Shown here: in pieces, positions 1-55,828 of the stretch
Layout: each line of letters opens with the position of its first letter
Numbering within the stretch: position 1 is the first letter of the stretch
Origin: Verrucomicrobiota bacterium
Lineage (GTDB): Bacteria > Verrucomicrobiota > Verrucomicrobiia > Opitutales > Puniceicoccaceae
Assembly: GCA_038744685.1 (NCBI GenBank)
Contig: JBCDMB010000023.1
Coordinates: 1-55,828 of the forward strand
Length of the DNA stretch: 55,828 nt
Reading direction: 5' to 3'
Notes under the pieces: generated by a model
What the model was told of the DNA's origin: nothing
Database searches by the model: none
Seen by the model: the letters and a program-made list of their open reading frames with translations, nothing else
Program-made: the position numbers and the translations under genes

Positions 1-1
1 A

Positions 2-1901
2 ATCGGGTAGCGAGGGGGAATGACCCCCCCGCCCCCACACCACCGGCCATACGGGTCCGTAGCACGGCGGTTCCGAAGAATCAGTGACCGAGAATCAGAG
101 CTTTGCTTGATCTCGGTATTTGAAGGTGATCCAGAGGTCGCGCATGGATGGAACCCCCTGTTGATGGAGGTAAGCGTTGTTCAGGGCTATGCGGACGATA
201 CTGTTTTGACTCATGCGCCAGTAGCCTTTGCGGGAACGGGTTGCTTTCTTCACTTCTTTCGGTGACGCGCCGAGGCGGATGAGCATCTTCCTGCGGTTTC
301 GCGGCCCTTTCCAGTCTTTCCAGTAGCACAGCCGAATCCGTCTTCGTATCCATTTATCCCATTGCCGGACCTCAGCGAACGAGAGTCCGGTTTTGAAGTA
401 ATGGAACCAACCCCGACAGTAGCGTTGTAGCTCTCCTATGCGCTTTCGCATCGAGATGCCCCGACTGCGGGAGGTGATCTCATGGATACGGAATGTGAAC
501 CGCTTGGCGGCCTTATCCGTTCGGCGGATTCGCCTTCCCCGGACGTTGAATCCGAGGAAGTCGCACTCCTCAATGGGAGCGACTTTGCTTTTGTCCTCGT
601 TGACGATCAGCTTGAGCTTCCCTTCCACATAGTCTTTGACCGCTGCCATGGCCACAAGGGCCTCCGCTTTGGTTTTCGTAACGATAAGGAAGTCGTCCGC
701 GTAGCGGGCGAACGGCAGTCCCATCGCCTCGATTCTCTTATCGAGAGGATCGAGCATGATATTGGCGAGCAGCGGCGACAACGGGCCTCCCTGAGGAACG
801 CCCTGTGTTGTCTTCTCCGCCCGGCCATCTTCATGGCGGATTCCCGCACGAAGGTATTTACCGATCAGGCGCAGGACCATCTTGTCCTTCACCCTCTGGC
901 TCAGCCGATGCATCAACAGATCGTGGTTGACCATATCGAAGTAACTCTTCAGATCACAGTCCACGCCCCACAGGTATCCTTCTCCCGCCGCCTCACTGAT
1001 CCGCTCGACAGCGGCTTTTGCTTGGCGACCGGGACGAAAGCCAAAGCTGCTTTCACTGAAGTCCACCTCGAAAAGTGGACCCAGCACTTGAGCTATGGCT
1101 TGCTGGATCACCCGATCCAGAACGGTCGGCACCCCCAAAGGGCGTTGCGTTCCATCCGGCTTGGGTATCCAGACTCGCTTGACCGGCGAGGGCTTGTAGC
1201 GCCCTTGCCGGATCCATTCCATGACGCGAGGCATCTGCGAGCGGGCAAACGACGGGAACTCCAAGGTGGACATTCCGTCCATTCCGGGTGCTCCCTTGTT
1301 CGCTCGGACGCGCTTCCACGCCTGCCTCAGGTTATCCCTGTCCAGAATCGCTTCCAGCAAGGACTGCTGTGGAACTGCGTTCTCCTCGGTAGGTATCTCG
1401 TCTTTATCCATCGGACAACTCCGGTTGGTTCCACTTCTTCGGTTCGGGCCTTCGACCACCACGACTTGCCGCATCCTTCACCGCTCGGTTTCCCGATGGC
1501 GGCTACTCACGGGTTCCGTGAAGACTACTATGCCCTCGGCTGACTTCTCCTTCTGCACTGCCAACGGCATTGCTGCCACAGGTGCTCCGGCTTTATGGGC
1601 AGGTTGAAACCCACCGGTGCCGCAGAACGAGACCTCCCCGGGTAATGGCACGATGCTCCCCTGCACAACCGCCGCATTTACCTCCGCACGCGAACCATTC
1701 GGTTTCGCTGTGTTGTGCCAGCTCACCGCTGTACGTCGGCCTTCTATGCGATTCTTGTCCATCGGCTCGCAGGTTTCCCATAGCCTTCCTTCAGACCCAA
1801 CCTCGCGGTTACGCCCTTGGCTTCTGGTAATAGTTCGTTCATTCTGATTCTTACTATGCGGGACTTTAACCCGGTTTACATCGTGCCCATGCCGGGCACA
1901 C
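2..1901 (-). mobile_element. Complete group II intron (IIC-attC type) inserted antisense in an attC-like site
   Basis: On the minus strand the intron begins GTGTGCCCGGC at 1901, a typical bacterial group II 5' end, and ends CTACCCGAT at 2. A domain V-like hairpin (GAACCGCCGTGC ... GGCCGGTGGTG) lies at about 41-74 and a G/C-rich domain VI-like hairpin at about 11-36. The long 5' RNA part (about 1412-1901) contains no convincing gene, and the reverse transcriptase occupies the rest. The 5' exon ends CTTGT and the 3' exon starts with T at position 1, so insertion is at TTGT|T. This lies in the outer box of the repeat that continues at 1902-2001. Group IIC introns of the attC-specific lineage insert antisense into integron attC bottom strands. 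The class is inferred from insertion site and protein type. The exact 3' end rests on the terminal AT rule. Confidence 0.85.
95..1411 (-). CDS. ltrA: Group II intron reverse transcriptase/maturase
   Basis: The protein has 438 residues from the ATG at 1411, which has a GGAG seven bases upstream. A longer frame to 1474 lacks a well-placed ribosome site. It copies the intron RNA into DNA at the target and assists splicing. Reverse transcriptase blocks are clear: GAPGMDGMS near the start, RPLGVPTVLDRVIQQA, SSFGFRPGR, a QGGPLSPLLANI block, and the catalytic YADD near residue 238. The maturase region is short and ends GYWRMSQNSIVRIALNNAYL, as in compact group IIC enzymes. No HNH endonuclease domain is visible. 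The gene is full length with no frameshift, so the element may be active. It lies inside the intron and opposite to the neighbouring cassette genes. Confidence 0.95.
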   Translation of the reverse strand: MDKDEIPTEENAVPQQSLLEAILDRDNLRQAWKRVRANKGAPGMDGMSTLEFPSFARSQMPRVMEWIRQGRYKPSPVKRVWIPKPDGTQRPLGVPTVLDRVIQQAIAQVLGPLFEVDFSESSFGFRPGRQAKAAVERISEAAGEGYLWGVDCDLKSYFDMVNHDLLMHRLSQRVKDKMVLRLIGKYLRAGIRHEDGRAEKTTQGVPQGGPLSPLLANIMLDPLDKRIEAMGLPFARYADDFLIVTKTKAEALVAMAAVKDYVEGKLKLIVNEDKSKVAPIEECDFLGFNVRGRRIRRTDKAAKRFTFRIHEITSRSRGISMRKRIGELQRYCRGWFHYFKTGLSFAEVRQWDKWIRRRIRLCYWKDWKGPRNRRKMLIRLGASPKEVKKATRSRKGYWRMSQNSIVRIALNNAYLHQQGVPSMRDLWITFKYRDQAKL

Positions 1902-2001
1902 ACAAGGCGGAGCAGGTCAATCCGATAACCATCCCGAAAAATCCTAAAAATCAACCGGACTAGGAACCCCACTGGCGGGTTGCCTGTCCTCGTCGTTGGA
2001 C
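1902..2001 (+). repeat. attC-like site A, interrupted by the group II intron
   Basis: The sequence right of the intron (ACAAGGCGGAGCAGG ...) aligns base for base with site B (ACAAGACGGATCAGG ...). Both share the ATAACCATCC and AAAAATCCTAAAAAT blocks and end CGGGTTGCCTGTCCTC. The right outer box is GTTGGAC at 1995-2001, a perfect match to the GTTRRRY core. The left outer box is split by the intron: only its last bases AC remain to the right, and one base is left at position 1. A plus-strand gene to the left would have been closed by this site. Confidence 0.7.
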
Positions 2002-2007
2002 AAGAAT

Positions 2008-2415
2008 ATGAATCGAGAGACGATAATTCGGTTAGTGTCGAAGAAGACGAAAAGGTTTCTGACTTATGCGGTTATCGCACTTTGCGTCGGAATCGTCCTA
2101 ATAAATAGCCCATTGATTGAAGCGGGATACTTTTTAGTAGGCGTATCCTTCGTTTCTGTGTTGAACCTAATCCAACACAATCGAGACATCGAGAAATATT
2201 TAGTTCTTGCTCACCTTCGAAAAGAATTTCCCTCAGGAACGATTGAAATCGGGGTCGATGGAATTTCTGTCCAGGCTAACTCTGACTGGATAGAGAAGGT
2301 GAACGGCTTACCGGAGTATTCTAGAGTAAAAGGGACTACACTGTTGTTTAGAACCCCCGACTTGGTCCAACAAGACGGATCAGGGCAACCCGATAACCAT
2401 CCGGAAAAATCCTAA
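2008..2415 (+). CDS. Cassette 1: small membrane protein of unknown function
   Basis: The protein has 135 residues from ATG 2008; TTG at 1996 is possible but belongs to the recombination box. After a basic start (VSKKTKRF) there are two hydrophobic stretches, at about residues 18-36 (AVIALCVGIVLI) and 40-55 (GYFLVGVSFVSVL), so it should sit in the membrane with a cytoplasmic C-terminal part. I recognise no family. The reading frame runs into the following attC-like repeat, and its last eleven residues (SGQPDNHPEKS) are encoded by the repeat. That is common in integron cassettes and suggests the C-terminus is dispensable. Function is unknown. Confidence 0.65.
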   Translation: MNRETIIRLVSKKTKRFLTYAVIALCVGIVLINSPLIEAGYFLVGVSFVSVLNLIQHNRDIEKYLVLAHLRKEFPSGTIEIGVDGISVQANSDWIEKVNGLPEYSRVKGTTLLFRTPDLVQQDGSGQPDNHPEKS

Positions 2416-2469
2416 AAATTACTCGGACTAGGGACCCCATCGGCGGGTTGCCTGTCCTCTACGTTCAAT
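2365..2469 (+). repeat. attC-like site B
   Basis: The site has 105 bp. The left outer box GTCCAAC (2365-2371) fits RYYYAAC and is exactly complementary to the start of its own cassette (GTTGGAC at 1995-2001), as expected for a cassette that once circularised. Inner arms GGCAACCCGAT and ATCGGCGGGTTGCC pair with a three-base bulge, giving the asymmetry typical of attC. The right outer box is GTTCAAT (2463-2469), one base off GTTRRRY. The stop codon of cassette 1 is inside the site. Confidence 0.7.
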
Positions 2470-2472
2470 AGA

Positions 2473-2964
2473 ATGAAGCAAAATATAGTCTGTTTGTTTT
2501 TTGTAGCGTTAACCTGTCACGGTTCATTTCAAAAGGAAACTTACTTGAAAAACGAGGACTCTGAAGGGCGAACCAGCACCTTCGTGAAGTATACCTACAA
2601 TGGCGAATACGTCGCGAATGTCTCAGAGATGAGAACCAAAGATGACGAATTGATCTTTAGGGCCGAGTTTTATGGCTGCGGATCAGATCGTTGTTCACTG
2701 TCGATCGGCATTCACGAGGATGGAAAGATCAGTTATGGATTTAGTTCAAAAGGCGACGTTCATATCCGTTGCGAAGATACAGACCGAGATGGCCTTCCGA
2801 ATTTTATATGGCTTGAGCGAGAACAGAGCGAAACACGCCTTAAGAGGACTCCTGCTGGCGAACTTCTGCTTTGGTCAGACGAGCAGGAGATTTACATCGA
2901 ACCAGACGACGCAGACAATCCAGTGAACGCGCCCGAAAATCCTGAAAATCAACCAGACGACTGA
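2473..2964 (+). CDS. Cassette 2: exported or lipoprotein-like protein, function unknown
   Basis: The protein has 163 residues. The start has a hydrophobic leader (IVCLFFVALTC) ending in a cysteine. It could be a lipoprotein signal, although the residues before the cysteine (ALT) only loosely fit the lipobox. The body contains two CGxxxC / RCED-type cysteine positions and a DTDRDGLPNF segment resembling the acidic Ca-binding loops of secreted proteins. The family is not recognised. The C-terminus (NAPENPENQPDD) is encoded by the attC-like repeat that follows, and the stop lies inside it. The start is four bases after the upstream recombination box, leaving no room for a strong ribosome site. 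Confidence 0.65.
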   Translation: MKQNIVCLFFVALTCHGSFQKETYLKNEDSEGRTSTFVKYTYNGEYVANVSEMRTKDDELIFRAEFYGCGSDRCSLSIGIHEDGKISYGFSSKGDVHIRCEDTDRDGLPNFIWLEREQSETRLKRTPAGELLLWSDEQEIYIEPDDADNPVNAPENPENQPDD

Positions 2965-3000
2965 GCCTTAAAGGCTGGTTGTCTGGTCTCGACGTGCATA
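2896..3000 (+). repeat. attC-like site C
   Basis: This site aligns with B over its length. Left box ATCGAAC (2896-2902) pairs with the start of its own cassette, GTTCAAT at 2463, in six of seven positions. Inner arms CAGACAATCCAG and CTGGTTGTCTG pair with one bulged base. The right box, placed by alignment at 2994-3000, reads GTGCATA and is not a canonical GTTRRRY. A second small hairpin (AGCC/GGCT) lies near 2963-2976. Confidence 0.6.
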
Positions 3001-3006
3001 GGAGAA

Positions 3007-3765
3007 ATGAGTGATTCTCAGTCTTTCTACGGCGGACTCAGTCCATTCTATCATTTGATTTATCCGGACTGGGAAGGAAGCATGAGCCGACAAGCCGACC
3101 ACCTTGATTCCGTGATTCGGGAGGTTTGGGGTCCCGCATGTCGGTCATTGTTGGACGCGTCTTGTGGTATCGGGACACAGGCTCTTGGCCTTGCCTCTCG
3201 CGGTTACGAGGTTACCGGAGCTGATCTTTCTCCCGAAGAAGTCGAACGAGCGAAAAAGGAAGCTAAAGAAAGGAATCTTGCTATCGATTATACCGTTTGC
3301 GACATGCGTCAGGTCCGCAACTGTCTTGAGAGGCAATTCGATTTGGTGATGTCGTGCGATAATTCGGTGCCACACCTCCTGACGGACGATGAAATTCGCA
3401 AGGCTTTCCAGCAGTTCTCGCGATGCACTCGGCCCGGTGGCGGCTGCCTCATCACAGTCCGGGATTATGAGAAGGAGGATCTTTCCCAACTAAAAGTAAA
3501 GCCTTACGGAATACGAGAGCAAGACGGGACGCGTTGGTTGTTGACTCAGGTGTGGGAGCCGAACGGAGAAACCTACAACGTGTCGATGTATCTAACAGAA
3601 GACAAAGGTGGAACCGATTGCAGAACGCATGTGTTCCGAGCCAGCTACTATCCAATCCCCATCAGCAGGTTGATTGCTCTCATGACTGAAGTTGGATTCC
3701 ATCACGTTCGAAGAATGGACGACCGGTTTTTCCAACCAATCCTTGTGGGGACGAAAGGGGCATAA
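3007..3765 (+). CDS. Cassette 3: class I SAM-dependent methyltransferase
   Basis: The protein has 252 residues. It transfers a methyl group from S-adenosylmethionine to an unknown acceptor, in the cytoplasm. Rossmann motif I is LLDASCGIGTQALGLA (about residues 50-65), motif II has an acidic residue in VTGADLSPEEVERAKKEA, then DYTVCDMRQV and LVMSCDNSVPHLL. The fold and the CDNSVPHL segment resemble glycine/sarcosine N-methyltransferase-like enzymes and small-molecule methyltransferases, but the substrate cannot be read from sequence. An AGGAG lies six bases before the ATG. It is the only cassette with a recognisable enzyme and lies between sites C and D. Confidence 0.85.
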   Translation: MSDSQSFYGGLSPFYHLIYPDWEGSMSRQADHLDSVIREVWGPACRSLLDASCGIGTQALGLASRGYEVTGADLSPEEVERAKKEAKERNLAIDYTVCDMRQVRNCLERQFDLVMSCDNSVPHLLTDDEIRKAFQQFSRCTRPGGGCLITVRDYEKEDLSQLKVKPYGIREQDGTRWLLTQVWEPNGETYNVSMYLTEDKGGTDCRTHVFRASYYPIPISRLIALMTEVGFHHVRRMDDRFFQPILVGTKGA

Positions 3766-3864
3766 TGAGGAGGCGCAGGCAACCCAGTGAGCGCGCCCGA
3801 AAGTTCTAAGAATTAACCGGATAGCTGAGCCGTACTGGGCGGTTTTCTTCTCTTCCGCAAGACG
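3760..3864 (+). repeat. attC-like site D, degenerate
   Basis: This site shares the GCGCAGGCAACCCAGTGA and GCGCCCGAAA blocks with site C and the GCTGAGCC block with site E. Arms AACCCAGT and ACTGGGCGGTT pair with a two-base bulge. The outer boxes do not fit RYYYAAC/GTTRRRY, and the start of cassette 3 is not complementary to the left box. A perfect 7-bp hairpin (GCAAGAC GTA GTCTTGC, 3857-3873) overlaps the expected right end. It probably belongs to the same repeat family but may no longer recombine. Confidence 0.45.
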
Positions 3865-3927
3865 TAGTCTTGCAAGCGAGGCTCCGCAACTACACCATCC
3901 AGAACATCTTAGCATTCGCAAAGAAAA

Positions 3928-4659
3928 ATGAAGATATATTACTTTCTATTTGCCGCCCTATCGGTCACGAGCCATGCGGACATTTTGTATGGAACCTTTC
4001 AATTCACTTACAATAACGATTTTACGAGTGGACTTCCTTCAACTGCGAGAGAGAGCACGGCATTTTTCGTCTTCGACACTCAGACCCAATCACTAAAGCT
4101 CTTTAATTTCGTCGAGCACTATATAAGCCAAGATTTTTTTGACCATGATTTTCACGAGTATGAAGTTTCGAGATACAGTGGCGATGATCCAATCATGACA
4201 ATTTCCGAACTAACTGACTTCTCTATTACAAGATGGAGGCATTTCGCAGAAACTGAAATTTGGCCAGGCACTCGATACAGTGTAGAAGTGATTACAAATG
4301 CAGATGGGTATTTTAGCCATAATGAGACCCCCCTTCTTGGACAGGCAGTTTCTGGTGTCGGTGAAATCACGTCTATACTCCTAAATCAGAGGGAGGAAGG
4401 AGCTAAGGAGAGTTGGAGCTTCGAAAGAGACGAAGATAGGTTCTGGTTTAGGCTCGATACAAAGGTTGGATACAAGTATTCAGTTTATGAGGGATCTGAG
4501 CTGTCTGATTTAAACCTCAGGTCTCTAGATCAATTTGTGAACAAAGCTTCTGATGGGAAACTAATTGGATCTGGAGATGATTGGTTTTATGTCGATCTGG
4601 CGGAAAACGATACATATTTCATGAAGGCAGTTTCTTTCCCGCTAGGGATAGATGACTGA
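3928..4659 (+). CDS. Cassette 4: secreted protein of unknown function
   Basis: The protein has 243 residues. A clear signal peptide (MKIYYFLFAALSVTSHA, cleavage probably after SHA) is followed by DILYGTFQFTYNNDFTSG and an acidic, aromatic-rich body. That start looks like the beta-strand-rich proteins found after PEP-CTERM-type leaders, but there is no C-terminal sorting motif. No enzyme motif is seen. The gene is clearly more AT-rich than the flanking metabolic genes, consistent with outside origin. It is the longest untranslated-start cassette: about 60 bases separate it from the repeat end, including the hairpin near 3857. Confidence 0.65.
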   Translation: MKIYYFLFAALSVTSHADILYGTFQFTYNNDFTSGLPSTARESTAFFVFDTQTQSLKLFNFVEHYISQDFFDHDFHEYEVSRYSGDDPIMTISELTDFSITRWRHFAETEIWPGTRYSVEVITNADGYFSHNETPLLGQAVSGVGEITSILLNQREEGAKESWSFERDEDRFWFRLDTKVGYKYSVYEGSELSDLNLRSLDQFVNKASDGKLIGSGDDWFYVDLAENDTYFMKAVSFPLGIDD

Positions 4660-4720
4660 AGACTCTGGTTGGGTCTTTAGTGTATTTCGAAACCCCACAG
4701 ACTAGCTCCTACCGGAAGGT

Positions 4721-4828
4721 GCGATCCAATCGGCGCAAGCAACCCGATGAACGCGCTAGAAAATCCTACCAATCAAGGGGACAGCTGAGCCTTGCGGGTA
4801 GGCTCTCTGGGCGGTACTCTCGATCTTT
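4721..4828 (+). repeat. attC-like site E, degenerate
   Basis: This site aligns with D and C (CGGCGCAAGCAACCCGATGAACGCGC, then GAAAATCCTA, then GACAGCTGAGCC). It carries a 6-bp hairpin GAGCCT/AGGCTC near 4787-4811. The right end GATCTTT (4822-4828) is nearly complementary to AAAGAAC at 5282-5288, which may be the decayed left box of the next unit. The outer boxes are otherwise not canonical. Confidence 0.4.
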
Positions 4829-4831
4829 CCT

Positions 4832-5269
4832 ATGAAACAAAAATCAGCACTTAGCACCGTTATCGGCATCGTCGCTATTGGAATTTTCGTGTTCGCGAAG
4901 ATTCCGAGGTATCACACCTTCGCCGGGGAGGATTTTGATATCGAAGGGAATACTTACTACATCTACGAGATTGAGAGTTCCGGGACATCCGAGGTTCGGG
5001 TCACTCTCGACTCCACTCAGGGCATCTTCGATGCTTACCTTGTCGACGAGTCACAGCTGAAGGTAATTGAGGCGTGGATGGAGTCCGATGATATGGATCA
5101 ACCAGTCTTCAATACGCTCGGTAAGTGGGAAAACGTTACCTCGGTCAATCAGGACGGAATCACCATGGCAGCAGGCAACTTCTACCTGATCATTGACAAC
5201 ACCATCCTTGGCTCCCCGGAATCGGATTCGAATGTGATCGTCAGTATGAAGATCGCCGAAAAATACTAA
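4832..5269 (+). CDS. Cassette 5: membrane-anchored extracytoplasmic protein, function unknown
   Basis: The protein has 145 residues. One N-terminal membrane segment (STVIGIVAIGIFVFA, about residues 8-22) is followed by an extracytoplasmic domain of about 120 residues. That domain (YYIYEIESSGTSEVRVTLDSTQ ... GNFYLIIDNT) has the strand pattern of small beta-sandwich domains such as bacterial pre-peptidase-like folds, but this is only a resemblance. There are no catalytic motifs. The gene is the last unit of the array. Downstream, only a weak remnant of a repeat (AAAGAAC near 5282) is seen before the MITE-like element. Confidence 0.65.
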   Translation: MKQKSALSTVIGIVAIGIFVFAKIPRYHTFAGEDFDIEGNTYYIYEIESSGTSEVRVTLDSTQGIFDAYLVDESQLKVIEAWMESDDMDQPVFNTLGKWENVTSVNQDGITMAAGNFYLIIDNTILGSPESDSNVIVSMKIAEKY

Positions 5270-5355
5270 CGTCTCACTCTGAAAGAACCGTTACTGAACC
5301 CAAAGCACCGGAAGACCCGAGAGGGAAAAGGCCGATGCCGTGCTGCTCCTGCCTA

Positions 5356-5642
5356 CTTATACCAAATTTAAGAAGGATTGACAGTTATGGTGCAGTTCGG
5401 AATCGAAGCAGCGCAAGGCGCAGGGATCTGATGCGTATCGAGATACGCGTCGATCCCTGCAACGCCGCGACCTTCGATTCCGGGCGCATCCTTACAGGAC
5501 GGGCGGGGGATGAGCCTGAGCAGTCCCGCGGATGCGGGACCCGATTGGCACGGGTCGCAGACCCGCCTCCAATCGGGCCGCCTTGCTCAGACTCATCCCC
5601 CATCCCGCCATAACTATCAATCCTTCTTAAATTTGGTATAAG
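5356..5642. mobile_element. MITE-like element, copy 1 (287 bp, 35-bp terminal inverted repeats)
   Basis: The ends 5356-5390 and 5608-5642 are inverted repeats with a single mismatch (CTTATACCAAATTTAAG outermost). The interior has further nested stems: GCAGGGATC/GATCCCTGC around 5424-5461, GGGGGATGAG.../...CTCATCCCCC, and CCCGATTGG/CCAATCGGG. There is no real gene inside; open frames on both strands are by-products of the palindromes. A second copy lies at 12141-12411. Compared with it, copy 1 carries an extra small hairpin GTCCCGC GGAT GCGGGAC at 5523-5540. Having two near-identical copies with long inverted ends marks a non-autonomous transposon-like element. The parent transposase is not in the window. 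Confidence 0.85.
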
Positions 5643-5691
5643 GTGTTCCCTAGGAGAACGAGCTTGTGAGAAGGTCGCAATCAACTTGCCG

Positions 5692-6768
5692 CTATGCAGC
5701 CGCTTCCGAGTGTTTCCGCTTGCTGGAAATAAACTCAGCAAGAAGAGCGAAGCCTTGTTTCTCTCGCTCCAAGTAGGGGGATTGCGGGATCCATTTCCGA
5801 GCTTGGTCAAAGCACTGGTCCACTTCCGACCTCATTTGATCGAGGGTTTTCGTCGAATGGATTAAATCGTAGAGGTGATCCAATGCTTGAGGATTGCCTT
5901 GGCATTGGGAGAGGGTCTCCAGCAGCTCAGAGCGTTTACTGATTTCCAGATCCTCATACAGTCTTCGGAGAAAAAGGGTTTTGACCCCAGTTTGGAAGTC
6001 GTAGGCCAACCGACCAAAACGGGAGCGGGGGAGAGACGCTTCATGAAGATCGTTTTCCAGTTGAAATCCAAGTCCGATAGGGCGTGCAAACTCCTTGAGG
6101 GGAGCCAGATTTTCCGCGGACACTCCAGCGGCTAAACCGCCTAACCATAGAGGTGCCTCGATCGTATATCGGGTGGTCTTTAGGTAATAGACTTCGCGGA
6201 TTTCTTCTTCTTCCACCGAGGGGAGGTCTCGATGCAGAAAAGTCAGCTCCAAAGCCTCTCCCAATCCAGTTTCCTCGGTGACCGCAGCAAGGTGCTGCTG
6301 CAGAGGGCCAACAAGGCTCATTTCGACACCGGGACTGCTCAGAAGATCGATAGCGTAGCCAAAGAGGATATCGCCTAAGACTATGGCAAGGTGCCCTGCG
6401 TTCTCCGAGGGAATTCCGAGAGACTCTTCAATTCGTTTTTGTATTGTAGGACGTCCACGTCTTCGGGTGGATCCGTCGATCACATCATCATGAACCAAAA
6501 CGAAGGTGTGAAACACCTCGAGCGCATGTGCGGCCGCAAGACACTCCCGATTAGGGGGATTCCCGTTCGAAAATACACCAAAGGATGCCAGGGTGAGAGC
6601 GGGACGGAGAAGCTTTCCCGGGTGAGCTAGTTCGTCAGCGATGTGTTGCCCGAGGTGAACCGTCTCGGGCCGGGCTTTGAGTCTAGCCTCGAGGGTGGCG
6701 TTTTGCTGGATGGCGAAGGCCTGATACTTCGCAAGTGATTCCTCGATATATTCCTTACCGAAGGGCAT
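5692..6768 (-). CDS. Polyprenyl diphosphate synthase family protein
   Basis: The protein has 358 residues. It belongs to the trans-isoprenyl diphosphate synthases, which add isopentenyl units to an allylic diphosphate. The first aspartate-rich motif is intact (LVHDDVIDGSTRRRGRP, about residues 92-108), with the GKLLRPALT substrate-binding segment before it and the KTTRYTIEAPL lysine later. The second motif, normally DDxxD, reads NDLHE within GLGFQLENDLHE, so one metal ligand is altered and another is a glutamate. Product length cannot be deduced. The gene starts seven bases after the E2 gene and is the last of the pdhABC operon, an unusual partner for a prenyltransferase. Confidence 0.85.
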   Translation of the reverse strand: MPFGKEYIEESLAKYQAFAIQQNATLEARLKARPETVHLGQHIADELAHPGKLLRPALTLASFGVFSNGNPPNRECLAAAHALEVFHTFVLVHDDVIDGSTRRRGRPTIQKRIEESLGIPSENAGHLAIVLGDILFGYAIDLLSSPGVEMSLVGPLQQHLAAVTEETGLGEALELTFLHRDLPSVEEEEIREVYYLKTTRYTIEAPLWLGGLAAGVSAENLAPLKEFARPIGLGFQLENDLHEASLPRSRFGRLAYDFQTGVKTLFLRRLYEDLEISKRSELLETLSQCQGNPQALDHLYDLIHSTKTLDQMRSEVDQCFDQARKWIPQSPYLEREKQGFALLAEFISSKRKHSEAAA

Positions 6769-6775
6769 GAATTCC

Positions 6776-8080
6776 CTACACCAGCATTAGTGCGGGTGCT
6801 TCGATAATCTCCTTAAGGGCCGCTAGGTAGCGTGCCCCTATCGCTCCATCAACCACTCGGTGATCGGCGCTGATACCGATATTCATCCGATGACCGACCA
6901 CGATCTCACCCGCTTGGTTCACAACAGGCTTCGCTACGGTTGCACCTACTGAAAGGATCGCCGCGTTGGGCGGGTTGATGATTCCGAAGAATGAGGTCAC
7001 CCCGAACATACCGAGGTTGGTTACGGTAAAGGTGCTCCCAGACATTTCGTCTGGGGTAAGCTTTTTGTTCTTCGCTTTTACCGCGTACTCTTTGGCTTCC
7101 GCGGAAATCTGCCGGAGGCTTTTGGCGTGGGCATCCCGAATCACCGGGGTGACCAGCCCATCGTCGATCGCGACCGCAAAGGCAAGGTGCACCGCTCCAT
7201 GTCGGACAATCTTCGTCTCGGCCCAGGAGGCATTGACTTCAGGAACTCGACGGAGTGCCTCTGCAGAGGCTTTGAGGGTAAGGTCGTTGACGGAAAATTT
7301 GGCGCCCCCCGACTCCGGAGGCAGGTCCGCTAGCCCGTCGTTGACACTTTTTCTAAGCGCAATCAGCGGGGCGGCATCGACTTCAATCTCAAGATAGAAG
7401 TGAGGCACTGTCGTTTTTGACTCGAGCAACCGCCTTGCGATGGTGGCCCGCATGTTCGAAACTTTGGTTTCAGCACCTTCCGGAAACAGACCCGCACTCA
7501 CTGGAGAGCTAGACGTCGTGGCACTAGGCTGAATCTCCTTGACTGTGCCCGCGGCGGCGGCGGTGGTCGTTCCGCTTTCGATGGCGCCAAGAACATCTGC
7601 TTTGACGATGCGGCCCCGAGGACCACTCCCCTTGATGGTCTGAAGATCAATCCCTTTCTCCTTGGCAATTTTCCTTGCAAGTGGAGAAGCAAGGATGCGT
7701 TCTCCGGATTCAGACTCTTCGGTGACTGAATCCTCAGTGACCGGCTCTTCAACCTGCGGCTTTTCTCCAGGTTCAGGTGCATTCTGATTTTTCTCAGGAG
7801 CCCCTGCGCTGCTCACACCATCTACGGCTGGAGCTTCCTCTCCCTCGTCACCAATTGCGCAGACTGGGCTACCGATTTCTACCTGATCCCCTTCGGAAAC
7901 GTAGTGTTTGAGGAGAACGCCATCGTCGAAATTCTCCAGCTCCATCGTAGCTTTGTCGGTCTCGACCTCCGCCAATTTGTCGCCGTTTTCTACAGTTTCG
8001 CCTTCTTTCTTCAACCATTTGACCAGCGTACCAACGGTCATGGTATCACTGAGTTTGGGCATTTCGATAATTTCAGCCAT
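6776..8080 (-). CDS. pdhC: Pyruvate dehydrogenase complex E2, dihydrolipoamide acetyltransferase
   Basis: The protein has 434 residues and transfers the acetyl group from E1 to coenzyme A, forming the core of the complex. It has one lipoyl domain (residues 1-80) with lipoylated Lys43 in ETDKATME. A hinge rich in Glu, Pro and Ala follows, then a subunit-binding domain (ASPLARKIAKEKGIDL ... GSGPRGRIVKADV, about 130-170) and the catalytic domain from about 205 to the end. The catalytic HRVVDG has His407 and Asp411. Complete; 47 bases after pdhB and followed seven bases later by the prenyl synthase. An acetyl rather than 2-oxoglutarate role follows from the heterodimeric E1 genes alongside. Confidence 0.95.
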   Translation of the reverse strand: MAEIIEMPKLSDTMTVGTLVKWLKKEGETVENGDKLAEVETDKATMELENFDDGVLLKHYVSEGDQVEIGSPVCAIGDEGEEAPAVDGVSSAGAPEKNQNAPEPGEKPQVEEPVTEDSVTEESESGERILASPLARKIAKEKGIDLQTIKGSGPRGRIVKADVLGAIESGTTTAAAAGTVKEIQPSATTSSSPVSAGLFPEGAETKVSNMRATIARRLLESKTTVPHFYLEIEVDAAPLIALRKSVNDGLADLPPESGGAKFSVNDLTLKASAEALRRVPEVNASWAETKIVRHGAVHLAFAVAIDDGLVTPVIRDAHAKSLRQISAEAKEYAVKAKNKKLTPDEMSGSTFTVTNLGMFGVTSFFGIINPPNAAILSVGATVAKPVVNQAGEIVVGHRMNIGISADHRVVDGAIGARYLAALKEIIEAPALMLV

Positions 8081-8127
8081 GAGAGTGTCTCTTTCGGGTC
8101 GTTTTGGGCACTGAGTCCGGTTAAGGT

Positions 8128-9114
8128 TTAGACAGATACTTCCTCGAGAAGAGCGCGGGCTGCCTTGTCCACTCGGGCTGGATTCGGCAGTTGCTCCTTC
8201 TCCAGCGGATCCGAGTAAATCGCTGGCGAGTCAATGGAAGTTACGCGGCGGATCGGCGCGTCGAGATAGTCAAATGCTTCCAGTTGGATCATATGGGAAA
8301 TCTGAGAACTGACTCCGCAGAACGGTTTGTTTTCGTCTACCAGCAAAACGCGGTTGGTCTTCCCGACAGATTCCAAGACGGTATCAATGTCCAATGGTCG
8401 AATCGAGCGCAGATCCACTACCTCGGCTTCGATACCATCTTCGGCCAGCTTTGTGGCCGCTTCCAAGGCGGTGATAGTGGATCTCCCGTGGGCAACGATG
8501 CTCAGGTCGGAACCTTCGCGCTTAACATCGGCTTTCCCAAGTGGAATGATGTATTCCTCCTCAGGGACCTCCCACGTTTGGCCGTAGAGAAGCGTATTCT
8601 CCATGACGTAGACAGGATCGTTGTCTCGGATAGCCATCTTCATCAAACCTTTCGCATCGTAGGCGTTGGAAGGGCATACGACCTTAAGACCCGGAGTGTA
8701 AGCGATGAAGTTCTCTGGTGTATGGGAGTGGGTTGCGCCGACATTCGTGCCTCCATTTGCTGGACCACGGATAACGATCGGAACGTTGATCAGTCCTCCG
8801 GACATGTAGCGAACCATAGCTGCATTGTTGACGATCTGATCGAAGGCAACGTAGGAAAAACTCCAGAACATGAGTTCCATGACCGGCCGCATGCCGAGCA
8901 TCGAAGCTCCGATCCCGAGTCCTATGAATCCGGCTTCGCTGATTGGCGTATCGACGATTCGCTTATCGCCAAATCGATCAAGCAAGCCCTCCGTGACCTT
9001 GTAGGCTCCGTTGTAGTGGGCAACTTCTTCACCCATGATGACCACCTGGTCGTCGCGTTCCAATTCTTCAATGAGGGCCTCCTTAATGGCCTCGCGATAG
9101 GTAATTTCCCGCAT
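8128..9114 (-). CDS. pdhB: Pyruvate dehydrogenase E1 component, beta subunit
   Basis: The protein has 328 residues, the normal length. With the alpha subunit it decarboxylates pyruvate and acetylates the lipoyl arm of E2. Family landmarks are ITYREAIKEALIEELERD at the start, VVIMGEEVAHYNGAYKVTEGL, TPISEAGFIGLGIGASMLGMRPV, and the GGTNVGATHSHTPENF loop. The C-terminal transketolase-type domain starts near residue 200 (GSDLSIVAHGRST). It begins 12 bases after pdhA, so the two are translated together. Confidence 0.95.
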   Translation of the reverse strand: MREITYREAIKEALIEELERDDQVVIMGEEVAHYNGAYKVTEGLLDRFGDKRIVDTPISEAGFIGLGIGASMLGMRPVMELMFWSFSYVAFDQIVNNAAMVRYMSGGLINVPIVIRGPANGGTNVGATHSHTPENFIAYTPGLKVVCPSNAYDAKGLMKMAIRDNDPVYVMENTLLYGQTWEVPEEEYIIPLGKADVKREGSDLSIVAHGRSTITALEAATKLAEDGIEAEVVDLRSIRPLDIDTVLESVGKTNRVLLVDENKPFCGVSSQISHMIQLEAFDYLDAPIRRVTSIDSPAIYSDPLEKEQLPNPARVDKAARALLEEVSV

Positions 9115-9126
9115 GACGGTCGACGA

Positions 9127-10221
9127 TTAGCTGTGAAAGAACATGCGGCCGCCGCTTTGCCGCTGGTCAGGGTTGTCGGTTTCCCAATAGACGTCTTCAG
9201 TAATTGAATCGACTGACGGGAAGTCGCTTTCATCAGCGAATTTGGCCGCAGCATTTGCTTCGTCCTTGGCACTTTTCTCAATCTGCTTCACGCGGTCTTC
9301 ATCGATCACGCCCTCATCGATCAGGGTCTTCCGGAAGACGTTGATGGGATCCATGGTATCTTGATAGTTCTGAATCTCCTCCTTGGTTCGGTACTTCTCC
9401 GAATTCGCATCGGCAACCGAGTGCCCGCGATACCGGTAAGTTTTGAGCTCGAGAAGGACGGGTTTGGAAGTCTCCTTTGCATAGCGCACGTGCCGGTCAG
9501 TCGCTTCCCTCACTACGTAAATGTGATTTGCGACTACGCTTTCCCATGCCATGTCGTAGCCTTCTGCTCTCTTCGCTAGGCTACCAGTAAATTTACTTGA
9601 ACGCGCCTCGCTCGTTCCCATCGAGTAACCATTGTTTTCAATGATGTAGATCACGGGAATATCCCAGAGGGCAGCGAGATTGAGCGACTCGTGAAAGACT
9701 CCCTGATTGACGGCGCCGTCGCCCAGATAACAAAGCGCAACGCCTTCTATGTTGTTGTATTTCAGCGCGTAGGCGAGCCCGAGGCCAAGAGGGGTCTGCC
9801 CGGCTACGATACCGTGTCCGCCCCAGTAGTTTTTGTCGGGTGCGAAGAAGTGCATGGATCCACCTTTTCCTCGGGAGCATCCCGTGACTTTCCCGTAGAG
9901 CTCGGCCATGCACTCATTCATCGTCATACCGCAGGCGAGCGCGTGACCGTGGTCGCGATAGGCGGTAATAAAGTGATCGTTTTCTCCGAGGACGGAAAGA
10001 CTACCCACGGCCACTGATTCCTGCCCAATGTAGAGGTGCAGAAACCCGCCAATTTTCCCCTGCTGGTAGGCGCGTAAGGAGCGTTCCTCGAATCGGCGGA
10101 TTCGAATCATCTCCTCAAGGAGTCCTATTTTTGCGTCGTCGGAGAGGGATGAATTGATCTTCGCCTTCGCTGCTTTCGCAACGGGGCCCGCCGACGCACG
10201 TGCTGTCTTTTTTGTAGCCAT
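9127..10221 (-). CDS. pdhA: Pyruvate dehydrogenase E1 component, alpha subunit
   Basis: The protein has 364 residues from the ATG at 10221. A longer frame to 10320 would run into the divergent gene and adds a non-conserved tail. The thiamine diphosphate motif is complete: GDGAVNQG followed by ESLNLAALWDIPVIYIIENN. Other family marks are RIRRFEERSLRAYQQGKIGGFLHLYIGQE and the phosphorylation-loop-like RYRGHSVADANSEKYR. A lysine- and alanine-rich lead (ATKKTARASAGPVAKAAKAK) precedes the domain and may be an E2-binding tail. First gene of the operon pdhA-pdhB-pdhC-prenyl synthase. The short gap to the plus-strand psd gene (10222-10310) should hold both promoters. Confidence 0.95.
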   Translation of the reverse strand: MATKKTARASAGPVAKAAKAKINSSLSDDAKIGLLEEMIRIRRFEERSLRAYQQGKIGGFLHLYIGQESVAVGSLSVLGENDHFITAYRDHGHALACGMTMNECMAELYGKVTGCSRGKGGSMHFFAPDKNYWGGHGIVAGQTPLGLGLAYALKYNNIEGVALCYLGDGAVNQGVFHESLNLAALWDIPVIYIIENNGYSMGTSEARSSKFTGSLAKRAEGYDMAWESVVANHIYVVREATDRHVRYAKETSKPVLLELKTYRYRGHSVADANSEKYRTKEEIQNYQDTMDPINVFRKTLIDEGVIDEDRVKQIEKSAKDEANAAAKFADESDFPSVDSITEDVYWETDNPDQRQSGGRMFFHS

Positions 10222-10310
10222 GAAAGGGTAGATAAAATGGTAAAATGGGGAGCCGTTCAACACTAATGGATCAGATAAAGGGCTCTGAAGCGCACTTGTC
10301 TTGGTTTGCA

Positions 10311-10994
10311 ATGGCAACAAATGGATCTGAGGATGTCGCTGTGAGGTGGCAGACTTTATATGAGGCGCGTTGGATCTTTGGGGTCTTGGGTATCCTTACA
10401 ATTGTGTCGGCAGTTTGGTTTCCATGGGTGCTGATTCTCTTGATTCCGCTTCTACTTTTTACGGTTTCTTTCTTTCGGGATCCAGAACGCGTCATTCCAC
10501 AAAGTCCTCATGCAATTGTTTCTTCTGCCGATGGAGTCGTCGCCGATATCGTTGAAGATCCGAACGGACCTTACCCGGACCTTCCGATTCGAGTGGGCGT
10601 TTTTCTCTCGGTCTTCAACGTTCATGTAAACCGTTCGCCGATAGCGGGCGAAGTGGTCTCTACGGAGGAGAAAAATGGCAAGTACCTCGACGCGCGTCAT
10701 CCAGACGCCTCCCGGTTGAACGCCTTCCGGTCCTGGGTGATCCGTGGTGAGAAGCAGACTGTCGCAGTCAGGCAGATTACAGGTGCAATTGCTCGAAGAA
10801 TCGTTGCCTGGTCGAAACCGGGCGATCAGTTGGAGAAGGGAGACCACTTTGGCATGATCCGTTTCGGATCGCGGACAGAGGTCTTTCTGCCGGTGGGTGC
10901 CAAGGTGCTGGTCCAAAAAGGCGAACGGGTCTTCGGTGGCAAAACGATCATAGCTGAGTGCGGGGAGGGGGATTTTGAAAATGGCGCGGAGTGA
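10311..10994 (+). CDS. psd: Phosphatidylserine decarboxylase (short, single-membrane-segment type)
   Basis: The protein has 227 residues from ATG 10311. An upstream frame to 10245 exists but overlaps the divergent promoter region. It makes phosphatidylethanolamine from phosphatidylserine. A hydrophobic hairpin lies at about residues 22-50 (WIFGVLGILTIVSAVWF, VLILLIPLLLFTVSFF), followed by RDPERVIPQSPHAIVSSADG, SVFNVHVNRSPIAGEV and the self-cleavage site GMIRFGSRTEVFLP. Cleavage between Gly and Ser in FGSR creates the pyruvoyl cofactor. The FGSR form and the length of about 220 match the Psd group found in many non-proteobacteria. The C-terminus overlaps the next gene. Confidence 0.92.
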   Translation: MATNGSEDVAVRWQTLYEARWIFGVLGILTIVSAVWFPWVLILLIPLLLFTVSFFRDPERVIPQSPHAIVSSADGVVADIVEDPNGPYPDLPIRVGVFLSVFNVHVNRSPIAGEVVSTEEKNGKYLDARHPDASRLNAFRSWVIRGEKQTVAVRQITGAIARRIVAWSKPGDQLEKGDHFGMIRFGSRTEVFLPVGAKVLVQKGERVFGGKTIIAECGEGDFENGAE

Positions 10995-11799
10995 TCCAAA
11001 AATCTACGTCCTTCCCAACCTAATGACGGCAGGGAATCTTTTTTGCGGATTTGCGGCGGTTTTGAGTATTTTGGAGGGAGCTCTACAGCAGGAAACGGGG
11101 AATCCGTCTGCTGGTTTCTACTACCGCGCTATCCTCTTTATCCTTGGAGCGTGTGTTTTCGATTTGTTGGACGGCAGGGTAGCTCGCTTGGGTGGATTCG
11201 AAAGTCCGTTTGGTCGGGAGTTCGACTCTCTGGCTGACCTGATTTCTTTTGGAGTGGCACCGGCTCTCCTCGTCTTCCAAATCGTTCTCGCGGAATTTGA
11301 CCGGGCTGGTTGGGTAGTCGCGTTTATCTACCTGGTCTGTGGAGCGCTCCGGCTAGCGCGGTTCAATTGCGTCGCTGCCACAGAAGACAAGGAAGCGAGT
11401 AAGGACTTTTCTGGATTTCCGATCCCGGCTGCAGCGGGTCTGACTGCGTCGTTGACCTTGATGATGCTATGGTTTCAGGAGGGGGATGTAGAGATCGGCA
11501 TGTGGAGATTCGCTCTACCCGTTCTGATGCTCTTCCTTTCGTTTATGATGTTTAGCCGGGTAACCTATCCCAGCTTTAAATCGATCCATTGGCGGATGGA
11601 GCATTCGGTGACCCGGTTTATTGCGGTAATCGTCTTGATCGCGTTTACCCTTCTCAACTGGCAGTGGATGCCGGCAGTTCTTTTTACGGCTTACCTAGTC
11701 TACGGACTGGTTGCCGGTAGGAATGCAAAGAGTGGCGCCAAGCCGATCGAAAAAAATGACCTGGAAAGTGTAGAAAGTGCAGATGGGGGAGCTAACTGA
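10981..11799 (+). CDS. pssA: CDP-diacylglycerol-serine O-phosphatidyltransferase
   Basis: The protein has 272 residues from ATG 10981, which has a GGGGAGGGGG ribosome site just upstream. It makes phosphatidylserine, the substrate of the preceding decarboxylase. The CDP-alcohol phosphotransferase signature is complete: DGRVAR, then eight residues, then GREFDSLAD. About seven hydrophobic segments follow (for instance FYYRAILFILGACVF and MWRFALPVLMLFLSFMMF), so it is an inner-membrane protein. It overlaps psd by 14 bases and cutA by 17, so the three are one operon. Confidence 0.95.
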   Translation: MARSDPKIYVLPNLMTAGNLFCGFAAVLSILEGALQQETGNPSAGFYYRAILFILGACVFDLLDGRVARLGGFESPFGREFDSLADLISFGVAPALLVFQIVLAEFDRAGWVVAFIYLVCGALRLARFNCVAATEDKEASKDFSGFPIPAAAGLTASLTLMMLWFQEGDVEIGMWRFALPVLMLFLSFMMFSRVTYPSFKSIHWRMEHSVTRFIAVIVLIAFTLLNWQWMPAVLFTAYLVYGLVAGRNAKSGAKPIEKNDLESVESADGGAN

Positions 11800-12112
11800 G
11801 TGTATTGTCGGATGGACCACCGTCTCGACGGAACAGGTGGCCAGTCAATTGGCGAAGAGCCTGGTTGAAGAGGGCTTAGCGACCTGTGTGCAGATCGACT
11901 CTGGAGTTCGCTCTTACTATAAATGGGAAGGGAAGTTGGCTTCGGAAGAGGAGGTCCGTTTGTGGGTGAAAACAACCGAGAAAAACGCCTTCAAAATTAA
12001 TGATACGTTCGAGGGGAATCACCCCTATGACACTCCGCAGTGGATCTGGATGAGATCTGACGGTGGAAATCCGCTCTACCATGAGTGGGTGAGAAACTCG
12101 GTGTCTCAGTAG
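11783..12112 (+). CDS. cutA: CutA-like divalent cation tolerance protein
   Basis: The protein has 109 residues and is a small soluble trimeric protein of the CutA1 family, whose exact role in metal tolerance is unsettled. Family marks are ECIVGWTTVSTEQVASQLAKSLVEEGLATCVQI, YKWEGKLASEEEVRLWVKTT and NHPYDTPQWI. ATG 11783 lies inside the end of pssA, so translation is coupled. A GTG at 11777 would add two residues. The MITE-like element begins 28 bases downstream of the stop and may act as the operon end. Confidence 0.92.
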   Translation: MGELTECIVGWTTVSTEQVASQLAKSLVEEGLATCVQIDSGVRSYYKWEGKLASEEEVRLWVKTTEKNAFKINDTFEGNHPYDTPQWIWMRSDGGNPLYHEWVRNSVSQ

Positions 12113-12140
12113 CCCGGACCTGAGAGAAATTTCCGCACTT

Positions 12141-12411
12141 ATACCAAATTTAAGAAGGATTGACAGTTATGGTGCAGTTCGGAATCGAAGCAGCGCAAGG
12201 CGCAGGGATCGGATGCGTATCGAGATACGCGTCGATCCCTGCAACGCTGCGACCTTCGATTAAGGGCGCATCCTTACAGGACGGGCGGGGGATGAGCCTG
12301 AGCAGCGTTTGCCCGATTGGCACGGGTCGCAGACCCGCCTCCAATCGGGCCGCCTTGCTCAGCCTCATCCCCCATCCCGCCATAACTATCAATCCTTCTT
12401 AAATTTGGTAT
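12141..12411. mobile_element. MITE-like element, copy 2 (271 bp)
   Basis: This is the same element as at 5356-5642, with 32-bp terminal inverted repeats (12141-12172 and 12380-12411, one mismatch). It is nearly identical along its length, but at the centre it has CGTTTGC where copy 1 has a GTCCCGC-type hairpin, making it 10 bp shorter. TTA occurs on both sides of TACC...GGTA and could be a target duplication, but this is not certain. It lies between the convergent-free ends of the psd-pssA-cutA operon and the GntR operon. No gene is inside. Confidence 0.85.
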
Positions 12412-12521
12412 TATCAAGCCTCGGCAGAAGCTGTTTGGCCCCTGTGGACTTCGGGGCTTTCTGCAGGTGATGCTCCCATTTTGGCCCAAGAATCCTCAAT
12501 CGAAGTGCCCTAAAATAGAAT

Positions 12522-12553
12522 TTGACTTAGGTGTTCTATTACACATAGAACAC
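12522..12553 (+). promoter_or_regulatory. Promoter and palindromic operator of the GntR/ABC operon
   Basis: A -35-like TTGACT (12522-12527) is followed after 17 bases by an ATAGAA -10-like box (12545-12550). A perfect inverted repeat, GTGTTCTAT (12531-12539) and ATAGAACAC (12545-12553) with five bases between, covers the spacer and the -10. Position and symmetry fit an autorepressor site for the YtrA-like regulator encoded directly after. The start codon at 12559 is so near that the transcript would be almost leaderless. Confidence 0.7.
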
Positions 12554-12558
12554 TTCCA

Positions 12559-12936
12559 ATGATTCCGTTCCCAGTCGAGATTGATTCTAGCCAACCTGTT
12601 TACGAACAGATAGGGAAAGCTGCACGCCGGGCGATGGCATCAGGTCTTTTGCGAGCGGGGGATCCCTTTCCTTCGGTGCGGGCGATCAGCAAGGATCTAA
12701 GGGTCAATCCAAACACGATCCATAAGGTGGTCTCTAAACTGATTGAGGATGGACTCTTAGAAGTGGTGCCAGGTCGAGGGACCTTTGTCAGCCGCGATCT
12801 TCCTGAGAAACAGGAGATTCGGGACAGCCTATTGGAGAGGCATGGAAGTGCCCTAGCTGAGGAAGCTAAACGTCTGGGAATGAGTAAAAAGGACTTCGCT
12901 CGCTACTGTGAATCTATCTGGAGAAACCTACCATGA
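12559..12936 (+). CDS. GntR family transcriptional regulator, YtrA subfamily
   Basis: The protein has 125 residues. The N-terminal winged helix-turn-helix is clear (QPVYEQIGKAARRAMASGLL ... PFPSVRAISKDLRVNPNTIHKVVSKLIEDGLL, about residues 12-65), followed by VPGRGTFVS. A short C-terminal helical tail of about 50 residues replaces the usual ligand domain, which defines the YtrA type. Such regulators usually repress an adjacent ABC transporter operon and respond to cell-envelope stress. It overlaps the ATPase gene by four bases. The palindrome just upstream is the likely operator. Confidence 0.93.
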   Translation: MIPFPVEIDSSQPVYEQIGKAARRAMASGLLRAGDPFPSVRAISKDLRVNPNTIHKVVSKLIEDGLLEVVPGRGTFVSRDLPEKQEIRDSLLERHGSALAEEAKRLGMSKKDFARYCESIWRNLP

Positions 12937-13850
12937 ATGCTGAACATGCCTTAGAATTTCGTGATCTCTGCAAGGAGTTTCGGGCTCTTTCTGTTCTCGA
13001 GGACCTGTCGTTTCAACTGCCAAAAGGGTCCCTCTGCGCGCTCCTTGGACCAAACGGTTGTGGAAAGACGACAGCGCTGAGGATCGTGCTTGGACTCATC
13101 CAGCCGGATTCTGGCGTTTCAAAGGTTTTGGGAAAGCCGTCCAATCGCATTCACCACTCCGACTTCCAGCGAATCGGTTATGTAGCAGAGGGGCAGGACT
13201 ATCCGAAGTCGATTACCGCGGAACGTCTTTTTGACTGGTGCCGAAGTGTCTACGAAAACTGGGATACAGACTTCGTTTCCCGCTTGGTCAGAGATTTTGA
13301 AATTCCTCTCCATACCCGGCTCGAACGATGTTCGCGTGGGCAGAGGATGAAAGCACTTTTGGTGTCTTCAATCGGCTTCCGTCCTGAACTCTTGATTCTG
13401 GACGAACCTCTGGGAGGGCTGGACCCGGTTCACCGCGAGGAATTTGGGGAGGCTCTTACCGACATTGGTAAGGTCGGAGAGTGGAGCATGATGATTTCCT
13501 CCCATGACGTAGACGACATCGAAACTCTTGTGGATCGAGTGGTGATGATGGGTCGAAAAAAACAGGTCGTTGAAGAGGATCTGGATTCGTTGTTGGCGCG
13601 TTTCAAACGAGTCGAAGTGCTCGTTGATTCAGAGGTCTATATTGATCCCTATCAGATTCCGGTCCAATGGCACCAACTTCGAAGGGCAGGTCGTCGGATT
13701 TCATTGGTTGATTCTCAGTTTGATGAAGCGTCGTGTTCGAAGGAGTTGGAGCGGCTCTTCGGGAAGGTGCAGTCGATGGAGAGCAAAGGTCTGACCTTAA
13801 AGGAAATCTACGTGGCACTCGCCAGGAAAACGAAAGGAAAAAAGTCATGA
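12933..13850 (+). CDS. ABC transporter ATP-binding protein
   Basis: The protein has 305 residues and supplies ATP hydrolysis for the permease encoded next. Walker A is GPNGCGKTT (residues 39-47), Walker B is LLILDEPLGG, the D-loop is LDPV and the switch histidine is in MMISSHD. The signature motif reads CSRGQRMK instead of LSGGQ, as in YtrB/CcmA-like exporters. The last 80 residues form a variable C-terminal domain. It is joined to both neighbours by four-base ATGA overlaps. Confidence 0.93.
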   Translation: MNAEHALEFRDLCKEFRALSVLEDLSFQLPKGSLCALLGPNGCGKTTALRIVLGLIQPDSGVSKVLGKPSNRIHHSDFQRIGYVAEGQDYPKSITAERLFDWCRSVYENWDTDFVSRLVRDFEIPLHTRLERCSRGQRMKALLVSSIGFRPELLILDEPLGGLDPVHREEFGEALTDIGKVGEWSMMISSHDVDDIETLVDRVVMMGRKKQVVEEDLDSLLARFKRVEVLVDSEVYIDPYQIPVQWHQLRRAGRRISLVDSQFDEASCSKELERLFGKVQSMESKGLTLKEIYVALARKTKGKKS

Positions 13851-15658
13851 GTAACAAAGCACTGGTTGGTCAGCTCAGGAAGGATCTTCAAGCATCCAAA
13901 ACCATTCTCATTCTTTGGACTCTTTTGGTCCTTCTTACCGGTGTGATTGGTTCCAATTGGTTTTTCGAATTTGTGGGATTAGGATGGAGCAAGGGTGAGG
14001 TGTCGGTCTGGGTAGCAACCATCAATCTTACCTCACTGGGGATCCTTTTTCTGTTTTTGTTTACGTTCCTCGGACCTTTTTACAACGATCCTCCGATGCG
14101 GATAGAATCGTTTCTGCATGCCAGACCGGTTTCTCCCTTTGTCTTTGCAGTTTCAAAGATAGCTCCTCTCCTTTTTAGTGTTATCGTCGTCTTCGTTGTC
14201 GTGCTTGCCTCATCGGGCGGTAATTGGGGGATTTCCGTCCACAAAGTAAGCGTTTTGCTGGTCGTTGGCTCAGTGATTCTGGCCTCCGCCAGCCTAACTC
14301 CCAACTGGGTGGCTCTCTTGAAGCTCTTTTCCCTATTTTTCCTCGTTTCTCTCTGCATCCAGTTTATTGGAAACGTGCCATTTTTCGAGCGGGAGAATTT
14401 TGGAATGGGATGGTCACCCAATTCAGATTTGAAGGGGGAGGCGTTGGTATTCCTGATTCCTTCACTACTTGTTTTGTATCTTCAATTCAAATACAGAAAA
14501 TTCTGGATGGGTCTTTCAGTCTTGGTGTTGGGTTTTGTGGCGGCCTTCTTCCTTTTGGTATTGATTAAAGAAGATCTGCACACGGAATCGGAAGTCGCAG
14601 GAGTTTCCGGAGAGGATATTGAGGTGCGGCTTTCTTCACCGTCGAGAGGGGGTTATAACCAAGTACAAGTTCTTTCTTTGTCCTACAAATGGGAAGCGAC
14701 GAATTTGCCTTCCGAAACTTCTATTCGACCGCTTGGGTCGGTGACTGAAATCAAGGGGGCAGATATTAGATGGAAGCAAGGAGGGAGCGGATTCACGAAC
14801 CTGGAAGGAGCCGCTGCGGAGGCTTTGAATCTACAATCAGTGGCAGATTACGCCAGAACTCAGAGGGTGCCTCTCCTCCGTATTCCAGTGGAGAAACTTC
14901 AGACCTTGATTCAGCCGGGCAACGTGATCGAAGCAAAGGTGTGGTTCGAAATCGTTCAGTTTGAGGTTTCTGGTCGTATCCCGTTTGGGAAGAAGGGATC
15001 GGCAGAGGTGGTCGCGGGGAAGACTTATATCCGCGACTGGTCTGTGAGCGATAGCGAAGTGTCGGCGAGTCTTTTGGATCTCGCAGTTGGACAGGCGGAC
15101 GAGTCGGCGATTCTATTGGTGAGACCTGAAGAGAGGGAGTGGACCGAAGGTAGAATTCGCCGTTCGAGAGGCACGAACACGTTGGTTCGATCGATCCGAC
15201 AGTATGATGTCGAGTGGGAGGTGGGATCGACGAAACAACAGTCCGCTGGTCGTAAACCTGACCGAGAATGGTTTGCGGAAAGCGAAGTGTGGCTTGCAGT
15301 TCCTCGTGAGGTGGGAGTGGTACAATTGAATCGAAGTATTCCGATCGATTTGGTTTCTCCTAATGGAGAGTGGTGGGTCTACCCGATGAAGGAGTCCACT
15401 TTCCATTCTCCGGTTCGTCCGGCGGTGGTTTTGGTGAATCTGGTCACTGGTGACGTCAGGAACATTGTTCTCGATGCGGAGGACTCGCCTGAAAGGATCA
15501 CTTGGGTTGAGGGTGACGTCATCGCTTTGGATTCCGGAGACGGAAAAATCATCGCTTTTGATCTAGACTCGACGGGAAACGGAAACTTGATTCGAAAGAA
15601 AGACGGAAGAGATCTATATCAGGGTGAGTTCGAGCGGTTCGAGAAGGCTTGGAATTAG
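13847..15658 (+). CDS. ABC transporter permease with large extracytoplasmic or C-terminal domain
   Basis: The protein has 603 residues from ATG 13847, which overlaps the ATPase stop. About seven hydrophobic segments occupy the first 260 residues (for example ILILWTLLVLLTGVIG, LGILFLFLFTFLGPF, LLFSVIVVFVVVLAS, FWMGLSVLVLGFVAAFFLLVLI). The remaining 340 residues are soluble and beta-rich with no known motif; the end contains WWVYPM, LVTGDVRNIVL and GKIIAFDL segments reminiscent of a beta-propeller-like fold. It is the membrane partner of the YtrA-type operon. The substrate is unknown, probably a toxic peptide or an envelope component. Confidence 0.82.
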   Translation: MSNKALVGQLRKDLQASKTILILWTLLVLLTGVIGSNWFFEFVGLGWSKGEVSVWVATINLTSLGILFLFLFTFLGPFYNDPPMRIESFLHARPVSPFVFAVSKIAPLLFSVIVVFVVVLASSGGNWGISVHKVSVLLVVGSVILASASLTPNWVALLKLFSLFFLVSLCIQFIGNVPFFERENFGMGWSPNSDLKGEALVFLIPSLLVLYLQFKYRKFWMGLSVLVLGFVAAFFLLVLIKEDLHTESEVAGVSGEDIEVRLSSPSRGGYNQVQVLSLSYKWEATNLPSETSIRPLGSVTEIKGADIRWKQGGSGFTNLEGAAAEALNLQSVADYARTQRVPLLRIPVEKLQTLIQPGNVIEAKVWFEIVQFEVSGRIPFGKKGSAEVVAGKTYIRDWSVSDSEVSASLLDLAVGQADESAILLVRPEEREWTEGRIRRSRGTNTLVRSIRQYDVEWEVGSTKQQSAGRKPDREWFAESEVWLAVPREVGVVQLNRSIPIDLVSPNGEWWVYPMKESTFHSPVRPAVVLVNLVTGDVRNIVLDAEDSPERITWVEGDVIALDSGDGKIIAFDLDSTGNGNLIRKKDGRDLYQGEFERFEKAWN

Positions 15659-15690
15659 CGCAGCGTTGGGAATTATCCCGAACCATGGAT

Positions 15691-15734
15691 GGACGCCGTC
15701 TCGACTCGGCTGAGCTCGTGACGGGTCGGCGTCC
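15691..15734. terminator. Inverted repeat between convergent genes, possible bidirectional terminator
   Basis: Arms GGACGCCG (15691-15698) and CGGCGTCC (15727-15734) lie between the stop codons of the permease and CorA. No long T run follows. A second small palindrome, GGTCCGCG AGA CGCGGATCC-like, lies at about 15764-15782. Confidence 0.45.
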
Positions 15735-15801
15735 GCAACGCTTGGCGATTCAGATAATCAAACGGTCCGCGAGACGCGGATCCTCTAGCGACTCTTTGGT
15801 A

Positions 15802-16956
15802 TCACAACCACCCTTTGCGGTGAAAATAGATCACCATAACGATGGCAAAGGTCAGCATCCCGCCCAGACAGATCGGATAGCCCCAGTAGGAATCGAGTAG
15901 AGGCATATTCCATGGGCTGGCCTTCGGATCAAAATTCATCCCATAGATCCCTGCGACAAAGGTGAGCGGAATGAAAATGGTCCCAATCACGGTGAGAAGG
16001 CGCATGTTTCGGTTGATCCGGTTGTCCTGTCGGGACGAATGAAAATCCTGTAGGTTGTAGAGCATCCTTCGCGCATGTTCGACTCGATCAGCAGCCCTCC
16101 TTGAGTGATCGAGAAGATCGCGAATGTATACGTCCATCGAGCTGTCCATCACTTCAGGGGAAAGATCGTGAAAGTCGTGGACCGCATCGCGGAGGGGGAA
16201 AGCCACCCGGTTCAGGCGAAGGATCTGCCGTTTCCTCCGGTAAATCTCGTGGATCGGCACCGTGTTATTGTCGTCATCGCCGAGCATTTCTTCCTCCATT
16301 TCCACAATCCGCTCCTCGATCGATTCGGTGAGCATCAGAAGGCGGTCAACGAGGGTGTCGATCAATGAGTAGGCGAGAAAGTAGGCGCCTTGTTTCCTTA
16401 GTCGGCTCTCCTTCACCCGAAGGCGGGAAACGACTGGACTGAAAACATCCTCCTCGTTTTCAGCAAAAGAGATTACGAGGTTCTCTCGAAAAACTATGGA
16501 GATTTGCTGCCCTTTGAGTTGATGGGAATCGGGCTCGAGTTGGACCGCACGCAGGGTGAAGAAGAGCTCTTTTTTGTTGATCTCAACCCGTGGCCTAGCC
16601 CAGACATTCATCACGTCCTCAATGGTTAGGGGATGAAGATCGAGGAGCTCACCGAATCTACGTAGTTTGTCAGCTGCGTGGACGCCCTCTACGTGGATCC
16701 AGACGTTTTCCTGTGTCTCGGAAATCTCCTTCACCTCCTCAGGGTCGTCCGTCTCAACTTCTTCAAGATTCTCATCGGTGTAGGTTCGGACCCGGAACCG
16801 CGTATGACACTGGCGCTCAAAGTTGCTCGAAACTTTTGGCAAGTCTTCTCCGGGAGGCAGGCCGATTCGTTCGGCGCGCTCGCGCAAATCGGTTTGTTGG
16901 AGGTAGAGGCTACGATTGTCCGGGTGCTCATTCGGTGCGGAGGAGGAACTCTTCAT
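15802..16956 (-). CDS. corA: CorA-type magnesium/cobalt transporter
   Basis: The protein has 384 residues. It forms a pentameric inner-membrane channel for Mg2+ and related ions. A large acidic and charged cytoplasmic domain comes first (ERIVEMEEEMLGDDDN forms the long helix), then two C-terminal membrane segments: LLTVIGTIFIPLTFVAGI and YPICLGGMLTFAIVMVIYF. The selectivity motif GMN is at residues 339-341 (YGMNFDPKASPWNMP). The protein ends FHRKGWL, giving the usual positively charged tail. It overlaps the acyltransferase gene by an ATGA, so both are one transcript. Confidence 0.95.
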   Translation of the reverse strand: MKSSSSAPNEHPDNRSLYLQQTDLRERAERIGLPPGEDLPKVSSNFERQCHTRFRVRTYTDENLEEVETDDPEEVKEISETQENVWIHVEGVHAADKLRRFGELLDLHPLTIEDVMNVWARPRVEINKKELFFTLRAVQLEPDSHQLKGQQISIVFRENLVISFAENEEDVFSPVVSRLRVKESRLRKQGAYFLAYSLIDTLVDRLLMLTESIEERIVEMEEEMLGDDDNNTVPIHEIYRRKRQILRLNRVAFPLRDAVHDFHDLSPEVMDSSMDVYIRDLLDHSRRAADRVEHARRMLYNLQDFHSSRQDNRINRNMRLLTVIGTIFIPLTFVAGIYGMNFDPKASPWNMPLLDSYWGYPICLGGMLTFAIVMVIYFHRKGWL

Positions 16957-18812
16957 GATGCCAATCGGTGGTGTTTAGCGTAGAACGCGTTGACGACGTC
17001 CTGGCCACCCATGAAGAAGCGAAGAGTCTTCTCATCGGTTTCGAGTAGGTCCACGACCATCAAACCATCAAGGACGTCGCTGAAGTCCGCGTCCACATTG
17101 AAGCTTAGGAAGCGGGCGTTCAACTTTACGTAATGGCGGAGGAGGGTGGGCACTCCCTTTTGGTCGGGCTCAATCTCTGCAATGAGAGCAGATACGTCGT
17201 CGATGTTTTTTACACCTCGTTCAATCGCTTCCTTTTCCTCGTTGCTTAGCAGATTACTCTTTTCAGGAGGGCTCTTGGCTTTGACTTTGCCGGAAAGGAT
17301 GGAATCGAAATTGTTTCCACGGAGGAAATGAATGATGAGATCTTTGGAGATCGTTTCATATTCGCAGTTTATGCTTACCGGGCCAAACAGGTAGCGATAG
17401 CGGGGGTTTCGCGAAATGAAGGCCCCGATTCCTTGCCAAATGATAGAAAGGGTAGCGAATTTGCGCTGATAAGAGGGCACGATGAAGGATCGCCCGAGTT
17501 CCATCGCAGGGTCCATGCTCTCGAGAAAAGAGGTGCGGAATCGGAAAAGAGTGCTGGTGTAGAATCCTCTTTTTCTCTTCCGGGGAAGAATCGCATCGGT
17601 CTGTCCCATCCGGTAGCCACCGACGATTTCCTGCTCTTCTGTGTTCCAGAGAAACAGCTGAAGGTAATCGAGGTCGAAATGGTCTGTGTCGTAGGGTTTT
17701 CCGGTACCTTCACTCACTTCACGGAAAGTCAGTTCGCGGAGTCTCCCCAGTTCGAGAAGGATGTTGGGAGCATCTGCGCCCTTGACGACGTAGACGCGAA
17801 ACTTTTTCCGCTCAAAGAGGAGTCCTTCCTCGGGAATTTGATCAATTTCAGCCAATAGCTTCGTCTTGCGAACGGGATCAATGAGTGGTTTCAAACTCGG
17901 ATCGGCACTCCGGGTTTTTATAGGGAGGGGGAGTGTGAGCTTGAGATTTGGACGGATGTGGAGCGGTCCGCGGGGGCGCCTTCCAGAACCGCCCAGCATG
18001 TACGTTCGCAGGCGAAGAAAGTCGAGGAGGTCCTTTTCGTTGTCGAACTCAGCAATCTTTGCGGGAGAGATGGGAGTGCCAACGCGAAGGGAAACCTCAT
18101 GTCCCTTCTTGTTGGTGAGCTGTCTCGCCAGTAGAAGAGTGCGGAGGCGGGGGTGGATGGTTCCGGCGATGTTGAAAGAGAGACTGTTACCTCCGTAGAA
18201 GAAGATTGGCACAACGGAGGCCCCCGAGCGTTGGATGAGCTTCGCGGTGACTGGGTTCCAATCGGAATCAGTGACTCTTCTCTGCGTGAGGCGGAAATGG
18301 GACACCGCACCAGCCGGGAAGGTAGCTACCAAGTGGCCATCTTTGATCCAGCGGAGGGCTTCTTTTACTGAACGACCGTTAAAACGGGCCGAATTCTTTG
18401 TGGCGAAGGGATCGATTCCCAGAACGAGTGGCTCAAGCTCGCTCATTCTCAGCAAGAGGTAGTTTGCCAGAAGCTTGGTGTCCTTTCGAATCGAGAGGAG
18501 GAAGTCTCCGAGGATGATGCCGTCCAAACCACCAAAAGGATGGTTTGCGATCACGAAAACGGGCCCGTCCGGGGCTATTCTTGCGGCCTCTTCGTCACTG
18601 TATCGGTAGCGGACTCCAAGGCTTTGCAGAACATTCTGAAAAAAAATGTCCGATCGGCTGCCTCTACTATCGTCGTAAAGCCGGTTGATTCCCCGGATCC
18701 CGAGAAGTCTTTCGACGATAGGTGCAATGAGGTGATAACCGGTCCGCAGAAGCGGATTGTGAATTCCCTTCTCGAGCTCGACTAGGGATTCGTTGTCCGT
18801 GCAAGGTCTCAT
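16953..18812 (-). CDS. Two-domain acyltransferase: PlsC-like plus GNAT N-acyltransferase (ornithine-lipid type)
   Basis: The protein has 619 residues. The N-terminal half (about 60-270) is a glycerolipid-type O-acyltransferase with NHPFGGLDG (the NHx4D motif) and a FPAGAVSHF block. The C-terminal half (about 310-520) is a GNAT-like N-acyltransferase (FKVYV/RKKFRVYVVK..., LRELTFREVSEGTGKPYDTDHFDLDYLQL, ISRNPRYRYLFGPVSI) of the OlsB type. The fusion resembles the bifunctional OlsF, which makes ornithine lipids in two acylation steps. Acting on ornithine is inferred; glycine or another amino acid is also possible. It lies at the membrane and is co-transcribed with corA. Confidence 0.8.
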   Translation of the reverse strand: MRPCTDNESLVELEKGIHNPLLRTGYHLIAPIVERLLGIRGINRLYDDSRGSRSDIFFQNVLQSLGVRYRYSDEEAARIAPDGPVFVIANHPFGGLDGIILGDFLLSIRKDTKLLANYLLLRMSELEPLVLGIDPFATKNSARFNGRSVKEALRWIKDGHLVATFPAGAVSHFRLTQRRVTDSDWNPVTAKLIQRSGASVVPIFFYGGNSLSFNIAGTIHPRLRTLLLARQLTNKKGHEVSLRVGTPISPAKIAEFDNEKDLLDFLRLRTYMLGGSGRRPRGPLHIRPNLKLTLPLPIKTRSADPSLKPLIDPVRKTKLLAEIDQIPEEGLLFERKKFRVYVVKGADAPNILLELGRLRELTFREVSEGTGKPYDTDHFDLDYLQLFLWNTEEQEIVGGYRMGQTDAILPRKRKRGFYTSTLFRFRTSFLESMDPAMELGRSFIVPSYQRKFATLSIIWQGIGAFISRNPRYRYLFGPVSINCEYETISKDLIIHFLRGNNFDSILSGKVKAKSPPEKSNLLSNEEKEAIERGVKNIDDVSALIAEIEPDQKGVPTLLRHYVKLNARFLSFNVDADFSDVLDGLMVVDLLETDEKTLRFFMGGQDVVNAFYAKHHRLAS

Positions 18813-18842
18813 TGGAGAAATGGGAGATCAACCTAGCGACCA

Positions 18843-18910
18843 TTGAACTTCCAACGGTCAACGTCCGGTGTTGAGAGACTTCGATGTTGGGCGTTCAAAG
18901 TTGGACGTTG
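18843..18910. repeat. Degenerate short inverted repeats in intergenic space
   Basis: TTGAAC (18843-18848) and GTTCAA (18893-18898), together with CAACGTCC (18859-18866) and GGACGTTG (18903-18910), make an imperfect fold of repeated CCAAC/GTTGG words. It lies between the amaP-like gene and the acyltransferase, where no gene fits. It may be a dispersed repeat or a transcript end. Confidence 0.4.
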
Positions 18911-18947
18911 GACGGTCGCCATCGGGAATATGACTAGGGTTTACCCG

Positions 18948-19622
18948 TCAGATCTTTTTCTCGCTCGGTTTCGCGTCAGCGACTCTTTCCGTCACCGAAG
19001 GAGTCTCCGTTTTGGAGGCAGGTTTATCTGCGGGGTCGATTTTCTTTTGAGCAGGCGGGTTGAGATCTGGTTTTGGGGCTGGCGGAATCTCTGGTTTCGA
19101 AGAAGTGACTTCTTCTTTTCCAGGCTTTTCTACCTTGGGTTCAGCAGAAGGAGCTTTGTTCAGGTCTACTTCCCGGCGTTTTCCATTTCCTTTCTTGATT
19201 CCCGTAACGAGCACTCGAATCTTCCCGAGGCGCTCGACACCGAGGTTGTTTTCCAGTGCATCTTTCAAGTGGCTCTGGAGGAAAGCAGCGGTGTCGCGAA
19301 GATGCGAGGCTCCATCCACCTTGATGCGAACCAAGAGGTTTAGGCGTCTCTTGGCACGAATCTTAATCGAAGGTTTGCGGACCTCCGGAAGCTGTTCACA
19401 AGCAGAAAGGACGAGCTCGAGCAAAGCGTGGCGGGAAATCTCTACCGGTCCTGTCTCGCCCTTGAACGCACGGATTTTCCGAACGGGTCTTAGTCGCAGG
19501 ACTATAAGGATGATAAAGAGGCCGAGCGCGATCAGCCCAAGTTTCGCGTAGATGCCTTCAGACAGGTAGCTAAAGTCAGTGGCTTGGATCGATTCGAACC
19601 AAATTTTGATCTTCTCCCCCAT
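18948..19622 (-). CDS. AmaP-like membrane partner of Asp23
   Basis: The protein has 224 residues. One membrane segment lies at about residues 28-42 (LGLIALGLFIILIVL), after a short amphipathic start. A small domain follows (KGETGPVEISRHALLELVLSACEQLP ... GASHLRDTAAFLQSHLKDALENNLGVERLGKIRVLVTGI) matching the alkaline-shock membrane anchor family. The last 80 residues are a low-complexity tail rich in Lys, Pro and Glu, probably disordered. It would hold the Asp23 protein encoded nine bases upstream at the membrane. Last gene of the accB-accC-asp23-amaP operon. Confidence 0.8.
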   Translation of the reverse strand: MGEKIKIWFESIQATDFSYLSEGIYAKLGLIALGLFIILIVLRLRPVRKIRAFKGETGPVEISRHALLELVLSACEQLPEVRKPSIKIRAKRRLNLLVRIKVDGASHLRDTAAFLQSHLKDALENNLGVERLGKIRVLVTGIKKGNGKRREVDLNKAPSAEPKVEKPGKEEVTSSKPEIPPAPKPDLNPPAQKKIDPADKPASKTETPSVTERVADAKPSEKKI

Positions 19623-19631
19623 CAGATCCTC

Positions 19632-20063
19632 CTATCGGTTCCAGCTGCCGCCGTCTTGCTTGGACTGATCGGGCACGTGGACGCCGTCTATCGTTATGTC
19701 GACGCGACCCACGTCTTTGCTCGTCATTTTGGAAACTTCTTCCCGGATCGTTTGTTGGATTTGGCCGCCGGCGCGGGCCAGCTCGACGCCAAAGTCGAGA
19801 ATCACGCGGACATCGATTTCGTAAGTGCCCCCTTCGTCTTCGCTGACACGAACTCCACGCTCGCCTTCTTTCTTGGCGAACATTTCGGTGATCCCCTCAA
19901 AACGACCGCCACCGACCGAGTGAACCCCAGGGACGTTTAAGGTAGCGATGCGGACGATATTGGCGACGACGGAGTGATTGATGCGGATTTCTCCGAGAGT
20001 GGAGCTTTCTTCCGAAACGAAGGGAACAGCACTGTCGGTTTCCTCTGAGTTAGGTTTTTCCAT
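19632..20063 (-). CDS. Asp23/Gls24 family envelope protein
   Basis: The protein has 143 residues, with typical Asp23 features: GEIRINHSVVANIVRIATLNVPGVHSVGGG, then YEIDVRVILDFGVELARAGGQIQQTIREEVSKMT and VGRVDITIDGVHV. Such proteins form a layer under the membrane with AmaP and are linked to cell-wall stress; in Bacillus the homologue YqhY is encoded beside accBC. The gene begins eight bases after accC. The N-terminal 20 residues are acidic and unconserved. Confidence 0.92.
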   Translation of the reverse strand: MEKPNSEETDSAVPFVSEESSTLGEIRINHSVVANIVRIATLNVPGVHSVGGGRFEGITEMFAKKEGERGVRVSEDEGGTYEIDVRVILDFGVELARAGGQIQQTIREEVSKMTSKDVGRVDITIDGVHVPDQSKQDGGSWNR

Positions 20064-20071
20064 GGCGATTA

Positions 20072-21457
20072 CTAGGATTCAGGTTGTGAGGGAGAGAGAA
20101 GATATCGAGGGGTTCTGGCAAGAAATTCTTCCACGTAGCGTGTGGTGGTCTGGCCCTGACGGAAGACAGGGTCGCTCACGATTGCCTGAAGAAACGGGAT
20201 ATTCGTGTTGATCCCCCTGACCAGATATTCCTTGAGTGCCCGCTGCATGTGGACGATTGCTGCCTCACGAGTGTCGCCGTAGGTGATTAGTTTCCCCACC
20301 ATTGAATCGTAGTGGGGTGGGACCGGGTATCCGGAGTAGACATGAGAGTCTACCCGCACTCCCGGGCCGCCCGGTGGAAAGTAAAGATCGATCTCCCCAG
20401 GAGAGGGGGCAAAATTGCGGGAAGGATCTTCGGCGCAGATCCGGCATTCGATGGCGTGCTTCCCTTCGACTCGAATCTGTTTCTGCTCGATACCGAGGGC
20501 TTCACCGGACGCAATCTGAAGCTGCTTTTTGATCAAGTCGATACCAGTCACAATTTCAGTAACAGGATGCTCGACCTGAATCCGCGTGTTCATCTCGATG
20601 AAATAAAAGTCCCCATTCTTATCGACGAGAAACTCGATTGTTCCGGCATTCCAATAGTCGGCGGCCTCGGCCGCTTTCACAGCCGCCCGCCCCATTTTCC
20701 TCCGCTGGTCTGCTGTAATCGTGGGTGAGGGCGCTTCTTCGATTACCTTCTGATGCCTTCGTTGCACGGAGCAATCACGCTCACCGAGATGGATGATCTT
20801 CCCGTGCTCGTCGGCGAGAATTTGAAACTCGATATGCCGTGGGTCCTGGATGAATTTCTCGATATAGACAGAGCCATCCCCGAATGCCTTCTCGGCCTCA
20901 TTGCGTGCGGTGTCGAACTCTCGCTGAAAGGCGACTGCGTTGTGGGCGACCCGCATTCCGCGACCACCGCCCCCGGAGACTGCCTTGATGATCACCGGAA
21001 AGCCGATCTCCTTTGCGAGTTTAATGGCCTCTTTTCCGTCTTGTATGGCCCCTTCACTGCCGGGAATGATCGGAACCTTGGCTGCTTTGACCGTCTCTCT
21101 TGCCAGGGCCTTGTCTCCCATCTGACGAATCGTCTTGGATTTGGGCCCGATAAACTTGATGTTGCAACTCTCGCATTGCTCGGCGAAGTCAGCGTTCTCA
21201 GCCAAAAACCCGTAGCCGGGGTGGATCGCATCGACATTGGCCAGTTCGGCCGCACTGAGGATTCGATCGCCTTTGAGGTAGCTGTCCGCGCTCGGAGCCG
21301 GCCCGATGCAGATTGCGTCATCCGCAACCTGGCAGTGGATCGATTGCTCGTCTGCTTCCGAATAGACAGCAAGCGTCTCAATCCCGAGCTCTCGGCAAGC
21401 CCGGATGATCCGCAAGGCGATCTCCCCGCGGTTGGCGATGAGGACTTTCTTCAACAT
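20072..21457 (-). CDS. accC: Acetyl-CoA carboxylase, biotin carboxylase subunit
   Basis: The protein has 461 residues, near the usual 450. It carboxylates biotin on AccB using ATP and bicarbonate, the first step of fatty acid synthesis. The start is [24 protein letters not shown]. The ATP-grasp domain has [13 protein letters not shown], the [11 protein letters not shown] loop and the [18 protein letters not shown] catalytic segment. The C-terminal domain has [12 protein letters not shown]. Ten bases separate it from accB. The carboxyltransferase genes accA/accD are not in this window. Confidence 0.96.
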
Positions 21458-21467
21458 ATGCTGGTGC

Positions 21468-21950
21468 TCAACCCTCTTTGACCTTCATCAGCGCTTGGCC
21501 AAATTCGACCGGCTCGCCGTTTTCCACGAGGATCTCGAGGACCTTGCCGCTGATTTCGGACTGAATTTCGTTCATCACCTTCATCGCTTCGATGATGCAA
21601 ACCACCGTTTCCGTCTTGATCTTGCCACCTTCTTCCACGAATGGCGGGCTGTCGGGCGAGGGAGCTCGGTAAAACGTGCCGACCATCGGGGATTTGACAT
21701 AGGCGACTCCTTTTTCCTCCTCGTCAGCAGGAGCTGCGGCGGCCCCTGTGGCCGGAGGTGCGGCAGGAGCGGGTGCCGCAGAAGGTGCGGCGATCGCGGG
21801 CGCACCTCCTTGGATGGTGACGATCTCCTTCTCGCGGGCCAGACGGACGCGAAACGTTTCCTCCTCAATCTCCATCGAGGAAAGGTCGCTGTCCTTCATG
21901 ATTTCGACGAGTTTTTCAATTTGTTCGATGTCCAAAGCTTGTCCTTTCAT
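21468..21950 (-). CDS. accB: Acetyl-CoA carboxylase, biotin carboxyl carrier protein
   Basis: The protein has 160 residues. Biotin is attached to Lys124 in [11 protein letters not shown]. The N-terminal helix region ([37 protein letters not shown]) is family-typical, then comes an Ala/Pro linker (about residues 50-80) and the C-terminal biotinyl domain. First gene of the operon; the promoter should be in 21951-22100. Confidence 0.95.
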
Positions 21951-22437
21951 TGGGATTCGTGCGAAAAATGTGATTTCTGAAAATTTGGTAAGCGCGGATG
22001 GTAGAGCGGTTTGCGCGTCCTCTGCAACTTTATTGGGGAGTCGTGAAGCGTAACCCGTCTCTATTTCTGGGCTTACAGGGAAAAGTGACGAGAGGCTTCC
22101 AGTGATGAAGTGGTTTGCGAATTCTCCATCGATGGAGTCGCTGGCTCGGGATCGATAAACGAAGCTCGAAGTGCCAAATGAGTATCGTCTAAGAGGTTGT
22201 AAACGAGTCCCTTAGACCAAGGGAGATCCCGAAACCGGCAATGGCGATCAGGTATCGACTGAAGCCACATCTTGTTACCGGGACAGCAGGTCTCAGATTC
22301 ACTGCGAAGGCCTTCTCTCGCTGCTTTGCTGCAAAATTCTGCTCGGTGAGGCGGAGGAGCAAATCACCCTCGTTTTTCCCCCAATCTGGCATCGTAACAG
22401 CTTTGTCACGAAGTGACATGGAAAGTTTATTGGCTAC
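21951..22437. other. Intergenic region with no recognised gene
   Basis: This region separates the divergent accB operon and the large prepilin-like gene. Frames here are short and look non-coding. It should hold promoters in both directions, but I see no site I can name. A CTTAGAC/ GTCTAAG-like pair (22190-22220 area) could form a weak hairpin. Confidence 0.4.
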
Positions 22438-22470
22438 TTGCACGCAGTTCGTTTTTGGTGGATAAAAAGG

Positions 22471-25386
22471 GTGAGCGTGTTCAAGAAAAACCGGAAGACT
22501 TACGGGGAGGGTCTTCTCCAGAAAGATGAAGACTCGTCGGGGTTTGCTCTGATCATCAGTCTAAGTCTGATGGCTGTAATTGTGCTGGCTGTCGTTTTAC
22601 TGGCGAGCCAGTTGAGAGTAGCGATCGCCTCAAACAGCGACGAGAAGTGGCTAGTCTTGTCCCGAGAGAACGCGAAACTTAGCTTGGCGGCAGCAATTGG
22701 TGGCCTTCAGGAGGTTGCAGGAGAAGATCGTCGTGCTACAGCTAGAGCAGAAATCCTTGGGGCTGGGAACTTCGCTGCTGATCGCGGCCTCTGGACGGGA
22801 GTTTGGGATGCGAGTAGCCCCGGTGCGGACCCAGAGTGGTTGGTTTCCGGCACTTCGCCACAACCTCAAGGTGCTTTCTCCAACGGGTCTGTCGAAATTC
22901 TTCCACCGACCGATCCCGGTAGTTTGGGCACGCAGGCTCCGTTGGAAGAGATTCGAAGTGGTGGAAGCATTTTGGGCCGCTGGGCCTGGTGGGCTGGTGG
23001 AGAAGCATCAGGTGCATCGCTTTCCGGTGGGCGCAGGGGAACGTCTGTCTACGGGACGGACAATTCTGAGTTCGAGGACGTTCGAAGCAGGATAGAGTTT
23101 GCAGCTCCCTTTGGCGTGAGCTTAACCTCGCTGTTCGACGGAGTCGATGTGGATGCCGATGACGACGATCTGGCTCGTAGGCTGAATCGACTCATCGACG
23201 TGGATGAGGAGCTCTCCTTCATATCCGATAGTAGCGGAAATGAGTTTGCGGATAACGGCTCATTGAGTAACGTCCGGAGAGATGTGTCTGGGGTTTCATT
23301 TGGCATTCTGGAGAATACGCTGGACGGCGGATTAAAAAAAAATCTCTACGATACAGCATACCGGGATAACTTTTTGGCCAATGGCGACTTAACGTCTTTT
23401 CTTGGGCCGAAGAACGGGTTTCTGAGTGTGGGTTCTGGAATCCCGGATCGCAGGTCTTACGCGGGTAAGCCGTTTTTCAGCCCGAGGCCTATCCTCAGTG
23501 AAGCAGTGCTATATATAGGTTTGTTTCACACGTGGAGTGATGCAAAAATAAGGGTTCGGTACCACGTTGAAGGGGAGTTCTGGAACCCTTATTCATTTCC
23601 TTTACGTTTTGCTCCAGACTCGGGGAATCTGACCCGTGGCGTGATCCTTAAGTTCACCGGATTGCCCGAAGTCGATATTGTTGCGGAGAACCTGAATGTT
23701 GATCCAGGATGGCAGGTTCCAGACTTAAACGACAATTTTGACGACCTACTAACATTTAACACAAACGAAAGAGGTCCGTTGACGTCTTGGATGGAAATTT
23801 CCCCGACCCCGACGTCCTTAGGGCAGCCTGAATTGTTGCCTGGTGAGGTGTACCGGGTGATGGAACCGAATCCTGAAACGCAGGCACGCGGGATTGCAAA
23901 AGATTTTGACGACGTTCGGTGGTCTGAATCACAGGAGTCCCGCCCGAACGATGATGCGGATATCCGGATAACGGCAACGCATCCGGATGGGGGTGTTACG
24001 GTGACTGTCGATCCTTTCGGAACTGGGAATGGCGAGGTGGCTGTATTCGAAAATATCCCGTTCGATGACTTTGAAGTCGTCAAGAAGTTTAGGACTGGTA
24101 CAAACCCCTTTTCCCGAGATACGAGTGGAAGTTACGAGCAGTCCGACTACATTTTTGCCTATCACTTTCGAATCTACAGCGACGAATCAGACGTTCTCTC
24201 AATGAGAGATCTTCAGTCCGCAGTGGATCTGCGGGATCCTGACTTCCGGGGCATCGAAACCTACAAAGATCTCGAAGGATCTACACGGACAAAAAGCGAT
24301 CTCATTGCGCCTCTTAGCCCTGATCCCTCCTTCATCGTCACGGACGACAGTAACCTCTTCAGCCTGTTGGATCAAATAACCGACGGGACACTAGCTACTC
24401 TCGGTAACTCATTCGAGAGGTCTCATGAGTTTGGCTATCGCAATATGGTTCTGTACGACGTTCCTGATGGTGATGCTGTTTCCATTGGGCAGCTGGCATC
24501 GTTGCCCATATACCGCCGGGCTCCACGCTCCATAGGAAACTCGTGGGGTGGCGTTCTCAACGAAGCTTTCGATCGGTACTTTCTATCTCCGAAGTTGGTG
24601 GACTCTTCTGGTGGAGCGGTCATCGCAAACCCATGGCTCCGGTCGATCGACTCTAACGTTTCTGTGACTCCCGACGAAGACGACGCAGTAAATGAGATGG
24701 TCGATGGAGCATTCAATATCAATTCAACCTCTTTTGAGGCTTGGAGGGCGGTATTAGCGGCTCCGGCGGAGACCCCCCAAGGCTTGGACGAGAACCGGAG
24801 AGGGCGTCAGGATGTTTACCGTGACGGAGTTTTTTTCCGATTGCCGTCTTATCAGGCAGAACTGGGTGATTTTTACCTTACCGAAGATGAGATCCAAAAA
24901 CCTGAGCGGCTCTTCCAGCAAGGAATCAGGGTGTTGGCGGATGATCAAATCGATGACCTTGCCGCTTCTATCGTTGAGTCAATTGAGGATAGGGCAGAGC
25001 CGTTCTTTAGCGTCGCTGATTTCGTGAATTCCGGCATCATTTCAGACGCGATCGCTGATGTTGGGAGTCGGTCGGGTTCAACGGCGGACGTTGTGAATGA
25101 TCCGATTCTCATGATGGAGAAGTCGAACGTATACCTTGACCAGTCGGACGTTATTTCGAGGGTGGCGCCATTTGCGACCGTGCGATCAGATACTTTTCGC
25201 GTAAGGGCCTATGGGCAATCGATTGATCCGCGATCAGGTGACGTTGTCTCGTTTTCTTTGTGTGAAGCGATCTTGCAGAGGGTTCCGGACAAGCTCGATG
25301 GCAGCGATGTTGCGGATCCGACAAATAGTCTCTTGGACTCCCGGAGTTTTCGTCTTTTGAAATTCGATTGGATCGATGAAGGCTAG
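22471..25386 (+). CDS. Large prepilin-type protein resembling Verru_Chthon cassette protein A
   Basis: The protein has about 971 residues if it starts at the GTG at 22471 (AAAAAGG just upstream); a TTG at 22438 is the outer limit and the true start is uncertain. A short basic leader ends in DEDSSGF, and one hydrophobic segment follows (ALIISLSLMAVIVLAVVLLASQLRVAIAS), like the N-terminus of pilus-assembly PilX/GspK-type proteins. A long exported domain rich in Asp, Ser and Gly comes next. Large single-segment proteins of this form are known in Verrucomicrobia as Verru_Chthon cassette protein A. That match is from memory of the family form, not a search. The stop overlaps the next gene, so they are co-expressed. 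Confidence 0.65.
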   Translation: MSVFKKNRKTYGEGLLQKDEDSSGFALIISLSLMAVIVLAVVLLASQLRVAIASNSDEKWLVLSRENAKLSLAAAIGGLQEVAGEDRRATARAEILGAGNFAADRGLWTGVWDASSPGADPEWLVSGTSPQPQGAFSNGSVEILPPTDPGSLGTQAPLEEIRSGGSILGRWAWWAGGEASGASLSGGRRGTSVYGTDNSEFEDVRSRIEFAAPFGVSLTSLFDGVDVDADDDDLARRLNRLIDVDEELSFISDSSGNEFADNGSLSNVRRDVSGVSFGILENTLDGGLKKNLYDTAYRDNFLANGDLTSFLGPKNGFLSVGSGIPDRRSYAGKPFFSPRPILSEAVLYIGLFHTWSDAKIRVRYHVEGEFWNPYSFPLRFAPDSGNLTRGVILKFTGLPEVDIVAENLNVDPGWQVPDLNDNFDDLLTFNTNERGPLTSWMEISPTPTSLGQPELLPGEVYRVMEPNPETQARGIAKDFDDVRWSESQESRPNDDADIRITATHPDGGVTVTVDPFGTGNGEVAVFENIPFDDFEVVKKFRTGTNPFSRDTSGSYEQSDYIFAYHFRIYSDESDVLSMRDLQSAVDLRDPDFRGIETYKDLEGSTRTKSDLIAPLSPDPSFIVTDDSNLFSLLDQITDGTLATLGNSFERSHEFGYRNMVLYDVPDGDAVSIGQLASLPIYRRAPRSIGNSWGGVLNEAFDRYFLSPKLVDSSGGAVIANPWLRSIDSNVSVTPDEDDAVNEMVDGAFNINSTSFEAWRAVLAAPAETPQGLDENRRGRQDVYRDGVFFRLPSYQAELGDFYLTEDEIQKPERLFQQGIRVLADDQIDDLAASIVESIEDRAEPFFSVADFVNSGIISDAIADVGSRSGSTADVVNDPILMMEKSNVYLDQSDVISRVAPFATVRSDTFRVRAYGQSIDPRSGDVVSFSLCEAILQRVPDKLDGSDVADPTNSLLDSRSFRLLKFDWIDEG

Positions 25387-26140
25387 AAGATTTCTTGCTG
25401 CACTTTTGCTGTGCTTCGTAGCTGCTGTTGGTTCGGCGAAAGCTCAGGAGGCTGGTCTGCAGACGGATGCTGAAGACCCACTGTCATTGAATTTTGATTT
25501 CTCTGTTTTCCCTCTCGAATCTGCCGAATGGAAAGGTGTCCTTTACGCGCCAAATGGTGACCCAACGGATGGAGTAGAAGAGTTGGTGTTTAATCCTCAC
25601 GAAAGGACACTTGGATATTCGTACTCCGGACCTGCTCCATTTCGTGTTTTTCGCCGGCTGGTCGACCCGGAGGGGGAAGAGTTTTTTCGATCGGTCGGTG
25701 AGATTTCGCTAAAACCCACACGCGACGACTTGATCCTGTTTTTTAGTCTGACCCCCGATGCGTCCCGGATGGGGCCATACCGAATACAGTTCATGGTCGA
25801 TTCGAATTACACATTTCCAGAAGACTCAGTTGTGTTTTTCAACTCAACAGGCGCTACTTTTTATGGAGTTCTTGGAGGAGAAAGGGTGATTTTGGAGCCA
25901 GGAGCTTCGAAGCCTACCGATGTATCAAGCTTTTTTGACAGTCCGGCTCCCATAGCCCTCGTGATTCGAGACGGTGATCAGATCCATCGGGTCCTTGTAA
26001 ATCGGATCCGCTTCTTTCCAGATCGCCGAACCCTGATGATTCTTCGACCACCCGCTTCACCCAACAGCATGCGAATCCGAACCCAACGGTTGACAGAGTA
26101 CATGGGTGATGTTGCTCCTGACAGTGACCGTGGAGCATGA
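25376..26140 (+). CDS. Exported protein of unknown function, operon partner of the large prepilin-like protein
   Basis: The protein has 254 residues. A signal peptide is clear (KARRFLAALLLCFVAAVGSAKAQ, cleavage after KAQ). The rest is a beta-rich body with no known motif (LSLNFDFSVFPLESAEWKGVLY, PFRVFRRLVDPEGEEFFRSVGEISLKP). ATG 25376 lies inside the end of the upstream gene, so translation is coupled. The end overlaps the region upstream of the next gene. It is probably a periplasmic or outer-membrane partner of the large protein, inferred only from the operon. Confidence 0.65.
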   Translation: MKARRFLAALLLCFVAAVGSAKAQEAGLQTDAEDPLSLNFDFSVFPLESAEWKGVLYAPNGDPTDGVEELVFNPHERTLGYSYSGPAPFRVFRRLVDPEGEEFFRSVGEISLKPTRDDLILFFSLTPDASRMGPYRIQFMVDSNYTFPEDSVVFFNSTGATFYGVLGGERVILEPGASKPTDVSSFFDSPAPIALVIRDGDQIHRVLVNRIRFFPDRRTLMILRPPASPNSMRIRTQRLTEYMGDVAPDSDRGA

Positions 26141-26165
26141 TTTAACTGAAACGAATGAACGACAC

Positions 26166-29100
26166 GTGAAAAAATACCTGACCTTCCTAATTACGACCTC
26201 TCTCTTTGCCAGTGTTTGTAGCGCTCAAATAACTTCGGAGGCCGTCGTGTCTGCCACGATCGAAGACGATGGTATCAACGGAACATCCCTGTTCTTTGCG
26301 CAAAACAATAATTCGAATTTCGATGAGTACAGCCTGGCTGGGTTTTTATTATCTCAAACTAATTTTGGCGATTTGGAAGTGGCCGATATTTCTTCTGCAG
26401 TATTGACGCTTACTGTCTCGGATCAGTTCTTTTCGGCTACAGGCCCGTTCTCGATTTTGTTTACGACGGACTCGTCGACAGACCTTGGTGGTTACAGCAG
26501 TTTGCTTTTCGACTCGAATTCTACCTATGGAATCAACGCCTCAGATTTTACCGACGCGCCAGTAGTTGTTGGGACTGGAAATTACGCGTTTAGCGGGAAT
26601 AACGGTGGTGGGACGACTGTTGACATCTCTCTCGATCTAAGTGTTTTCGAGGCAGAACTAATTGCGGCGATTAATGCAGGTGAGCCATTCAATCTTCTCA
26701 TAGGTTCACTGAATTCGGATTCAACAATCGCGACATTTGCTGGGGCGGGGGTTTCTGGAGCACCCTTGTTGGAGATCACAGCCACTACGACCGGAGTTAA
26801 TCCTGAGCCATCAGCTCACCCGACCTCTTTTGATTCAGCGGTCCAGTTTAATTCGATTCAATTGGTTTGGGTCGATTCTGCAGACGCTGCGGGATACGTG
26901 ATCCAAATCTCTGAGACCAATTCCTTCTCACCAGTAACTGACGGCACCTCGCCTGTTGAGGACCTCGATTTGAGTGACGGAGCGGGTCAGGCTGTCGTTC
27001 TTCAGGGGGTCCAGTCTTTATTCTTTGAAGAACTCGATGAGTCTACGGAATACTTCTTCCGTATTCTCCCATACAGTAACCTGGGTGTTGATACCGATTA
27101 CAAGACGGATGGATCGCCACCCACTACAAGTGCGGAGACCGGCAATCTCCCGACTGGAGACCTTTTGATAACACAATATTACGAAGGGACGGGCAACAAT
27201 AAGTATCTTGAACTGACCAACGTCTCTGCGTTACCAATTGCTTTGGATGGCCTGATTTTGACTGCATGGTCCAATGCCTCGACAGAGGATTGGAAGACCG
27301 GTGCTTCAGTCACCACCCGCGTAACTCCGCTTGACGGAATCACCCTAGCAGCCGGATCGACTATTGTGGTTGCTAATGGAGCAGCGAGTAGCCCAATCTC
27401 TCCAAGTGACGCTGCGATTCCCGGGAGTAGTGGCGGAGATGTCGAAGCTACGTTTTTCAATGGAGATGATTCCGTTGTCTTGTTCGCTGGAGCTTCTCAA
27501 GCCCCCGGGACGATTATCGATGCGATAAGCTTTACAGACGAAGCGAACGAGGGTGACGGTGAAGGTCAAGATAAGAGCTTTGTCCGGCTTACGACGAGTC
27601 CAGGTTATGATTTAGTCGCTGGATCCAACGTAACTAGCTTTCCCTCTGTTTGGGGAGAGGTCACTTTGGCTACTGTGAATTCTGCCAGTCCCGGAGATGA
27701 TGAATTTCTGGGAAGCAGCGCACTTGGTAATCCACCACCAACGGTTTCGTTTACCTCTACTTCCTTCGTCGAAGGTGAAGACGTTGGAACGGTTGACCTT
27801 ACTTTGCAATTACTGGATCCAGATGGAACCGAAGTCTCGGTCGACGTTGCCTTTGTCTCTGGATCCAGCACTGGAATTCTCGCAGACATTGATTCCTACA
27901 CGACGCAGACGGTCGTTTTTCCTAGTAGTGCCGCGTCAGGAGCCACCCAAACCGTTACGGTAACCATTACGGATGATGGTGACGAAGAGCCGACGGAAAC
28001 GGCTGTTTTTGCACTTGTGAATCTGCAGACAACAGGATCAGCGGTCATCGGTAGCGCTTCTCAGGCCACTGTTACTATCCAAGACAATGATACGCCGATT
28101 CCCAATCTCTTCATCTCAGAGGTGGCAGATCCAGGTGACGATCCAAGCGCACGCTTCGTTGAAATCTACAACCCGACAAGTAGCCCTATCGATTTAACCG
28201 TAGGGAATTGGAATCTGTTGCTCTACTTCAATGCCAACGCGACACCCGGGGCTACGATCGCATTAACTGGAACAATTCCCGCGAATGGGACTTATGTCAT
28301 TGGTCAGGGTTCGTTCGAGGGTGCTTATGGAACTCCGCCGAACGCAACCGGGAACATCAATGCCAACGGTGATGACAACTACGAACTTCGTTTCGGTGGC
28401 GACGCAGTGACAGGGATTTTAGTTGACGTTTATGGGCAGCCCGGGACGGACGGTTCGGGTGAATCGTGGGAATTTGAAGACTCCAGAGCGGTTCGGTTGA
28501 ATACGGTGACCACGGGAAGGACGACCTTTGAAGCGTCTGAGTGGGCGATTTTAGGTGCTAATGTAGCTAATGCGACTCCGGGGGTTCATCCGGAAACGAT
28601 CCTTACTCCACCAACCAACGCGGTAGCGCAGGCACAAGGAGCCAGTGCTATCAATATTTCTTTCACACCTTCCGATGGGAACGATGTAGTGCTGATCTTT
28701 AGCACCACTCAGTCATTCACTGCACCGACCGGTGCGACTCCTACCGTGGGTGACTCCTTCGCGGGCGGAACAGTTTTGTCGGTCGGGACTACATCGCCGG
28801 TGCAACATACGGGTCTTACCGCATCAACGAACTACTTCTATGCTCTCTACTCCAACAGCGGGACTGACTATTCGGCCGGGGTATTTGTTTCAGTGGCAAC
28901 CGATGCCTTCGATGGGTTGATCAACAGTGAGGACTTTGAGGGGACTCCGGGTTGGGTAAATCAGAGTCTCTTAGGGGCTGACTTAGGCGGTGAGTGGCGG
29001 GTCGAGGAAGGAGAGATGGTCGCGGACGGTTTTGATGTTCTTGTCAACCAAGCGCACTACCTCGTCTCTCCAGAGTTTGATTTCACCTCCGCTTCCAATG

Positions 29101-29855
29101 TGGTCATTGAATTTGACTACGGGGAGTCTCAAACGGGGCCGACATTGGGTCTGTTCTACTCAACGGACTACTCAGGAACTGGGGCTCCTACCGCAGGTGG
29201 GGATACCTGGACCCTGATTCCTTTCACGTTTGAGGAAGACTTGAGCAACCCTGCGGATACTTTCACGAGCTTCTCGGCTCAGGTCGAACTCCCAGAGATT
29301 TTGGAAGGCGAGTCGAGTGTCTATTTGTCGTTCCTCTACACTTCTGATGGTACAGTCAGCGGATCGAGGATTTGGTTTATCGATAATATCGTGGTGCGTT
29401 TGCTACCTGATTTAAGCGATCCGCTACAGGCGTTTCTGAATTTGTATGGCCTGACCTCAGCGGACTTTAACGATGATTCCGGGGATAATGATGGTCTGGT
29501 GGTTCTTCTGGAGTACCTTTTGAACAGCAATCCGAACGAGCCCACTCGGTTCGCCTTCGAAGCGGGGTTATACGATCTGGATGGGCCTGACTCCTACACC
29601 TTCCCAGGGACCGATTATCTCGGAATTCGATTCACTAGTCCTCGTGACGGGGAAGCCGAAAGCGTCGTCATCAGTCTGATCGGGAGCGATGACCTCGGGA
29701 TAACCGACGCTTTTGCGGCAATCAGTTTCGACTACGTCGGTCCAACTAACAATGGAGATGGGACCTTTACCCACCACTACGTCCAGTCGACACCGATTTC
29801 CGATCCTGACGCAAAGCCGTTTATCCAGCTGCAAGTGGTAGAGGACGTAGAGTAA
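26166..29855 (+). CDS. Secreted multidomain surface protein (lamin-tail, Calx-beta and FN3-like domains)
   Basis: The protein has about 1229 residues from GTG 26166, chosen because it begins a signal peptide (KKYLTFLITTSLFASVCSAQ); the frame is open to 26106. Domains in order: an N-terminal beta domain (about 25-200), an FN3-like unit (near 210-320), a lamin-tail domain (DLLITQYYEGTGNNKYLEL, near 330-500), a Calx-beta domain (PPTVSFTSTSFVEGEDVGTV ... DDGDEEPTETAVFAL, near 520-640), a second lamin-tail domain (NLFISEVADPGDDPSARFVEIYN, near 650-810), further FN3-like and jelly-roll-like parts, and a C-terminal Asp-rich DFNDDSGDNDGLVVLLEYLLNSNP segment. Such proteins are extracellular and often attached to nuclease or polysaccharide systems. 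No enzyme motif is seen. Confidence 0.75.
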   Translation: MKKYLTFLITTSLFASVCSAQITSEAVVSATIEDDGINGTSLFFAQNNNSNFDEYSLAGFLLSQTNFGDLEVADISSAVLTLTVSDQFFSATGPFSILFTTDSSTDLGGYSSLLFDSNSTYGINASDFTDAPVVVGTGNYAFSGNNGGGTTVDISLDLSVFEAELIAAINAGEPFNLLIGSLNSDSTIATFAGAGVSGAPLLEITATTTGVNPEPSAHPTSFDSAVQFNSIQLVWVDSADAAGYVIQISETNSFSPVTDGTSPVEDLDLSDGAGQAVVLQGVQSLFFEELDESTEYFFRILPYSNLGVDTDYKTDGSPPTTSAETGNLPTGDLLITQYYEGTGNNKYLELTNVSALPIALDGLILTAWSNASTEDWKTGASVTTRVTPLDGITLAAGSTIVVANGAASSPISPSDAAIPGSSGGDVEATFFNGDDSVVLFAGASQAPGTIIDAISFTDEANEGDGEGQDKSFVRLTTSPGYDLVAGSNVTSFPSVWGEVTLATVNSASPGDDEFLGSSALGNPPPTVSFTSTSFVEGEDVGTVDLTLQLLDPDGTEVSVDVAFVSGSSTGILADIDSYTTQTVVFPSSAASGATQTVTVTITDDGDEEPTETAVFALVNLQTTGSAVIGSASQATVTIQDNDTPIPNLFISEVADPGDDPSARFVEIYNPTSSPIDLTVGNWNLLLYFNANATPGATIALTGTIPANGTYVIGQGSFEGAYGTPPNATGNINANGDDNYELRFGGDAVTGILVDVYGQPGTDGSGESWEFEDSRAVRLNTVTTGRTTFEASEWAILGANVANATPGVHPETILTPPTNAVAQAQGASAINISFTPSDGNDVVLIFSTTQSFTAPTGATPTVGDSFAGGTVLSVGTTSPVQHTGLTASTNYFYALYSNSGTDYSAGVFVSVATDAFDGLINSEDFEGTPGWVNQSLLGADLGGEWRVEEGEMVADGFDVLVNQAHYLVSPEFDFTSASNVVIEFDYGESQTGPTLGLFYSTDYSGTGAPTAGGDTWTLIPFTFEEDLSNPADTFTSFSAQVELPEILEGESSVYLSFLYTSDGTVSGSRIWFIDNIVVRLLPDLSDPLQAFLNLYGLTSADFNDDSGDNDGLVVLLEYLLNSNPNEPTRFAFEAGLYDLDGPDSYTFPGTDYLGIRFTSPRDGEAESVVISLIGSDDLGITDAFAAISFDYVGPTNNGDGTFTHHYVQSTPISDPDAKPFIQLQVVEDVE

Positions 29856-30167
29856 AAGGCGTGCTTATTTGAGTTTGTTCGCCTCCTCCCGCTTCTGAGA
29901 AGCGAGGCCACGTAGCCTCGAAACTCTGTTTCGGGGAGGTGGTGATGGATGTAGCGGGTTCAGGTTCATGGAACGCCCGGCTTGCGGGATGTTGTGTGCT
30001 ACTTTGAGTCGCTAAGTTCGACAGGTGTCTTTGAACGGGTGTTCCAGTGGTATAAATCTCCGTTTCTAGTCCAGACAACGCGGCTTGCGACACGCTTCGC
30101 GCTACCTTGTGAGACTTTCCTTCACTCGCAGGATTGACCCAGAGGCGCTTTCCACTTGCGGTAGGGC
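29856..30167. other. Intergenic region with small hairpins
   Basis: No gene recognised. A hairpin CGAGGC CACGTA GCCTCG near 29910-29930 lies shortly after the surface protein gene and may help end its transcript, although no T run follows. The words GCCCGGCTTGC recur here and near 32853. Confidence 0.35.
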
Positions 30168-31568
30168 ATGGCTGAATCGTCGTTTGACCTGATCGTTCTA
30201 GGGGCTGGACCCGGGGGCTATGTTTGTGCTCTTCGCGCTGCTCAACTGGGGATGAAGGTGGCCCTGGTCGACAAGCGTCCGGAGCTGGGCGGCACCTGCC
30301 TGAATGTCGGTTGTATCCCTAGCAAGGCTCTCCTTCATTCTACCGAGGTACTCACCGCTGCCCGTGACCATGGAAGTAAGCATGGAATTGGGGGATCGAT
30401 TGAATTGGATCTCGCTGCGTTGATGAAGAACAAGGACTCCGTCGTCGGAAAACTGGTTGGTGGGGTGAAACAACTGGTCCGCGCCCGGAAGATTGAAATT
30501 TTTCAAGGGACGGGATCTTTTGTTTCGCCGAATAAGATTGCGGTTTCTGGAGAAACAGAGGCCGTAATCGAGGGCGCCAATGTGGTCATTGCAACAGGTT
30601 CAAAAACGGTTGAGCTCCCGTTTCTGCCTTTTGATGGCGAACGGATTATTAGCAGTGACGAGGCCATTGCGCTTACGGAAGTTCCGGAAAGATTGATTGT
30701 CGTTGGGGGCGGTGCGATCGGTTTGGAAATGGGTTCGGTCTGGCAGCGGATGGGAGCGGAAGTCGAAGTGGTCGAGTTTCTCCCCAAAATCGCACCCACC
30801 TTTGACGAGGAGGTCAGTAAGTTAGCGGAGCGAATTTTCAAGAAACAGGGTCTGAAGTTCCATAAATCCACCAAGGTCACAGGCTTCCATGAGTCTGATG
30901 ACGGCAAAGTGGTTTTGGAGGCCGAAGGGCCAAAAGGTAAAGTGGAGTTTCTGGCCGATAAGATCCTCGTTTCGGTCGGACGCGCCGCAATGACAGATGG
31001 CTTGAATCTGGAGGCGGTGGGTATCGAAATGGACGAGCGCGGACGGGTGAAAGTAGACGACCACTTTGCGACCGGAATTGACGGAATTTATGCGATAGGC
31101 GACGTGATCAAAGGACCCATGTTGGCGCACAAGGCCGAAGAAGAGGGAGTCGCCCTTGCGGAGAACCTAGCGGGCCATTCTGGTCATGTGAATTACGGTG
31201 TGATTCCCAATGTGATCTACACGGATCCCGAGATCGCTTCGGTGGGATTGACCGCCGAGGAAGCGGCAGAGAAGGGGATCGCGATTAAGACCGGCAAGTT
31301 TCCTTTGGCGGCGAACGGAAGAGCACTTGCTACCGATGCAACAGATGGCGTCGTGATCGTGCATGCGGATGCAAAGACTGATCGTGTAGTCGGTGTGCAG
31401 ATGGTGGCACGAAATGCCTCTGAGTTGATTGCAGCCGCTGTCACCCACATGGAGTATGGGGGAAGCGCAGAAGATATCGCTCGAACGGTTCACGCACACC
31501 CGACTCTTTCAGAGGCTTTCAAGGAAGCCGCCCTTGCCGTAGACGGTCGCGCACTTCACTCGATGTAG
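30168..31568 (+). CDS. lpdA: Dihydrolipoyl dehydrogenase (E3)
   Basis: The protein has 466 residues. It reoxidises the lipoyl arms of the 2-oxoacid dehydrogenase complexes with FAD and NAD. FAD site [17 protein letters not shown]; redox disulfide Cys44 and Cys49 in [21 protein letters not shown] site [22 protein letters not shown]; second FAD segment [11 protein letters not shown]; and the interface His-Glu pair in [10 protein letters not shown]. Complete. It is not in the pdhABC operon some 20 kb away, so one E3 may serve several complexes. The GH18 gene follows after seven bases. Confidence 0.95.
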
Positions 31569-31575
31569 ACACTGG

Positions 31576-32775
31576 ATGTTTCGGGCTCTGAGCATCCTTC
31601 TTGGTTCAATTGGGTTGCTCGTTTCGGCCTCGGCAGTAGAGAGGAAGAAGGTATTGGCTGCCTACCTGCCTTCGTGGGGTATTTCTTCCATTTCAAACGT
31701 TAAACCTGCGGATGCGGGGATTACTCATCTGCTCTACGCTTTTGTGAAGCCGTCTTTGAACCGGGAGACAGGGAGGGTGGAATTGCTTCTGGACTTTGAG
31801 GGAAACGGTCTTCCAGAAGGCGCGGCGACGAGCACGTTTGCACAGTTTCTGGAATTAGCAGGTGAGGGCTCTTCGGCAAAGCGAATGGTTTCCTTGGGTG
31901 GATGGGGTCTCTCAGAGGCCTTTACTGAGATCGCGTCAACCGATCAGAACCGACGGGAGTTTTCGAGCGTGGTGACGCGGTTTATCGATAGGCATGGACT
32001 GGATGGAGTGGATATCGATTGGGAATATCCAGTTGAAGGAGGTCCGGAGGAAACAGTGGTTCGACCCGAGGATGTAGAGAATTTCGTGCGGCTCGCAGCA
32101 ATCCTACGGAAAGATCTGGAGACTTTGGGAGCTGAGCGAGGGCAACCCGTTCTCCTGACCATCGCAGTTTCGGCGACCTACGACTCTTTATCCAGACGCT
32201 ACGACCTCGAGGAGCTGTCTGGGTATGTGGACTGGTTCCATGTGATGGCCTACGACTTTGCTGGCCCATGGTCACCGCGTACGGCCCATGTAGCCCCTTT
32301 GAACGCACCCGGTGAACCTGATTACAGACAGATTGGGGTAAATGGTGCGATTGCAGCGTTGCAAGAATTGGGCGTGCCGAAAGAGAAAGTAGTACTTGGT
32401 CTTGGTTTGGCCGGAGTTCGTTTTGAGGACGTCAGGCCCAATGGTAATCAGTGGATTGGGGTCCCTTTTACCCGAATGAATGAGAGCACTCGGAAAGGTT
32501 CTTGGAACGACTTCCGCTTCCTCCATTCTGCAGTTTTGTATCCACCGATGAATGACGGCGAATGGTCCCTTCGATGGGACGAGCAAGCAAGGGCCTCTTA
32601 CTGGGTCTGCCCGACTTCGAAAACGGTGATCAGTTTCGAGTCGATCCGCTCTGCTCAGGAAAAGGCTGAATTGGTCCGGATAGATCAATTAAGGGGAGTT
32701 ATGATTTGGTCGCTCGATAAGGATGGAGACGATTTGCCGTTGGTCCGGGCGGTGTCGGAAGTGTTGGAAAGGTAA
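31576..32775 (+). CDS. Secreted GH18 family glycosidase (chitinase-like)
   Basis: The protein has 399 residues. Signal peptide FRALSILLGSIGLLVSASA. The barrel starts KKVLAAYLPSWG, and the catalytic DGVDIDWEYP lies at residues 143-152 with Glu150 as proton donor. SLGGWGLSEAF and VMAYDFAGPW are the other conserved strands of family 18, which cleaves beta-1,4-N-acetylglucosamine links in chitin or related polymers. No carbohydrate-binding module is visible. It is seven bases after lpdA but functionally unrelated. Confidence 0.92.
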   Translation: MFRALSILLGSIGLLVSASAVERKKVLAAYLPSWGISSISNVKPADAGITHLLYAFVKPSLNRETGRVELLLDFEGNGLPEGAATSTFAQFLELAGEGSSAKRMVSLGGWGLSEAFTEIASTDQNRREFSSVVTRFIDRHGLDGVDIDWEYPVEGGPEETVVRPEDVENFVRLAAILRKDLETLGAERGQPVLLTIAVSATYDSLSRRYDLEELSGYVDWFHVMAYDFAGPWSPRTAHVAPLNAPGEPDYRQIGVNGAIAALQELGVPKEKVVLGLGLAGVRFEDVRPNGNQWIGVPFTRMNESTRKGSWNDFRFLHSAVLYPPMNDGEWSLRWDEQARASYWVCPTSKTVISFESIRSAQEKAELVRIDQLRGVMIWSLDKDGDDLPLVRAVSEVLER

Positions 32776-32797
32776 CCAAGGCGAAAGGTAATGCGCA

Positions 32798-32815
32798 GTC
32801 CCGCGTACGCGGGAC
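32798..32815. repeat. Perfect 18-bp palindrome
   Basis: GTCCCGCGTACGCGGGAC is perfectly self-complementary and lies 23 bases after the GH18 stop codon. It matches the extra hairpin in MITE copy 1 (5523-5540) and resembles the one near 15764-15782. It may be a transcript end or a small dispersed repeat. Confidence 0.6.
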
Positions 32816-32944
32816 AAGCCGCGGTGGTTTACATTGAAACGGGGTTCTATTTACGAAATGCCCGGCTTGCCGGCCTCGTGGTGAGCCTGCCGAACTGAGC
32901 CTGCGCCCCACCTTTTACGTAAAAACCGCTGTCGCGGTTCCTTT

Positions 32945-33844
32945 CTATGAGGACTCTCGGATTCCTTCGACGATCTGCTCCAGATGGTTCAGGGGAAGAC
33001 TGTAATGCCCTTCGCCTGAGAGTTCCTTGAAGCAGGATTCTGGAATTTGTGAGGCTGTTTTTTGGGCTGCACGGATAGGGATATTGTGATCATCGGTGCC
33101 GTGCCAAAAACAAACCTTTGTCTCGATCGATGTCAGTGAAAAACCCCAAGGCTCAACGTAACGGGTAGCATCGTGCAGAACTCCCCGAGGATGTTGTCGA
33201 AACGCCATTTTTACGCTTTGCGCCATTGGGATGCGATTCGACTTTGATTTGAGGGAGTGCCGATCTGACTTCGCGATAAACGGATAGAGCGGGAGAAAGA
33301 GAAAATTCGGTGGAATGATTGCAAAATAAAATCTGGCTAGATGAAGACCAAACCTAAGAATCCACGGCGTCTTTCGGTAAATTAATTCGAGGCCTTTGTA
33401 GATTGGGTAGGCCGTCTCTGGATCGAGCACGAATTCAGGTAGGGCAGCACCACAGCAGATGGTGACACTCCTTATCCGCTCTGGATGTGCAGCAGCTGTC
33501 GCCAGTGCATAGGGGCATCCACCGGAAACAGCGAGCAAGTGAAATTCGTTCCAACCAAGAGAATCGAGAACATCACTGATCAACGGAGGCCAGTCTGTGA
33601 TGGTGCGATTTTTTTCGAAGGTAGATAATCCGATTCCCGGCCGATCCAGAGAAAGAATATGATAACCGAATTTTTTAGCGGCTGCATCTGCGAGTGCGGC
33701 TTGCTTCCCAGAGCCCGGCCATCCATGGCAGTAGACGAGTGGCTCTCCTTTCGGATCTCCGTAAAAATACCCGTTGATTTGAGTAGAGGGGCGTCCTTCT
33801 CGAGCGAAAGTGCGGGTTTCTAAGGGAACGATGGCGCCACTCAT
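32945..33844 (-). CDS. Alpha/beta hydrolase
   Basis: The protein has 299 residues. Landmarks are the oxyanion loop HGWPGSG (about residues 39-45), a nucleophile elbow AVSGGCPYA with the serine near residue 106, the acid in FWHGTDDHNIPI, and the catalytic His in GEGHYSLP near the end. The substrate cannot be told; the shape fits esterases and haloalkane-type hydrolases acting on small esters. It stands alone between converging neighbours, and no signal peptide is seen, so it is cytoplasmic. Confidence 0.88.
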   Translation of the reverse strand: MSGAIVPLETRTFAREGRPSTQINGYFYGDPKGEPLVYCHGWPGSGKQAALADAAAKKFGYHILSLDRPGIGLSTFEKNRTITDWPPLISDVLDSLGWNEFHLLAVSGGCPYALATAAAHPERIRSVTICCGAALPEFVLDPETAYPIYKGLELIYRKTPWILRFGLHLARFYFAIIPPNFLFLPLYPFIAKSDRHSLKSKSNRIPMAQSVKMAFRQHPRGVLHDATRYVEPWGFSLTSIETKVCFWHGTDDHNIPIRAAQKTASQIPESCFKELSGEGHYSLPLNHLEQIVEGIRESS

Positions 33845-33958
33845 GAGAACGTAGTATCAAGCCCGAGGATTGTCTGCTCAGATATTCTTATCGAGGATAT
33901 TCGTATTGAGTGCCCTTTGGTGAACTATTGTAGGATAGCGCAGGCATAACTGTGCCGT

Positions 33959-33982
33959 ACGGTATCTATGAGAAGATACCGT
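33959..33982 (-). terminator. Second hairpin downstream of the pilin-like gene
   Basis: Arms ACGGTATCT and AGATACCGT with a six-base loop pair perfectly (9 bp). No T run follows. It may be a back-up end for either flanking gene. Confidence 0.4.
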
Positions 33983-33991
33983 AAATCGGCC

Positions 33992-34024
33992 AAAAAAAAG
34001 CCGCTCTCCCAAAGGAAGAGCGGC
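33992..34024 (-). terminator. Rho-independent terminator of the pilin-like gene
   Basis: On the minus strand, GCCGCTCT and AGAGCGGC form an 8-bp G/C-rich stem (34000-34024) followed by eight Ts (33992-33999). It lies 20 bases after the stop codon of the gene at 34045-34380. Confidence 0.92.
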
Positions 34025-34044
34025 TGAAAATAAGGGGGGATCAA

Positions 34045-34380
34045 CTAGTAGGTGTAGGAGATCTCTCCAGAGTCGGTCGAAACCGTAAGGGTTCCATCTA
34101 CCGAAACAGTGAGATTAGTGTAGTCTTCACCTGCAACTGGTTGGATCTCCGGGAAGTAAGTGCCCACAAGAGCTGAGTAATCAACGCTGGTGACACCATT
34201 CTCAAGCAGGTATCGCTGACCATTGGAGGCAATCATTTCCAAGTTGTTCATGATGGTGTTCCGCTCCGAGTTTTCCTGAATCTTTTGGAAGGCTGGGATA
34301 GCCATTGTAGCGAGTAGGGCGATGATGACGACCACGATCATGATCTCAACAAGTGTGAAACCTTTCTTGGGCTTATTCAT
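34045..34380 (-). CDS. Type IV pilin / pseudopilin-like protein
   Basis: The protein has 111 residues. Leader MNKPKKG is followed by the prepilin cleavage site KG|FTLVEIMIVVVIIALLATMAIP with Glu+5. The body is short (about 85 residues): FQKIQENSERNTIMNNLEMIASNGQRYLLENG and a beta-rich end with SVDYSALVGTYFPEIQ. No disulfide loop is present. It is monocistronic with its own strong terminator, so it is probably a highly expressed major pilin, separate from the secretion locus at 41700-53911. Confidence 0.9.
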   Translation of the reverse strand: MNKPKKGFTLVEIMIVVVIIALLATMAIPAFQKIQENSERNTIMNNLEMIASNGQRYLLENGVTSVDYSALVGTYFPEIQPVAGEDYTNLTVSVDGTLTVSTDSGEISYTY

Positions 34381-34530
34381 ATAACGTTCCTATTTGGATT
34401 ACTTGGCGATTGAGCGAGACGAAGCCGTCTCTATCCGAGAAGTGCGACAGCTTCTTGTCCGTAAGGCAATCTCAATCCCGTCCTTTGCTATTTAGAACTC
34501 TATGTGAGCAGTGATCGGGCTCGTCTGGCT

Positions 34531-35538
34531 CTAGCTTACATCTCGGGCGCATCGGAATCCGCAATTTGAGGTTGAGCTGTCAGGCGTGTTTCCTGTTCTC
34601 GCTCCAAGACGGTATCGGTTACAGTAGGAGTCGTGACAGAGGAACGAGCCGCCACGCATTGAACGTTGGTCTCCGGTTTCAGGACCTTCGGGATTCGTGC
34701 GCGTGTTCTGCAAATGCCAGGAAGGACTGAACCAATCGCGGCACCATTCCCAGACGTTGCCACAGACGTTATAGAGACCGAACCCGTTGGGTCGGAAGGA
34801 GCGTGCGGGTGCAGTCCCGACGTAGCCGTCCAAAGCAGTATTCTTGGTCGGGAAGGTGCCCTGCCAAATGTTGCAGTGGTGTTTTCCTTTTGGGGTCAAC
34901 TCATTGCCCCAGGGATACCTCGACTGCTCGACTCCACCGCGGGCGGCAAATTCCCACTCCGCCTCGGTGAGGAGCCGTTTGTTAGCCCATTCACAGTAAG
35001 CTTGGGTATCGTGCCAGGAGACATGGACGACGGGATGATCCATTCGCTTCAAAATATTGGATCCGGGCCCTTCGGGTTTTCTCCAATAAGCGTCTTCAAC
35101 AGCGTACCACCATTTGAGTCCTTGAACAGTTTGTGAATCCCGTAGTTTGCGCTGTTTGGACTTCGGCAGGAGAACCAAAAACACGTAGGACCAGCCGAAT
35201 CTCTCGGCCTCCGTTTGGTAGTTAGTTGCCTGAATAAACTCCGCAAACTGAGTGTTGGTGACTGTCGTTGCGTCGACAAAAAACGGCGAAAGCGTTACCT
35301 CGCGAATGGGGCCTTCCCCATCTGCCGGCCACCCATCCTCGTCTTCACTTCCCATCTTAAACGAACCACCTTTTATACGAATCATACCTTCGTTATCCTC
35401 GGCGATCGCTCGGGTGACGGGGCGAGTGCGGAGGGCTTGATTGAAGGAGGAGTCTTTCCCTGAAGTCACGCTAGCTTTGTCGGCCTCAGTGGGCGGGGTA
35501 CAGCAGCCAGCTTTTGGTTGCGGATCCTCTGAGCTCAC
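34531..35538 (-). CDS. Formylglycine-generating enzyme / sulfatase-modifying factor
   Basis: The protein has 335 residues. It oxidises a cysteine of sulfatases to formylglycine, which they need for activity. Motifs are MIRIKGGSFKMGS, HPVVHVSWHDTQAYCEWANKRLLTEAEWEFAARGG, GNVWEWCRDWF and GGSFLCHDSYCNRYR, with the two active cysteines near residues 301 and 306, as in functional enzymes (many relatives lack them). The end NTPDSSTSNCGFRCAR is also like true FGE. No signal peptide is seen; it is probably cytoplasmic. It follows the oxidoreductase gene by 17 bases. No sulfatase gene lies in this window. Confidence 0.93.
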   Translation of the reverse strand: MSSEDPQPKAGCCTPPTEADKASVTSGKDSSFNQALRTRPVTRAIAEDNEGMIRIKGGSFKMGSEDEDGWPADGEGPIREVTLSPFFVDATTVTNTQFAEFIQATNYQTEAERFGWSYVFLVLLPKSKQRKLRDSQTVQGLKWWYAVEDAYWRKPEGPGSNILKRMDHPVVHVSWHDTQAYCEWANKRLLTEAEWEFAARGGVEQSRYPWGNELTPKGKHHCNIWQGTFPTKNTALDGYVGTAPARSFRPNGFGLYNVCGNVWEWCRDWFSPSWHLQNTRTNPEGPETGDQRSMRGGSFLCHDSYCNRYRLGARTGNTPDSSTSNCGFRCARDVS

Positions 35539-35555
35539 GATCTTCCCACTTGCCG

Positions 35556-36668
35556 TTAGAGACCATTTACAGCCATCGGCATCGGCTGTTCGCAGCTTGA
35601 ATCAATGGTAATCCGAGTCCCGCTCTCTTCCGAATCATGGAAAGCAAGGATACAGTCCAAGACATGGTAGGCGATTGCTCCGCTAGCGCGGGGTCCTCGG
35701 TCCTCGGTGATCGCTTGGACCATATCGAGCAAGCCCAGGCCTCGGCCGCCGGAGTACGAATGGCTTTGCTGGGCAGCAGTGTAGGGTTTTGGAGGATATT
35801 CGCGGTTGATCAGGATTTCGCCTTCGAAACCGTTGGGATCAGGGCTTATTAGGGAGCCTTCCGTCCCGTGAAACTCGACACAGGATGGATCACCCGGTCG
35901 GAACTTGTGGTCAAAGCTAAACTCCAAATCGACTAACACGCCGCCGACCGTTTCGAGGCTTCCTGAATAGTAGGTTGGGGTGTTGACCTGGATCGTCTTA
36001 CCGTTGAGGGGTTCGCTTGTGATCGTCCGCTCTGTGAATCCATTCATGGCACGGCCTTGAACGGATCGGATGGGCCCAAGACACTGGATGAGAGTGCTCA
36101 GGTAATAGGGACCCATATCAAGAAGGGGACCGCCCCCTTCTTGGTAGTAAAAATCGGGATTGGAGTGCCAGTGCTCATGTCCTGCGCTAAGAAGGTTGCA
36201 GCGGGCAAACAATGCCTTTCCGATCTCTCCCTGTTCGATTAGGTGTCTTGCCGATTGGGTTCCGGTGCCCAGAACCGTATCCGGGGCGCAACCGACTTTG
36301 AGACCTTTTTCCTTCGCCTTCTCGAGAACTGCTTTTCCTTCCTCACGGGTAAGGGCAAACGGTTTTTCACAGTAGGCGTGCTTTCCGGCTTCGAGAGCTT
36401 TGTAATTGATTGAGGCGTGGGCTGCGGGATGGGTAAGGTTCAGGATCAGGTCGATACTCTGATCCTCCAGAAGGGCCTCAATCGTTGGAGCGACAGTAGA
36501 AATCCCAAAACCGGATGCTAAATCCTCTGCGAACGGTTGGCGTACATCGGTGCAGGTCGTGACTTCGACTTGGTCACGGTAGTCCTTTAAAAAAGGGAGA
36601 TAGGCATTACGTGCAATATCACCACAACCGATTAGGCCGGCACGGATCTTGGGATGGGGTTTTGTCAT
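35556..36668 (-). CDS. Gfo/Idh/MocA family oxidoreductase
   Basis: The protein has 370 residues. The N-terminal NAD(P) fold is GLIGCGDIARNAYLPFL, and the family motif is EKPFALTREEGKAVLEKAKEKG (Lys of EKP is catalytic). Such enzymes oxidise or reduce sugars and inositols. The substrate is unknown. It lies between the ThuA-like gene (17 bases upstream) and the FGE gene (17 bases downstream), forming a three-gene operon on the minus strand that fits breakdown of sulfated or modified sugars. Confidence 0.9.
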   Translation of the reverse strand: MTKPHPKIRAGLIGCGDIARNAYLPFLKDYRDQVEVTTCTDVRQPFAEDLASGFGISTVAPTIEALLEDQSIDLILNLTHPAAHASINYKALEAGKHAYCEKPFALTREEGKAVLEKAKEKGLKVGCAPDTVLGTGTQSARHLIEQGEIGKALFARCNLLSAGHEHWHSNPDFYYQEGGGPLLDMGPYYLSTLIQCLGPIRSVQGRAMNGFTERTITSEPLNGKTIQVNTPTYYSGSLETVGGVLVDLEFSFDHKFRPGDPSCVEFHGTEGSLISPDPNGFEGEILINREYPPKPYTAAQQSHSYSGGRGLGLLDMVQAITEDRGPRASGAIAYHVLDCILAFHDSEESGTRITIDSSCEQPMPMAVNGL

Positions 36669-36685
36669 CTACTTATCTCTTTTCG

Positions 36686-37327
36686 CTACTTTCTCGCGGC
36701 CCAGAGACAACCTTTCAGGACCATCTTCCAGACGGCCGGGTTTTCATCAAATTCCTCTACTGAATGGCCTAGCGATGAATAGAAAACGCGCCCTTCTCCC
36801 CAGTTCTTTGTCCAGGCAACAGGCATCTTGATTTCCTTTCCCTCGTATTTGTAGGTTGTTGAGAGGAGGACCTTAATCCCGGGATCGGTCAGAAGGTAAT
36901 ACTGTTCCGAATCATAGGAAAACTCTTGAGGGAGTCCCTGAGTCAAAGGATCTTCCGGGTCTTCGATCTGAACGGTGTAGGGACCCACGTGAGGATGGCC
37001 GACGAAGTGCCCACCCACCATCCATTCGTAGTCAATCGCACCCCGGAACGAATCTCCCATCGTACCGTGGATACCGGAGAGTCCGACGCCTGCGCGAACG
37101 GCTGAAGATAGGTTCTTCTCCCGATCCCCGGAAAGTGTTCCCATGGTCCATCCGGGAATGATGAGGTCGAACTGTTGCAGCAAGTCCAAATCATCAAGAC
37201 AATCCAGCGAGTCCACCAGTGTCACTTCAACGTTCGCTTGGGAGAGATCTTCTCTAAACTTTTGCGCGAGTGCTTTTGGTTGGTGACCATCCCATCCACC
37301 ATAAAAAAGTAGTGCAGTTTTCGCCAT
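36686..37327 (-). CDS. ThuA-like protein (glutamine-amidotransferase-like fold)
   Basis: The protein has 213 residues. ALLFYGGWDGHQPKALAQKFREDL at the start, PGWTMGTLSG, VGLSGIHGTMGDSFRGAIDYEWMVGGHFVGHP and GRVFYSSLGHSVEEF are typical of ThuA, a family tied to trehalose and related sugar use, whose exact reaction is unsure. First gene of the operon with the oxidoreductase and FGE genes; no clear ribosome site is visible. Confidence 0.9.
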   Translation of the reverse strand: MAKTALLFYGGWDGHQPKALAQKFREDLSQANVEVTLVDSLDCLDDLDLLQQFDLIIPGWTMGTLSGDREKNLSSAVRAGVGLSGIHGTMGDSFRGAIDYEWMVGGHFVGHPHVGPYTVQIEDPEDPLTQGLPQEFSYDSEQYYLLTDPGIKVLLSTTYKYEGKEIKMPVAWTKNWGEGRVFYSSLGHSVEEFDENPAVWKMVLKGCLWAARK

Positions 37328-37555
37328 CTGAGTTAGCAGAGTTGGGTGTAGGTGGTGGGATCTTGTGTCAAAAGGACGCTGGGTTTTGGCATGGGGAGGA
37401 GTTTTGACGTGAGGTTGTTCAGGTCAAGATCAGTCCAAATGCTTTTGGAGTTTCAACCGGCTCGGGTCCCGAAGAAAGCACACTCGGCGCAAGCTCCGAA
37501 TCATTTGAGATTGCAGATTTGAAATTTGAGATCGAAATGAGGCCTCATCCTTCGC

Positions 37556-40500
37556 ATGGCCGAAGGTTCTTCATCTGTGACTGACGACAAAAGACAGAAC
37601 CACTGGAACATATCCGCCGATACCGGCGGAACCTTCACTGATGTTGTTGCCACCAGTCCGGAGGGAGAGAGAAAGGAGGCGAAGGTTCTTTCTTCTGGAA
37701 CGCTTCGTTTGCGGGTTGTTCAGAGACTGGGTGAGGGTCGGTTGCGGGTGGATTCGTTGGGTCTTCCAGATGGATTTCTTGGAAATAGTCTGTTGGTCGG
37801 CGGCGGAATCGTTCGAGAGTTCGTCGAGGACAGGCTGACAGTCGACGGAAGCCTCAACCCTGATTCCGATACCGTGGAAATCGACACGGGACTCCCGGCT
37901 CCGCTTCTCGGCGCGCATCTGGTGACTCAGACGCCTCTTGCGCAACCGTTACCGCCGATCCGAATGAGGATCGCGACTACTCGCGGAACCAATGCCCTCC
38001 TCGAAGGAAAAGGGGCCAAGGTTATTCTACTGACCAGTGAGGGCTTTACCGACCTTCTCCGCATTGGAGACCAAACCCGTCCAGACTTGTTTCAACGCCC
38101 GATTCCATCAAGGAGAAGATTGTTCGCCGAAACGGTGGGATTGCCGGTGAGGCTAAACCGAGAGGGCTCTTCGGAGGCTTTTGGAACGGGAGAGGGAATT
38201 CTCGAAGAACTGGAGAAGTATGCTGGAGAAGACCGTGTTCTCGTTTTGTCATTGTGCAATGGATACTTTGGGTCTGAAATCGAGGAAGAATGGGTATCGA
38301 AGTTTCGCCATTTGCCCTGGGCGAAAGTTGTCACTGCATCTTCTTTGAGTCAATTACCTGGTTACCTGCGACGCACGGAGACTGCGGTGGTAGAGGGATA
38401 TTTGGGTCCGATTCTCGACAGCTATCTGGATTCGATAGCGGAGGTGGAAGGGGTGAACGAGCTCAAGGTAATGACGAGTGGGGGTGGGGTCCTTTCCCGT
38501 GATCGATACCGTGCGGTCGATTCCCTGTTGAGTGGTCCAGCCGGCGGAGTGATTGGTGCCGTGGGGGCAGCAAACAGGGTGGGAGTGTCTTCGTTTCTGG
38601 CCTTTGATATGGGAGGCACCAGTACGGACGTCTCTCGCTACGACGGGAACTTGGTCTATCAGAGTGAGCTGTCTGTGGGGCAAGCGAAGGTTTACTCAGA
38701 GGCGTTACGCATCGAAACGGTCGCCGCAGGAGGTGGGTCGATCTGTGCGTTTGACGGTCATGGTTTTACGGTGGGGCCAGAAAGCGCAGGGGCTGATCCA
38801 GGTCCAGCCTGCTATGGCCAGGGAGGGCCGCTCACCTTGACCGATGTGCACCTGCTCCTTGGTCGTCTGGATCCGTCCCGATTTGGAATACCGCTGCATT
38901 CTGAGGCGGCATCGATTGCCTTTGTCCATCTCCTAAATCAGGCGAACAAAAAACAAGCTTCAACAAAGGAAAAGGAAGATATTCTTCGAGGTTTTCTTCG
39001 AATTGCGGACGAAACCATGGCAGGTGCACTGCGAAAGATCTCTATCCGTGATGGCCTCGATCCTAGCTCGTTTTCGCTAATATCTTTCGGCGGAGGTGGC
39101 GGTTTGCATGCCTGCAGCCTTGCTGAAATGCTTGGGATGAAACAAATCCTGCAGCCGGGTAGTGCCGGAATTCTTAGTGCCGAGGGTCTGGCGGATGCTC
39201 GTCCGGAAAGGATTGAACGGCGACCGGTTCTATTGCTGGTGAAGGATTTTGAGAATCAGGCTTCTGCCCGTTTTGCGGAAATTGAGAAGCTGATCTTGGA
39301 TGAGTGGGAGGGGGGATCAGTCGAGACGATTGTCTGGCAGCGTGAGGTGTTTCTTCGGAGGCTTGGGCAGGACGCGACGCTTCGTTGCGAGTGGACCAAG
39401 GGCGTCGATTTGCAGGCTGCGTTTCAGCGTGAGTTTGAGCGGATCTTCGGTTTTCAGCAGGAGGACCTTATGATTGAGGTAGCTACGATCAGGGTTCGGG
39501 CCGTGGGCGAAGAAGTCGAGCAATCCAAGGAAGAGTTCTCCCGTGAACAGCTGGTAGAGACACAGGCGGGCGACTTTCTCTCGGAGGATGATCTTGCGTC
39601 GGGTTGTTTTGGTCAAGGGCCCTGTGTTATCTCTCAGAAGTTCGGGACACTGGTGGTTGAGAAAGGCTGGCAGTTTATGGTTGGGGAGAAAGGTTCCATT
39701 CTTCTCGATCAGGTTGAAGACTCCCACGTGGAGCCGGTAGGATTTGGATCGACGGAGATTCGCCATGAATTGTTCCGCAACCGCTTCGGCGGAGTCGTCG
39801 AGTCGATGGGAGAGGTCCTGAGGCGGACTGCGCTGAGCGTGAACATTCGGGAGCGCTTGGATTTTTCCTGTGCTTTGCTGGATGCCGAAGGGCGATTGGT
39901 CGTCAACGCACCGCACATCCCGGTCCATCTGGGTGCGATGGGAGTTTGCGTTCGATCCGTGTCTCAAGTGCTCAACTGGAAGCCGGGGGATATTGCGATT
40001 ACGAACCATCCCGGTTTCGGCGGTTCGCACCTGCCGGATGTAACTGTAATGGCACCGGTTTTTTTCCAAGAGAGGGGCCTCGTTGCTTTTCTGGCAGTGC
40101 GTGCCCACCATGCCGAGATTGGGGGGATTCGGCCGGGTTCGATGCCTGCGGATGCACGCTCGCTAGGGGAGGAGGGTGTGGTTATCCCTCCGTTCCATCT
40201 CTTTCGAGAAAGCAAGGACCATCGGGATCGGCTGCGGCAACTGTTGCAGGGAGGAGACGGAATCCTTGGCTCACGGGCTCTCGAAACCAACCTCGCCGAT
40301 GTGGCGAGCCAGGTGGCAGCAGTTCGCGAGGGATTGTTCCTCGTTGAAAGAATGATTCAGAGCTTTGGGATTGAGGAGATTCAGTTGTATCTAACCCGCA
40401 TTCTCGAGCAGTCCTCCAGTTGGATGCTAAAGACAATCACCGCCTTACCGGTTAAAGAAAAAGAGGTAATTGTCCATTTGGATGGAGGCGAGGAGATTCA

Positions 40501-41335
40501 CTGTAGTTTTCGGGTCAACGACCAAGGCCGACTGCAGATCGATTTCGATGGAACGACTGCGGGGAATGGAGCGTTTCAGTGTCCGCTCGCTGTATCGCTG
40601 AGCTCGGTGCTGTATGTTTGCCGTCTGCTCGTTGACCGTCCGGTTCCATTGAATGAGGGGCTTCTGGCTCCAGTGGATCTCACGGTTCCAGAAGGATGTC
40701 TACTCTCTGCGACCTTTTCCGGTGAAGACATTTCTGCGATGCCGCCCGTTGTTGCGGGAAACGTGGAAGTCAGTCAGCGGTTAGTGCAGGCCTTGATCCG
40801 TCTTTTCGGGATTGAGGCCGATAGCCAGGCCACCATGAACAATGTCATCTTCGGAAGCGGGAACTTTTCCCATTACGAAACCCTGGCGGGAGGAGAGGGA
40901 GCCTCCGCACGCGGACCGGGAGCCGACGCCGTCCAAGTGCACATGACCAACACCGCGATCACCGATGCTGAGATTCTGGAACACCGGTTCCCGGTAAAGG
41001 TAGTGAATTTTTCGATACGGAACGGATCCGGAGGGCAGGGAAGGAATTCTGGCGGTTGCGGAGTCGTTCGGGAGTATCTTTTTGAAGAAGAGGTAGAGCT
41101 TTCCCTCCTCACGCAACAACGGGACTTCGGACCAAAGGGAAGCGATGGCGGCCTGAATGGTTCGCCCGGCCAACAAATCCTCATCCATCCCGATGGTACA
41201 GAAGAAACCTTACCCTTCGCCTCCACTGTGACGGTTCCTAGAGGCAGCCGCCTGCGAGTGGAGACTCCCGGAGGTGGGGGATGGGGAGAGATTGAGGAGA
41301 GATCAGAAGATAGACTCCAGGAGACAGAATTTTGA
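37556..41335 (+). CDS. 5-oxoprolinase / hydantoinase, fused A and B parts
   Basis: The protein has 1259 residues, the length of the single-chain enzyme. It opens 5-oxoproline to glutamate with ATP. The HyuA-like half comes first: [53 protein letters not shown]. The HyuB-like half starts near residue 740 ([41 protein letters not shown]) and has [14 protein letters not shown] and the [18 protein letters not shown] end. In many bacteria the halves are separate, so the fusion is notable but known. Substrate specificity within the family is not provable here. Monocistronic. Confidence 0.92.
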
Positions 41336-41718
41336 GAAAGAGAGTCTTCCGAGACCCCCAAACGTCCTGTTGGAAGAAGTGTAGGCGTCTTGGGGGAGGG
41401 GCGGGTTCCATCCCGTCCGCGAGCTGTGTGGATTACCCGCTCCATGATGCGGATCAGCAAGCGTATTGATTGAAGTAGAGCGCAGCGGGAACGGAGCCCC
41501 ACCCTCCGGGTAAGGAGTAGGAGTTCAATTCTGTAGGCCTTCCAGACTCTGGTTGGATTCGATCAGGCAGGAATACAGGGTGAGAGTGTTCTTCGCTTTG
41601 TAAAAAGTCGTCAAAAAAGTTTTTTTCCAAATAAAGTTGCAAACTAGACTCAGTAGCGTTTTTCTTCATTTTCGCGACTAAGTCTCAATAATGAGAATCG
41701 CGTTCTAAAACCTAAAAA
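41336..41718. other. Intergenic region upstream of the secretion locus
   Basis: No gene is recognised. A CCCCCAA / TTGGGGG inverted pair near 41357-41396 may end the 5-oxoprolinase transcript. The last 150 bases are AT-rich (a TTTTTTT run near 41615, TTGCAA at 41636) and probably hold the promoter of the pseudopilin operon, but I cannot place it reliably. Confidence 0.4.
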
Positions 41719-42504
41719 ATGAATAAAAACAAAAAACACTCACTCCTGCAGACCAAGTCAAGCAGGGGTCTGACCCTGATCGAGCTCCTTGTGGTTCTGG
41801 TCATTCTTGTCGCCGTTGGCGGCCTTCTCGTCCCAACCATCAGCAACGCCCTCGCTCGGAGCCACGTCGCGACTTGTGCGACGAATTTCCCGGAAGTGCA
41901 TCAGATGGTCCAAAGAGCCCTTTTCGAAAGCACTAGCTTGGGAACCGATTTTGAGTCGGGAATCGATATTGGAGATACTAGTGTAGGGGTCAATGAGCAG
42001 GCAGTTTTGACCCTAACTGCGGATGATGTAGCGGCTCTTGCGGATGTTGGCATTACAACAGTAGTTGATCATGATGAGGGTGCTACTGATTACAGTGTTA
42101 CGTTCAACATCGGCGCCGCACAGCGTACGTTGGCCACTGGTCAGACACTTATTACTTTGACGCCTGCACAGGCTGAGAGCATTTATCTGCCTAACGGGGC
42201 TGGAGATCGTTATGTCTGGCTCGGTATAGGCCCTGACTGGTCCCTTTTGGGCACCCTTGCTCCCGAACCACCAGTGCATTTTGGTGACACTCCGGGATTT
42301 CTCCCTGATGAGGTTCATTCCCGGTTCGGAATTATTCTACAACTCGCTGAGGACGACGGAGCGGGCACTGCTGTCCCGTTTGAGTCGGCCGAGTTCAAAC
42401 GAGTCAGCTACTCGCTCGGGAATACTGACGGCGTCGCCGGAGCCGAGTTTGAAACAGGGGACAACCACATCGGTGTCTACTGGACCGAGTTAAACGAGAG
42501 CTAA
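41719..42504 (+). CDS. Type II secretion pseudopilin 1
   Basis: The protein has 261 residues. Leader of 19 residues, then SRG|LTLIELLVVLVILVAVGGLLVPTIS: prepilin cleavage site with Glu+5, but with Leu instead of Phe after the cut. The exported part has HFGDTPGFLPDEVHSRFGIILQL and ends GVYWTELNES. It is longer than GspG and differs from GspH/I/J by eye. First gene of the secretion locus, and followed by a strong hairpin, so it may be expressed at a higher level than the rest. Confidence 0.88.
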   Translation: MNKNKKHSLLQTKSSRGLTLIELLVVLVILVAVGGLLVPTISNALARSHVATCATNFPEVHQMVQRALFESTSLGTDFESGIDIGDTSVGVNEQAVLTLTADDVAALADVGITTVVDHDEGATDYSVTFNIGAAQRTLATGQTLITLTPAQAESIYLPNGAGDRYVWLGIGPDWSLLGTLAPEPPVHFGDTPGFLPDEVHSRFGIILQLAEDDGAGTAVPFESAEFKRVSYSLGNTDGVAGAEFETGDNHIGVYWTELNES

Positions 42505-42527
42505 ACGCTAAACGGTATTAACCTGAG

Positions 42528-42567
42528 GCGTGGCGCTCCCGCTCACTGGGAGCGTCACGCTTTCTTT
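42528..42567 (+). terminator. Rho-independent terminator after pseudopilin 1
   Basis: Arms GCGTGGCGCTCCC (42528-42540) and GGGAGCGTCACGC (42548-42560) pair over 13 positions with one G-T, followed by TTTCTTT. It divides the locus, so pseudopilin 1 is likely made as a separate or excess transcript. Confidence 0.88.
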
Positions 42568-42898
42568 CCCACTGTAGATGATGATCTAAATGACACGTTT
42601 TTCGTCACCATCTTGTAAAGGCGAAGGGCACTCAGAGCATGCATGCCTTCCCATCAGCCTTACGAACTTTTTAACGGGTTCGAGTCACAAGATTACCTAA
42701 TTTGACAGTTGGCCTACTACGGATCTGATCGCTGCCGCAATTTTGTTGGCGGCTTCTTTTGTTGTTACAAACAAGTATGTAAGTGTCGAAATCAAGCAGC
42801 ACCCGGGGTGCCGCAAATCTGCTCTCAAAACTCTCTTTTTTTCTCTAGGTGAGAGCATAAAAAAAATTTCCAGACTAAAATATCCTCTTGATGAAACC
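42568..42898. other. Intergenic region between pseudopilins 1 and 2
   Basis: No gene is seen. The last 100 bases are T- and A-rich (CTCTCTTTTTTTCTC, AAAAAAAATTT), a likely second promoter region for the rest of the locus. The open frame reaching back to 42743 is in-frame with pseudopilin 2 but has no ribosome site or family-like leader. Confidence 0.4.
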
Positions 42899-43705
42899 AT
42901 GAATACTCTAAACAAAAAGGAGAAGGGCAGGTTCTCAGTTTATTCCCGTCGCGGTCTAACTCTAGTTGAGCTTCTTGTCGTCCTTGCAATTATCACCGCT
43001 GTTGCAGGCATCGTCATCCCGATCATTCCGGATTCGCAGCAGCGTTCGCATGGAGCAACAGGAGCGGGTAACGTACGCGAACTCGCCAAAGCCGTTGAAG
43101 TGCAGAAAAGCTCGACCGGTAGCTTTGGCAATGAGTGGGACAGTCTGATCGATAGTAACCCGGCCACGGTTGCCCCGACTGACCTCGTGGTGGAAGACTT
43201 GAGTTCTCCGGGAGTGGGCACGGTCGAAGAGGCGATTGTCAATGCCCTCGTTGAGGCGGGGATCGTGACCGCCTATGAACACGATGATTTCAGCGACCCT
43301 ACCGTGAACCAGACGTTTGACGGGCTCACGATTGCTTTGGTCGATAAACTGGGGTCAGACGAAGATGTCGCCACCCTCACCGCCGCTGGCGAAGACCGCC
43401 TTGGCCTTCCGGGTAGTGTATTGAATGGAGTACCTGCTTCGGACATTGAAGCCTACGTCGCTTTTGGGGTTGGGCAGGAATCTACTCTGGTCGGTCGGAG
43501 TCTAGTCGATGCCCCCGTGCAATATCCGTCGGGAGCGACGAATCCGACAGACCACTATTCACGGTTCATTGCTGTCTTTGCGGTGCCGGTCGACGGCGCC
43601 CCCCTTCGTCTCGCCACCATCACCGGTGTCGAAGATCTGGCCGGAGGTGATCGTCTGCGCCGCCTCGGCGACTATCTGGACGATTATTTCAACAGTTTTA
43701 ATTAA
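42899..43705 (+). CDS. Type II secretion pseudopilin 2
   Basis: The protein has 268 residues from ATG 42899, giving a 24-residue leader (NTLNKKEKGRFSVYSRRG) before RRG|LTLVELLVVLAIITAVAGIVIP. It resembles pseudopilin 1 in layout: a HATGAGNVRELAKAVEVQ helix, an EDRLGLPGSVLNGVPASDIEAYVAFGVG part and a HYSRFIAVFAVPVDG part, matching the HSRFGIILQLAEDDG part of pseudopilin 1. The two look like a duplicated pair. The hydrophobic helix has Glu+5. Confidence 0.88.
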   Translation: MNTLNKKEKGRFSVYSRRGLTLVELLVVLAIITAVAGIVIPIIPDSQQRSHGATGAGNVRELAKAVEVQKSSTGSFGNEWDSLIDSNPATVAPTDLVVEDLSSPGVGTVEEAIVNALVEAGIVTAYEHDDFSDPTVNQTFDGLTIALVDKLGSDEDVATLTAAGEDRLGLPGSVLNGVPASDIEAYVAFGVGQESTLVGRSLVDAPVQYPSGATNPTDHYSRFIAVFAVPVDGAPLRLATITGVEDLAGGDRLRRLGDYLDDYFNSFN

Positions 43706-43734
43706 GACTGGAACTATCGTCCTTTGATCGGTCA

Positions 43735-44382
43735 GTGATCCCCACTTTAGATGGAATGATTCCTCGCACTCCTCACTGCTTCCGCCTGCTACGAGCGACT
43801 GGCTTCACGCTGGTTGAGCTTTTGGTCGTCCTGACCATTCTTGGTGCAGTGGCGGTCATCGCGACTCTCGCCTACACAAGCGACCCAGTAGTTCTCGACG
43901 CAAGTGGCGAGCCGATCACCTCGCGGGAGGCAGCTACTACAGCGACGCTACGGGAAGTTGAAACGGCTCTCACCGGGGGAGGACTGGGCGAAAGCGGCTA
44001 CCTCCAACACATCGGCGCGCTGCCCTCGCGCATTGCGGGACTCATGGAAAACATCGACAGCGAGGACGCCTACGACATCACCACCAAACGTGGCTGGCAG
44101 GGGCCGTACTTTATCACGAGTGTCGTGCGCTACGGTGACTTTATCGAAACGGGCGACGGCTTTGACGACAACTCGGACATTGCCGGCATTGAGGACGAAC
44201 CGACTATCATCGATGCTTGGGGTAAACCGATTGTTCTCCAGGAGCCCGGTGACGAAGACGATGCACGCCTTGTCTCTGCCGGACCGAACCGGATTTTGGA
44301 AACGGACCCGAGTGATGCGCTGGATCCTGATCGGGGTGATGATCTCGTTCTGTTTCTCCTCAGTGTAGACCCTTTGCTGTAG
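43735..44382 (+). CDS. Type II secretion pseudopilin 3, GspG-like
   Basis: The protein has 215 residues from GTG 43735; ATG 43756 gives 208. Prepilin site RATG|FTLVELLVVLTILGAVAVIATLAY with Glu+5. The exported part has GWQGPYFI, DAWGKPIVL, LVSAGPNRI and ends DDLVLFLL, close to the WGxPY and SxGPDG...DDI core of GspG, the main pseudopilin with its Ca site. It is therefore the best GspG candidate of the four. Confidence 0.88.
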   Translation: MIPTLDGMIPRTPHCFRLLRATGFTLVELLVVLTILGAVAVIATLAYTSDPVVLDASGEPITSREAATTATLREVETALTGGGLGESGYLQHIGALPSRIAGLMENIDSEDAYDITTKRGWQGPYFITSVVRYGDFIETGDGFDDNSDIAGIEDEPTIIDAWGKPIVLQEPGDEDDARLVSAGPNRILETDPSDALDPDRGDDLVLFLLSVDPLL

Positions 44383-44386
44383 ATTT

Positions 44387-45616
44387 GTGAGTCAACGATT
44401 GATGAATACTGATAGTCAGGTCATCTCGGAACAGGTTTCGGATGGCGGAACTTTGCCAGATGCCGGATGGATAGGCGGCTGCAGTCAATCCCGAGCGGCT
44501 GCTCTTGACCGTCGAAGCCTTGGCGTAGTCGGTTTAGCTGCCGGTGTTCGTTCTACGGTTCAATACTGCTCTCGGCGACTAAAGTCGCCGTTCCTTGGTT
44601 TGTTATTTGCGAGGAACGATGACTTCACTCGTCGTAGCGGTTGTCCTGAACGAAACCTATTTGCCTCTGACGACGGGAGACGGACAAAGGCAAATCCAAC
44701 CCGTTCCCGAGACGGTCTAACCCTCATTGAGCTACTCGTTGTCCTGAGCATCATTGCGGTGCTTTCATCGGTCGTCCTGCGAAATGTTGCCCAAATGACC
44801 CAGGAAAATCGATACGATGCCAATATTGATCAATTGGAAGAGATCGAAGCGAGCATTGTCGGCGATTCTGCCTTCGTTGGATTCGTCAGTGATATCGGAA
44901 GATTGCCAAGCGCTCAAGGGACTGACCCTCTCACCCAACTAAGCGAGCTTTGGGAAGCGGGTGGGCTGCCTGCCTATGCAATCGTTGCGCCGTCCGGCGA
45001 TTCCGAGGTTCGGGTCGGCGCGGGATGGCGCGGACCTTATTTGAACCTTGGACTCAATCGGTCTGAGGTGACAGATGGTTTCGGAAATTCTTTAATCCCT
45101 CTCGACATCAGTGGATCAGCCGCCGACGACGGAGATCCGATTTCGATCATCCAGTCTGGCGGAGCCAACGGCACGACTGACCTCTCTGATTCGGGAATCA
45201 ACGAAGATCTCGCAATTGTCTTCGCAGCCGACTCAACGGCTGTCTCTGGCGGACTTGCTGATACCGAGGGAGACTTTTGGCGGAGCGACCTGGTGGTAAC
45301 CGTGGTTCGGGATGGCGGCTCGATCGCTCTGGCAGACGGCGCAAACCTAATTGTTCGCGTCTACGGGGCAAACGGTGCCGGCGGAGCACATACAGTTTTG
45401 GAAGAGAAGCGAGTTCTCCCAGCCGACTCTCCCTCCGAATCCTTTACTCTTAGCGACCTACCCGTTGGTGCACTCGCATTACGCGCCTATCAGGATGCAA
45501 CAGACCCTGCTAACAAAGACAGTGCGATCACCACAACCCTTCCCGAACGCCGGTCACCGGTAACCCAAATCCGGCTCGGGCAGTTCAACGAGCCGGTCAC
45601 CCTTACCCTCTATTAA
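44387..45616 (+). CDS. Type II secretion pseudopilin 4, long leader, start uncertain
   Basis: The prepilin site is SRDG|LTLIELLVVLSIIAVLSSVVLRNVA at 44714-44790. The frame stays open from GTG 44387, which would give a leader of about 110 residues; normal leaders have 5-30. No ATG lies in-frame between; TTG 44600 is one option, with no ribosome site. A hairpin GGCGACT/AGTCGCC (44574-44589) sits within this stretch, so part of it may be non-coding. The mature part of about 300 residues has GWRGPYLNLG and a beta-rich C-terminal domain (HTVLEEKRVLPADSPSES). Confidence 0.75.
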   Translation: MSQRLMNTDSQVISEQVSDGGTLPDAGWIGGCSQSRAAALDRRSLGVVGLAAGVRSTVQYCSRRLKSPFLGLLFARNDDFTRRSGCPERNLFASDDGRRTKANPTRSRDGLTLIELLVVLSIIAVLSSVVLRNVAQMTQENRYDANIDQLEEIEASIVGDSAFVGFVSDIGRLPSAQGTDPLTQLSELWEAGGLPAYAIVAPSGDSEVRVGAGWRGPYLNLGLNRSEVTDGFGNSLIPLDISGSAADDGDPISIIQSGGANGTTDLSDSGINEDLAIVFAADSTAVSGGLADTEGDFWRSDLVVTVVRDGGSIALADGANLIVRVYGANGAGGAHTVLEEKRVLPADSPSESFTLSDLPVGALALRAYQDATDPANKDSAITTTLPERRSPVTQIRLGQFNEPVTLTLY

Positions 45617-45726
45617 CTAAAGAAATTACAAGCAAAGACCCGGGGTTCATCCGATTGCAACAGGGATTCGAACTCAGAAATTCCAAAAGTTTTCAGACAA
45701 ACTCTAATTTTCACCAAAACAAACTC

Positions 45727-47157
45727 ATGCCACTTCCTTCTGGAGTTTCCCTCACTGTGTTGGTCGATACTGGATCCGCCCGTTTCCGAGTGGATCTAAA
45801 GCGTCGCCAGAGTGCCTATGCAGTTTTGCGAATCATCTCTGAAGAAGTCCCTGAGAATCAGGCGAACGAAGAAGAAGAAACTGAGCCGGATTATTTCGAC
45901 CTTTCGGAAGACGTCGACAAGGGGGGTTGGATTACGGCATTGCTGGATCATCGTCCGGCACCGGCGAAGGATGTGTTTGTCTTTAGCGTCCGAGTCGGAG
46001 CGGCAGTCGCTGAGGTGCCAAGTTTCGGCGGTGGAGACCAAAGTGAGACGATTGCGATGGAAATCGAGGCACTGACCGGCCAGAGCACTGAAGAGTCGCA
46101 GTGGACGTGGAAACGTCTCTCCGCACCCGATGGTTTTTTAAAGGCATGGGGTATCGCTGCGCCGTTTTCCCAATTGATCGCCTGGCGCGAAGTCATTGGC
46201 GGGAGGCGCGGCTGCCGGTTGATGGGGGTTGGGCATCCAGCTGGGCTTCCGACAGGAGCAGAGCAGCAGATCGAACTATGGGAAGGTTTGGCGATGCACG
46301 TGCAGAATGCGCGCGGGAAAAAGAACATCCGTGGATGGAGCGGTGTTGGTGCTGAGCGTGTGGCTTTGGCCGACCCCGAGGTGCAAACTAGTCTCTCAAA
46401 GTATGGTTTGCTTGCGGTGACCGACCGGAATATGCCCGAATGGTCCGATCTCGAGGGTATCGAATGGATCCGTCTGGATTCCGCTGATGGTCAACAGCGC
46501 TGGGCCGAAGGTCTCGCCACCGTTATGGACTTCCAAGCCCGGCGGCCTGGACTGATCCCGTGGTTAAGTATTCCTAAGCCGGAGATGTCGACGCGGGCAC
46601 TGGTCACAAGAACCGTTGCGGTTACGGCGGCAGTTCTCGTTCTGACGATTGCCTATCACTTGTTTTTACTGGGCCGGAAGGATAGTCTGGAAGAGCAGGT
46701 GGCCAGTTTGCGGACACCGATTGACGAACACCGGGAGCGGCAAGAGGAAATCCGCAAGCTGAATCAAGAGCTCCGGACCTTAAGGAGTCGTCCCGAGAAA
46801 GCCGTTTTCAACATTGAAGCCCACGAGGATCGTTTGCAGTCCCTCCTTTCGAATTTGGCTGATGCCGCTGGCGGCAATATTCTCCTTCGCAGCATCAAGC
46901 CGGAAGGCTTCGATGTGCACGTTTCGGGCGTTGCTACGACCCCACAAGGCGCGGCTGCCTACGCGATGGAGCTTGATTTTTTCGGAGGAGCCTCCGGCTG
47001 GAGAGCTTCCCTGGTGGAGCGCGAAGCCCTTCTCGTCAGACCCGACGGCGGGCCGTGGACGTTTTTGATCGAATTGACCCCTTCTCCAGTTCGCACTCCG
47101 GTTCAGCCTGATTCGGGTTCTGCGAAGAAAGTAATTGCAGGAGGATCAGGCCAATGA
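45727..47157 (+). CDS. GspL / PilM-PilN-like assembly protein
   Basis: The protein has 476 residues from ATG 45727; the frame is open to 45655. The first 290 residues are cytoplasmic and weakly actin-like by position (compare PilM). One membrane segment lies at about 302-320 (VAVTAAVLVLTIAYHLFLLG). A coiled coil follows (LEEQVASLRTPIDEHRERQEEIRKLNQELRTLR), then a small ferredoxin-like domain (LQSLLSNLADAAGGNILLRSIKPEGFDVHVSG). This order is that of GspL, the link between the ATPase and the periplasmic parts. It overlaps the next gene by four bases. Confidence 0.75.
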   Translation: MPLPSGVSLTVLVDTGSARFRVDLKRRQSAYAVLRIISEEVPENQANEEEETEPDYFDLSEDVDKGGWITALLDHRPAPAKDVFVFSVRVGAAVAEVPSFGGGDQSETIAMEIEALTGQSTEESQWTWKRLSAPDGFLKAWGIAAPFSQLIAWREVIGGRRGCRLMGVGHPAGLPTGAEQQIELWEGLAMHVQNARGKKNIRGWSGVGAERVALADPEVQTSLSKYGLLAVTDRNMPEWSDLEGIEWIRLDSADGQQRWAEGLATVMDFQARRPGLIPWLSIPKPEMSTRALVTRTVAVTAAVLVLTIAYHLFLLGRKDSLEEQVASLRTPIDEHRERQEEIRKLNQELRTLRSRPEKAVFNIEAHEDRLQSLLSNLADAAGGNILLRSIKPEGFDVHVSGVATTPQGAAAYAMELDFFGGASGWRASLVEREALLVRPDGGPWTFLIELTPSPVRTPVQPDSGSAKKVIAGGSGQ

Positions 47158-47720
47158 AAACGGTTTCCCCCCGCGAACGTGTGATGGTGCTGCTCCTGCC
47201 TTCTGCCATCATCTTACTCATCTATGGCTTCTTTGTGGTTCAGCCTCTTTTTAAGGAAAAAGAAGAGCTGGAGCGGCAACGCACTGTCTTGGAACTGCGT
47301 TTACCTACCCAAGCCGAGCGTTCTACGGTCCGGCGACAGCTCCTCGAGCTTCAACGGGAGGTAAGCACGATCCGCGGATCGGATAGCGAAAGTTCAAAAG
47401 GACGCTCGGTGTTTTCTCCGAACGAAGTGCTCGAGGCCAGTGCGGAACTTGAAGAGTTGATGGAGGTCCATGGTGTGATTCTGATGTCGGAGTCCCGCGC
47501 CGAGGCCCAGGATCGGCGAGCGTACGAGCGTCTGCTCGATAAGCGCCCTGGCAGCGAAATCAGCCGTCTCGAGCTGGCTGGAACGTTCGCAGGGATTTCT
47601 GCCTTGGTCAGCTCCCTCGATCAGACTGGACCAGCACTCTTGCCGGTTGCCATTGAGATGGACGCGGGCATGCAGGGTGAGACCGATCTGCGCCGCTGGA
47701 ATCTGTGGATTTGCCGTTGA
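47154..47720 (+). CDS. GspM-like protein
   Basis: The protein has 188 residues. A short cytoplasmic start (KTVSPRERVMVLL) is followed by a membrane segment (PSAIILLIYGFFVV), then a coiled coil and a periplasmic domain of the GspM/PilO kind. It partners the GspL-like protein encoded just before. The stop overlaps the PilT-like start by one base. Identification rests on layout and place. Confidence 0.75.
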   Translation: MKTVSPRERVMVLLLPSAIILLIYGFFVVQPLFKEKEELERQRTVLELRLPTQAERSTVRRQLLELQREVSTIRGSDSESSKGRSVFSPNEVLEASAELEELMEVHGVILMSESRAEAQDRRAYERLLDKRPGSEISRLELAGTFAGISALVSSLDQTGPALLPVAIEMDAGMQGETDLRRWNLWICR

Positions 47721-48913
47721 TGAGTGGGGAAGGAAATGGTGCTGGAGCGCCCGAACTTTCGACTTTGCTCGAAGCCCTCATTGAAGAAGAGGCCTCCGAC
47801 TTGCACCTGGCGCCCGACCATGCGCCTCTTTTCCGGATTGACGGAACACTTCGTTTCCTCGACGCCTTTCGCGAACCTTTTCCACCCGAGGTGATTTCCA
47901 GTTTGGCCAAGCACCTCGCCGGCCCCGCGATGACGGACACGGTTGAGGCCAAAGGCTCGGTAGATGGAGCAGTGACCCACGGAGAAGACGGGCGCTTTCG
48001 CTACAACATCTATCGAAGACTTCCGGGACTTGCGATTGCCATCCGGCGGCTGGAGAACCGCTTTCGTTCCTTGAAAGATCTTGGCCTCCCTCAGGGACTC
48101 GACTCGTGGTGCGATCTGCCTGACGGTTTGGTGCTGGTCGCCGGGCCGACTGGTTCGGGAAAATCGACGACCCTCGCGACCCTTCTCGACCAGATCAACC
48201 GGACCCACGCCAAACACATTATCACGATTGAGGACCCGATCGAATACCTGCACATTTCTCAACAAGCCAGAATTGACCAAAGGCAAATTGGTGCTCACGC
48301 CTTTAGCTTTCAGGAAGCCCTTATCTCTAGTCTGCGGCAGGATCCGGATGTCATTCTCGTCGGAGAGGTGCGCGAGAGGGAGACGATTCGAACCGCTTTA
48401 ACGGCTGCCGAGACCGGACATCTGGTCTTCACGACTGTTCACGCACCTGACTGTGCCGGAGCGATCCAGCGGATTGCCTCGGCCTTTCCGGCCGACGAAC
48501 AGCCAGGCATCCTCCGGCAGCTCAGCATGAATCTGCGGGGCGTCCTCACTCAGCACTTGATCCCTGCCGACGGTCCGATCACCCGCACTCCCACCGCCGG
48601 AAAAGCGCAGCGTCCCCGAATTCCTCTCTGCGAGATTCTGCAGAATACTCCAGCGGCTGCCAACCTCATCGCGAAGGGCCAGTATCAGAGCCTTTATTCC
48701 GTCATGGAGACCGGTTCACGGCAGGGCATGCAAACCCTTGAACAGAATATGATCGAGTGGGTGCAAAGTGGTTCCCTCCTTCCGGCAACCGCCTTTTCAT
48801 TCACGAAAAATCCTGGAGTCTTGGAACAAAGACTGGCTCGCGAAGCGAGTCTCCGACAATCCGAACGCAGCTTCGGCTCGTCTGGATTGCAGGCAGCGAG
48901 GAAAGAACGATGA
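47720..48913 (+). CDS. PilT-like hexameric ATPase
   Basis: The protein has 397 residues from ATG 47720. Walker A GPTGSGKSTT near residue 145, an ASP box ITIEDPIEYLH, Walker B VILVGEVRERET and the HAPDCAGAIQRI segment are typical of PilT, the pilus retraction motor. The N-terminal LLEALIEEEASDLHLAPDHAPLFRIDG is also PilT-like. Classical type II secretion loci hold only GspE, so a retraction-type ATPase here is unusual. The end overlaps gspE by four bases. Confidence 0.92.
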   Translation: MSGEGNGAGAPELSTLLEALIEEEASDLHLAPDHAPLFRIDGTLRFLDAFREPFPPEVISSLAKHLAGPAMTDTVEAKGSVDGAVTHGEDGRFRYNIYRRLPGLAIAIRRLENRFRSLKDLGLPQGLDSWCDLPDGLVLVAGPTGSGKSTTLATLLDQINRTHAKHIITIEDPIEYLHISQQARIDQRQIGAHAFSFQEALISSLRQDPDVILVGEVRERETIRTALTAAETGHLVFTTVHAPDCAGAIQRIASAFPADEQPGILRQLSMNLRGVLTQHLIPADGPITRTPTAGKAQRPRIPLCEILQNTPAAANLIAKGQYQSLYSVMETGSRQGMQTLEQNMIEWVQSGSLLPATAFSFTKNPGVLEQRLAREASLRQSERSFGSSGLQAARKER

Positions 48914-50475
48914 CAGGCCCGGCCGATACCTCTTTGCTCAAAGCGAGTCCTTCCGAGACCGACTCAGAACCGCTTGATCTGGAGACGATCAAATTTGATC
49001 CGCGTTATGCCCTGCTCACTCCGCCGAGCCTGATGATTCGCCGTAGGCTGCTTCCTCTTCTCGAATTGGATGGCTCCCTCCACGTTGCGGTCGAGCGGGC
49101 TCTTGATCCGAACTCGGCACGTCTCTTGGAGCGCTTCATCAAGCTTCCCGTGGTTCCAGTACTTGCCACTGGCGAATCAATCCGGGCGCTTCAAACTCGC
49201 CTCTTCGGGAACTTGCGGGAGGCAATGTCTCAGGATCGACCGGTCATCGACACCGTAACCGCTCGCTCCGAGAGCGATCCAGACGACGCCGACGAAGCGA
49301 TTGCTCTTTGCGACCAACTATTGAAGACAGGTCTGATCCGAGGAGCATCCGATATCCATTTCAATGTGGCTCGCGATGATTCTGTCCAAGTGCGAATGCG
49401 GATCGACGGTTCTCTCGTGGAAGATCCGTCTCTGCCCGCCTATTTGCGCTCTTCTGTGTTTAACCGCATCAAGGTGCTTGGCGGGTTGGATATTTCTGAA
49501 AAGCGGGCCTCACAGGATGGCTCTTTCACGTTTGAGCCCGGCGGTGTTTTGCCGTCTACCGAGGTCCGCGTTGCGACCATTCCGGCCCGCCACGGTGAAC
49601 GCATCACTCTGCGATTACTGATCCGGGACGAAGGGATTCTAACGCTCAACAAGTTGGGCTTTTCCGACGATGACTTGGAGCGGTTTACCCGCGCAGTGAC
49701 TCTTCCTTACGGCATGGTGTTGATGACCGGGCCAACTGGAAGCGGCAAGAGCACCACACTCTATGCCGCCATCAAGCATCTTCTGGGGAAGCGCACCGCA
49801 AACGTGATGACGGTAGAAGACCCAATCGAATACGAGATAGACGGGGTCACTCAGACGGAAGTCGACGCCCGACGAGAGAAAGTCTCCTTTGCCTCATCGC
49901 TCCGCAGTATTCTCCGCCATGACCCTGATGTGGTTATGCTTGGGGAAATCCGGGACCGCGAAACAGCCGAGCTGGCCGTCCGGGCCGCCCTGACCGGACA
50001 CCTTGTTTTGAGTACTCTCCACACGAATACTGCAGTCGGTGCAGTGACCCGCCTCCTCGATCTCGGTGTGGACCGTTTCCTTATCGCCACCGTTCTCCGG
50101 CTGGTCGCAGCCCAGCGACTGGTGCGGGTCCTTTGTCCCCATTGCCGGACAGAGAGTTCGCTTACTGAAACAGAAGCTCAGCTACTCGGGTCATCCGCTT
50201 TGGCAGGGGAGCGCTGTTTCCGCCCAAACCGCTGCTTGCGCTGTGGTGGAAAGGGTTTCATCGGTCGTTCCGGGCTTTTCGAGATTCTGCCCATTCGATC
50301 AGAAGAGACTCGCCTTATCGGCAGCAGTTCCAACGACGAATCAATCGAATATCGCCTCGTCGAGCGTCGGAGCGAAGTGGGGATTCCCTCCCTTCTTGAA
50401 AGCGGACTTGCGGCTGTTCGAACTGGAATGACAACCGTTGACGAAGTGATCACTGCGACGCTTGACACCGTCTGA
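48910..50475 (+). CDS. gspE: Type II secretion ATPase GspE (PilB-like)
   Basis: The protein has 521 residues from ATG 48910. The frame is open to 48757 but that part overlaps the PilT-like gene. Walker A GPTGSGKSTTLYAA; MTVEDPIEYEIDGVTQTEVD; Walker B DVVMLGEIRDRETAELAVRAALTGH; and a zinc-binding four-cysteine motif CPHC ... CLRC (about residues 411-455). It drives pseudopilus assembly from the cytoplasm. The N-terminal domain is short (about 120 residues), lacking a full GspE N1 domain. Confidence 0.94.
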   Translation: MTGPADTSLLKASPSETDSEPLDLETIKFDPRYALLTPPSLMIRRRLLPLLELDGSLHVAVERALDPNSARLLERFIKLPVVPVLATGESIRALQTRLFGNLREAMSQDRPVIDTVTARSESDPDDADEAIALCDQLLKTGLIRGASDIHFNVARDDSVQVRMRIDGSLVEDPSLPAYLRSSVFNRIKVLGGLDISEKRASQDGSFTFEPGGVLPSTEVRVATIPARHGERITLRLLIRDEGILTLNKLGFSDDDLERFTRAVTLPYGMVLMTGPTGSGKSTTLYAAIKHLLGKRTANVMTVEDPIEYEIDGVTQTEVDARREKVSFASSLRSILRHDPDVVMLGEIRDRETAELAVRAALTGHLVLSTLHTNTAVGAVTRLLDLGVDRFLIATVLRLVAAQRLVRVLCPHCRTESSLTETEAQLLGSSALAGERCFRPNRCLRCGGKGFIGRSGLFEILPIRSEETRLIGSSSNDESIEYRLVERRSEVGIPSLLESGLAAVRTGMTTVDEVITATLDTV

Positions 50476-50477
50476 GA

Positions 50478-51704
50478 ATGCCCCGCTTTGCCTACACCGT
50501 AAACGCCGGAAATGGCGAACGCTCCACTGGGGTGGTTGAAGCGGCGAGTCTGGATGCGGCTCGCTGGGCACTGCTCGGTAGAGGGGTGAAACCTGAACGC
50601 CTCCAGCCGGCGTCGGATGCGGACGACGATCAAATTGCCGGCAGAGGCACGAGAGCCTTTTTGTTCAATCCAACCACTTGGAGAAGGATCAAGTCGGTCC
50701 ACGTTGAGCTTACCCTGCGGCAACTTGAGGTCATGCTCCGCAGTGGTCTAACCCTCCTTTCATCGATTGAAACGATTATCGATCAACCCCCTTCAAGGGG
50801 AGTGCGAGCTGTTTATCAGCAGGTCCGGCAGCGGGTTGAGTCTGGCATCCCCTTCGCCGAGGCACTCTCCGAACATACCTGTTTTCCAAAGTCGGTGACC
50901 GCAATGGTTGGCCTTGGTGAGGCCAGCGGTAATCTTGAGGAGGTTTTGCTCCGCTGTGCCGAAACAATGGAGAGCGCACGCCGTAACCGAACTGCAGTCC
51001 TGACCGCGCTTTTCTACCCAAGCTTTACTTTCCTTTTTGCCATTGGAGTGAGCGTTTACATGGTCCTTGCAGTGATCCCGCCAATGAAAACGGCGCTGGA
51101 AGCACTCGGACGTCGCCTGCCAGCCATGACGCAGTCCCTCATCGACGTTGCCAACTTCTTCACGGACTACGGCGCGATCATTCTCGTAGTGCTTTTGACT
51201 CTCGGTCTCATGCTACTTGGTTTTTGGCTCTGGCCCCCGGGGCGATTGGCTCTCGACCGCTTCCAGCTCCGGGTGCCACTTGTAGGCACTATTGTCCGTT
51301 GTTCAGGAACCGCTCTCTTCTCACGCCTGCTTTCGACCCTTTTGAACAGTGGAATTCCGCTAGTCGATAGTCTGCGTATCCTCACTACAATTCATCGCAA
51401 TCGTTACTTCGTTCAGGTGGTCGACGATACACGCAACCTGATCCTGCAAGGGGGAAGTCTTGCTGCGGGCATTGGCAAGGGAAAGGCCTACACTCCGATG
51501 ATGGTGCGGATGGTGGGAGTCGGCGAAACTACAGGAAACCTCGAAGAGACTCTTCTGAACGTAGCCGAGTTTCATGAAGAACGCCTCCAAACTCTGATCA
51601 AACAACTCAGTGCGGTCCTCGAGCCGGCGATCGTCCTCATTGTTGGCCTCCTCGTGGGCTATGTTTACCTCGCTTTCTTTGTAGCGCTCTACGGAGCCGT
51701 CTAA
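50478..51704 (+). CDS. gspF: Type II secretion inner-membrane platform protein GspF
   Basis: The protein has 408 residues, the usual length. Two GspF domains: about 70-190 (LRQLEVMLRSGLTLLSSIETI ... MVGLGEASGNLEEVLLRCAE) and about 270-395 (FSRLLSTLLNSGIPLVDSLRI ... MVGVGETTGNLEETLLNVAEFHEE). Membrane segments follow each (FLFAIGVSVYMVLAVIPPM, AIILVVLLTLGLMLLGFWL, PAIVLIVGLLVGYVYLAFFVAL). Two bases after gspE. Confidence 0.95.
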   Translation: MPRFAYTVNAGNGERSTGVVEAASLDAARWALLGRGVKPERLQPASDADDDQIAGRGTRAFLFNPTTWRRIKSVHVELTLRQLEVMLRSGLTLLSSIETIIDQPPSRGVRAVYQQVRQRVESGIPFAEALSEHTCFPKSVTAMVGLGEASGNLEEVLLRCAETMESARRNRTAVLTALFYPSFTFLFAIGVSVYMVLAVIPPMKTALEALGRRLPAMTQSLIDVANFFTDYGAIILVVLLTLGLMLLGFWLWPPGRLALDRFQLRVPLVGTIVRCSGTALFSRLLSTLLNSGIPLVDSLRILTTIHRNRYFVQVVDDTRNLILQGGSLAAGIGKGKAYTPMMVRMVGVGETTGNLEETLLNVAEFHEERLQTLIKQLSAVLEPAIVLIVGLLVGYVYLAFFVALYGAV

Positions 51705-51766
51705 ATTTGATGATACATCCAATAAAACTCCTTCTGCCCAGTCTTCTAGGCTGTTCTAAAGAAAAT

Positions 51767-53911
51767 ATGCTTAGCCGTTCTTTTATGGTTTGTGCTTTTC
51801 TGTGTTTCGCAACGATCTTTGTGCCCGCAGGCTCAGCGCTCGCTCAAGGTACGAGTGGGTCAAACGGTGATCCGACTCGGCCAAACTCCTCAACTGGCGC
51901 AGCACTCGAAGCACTCCGCCGAGCGTCCGGAAACAATCAGGATGATCAGGATGAAGAAGATGAGATTTCTGTCATCGGTGTGGTGATTGCAGGTGGGGAA
52001 GAGTCTGCCCGTGGCATGGTTATTCTCAAAATTGACGACTCAATTTTTCCTGCAATTGAAGGCCAGACAGTCCGAACGGGGGAACAAAACGTGACCATAG
52101 GAAAGCTCAATCTGAACATGGTTGAGCTTGTGGATCCGAAGCGAGGATCAATACAGCAGGTGTTTTTCGGATCGAATCGCGGGGTGGCGACAGAGGAAGG
52201 TCAAGTAGCTCTAATCGAGCTTTCCTCCGTCCCCTTGTTTCTTGCCGCACAAGCGCTTTCCTACGTGACGAACACCCAAATTACTGCAACGGTTGAGGCG
52301 CAAATCCGCCCGATCACCCTTTTTCTACGGGATGTCACCGTTGATGAAGTCCTCTCCAGTATCGCCGCGACCCATCACCTCTATTCGAGCACGATACGCG
52401 ACTCCGGTATCATCCGATTTCAGACGGTTGAAGAGTTCGCAAGGGGATCGGCTGCCCTGCAGGATCAACACAATCAGGTCTTCACGCTTCGCTTCCCCAA
52501 TGCGCGGGATATTGCCCTGACTATTCGTGATCTGTATGGGGATCGAGTCCGACTTTCCGAGCGGGTCGACGAGAGTGAGGAGTCTGGTGAGTTCCTGACC
52601 GATGATTTAGAACAACGACTTGAACGTTTCGATATCATCGCCGGTCGGAGCCAAGGTCTGGGGGTTGGAGACCAAGGCGGACAAGGAGGCACCATTGTTG
52701 GATCGAATCGTTTGTCCTCACTCCGCAATAACCAAAACAACAGTCTTCGGAACTTTAACCAAAGAACAGATCAGTCCTCTACCCAGGGAGAATTTGAATT
52801 TACGGACGAGGAAATCAGAAGGCTTGGGTTGGTTGATGACGCCCGCATCGACGCTATCCGGGATTCACGGGCGGATATCTTTGTTTCGATCATCGACCGA
52901 CTGAATAAGTTGCTCGTCCGGACGAGAGATGAGCGAACGATGAGCGAGATCGAGGAACTGGTAGAAGATCTCGATGAACCGGCGCAGCTGGTCTTTCTCG
53001 AAATCCGGATTCTCCGAGTGCAGCTCGACGACGGTTTGGATACCGCTTTCAACTGGGCTTTTTCAGAGGGTGATGGGGCAGGCATCTTTCTGCCGACAGA
53101 TCCTGAAATCAACGGTTCGCTTCTCTTTAGTTATCTCGACAGTTCCTTCGCGGCGGAGATTCGTTTTCTGCAGGATAAGGACAAGCTCACCGTCCTCGGT
53201 CAGCCTTCGCTCCTAACAACAAACAACGAAGTCAGTCGGATTTTTATCGGCGAGCAGGTGCCGGTTCTGGTTGGTTTCGGAGACAACACGACGATCGTCA
53301 CCGATCTCGGAAACACCGTTAATTTTGCGAACGCGGAGTACGAGGACCAGGACGTTGGATCTACCCTTTTGATCACTCCAAACATCAACGATGACGATAC
53401 TGTGGAGCTTCGCTTGCTTCAGGAAGAGTCTCAGATCGTCAGAAACGGAGCCAACGTCTTAGTGCCGAATGGTGACGGAGGTTTTGACGAAAGACCGATT
53501 GATATTGTGGCTGCACAGACGGTGAGTGGTACTTTTGTTGCAGCGAATAGCCGGACATTTGCCATAGGAGGATTGATCACTGAGTCGATTGAAGATCAGA
53601 TCTCACAGATACCTCTTCTTGGTGACCTCCCTCTCATCGGCAGACTCTTTCGGAATCAGGCAACGACTCGTAGAAGAGACGAGATCGTTCTGTTGGTAAC
53701 CCCAACCATCATAAACAACCCGGATGCAGGAGAGTTAATGACCCGAGACTTCGTTGAACGGCAGTCGCTGTTTCCCAATCCAATGCCGGAGGATGGAAAT
53801 CTGGATGTTTTCGAAGAAAGTGACGTCCTTGTCCCAGGGGTGCCTGAGAAAAACGATGCCGCAGGAACGATCAACAGCTTCTTCCGCGGCCAATACGGTC
53901 CAAGAAAATAG
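51767..53911 (+). CDS. gspD: Type II secretion secretin GspD
   Basis: The protein has 714 residues from ATG 51767, which starts a clear signal peptide (LSRSFMVCAFLCFATIFVPAGSALAQ); the frame is open to 51707. It forms the outer-membrane pore. First a GspC-like homology part (SVIGVVIAGGEESARGMVILKID ... VRTGEQNVTIGKLN, about 65-125), then N0/N1 domains with LFLAAQALSYVTNTQITATV and FTLRFPNARDIALTIRDLYG, a linker rich in Asn, Gln and Arg (near 300-345), and the secretin core (LVFLEIRILRVQLDDG, VLGQPSLLTTNNEVSRIFIGEQVPVL, IPLLGDLPLIGRLFRNQATTRRRDEIVLLVTPTII). The GspC-like stretch at its head may make up for a missing gspC. Confidence 0.94.
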   Translation: MLSRSFMVCAFLCFATIFVPAGSALAQGTSGSNGDPTRPNSSTGAALEALRRASGNNQDDQDEEDEISVIGVVIAGGEESARGMVILKIDDSIFPAIEGQTVRTGEQNVTIGKLNLNMVELVDPKRGSIQQVFFGSNRGVATEEGQVALIELSSVPLFLAAQALSYVTNTQITATVEAQIRPITLFLRDVTVDEVLSSIAATHHLYSSTIRDSGIIRFQTVEEFARGSAALQDQHNQVFTLRFPNARDIALTIRDLYGDRVRLSERVDESEESGEFLTDDLEQRLERFDIIAGRSQGLGVGDQGGQGGTIVGSNRLSSLRNNQNNSLRNFNQRTDQSSTQGEFEFTDEEIRRLGLVDDARIDAIRDSRADIFVSIIDRLNKLLVRTRDERTMSEIEELVEDLDEPAQLVFLEIRILRVQLDDGLDTAFNWAFSEGDGAGIFLPTDPEINGSLLFSYLDSSFAAEIRFLQDKDKLTVLGQPSLLTTNNEVSRIFIGEQVPVLVGFGDNTTIVTDLGNTVNFANAEYEDQDVGSTLLITPNINDDDTVELRLLQEESQIVRNGANVLVPNGDGGFDERPIDIVAAQTVSGTFVAANSRTFAIGGLITESIEDQISQIPLLGDLPLIGRLFRNQATTRRRDEIVLLVTPTIINNPDAGELMTRDFVERQSLFPNPMPEDGNLDVFEESDVLVPGVPEKNDAAGTINSFFRGQYGPRK

Positions 53912-54014
53912 GCCGGAAGGAATAGACACTTTTACCACCTAAACGGGGTGTTGAGCGGGTCCTGTTCCCGGGTATTCAGGACATCGGTTTGTTTGAGGTT
54001 CAAGGGAGAGGTTA

Positions 54015-55538
54015 CTAAATTGCGACTAGGGATGGATTAAATCTCCCCGGCTGTAATAGGTAGCCAAGTGGAAATGCATCGGTTTCTTTTTTCATGCTCC
54101 AAACTTCTCCGAGGTCTTTAAATTCCTGGGCTGTAATCATTGATATAATCGTTCCCTTCTCCACCTGATACTGCATGGCGAGGAGACTTGATTCAGGTGT
54201 AAAATCAGGTCCGATTACAACGAAGCCTGCGACAGGCTTTTCAGCTTGCTGGATGTAACCGTCGAATTGTCTGATGTGATCCTTTAAGTTTACCGGTGTT
54301 TCCTTTGATTTATTGTCCCAGTAGATCACCTTGTCTTTATAGGAAAGTGCGCCGTCGGCGTGGTTCGTTCCGATAAGATTGAGCGGCTTATGTCCAAGCT
54401 TTTTCTCGAAGACATAGTCTGTGACCGACTCAAACTTCCGTTCAATTTCGATATCTTTCTCAATCAACTGCTGAGCTCGTAGTGTCGCGGAGTCGCGGGT
54501 GGCCAATTCTATGAAATATTTGTGGAGGTGTTCCCTTTCATCGACAAGTTGATCACTACGTTCATGGAGACTGTCATAAAACTCTATTATTCGTTCGATT
54601 AGATCTGATTTGCTTCCAGAAACATTCAGATCGAGGTCTGAGCACCATTTTCTTAAAACGTCAGTCGGTAGTCCATCTCTTGGGCTAGTTCCACCTAGAA
54701 GAATTCGAGGGCTCATTTGCTCAACGGAAACCTCGAATAGATCCTCCATCGTGCAGTTTTTCTCAGTTTTAACCCCGACTTTGTCCAATGACTCTTGGAT
54801 GTAAGACTTTGAGCGAACCGCTTTATAACGGAGTAGCTGTGAGAAGCCGTAGTCACGGATCTCAATCTTCATTACTTTTGCAATAGTATCTGCGACCTCT
54901 GAAGGAATCAGATCGTAGTCGATGCCATCGTGGTCTCGGATCGAAAAGACAAGTCCTCGGGCTTGAAGTTCACGGCGAACGTCTTCGATGTCCTGCCGAG
55001 TGTGAAGTTCGTTAAGACTTTTCGGGAATTTGCCGAGTTTAGCCTCTATGATCCGGAATTCAGTCTCTGTAATTCGAAGGCGCTCACGTATTTTTTCAAC
55101 AAGGTTCTTTTCATCAACAGACAGATCGTCGTTGTGTTCCCACGCGACCTTGACCACAAATTGCATGAATTCTAGGTCCTTTGATCTCTCGCTGCTCTTT
55201 TTAAGTAGATCCTCGTTTGATCGATCTACAATCTCTTGTTCCCATTTTATGATCTCTTCTTCAGTGTTCCTCCTCGGAGACATACGGTCATCCCGTTGCA
55301 TAAGAACGTGTTTGATAAAAAAGGGTGCAATTATTCGGAGGTCCCGGTTGCTTCCCATCGTCAAGTGATTGAGCGCGTTCCGAACGTTTTCCTCAAAGTA
55401 ATACTGCGGTGCAGTCTTTACTAGAGCTTCCTTGATTTCTTCCTCCGAAAGGGCGCGGTAATCGATTACATATGCACTTGCAATCCGTTTGAGCTCAGTG
55501 ATTGTGGAAATATTAGTAACGCACTTAGAGAACTTCAT
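54015..55538 (-). CDS. SAP-domain protein with PD-(D/E)XK nuclease-like C-terminus
   Basis: The protein has 507 residues from ATG 55538; the frame is open to 55574. The family is not recognised as a whole. A charged helical N-terminal half (KYLEED-rich; LTMGSNRDLRIIAPFFIKHVL) is followed by a SAP-like DNA-binding motif (LPTDVLRKWCSDLDLNVSGSKSDLIERII, about residues 310-340). The C-terminal 120 residues contain ADGAL...VIYWDNKSKE, which has the D...DxK spacing of PD-(D/E)XK nucleases, then LKDHIRQFDGYIQ. It is more AT-rich than its neighbours and borders an insertion sequence, so it may be acquired, possibly a defence nuclease. No partner methylase is seen. Confidence 0.65.
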   Translation of the reverse strand: MKFSKCVTNISTITELKRIASAYVIDYRALSEEEIKEALVKTAPQYYFEENVRNALNHLTMGSNRDLRIIAPFFIKHVLMQRDDRMSPRRNTEEEIIKWEQEIVDRSNEDLLKKSSERSKDLEFMQFVVKVAWEHNDDLSVDEKNLVEKIRERLRITETEFRIIEAKLGKFPKSLNELHTRQDIEDVRRELQARGLVFSIRDHDGIDYDLIPSEVADTIAKVMKIEIRDYGFSQLLRYKAVRSKSYIQESLDKVGVKTEKNCTMEDLFEVSVEQMSPRILLGGTSPRDGLPTDVLRKWCSDLDLNVSGSKSDLIERIIEFYDSLHERSDQLVDEREHLHKYFIELATRDSATLRAQQLIEKDIEIERKFESVTDYVFEKKLGHKPLNLIGTNHADGALSYKDKVIYWDNKSKETPVNLKDHIRQFDGYIQQAEKPVAGFVVIGPDFTPESSLLAMQYQVEKGTIISMITAQEFKDLGEVWSMKKETDAFPLGYLLQPGRFNPSLVAI

Positions 55539-55654
55539 GCCTGTTCTTTTGTAATGCGTTGAGTGACAGGTCAATTTGTTTTAGGACTAGGGTTGGTTTC
55601 GATACGAGAGTGGCAGCTAACCCCACCATATTAAACCGCACCTCGTGCGAAAGA

Positions 55655-55683
55655 ATCGAAATCGAAATCGAAATCGAAATCGG
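55655..55683 (+). repeat. Hexanucleotide tandem repeat (ATCGAA)
   Basis: Four full copies of ATCGAA and a partial fifth lie immediately left of the insertion-sequence end. The same word also occurs at the start of the transposase gene (GAAATCGAAAG). Confidence 0.9.
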
Positions 55684-55689
55684 TATCGC

Positions 55690-55828
55690 TGAACCTCCCC
55701 CAAAAAAGTTGCCATGTGTCTATCTTAAATAAGGAGATAAAACCATGGAAATCGAAAGTCGTCGCAGCTACAGCAAAGAGTTCAAGGCAAATGCCGTAGA
55801 GCTGATGCTAGCTGGAGAGAGTAATATA
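55690..55828 (+). mobile_element. Left end of an IS3-type insertion sequence, cut by the window edge
   Basis: TGAACCTCCCCC at 55690 has the TG-starting form of IS3 family ends and precedes a transposase OrfA start. The right end lies outside the window. The exact left boundary is an estimate because the other terminus cannot be compared. Confidence 0.7.
55745..55828 (+). CDS. Transposase OrfA, N-terminal fragment (runs off window)
   Basis: Only 28 residues are visible. RRSYSKEFKANAVELMLAGES is the start of the helix-turn-helix domain shared by IS3-family OrfA proteins (Transposase_8). AAGGAG at 55731-55736 is a good ribosome site eight bases before the ATG. The rest, and OrfB, should follow to the right. 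Confidence 0.85.
   Translation, partial: MEIESRRSYSKEFKANAVELMLAGESNI

What the first reader, a model, noticed from the sequence alone, without database searches (positions are those of the whole stretch)
41719..53911. Type II secretion locus mixing T2SS and pilus parts
Four pseudopilins, GspL-like and GspM-like proteins, GspE, GspF and GspD are in one direction, but a PilT-like retraction ATPase sits before gspE. gspC, gspH-K in normal form and a prepilin peptidase are not seen. GspD begins with a GspC-like stretch. This may be a dynamic, retractile pseudopilus system particular to this phylum.
Basis: partly seen in the sequence, partly recalled or inferred. Interest (0 to 1): 0.65.

Follow-up and report, generated by a model that had tools for sequence, protein, structure and literature searches.

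The report
Secretion-like pilus operon with own PilT
This ten-gene operon encodes a machine that looks like the type II protein-secretion machine but carries its own copy of PilT, the motor that pulls bacterial pili back in; related operons with the same motor gene occur widely in Verrucomicrobiota and Planctomycetota, whereas published models hold that type II secretion systems lost this motor.

Summary
The operon is real: four prepilins, a one-chain GspL-like protein, GspM, PilT, GspE, GspF and a secretin in one direction. PilT is locked in by stop/start overlaps (TGATG with M, ATGA with E). PilT sits immediately before gspE in 37 of 42 complete homologous operons from public genomes (five lack it), and lies within the operon in 19 of 19 further loci. 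Hosts are Verrucomicrobiota (with Kiritimatiellota, Lentisphaerota) and Planctomycetota, so the system is not particular to one phylum. Operon PilTs form one clade (97% support) apart from the genome's four other PilTs, one of which lies in a separate pilus locus. T, E and F distances correlate at 0.93-0.96. Catalytic motifs are intact. The secretin starts with an HR-like domain that is a separate upstream gene in many relatives; it resembles PilP/HofP more than GspC. The GspL fold, a GspG-type pseudopilin motif and model ranking of E, F and D lean to T2SS; PilT and a single predicted N1 module lean to T4P. Most likely it is a PilT-bearing, T2SS-like type IV filament machine of these phyla. 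Retraction, and secretion versus uptake or adhesion, are untested. I found no paper describing it.

The parts
41719..42504 (+). prepilin 1 (pil1)
   Evidence: N_methyl 3.6e-5; 59% identical to the first prepilin of L101
42899..43705 (+). prepilin 2 (pil2); ORF opens at 42743, start inferred from sequence
   Evidence: N_methyl 5.2e-6; 50% identical to L101
43735..44382 (+). prepilin 3, GspG-type pseudopilin (D-x-WG...SAG motif)
   Evidence: N_methyl 6.9e-6, T2SSG 0.017 below cut-off; the motif is found in 30 of 39 operon homologues and in K-12 GspG
44387..45616 (+). prepilin 4 (start codon uncertain)
   Evidence: N_methyl 2.8e-6; 49% identical to L101
45730..47157 (+). GspL-like protein: actin-like cytoplasmic domain, TM, ferredoxin-like periplasmic domain in one chain
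   Evidence: AlphaFold2 model, Foldseek and VIA matches to GspL, PilM and PilO
47154..47720 (+). GspM-like
   Evidence: T2SSM 6.1e-5, below gathering cut-off; ATGA overlap with L
47720..48913 (+). PilT-family retraction-type ATPase
   Evidence: TIGR01420 349 bits, over cut-off; nearest solved structures are PilT; motifs intact; TGATG overlap with M
48910..50475 (+). GspE-like extension ATPase with MshEN domain
   Evidence: TIGR02533 426 bits, MshEN 7.9e-10; ATGA overlap with T
50478..51704 (+). GspF-like inner-membrane platform
   Evidence: T2SSF 1.8e-53, TIGR02120 264 bits
51767..53911 (+). secretin with HR-like, N0, N1 (with insert) and secretin domains; ORF opens at 51707
   Evidence: PF00263 1.8e-34; AlphaFold2 model; fold matches
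51965..52165 (+). HR-like (PilP/GspC) beta domain fused to the secretin
   Evidence: separate upstream gene in many relatives; strands in the model; hhalign to HofP E 0.0012 against 0.39-0.72 for controls

Best explanation
The locus encodes one envelope-spanning type IV filament machine, most likely a T2SS-like secretion machine that has a dedicated PilT. Inferred working: the prepilins are cut by the single prepilin peptidase encoded elsewhere; GspE with GspF, docked through GspL and GspM, polymerises a GspG-type pseudopilus; the secretin, whose HR domain is part of the same chain here, is the outer-membrane gate. PilT takes turns with GspE on the GspF platform and depolymerises the filament, giving an active extend-and-reset cycle instead of relying on GspE alone. 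Shown: the gene set, its tight coupling, conservation and co-inheritance, intact PilT catalytic motifs, predicted folds of L and D. Inferred: that PilT acts on this filament, that retraction occurs, and that the cargo is secreted protein.
For: PilT directly before gspE in 37 of 42 complete operons and in the operon in 19 of 19 others, in two phyla. Operon PilTs are one clade at 97% support, apart from T4P PilTs of the same genomes. Operon GspEs are one clade at 99%. T-E, T-F and E-F distance correlations 0.93, 0.93, 0.96, none of 2000 permutations reaches them. Reading-frame overlaps M/T and T/E. Walker A, Asp box, Walker B and His box intact. T2SS-like features: GspL fold in one chain, GspG-type motif in pil3, GspD, GspE and GspF models score best.
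Against: Five operons in at least three branches lack PilT, so it is dispensable there or supplied in trans. AIRNLIRE of the C-terminal part reads AAANLIAK. The secretin model has one N1 module instead of N1-N3, and the HR piece is closer to PilP/HofP, both T4P-like. GspD, GspE and GspF scores lie under the equivalog cut-offs. No substrate is known.
Confidence: 0.55

Rival explanations
1. It is a retractile surface pilus of T4aP type used for uptake or adhesion, not for secretion. It extends through the secretin, binds polymers or surfaces, and is pulled back by PilT.
For: PilT is the hallmark of retractile T4aP; PilP/HofP-like HR piece; secretin with HR-N0-N1 as in PilQ and top Foldseek hit PilQ; operon GspEs beside HofB and Neisseria PilF at 85% support in the free tree. 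Dextran-binding, pili-like fibres of unknown make are described in Planctomycetes (PMC5394234).
Against: One-chain GspL instead of PilM plus PilN; GspG-type motif; GspD/E/F models score best; joining operon GspEs with proteobacterial GspEs is not rejected (p-AU 0.718); the genome has another T4P locus.
Confidence: 0.27
2. The machine is a T2SS, and the PilT paralogue does not retract: it modulates GspE (for instance as mixed or alternating hexamers) or recycles pseudopilins.
For: Degenerate AIRNLIRE motif in this branch; several operons do without PilT; type IV filament ATPases may form mixed hexamers, and extension ATPases alone can retract (PMC6711533).
Against: All catalytic motifs are kept, and many T4P PilTs of these genomes also depart from AIRNLIRE.
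Confidence: 0.13
3. The PilT of the operon serves the genome's other pilus in trans, and its place in the operon is regulatory convenience or chance.
For: A T4P locus exists on contig C39. The operon is patchy: tested genomes of the same genus and family lack it.
Against: The C39 pilus has its own PilT in another clade; same-genus genomes without the operon keep four PilTs but lack this one. Same place next to gspE in two phyla, and distances of T, E and F are correlated.
Confidence: 0.05

Closest known systems
Type II secretion system (proteobacterial Gsp/Pul/Eps/Xcp)
   Same: GspD, GspE, GspF, GspL in one chain, GspM, GspG-type pseudopilin; single operon; peptidase may be encoded elsewhere
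   Different: Has PilT; HR piece fused to the secretin or a small secreted gene instead of a TM-anchored GspC with a further domain; secretin model with one N1 module; no recognisable GspH-K; operon GspE forms its own clade
Type IVa pilus (PilB, PilT, PilC, PilM-Q)
   Same: PilT beside the extension ATPase and platform; PilP-like HR piece with RDPF/DPT motif next to the secretin; N0-N1-secretin layout
   Different: PilM and PilN joined as GspL; GspG-type motif in one prepilin; own PilT clade distinct from the T4aP PilTs of the same genomes
MSHA pilus
   Same: MshEN domain in the extension ATPase; MshL model matches the secretin
   Different: MshL ranks third (94 bits against GspD 161); PMC10191384 places MSHA after loss of PilT
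T2SS-like operon without PilT on contig C22 of the same genome (L045)
   Same: prepilin, secretin, GspE, GspF in one operon
   Different: No PilT; its GspE lies in another clade

Membership tests
PilT/PilU retraction ATPase family (TIGR01420) | score over curated cut-off; Walker A, Asp box, Walker B, His box | tested here: met
   349 bits against 319; motifs intact; solved PilTs are the nearest structures
PilT/PilU retraction ATPase family (TIGR01420) | AIRNLIRE motif of classical PilT | tested here: not met
   AAANLIAK in the window; also altered in many T4P PilTs of these genomes, so not decisive for the family
Type II secretion system | GspD, E, F at equivalog cut-off | tested here: not met
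   best-scoring models but 161/351, 426/630 and 264/424 bits
Type II secretion system | GspL in one chain with cytoplasmic and periplasmic domains | tested here: met
   model and fold matches
Type II secretion system | GspG-type major pseudopilin | tested here: inconclusive
   motif present in pil3 and in 30 of 39 homologues, T2SSG below cut-off
Type II secretion system | TM-anchored GspC | tested here: not met
   HR-like piece is in the secretin chain or in a small gene with a signal-like N-terminus
Type II secretion system | minor pseudopilins GspH-K | tested here: inconclusive
   three further prepilins, no model over cut-off beyond the N-terminal motif
Type II secretion system | no dedicated PilT (PMC6668835, PMC10191384) | tested here: not met
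Type II secretion system | secretes folded proteins | not testable with these tools
   needs a mutant secretome
Type IVa pilus | PilT with PilB and PilC | tested here: met
   T, E and F adjacent
Type IVa pilus | separate PilM and PilN | tested here: not met
   L is one chain with both domains
Type IVa pilus | surface filament that retracts | not testable with these tools
   needs imaging

The most novel reading that the evidence does not exclude
This is a separate family of type IV filament machine, beside T2SS and T4aP, that kept PilT, and in Planctomycetota and Verrucomicrobiota it works as a retractile secretion or macromolecule-uptake machine, possibly the one behind the dextran-binding fibres of Planctomycetes. 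If so, a T2SS-like machine does not require loss of PilT.
Probability: 0.3. Interest if true: 0.8.

Novelty: new variant of a known kind. Interest (0 to 1): 0.58.

Why it matters
Current accounts say that T2SS arose from T4aP on losing PilT and so works without a dedicated retraction motor (PMC6668835, PMC10191384). A T2SS-like operon with a co-inherited PilT clade in two phyla gives a natural system in which the question of whether the pseudopilus is actively pulled back can be tested by deleting one gene. It also gives a concrete candidate machine for enzyme export or polymer handling in polysaccharide-degrading Verrucomicrobiota and Planctomycetota.

Tried and rejected
Chance insertion of pilT: rejected. 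T serving the C39 pilus: unlikely, that locus has its own PilT in another clade. 'Particular to this phylum': rejected. A clade of only the PilTs that lie before gspE, leaving out the orphan L156 and the PilTs after D, is rejected (p-AU 0.0008), whereas all operon PilTs with L156 are not rejected as one clade (p-AU 0.518). Pfam and NCBIfam scans of the HR pieces gave only coiled-coil noise. The PDB profile search gave PilP only at E 0.75-0.89, i.e. not significant, so HR rests on position, motif, strand pattern and a weak hhalign score. A first genome-contig query with a 15-sequence secretin alignment had no stretch conserved enough. Literature searches found no description of a T2SS with PilT in these phyla, within an open-access library only. 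Whether the window copy was gained horizontally: operon GC is 55% against 53% before it, not telling.

Full report
WHAT IS THERE. Ten reading frames from 41719 to 53911 run in one direction. Family scans confirm four prepilins, GspM, a PilT-family ATPase over its curated cut-off, GspE, GspF and a secretin. The unrecognised 45655-47157 ORF folds as a GspL: an actin-like cytoplasmic domain (best PDB hits the cytoplasmic domain of GspL at E 9.7e-7, then PilM), a TM and coiled coil, and a ferredoxin-like periplasmic domain matching EpsL, PulL, XcpY and PilO. Frames are tightly packed: L/M overlap by ATGA, M/T by TGATG, T/E by ATGA. The PilT gene is therefore probably translated together with M and E (inference).

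SAME GENOME. The 3.64-Mb genome holds nine T2SSE-family ATPases, three secretins and one prepilin peptidase. Contig C39 has a pilB-pilT-pilB2-pilC locus. C22 has another T2SS-like operon without PilT. C3 has a PilT/PilU-like pair and C7 a lone PilT. So a separate pilus locus exists and owns its PilT.

RELATED LOCI. The window secretin has a close homologue in one genome of the same order (61% identity, same ten genes in the same order, L101) and distant ones across the phylum. The two tested genomes of the same genus and the one of the same family lack it. A scan of 84,980 species genomes gave 80 loci, nearly all titled Verrucomicrobiota, Kiritimatiellota, Lentisphaerota or Planctomycetota. 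The window belongs to the GTDB phylum that holds these Verrucomicrobia: G196, 'same phylum', has a contig of the same length (80,703 bases) as JAFIGD010000019.1, titled Verrucomicrobia. Of 42 complete operons in this set, 37 have T directly before E and five have none. All 19 complete loci from the genome search have T in the operon: between M and E or F, or after D. In the five loci without T the only PilT-like match is GspE itself.

ONE INHERITED UNIT. Operon PilTs from both phyla (35 rows) lie on one side of a branch with 97% support against 54 others, which include the genome's own four other PilTs, those of same-genus genomes without the operon, and solved PilTs of Pseudomonas, Geobacter, Aquifex and Thermus (for an earlier set). 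Operon GspEs form one clade at 99%, apart from proteobacterial GspE, the genome's PilBs and its C22 GspE; the loci without T are nested inside, which points to losses. Distances of T, E and F over 59 loci correlate at 0.93-0.96, with no permutation above 0.21.

IS T A WORKING MOTOR. Walker A, Asp box, Walker B and His box are intact. The AIRNLIRE motif reads AAANLIAK, degenerate in this branch, but it is altered in many T4P PilTs of these genomes too. That the motif matters for PilT function is from my own knowledge. Retraction is inferred, not shown.

THE SECRETIN. The model (mean pLDDT 70) shows a helix and seven strands (67-133), N0, one N1 split by a disordered insert, then the secretin domain. 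In many relatives the first part is a separate gene of 117-200 aa right before D with a DPT or RDPF motif. K-12 HofP has the same layout. A profile of these pieces scores E 0.0012 against HofP, 0.093 against GspC and 0.39-0.72 against two controls. GspC HR binds GspD N0 in known T2SS, and PilP is its structural homologue (PMC3169554), so the fusion would join two known partners. The HR identity remains a moderate inference.

WHAT IT WORKS LIKE AND WHAT IT IS. T2SS-like: one-chain GspL, GspM, GspG-type motif in pil3, model ranking of E, F and D. T4P-like: PilT, PilP-like HR piece, one predicted N1 module. The E tree does not settle the branch: free search puts the clade beside HofB and Neisseria PilF at 85%, while forcing it with proteobacterial GspE is not rejected (p-AU 0.718). 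I therefore describe it as a PilT-bearing, T2SS-like type IV filament machine and do not file it as a T2SS proper, since the equivalog cut-offs, TM-anchored GspC and absence of PilT were tested and not met. Published reconstructions state that T2SS lost PilT (PMC6668835; PMC10191384). Searches in the open-access library found no account of such a system; this does not exclude one elsewhere.

SCORE. The conservation and co-inheritance are strong and run against the textbook gene set, but it is a variant of a known kind of machine and its function is untested: interest 0.58.

Noticed in passing
L045 (genome contig C22, 6001-25999): A second T2SS-like operon of the same genome (prepilin, secretin, GspE, GspF) without PilT.
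   Followed up: partly
L047 7058-9485 and L048 7384-8532: A PilT/PilU-like pair and a lone PilT that stand apart from other recognised pilus genes.
   Followed up: partly
L157, L159: About 730-aa proteins made of two PilT-like halves in one chain.
   Followed up: no
L219, L225, L227: Planctomycetota operons split into two divergent halves that lack PilT; their pil3 also lacks the D-x-WG...SAG motif.
   Followed up: partly
L121, L122, L123, L116, downstream of the secretin: A MoxR-type AAA ATPase gene follows directly after the secretin (L121-L123 with a second conserved gene of about 312 aa).
   Followed up: no
L211, L218, L220, L221 and other Planctomycetota loci, after D: A gene of about 500-530 aa follows the secretin in most Planctomycetota operons; not identified.
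   Followed up: no
L242: A contig titled Methyloprofundus (Gammaproteobacteria) holds E, F, C and D of this operon: contamination of the assembly or transfer.
   Followed up: no
37556-41335: Hydantoinase A and B (oxoprolinase) in one 1259-aa chain just upstream of the operon.
   Followed up: no
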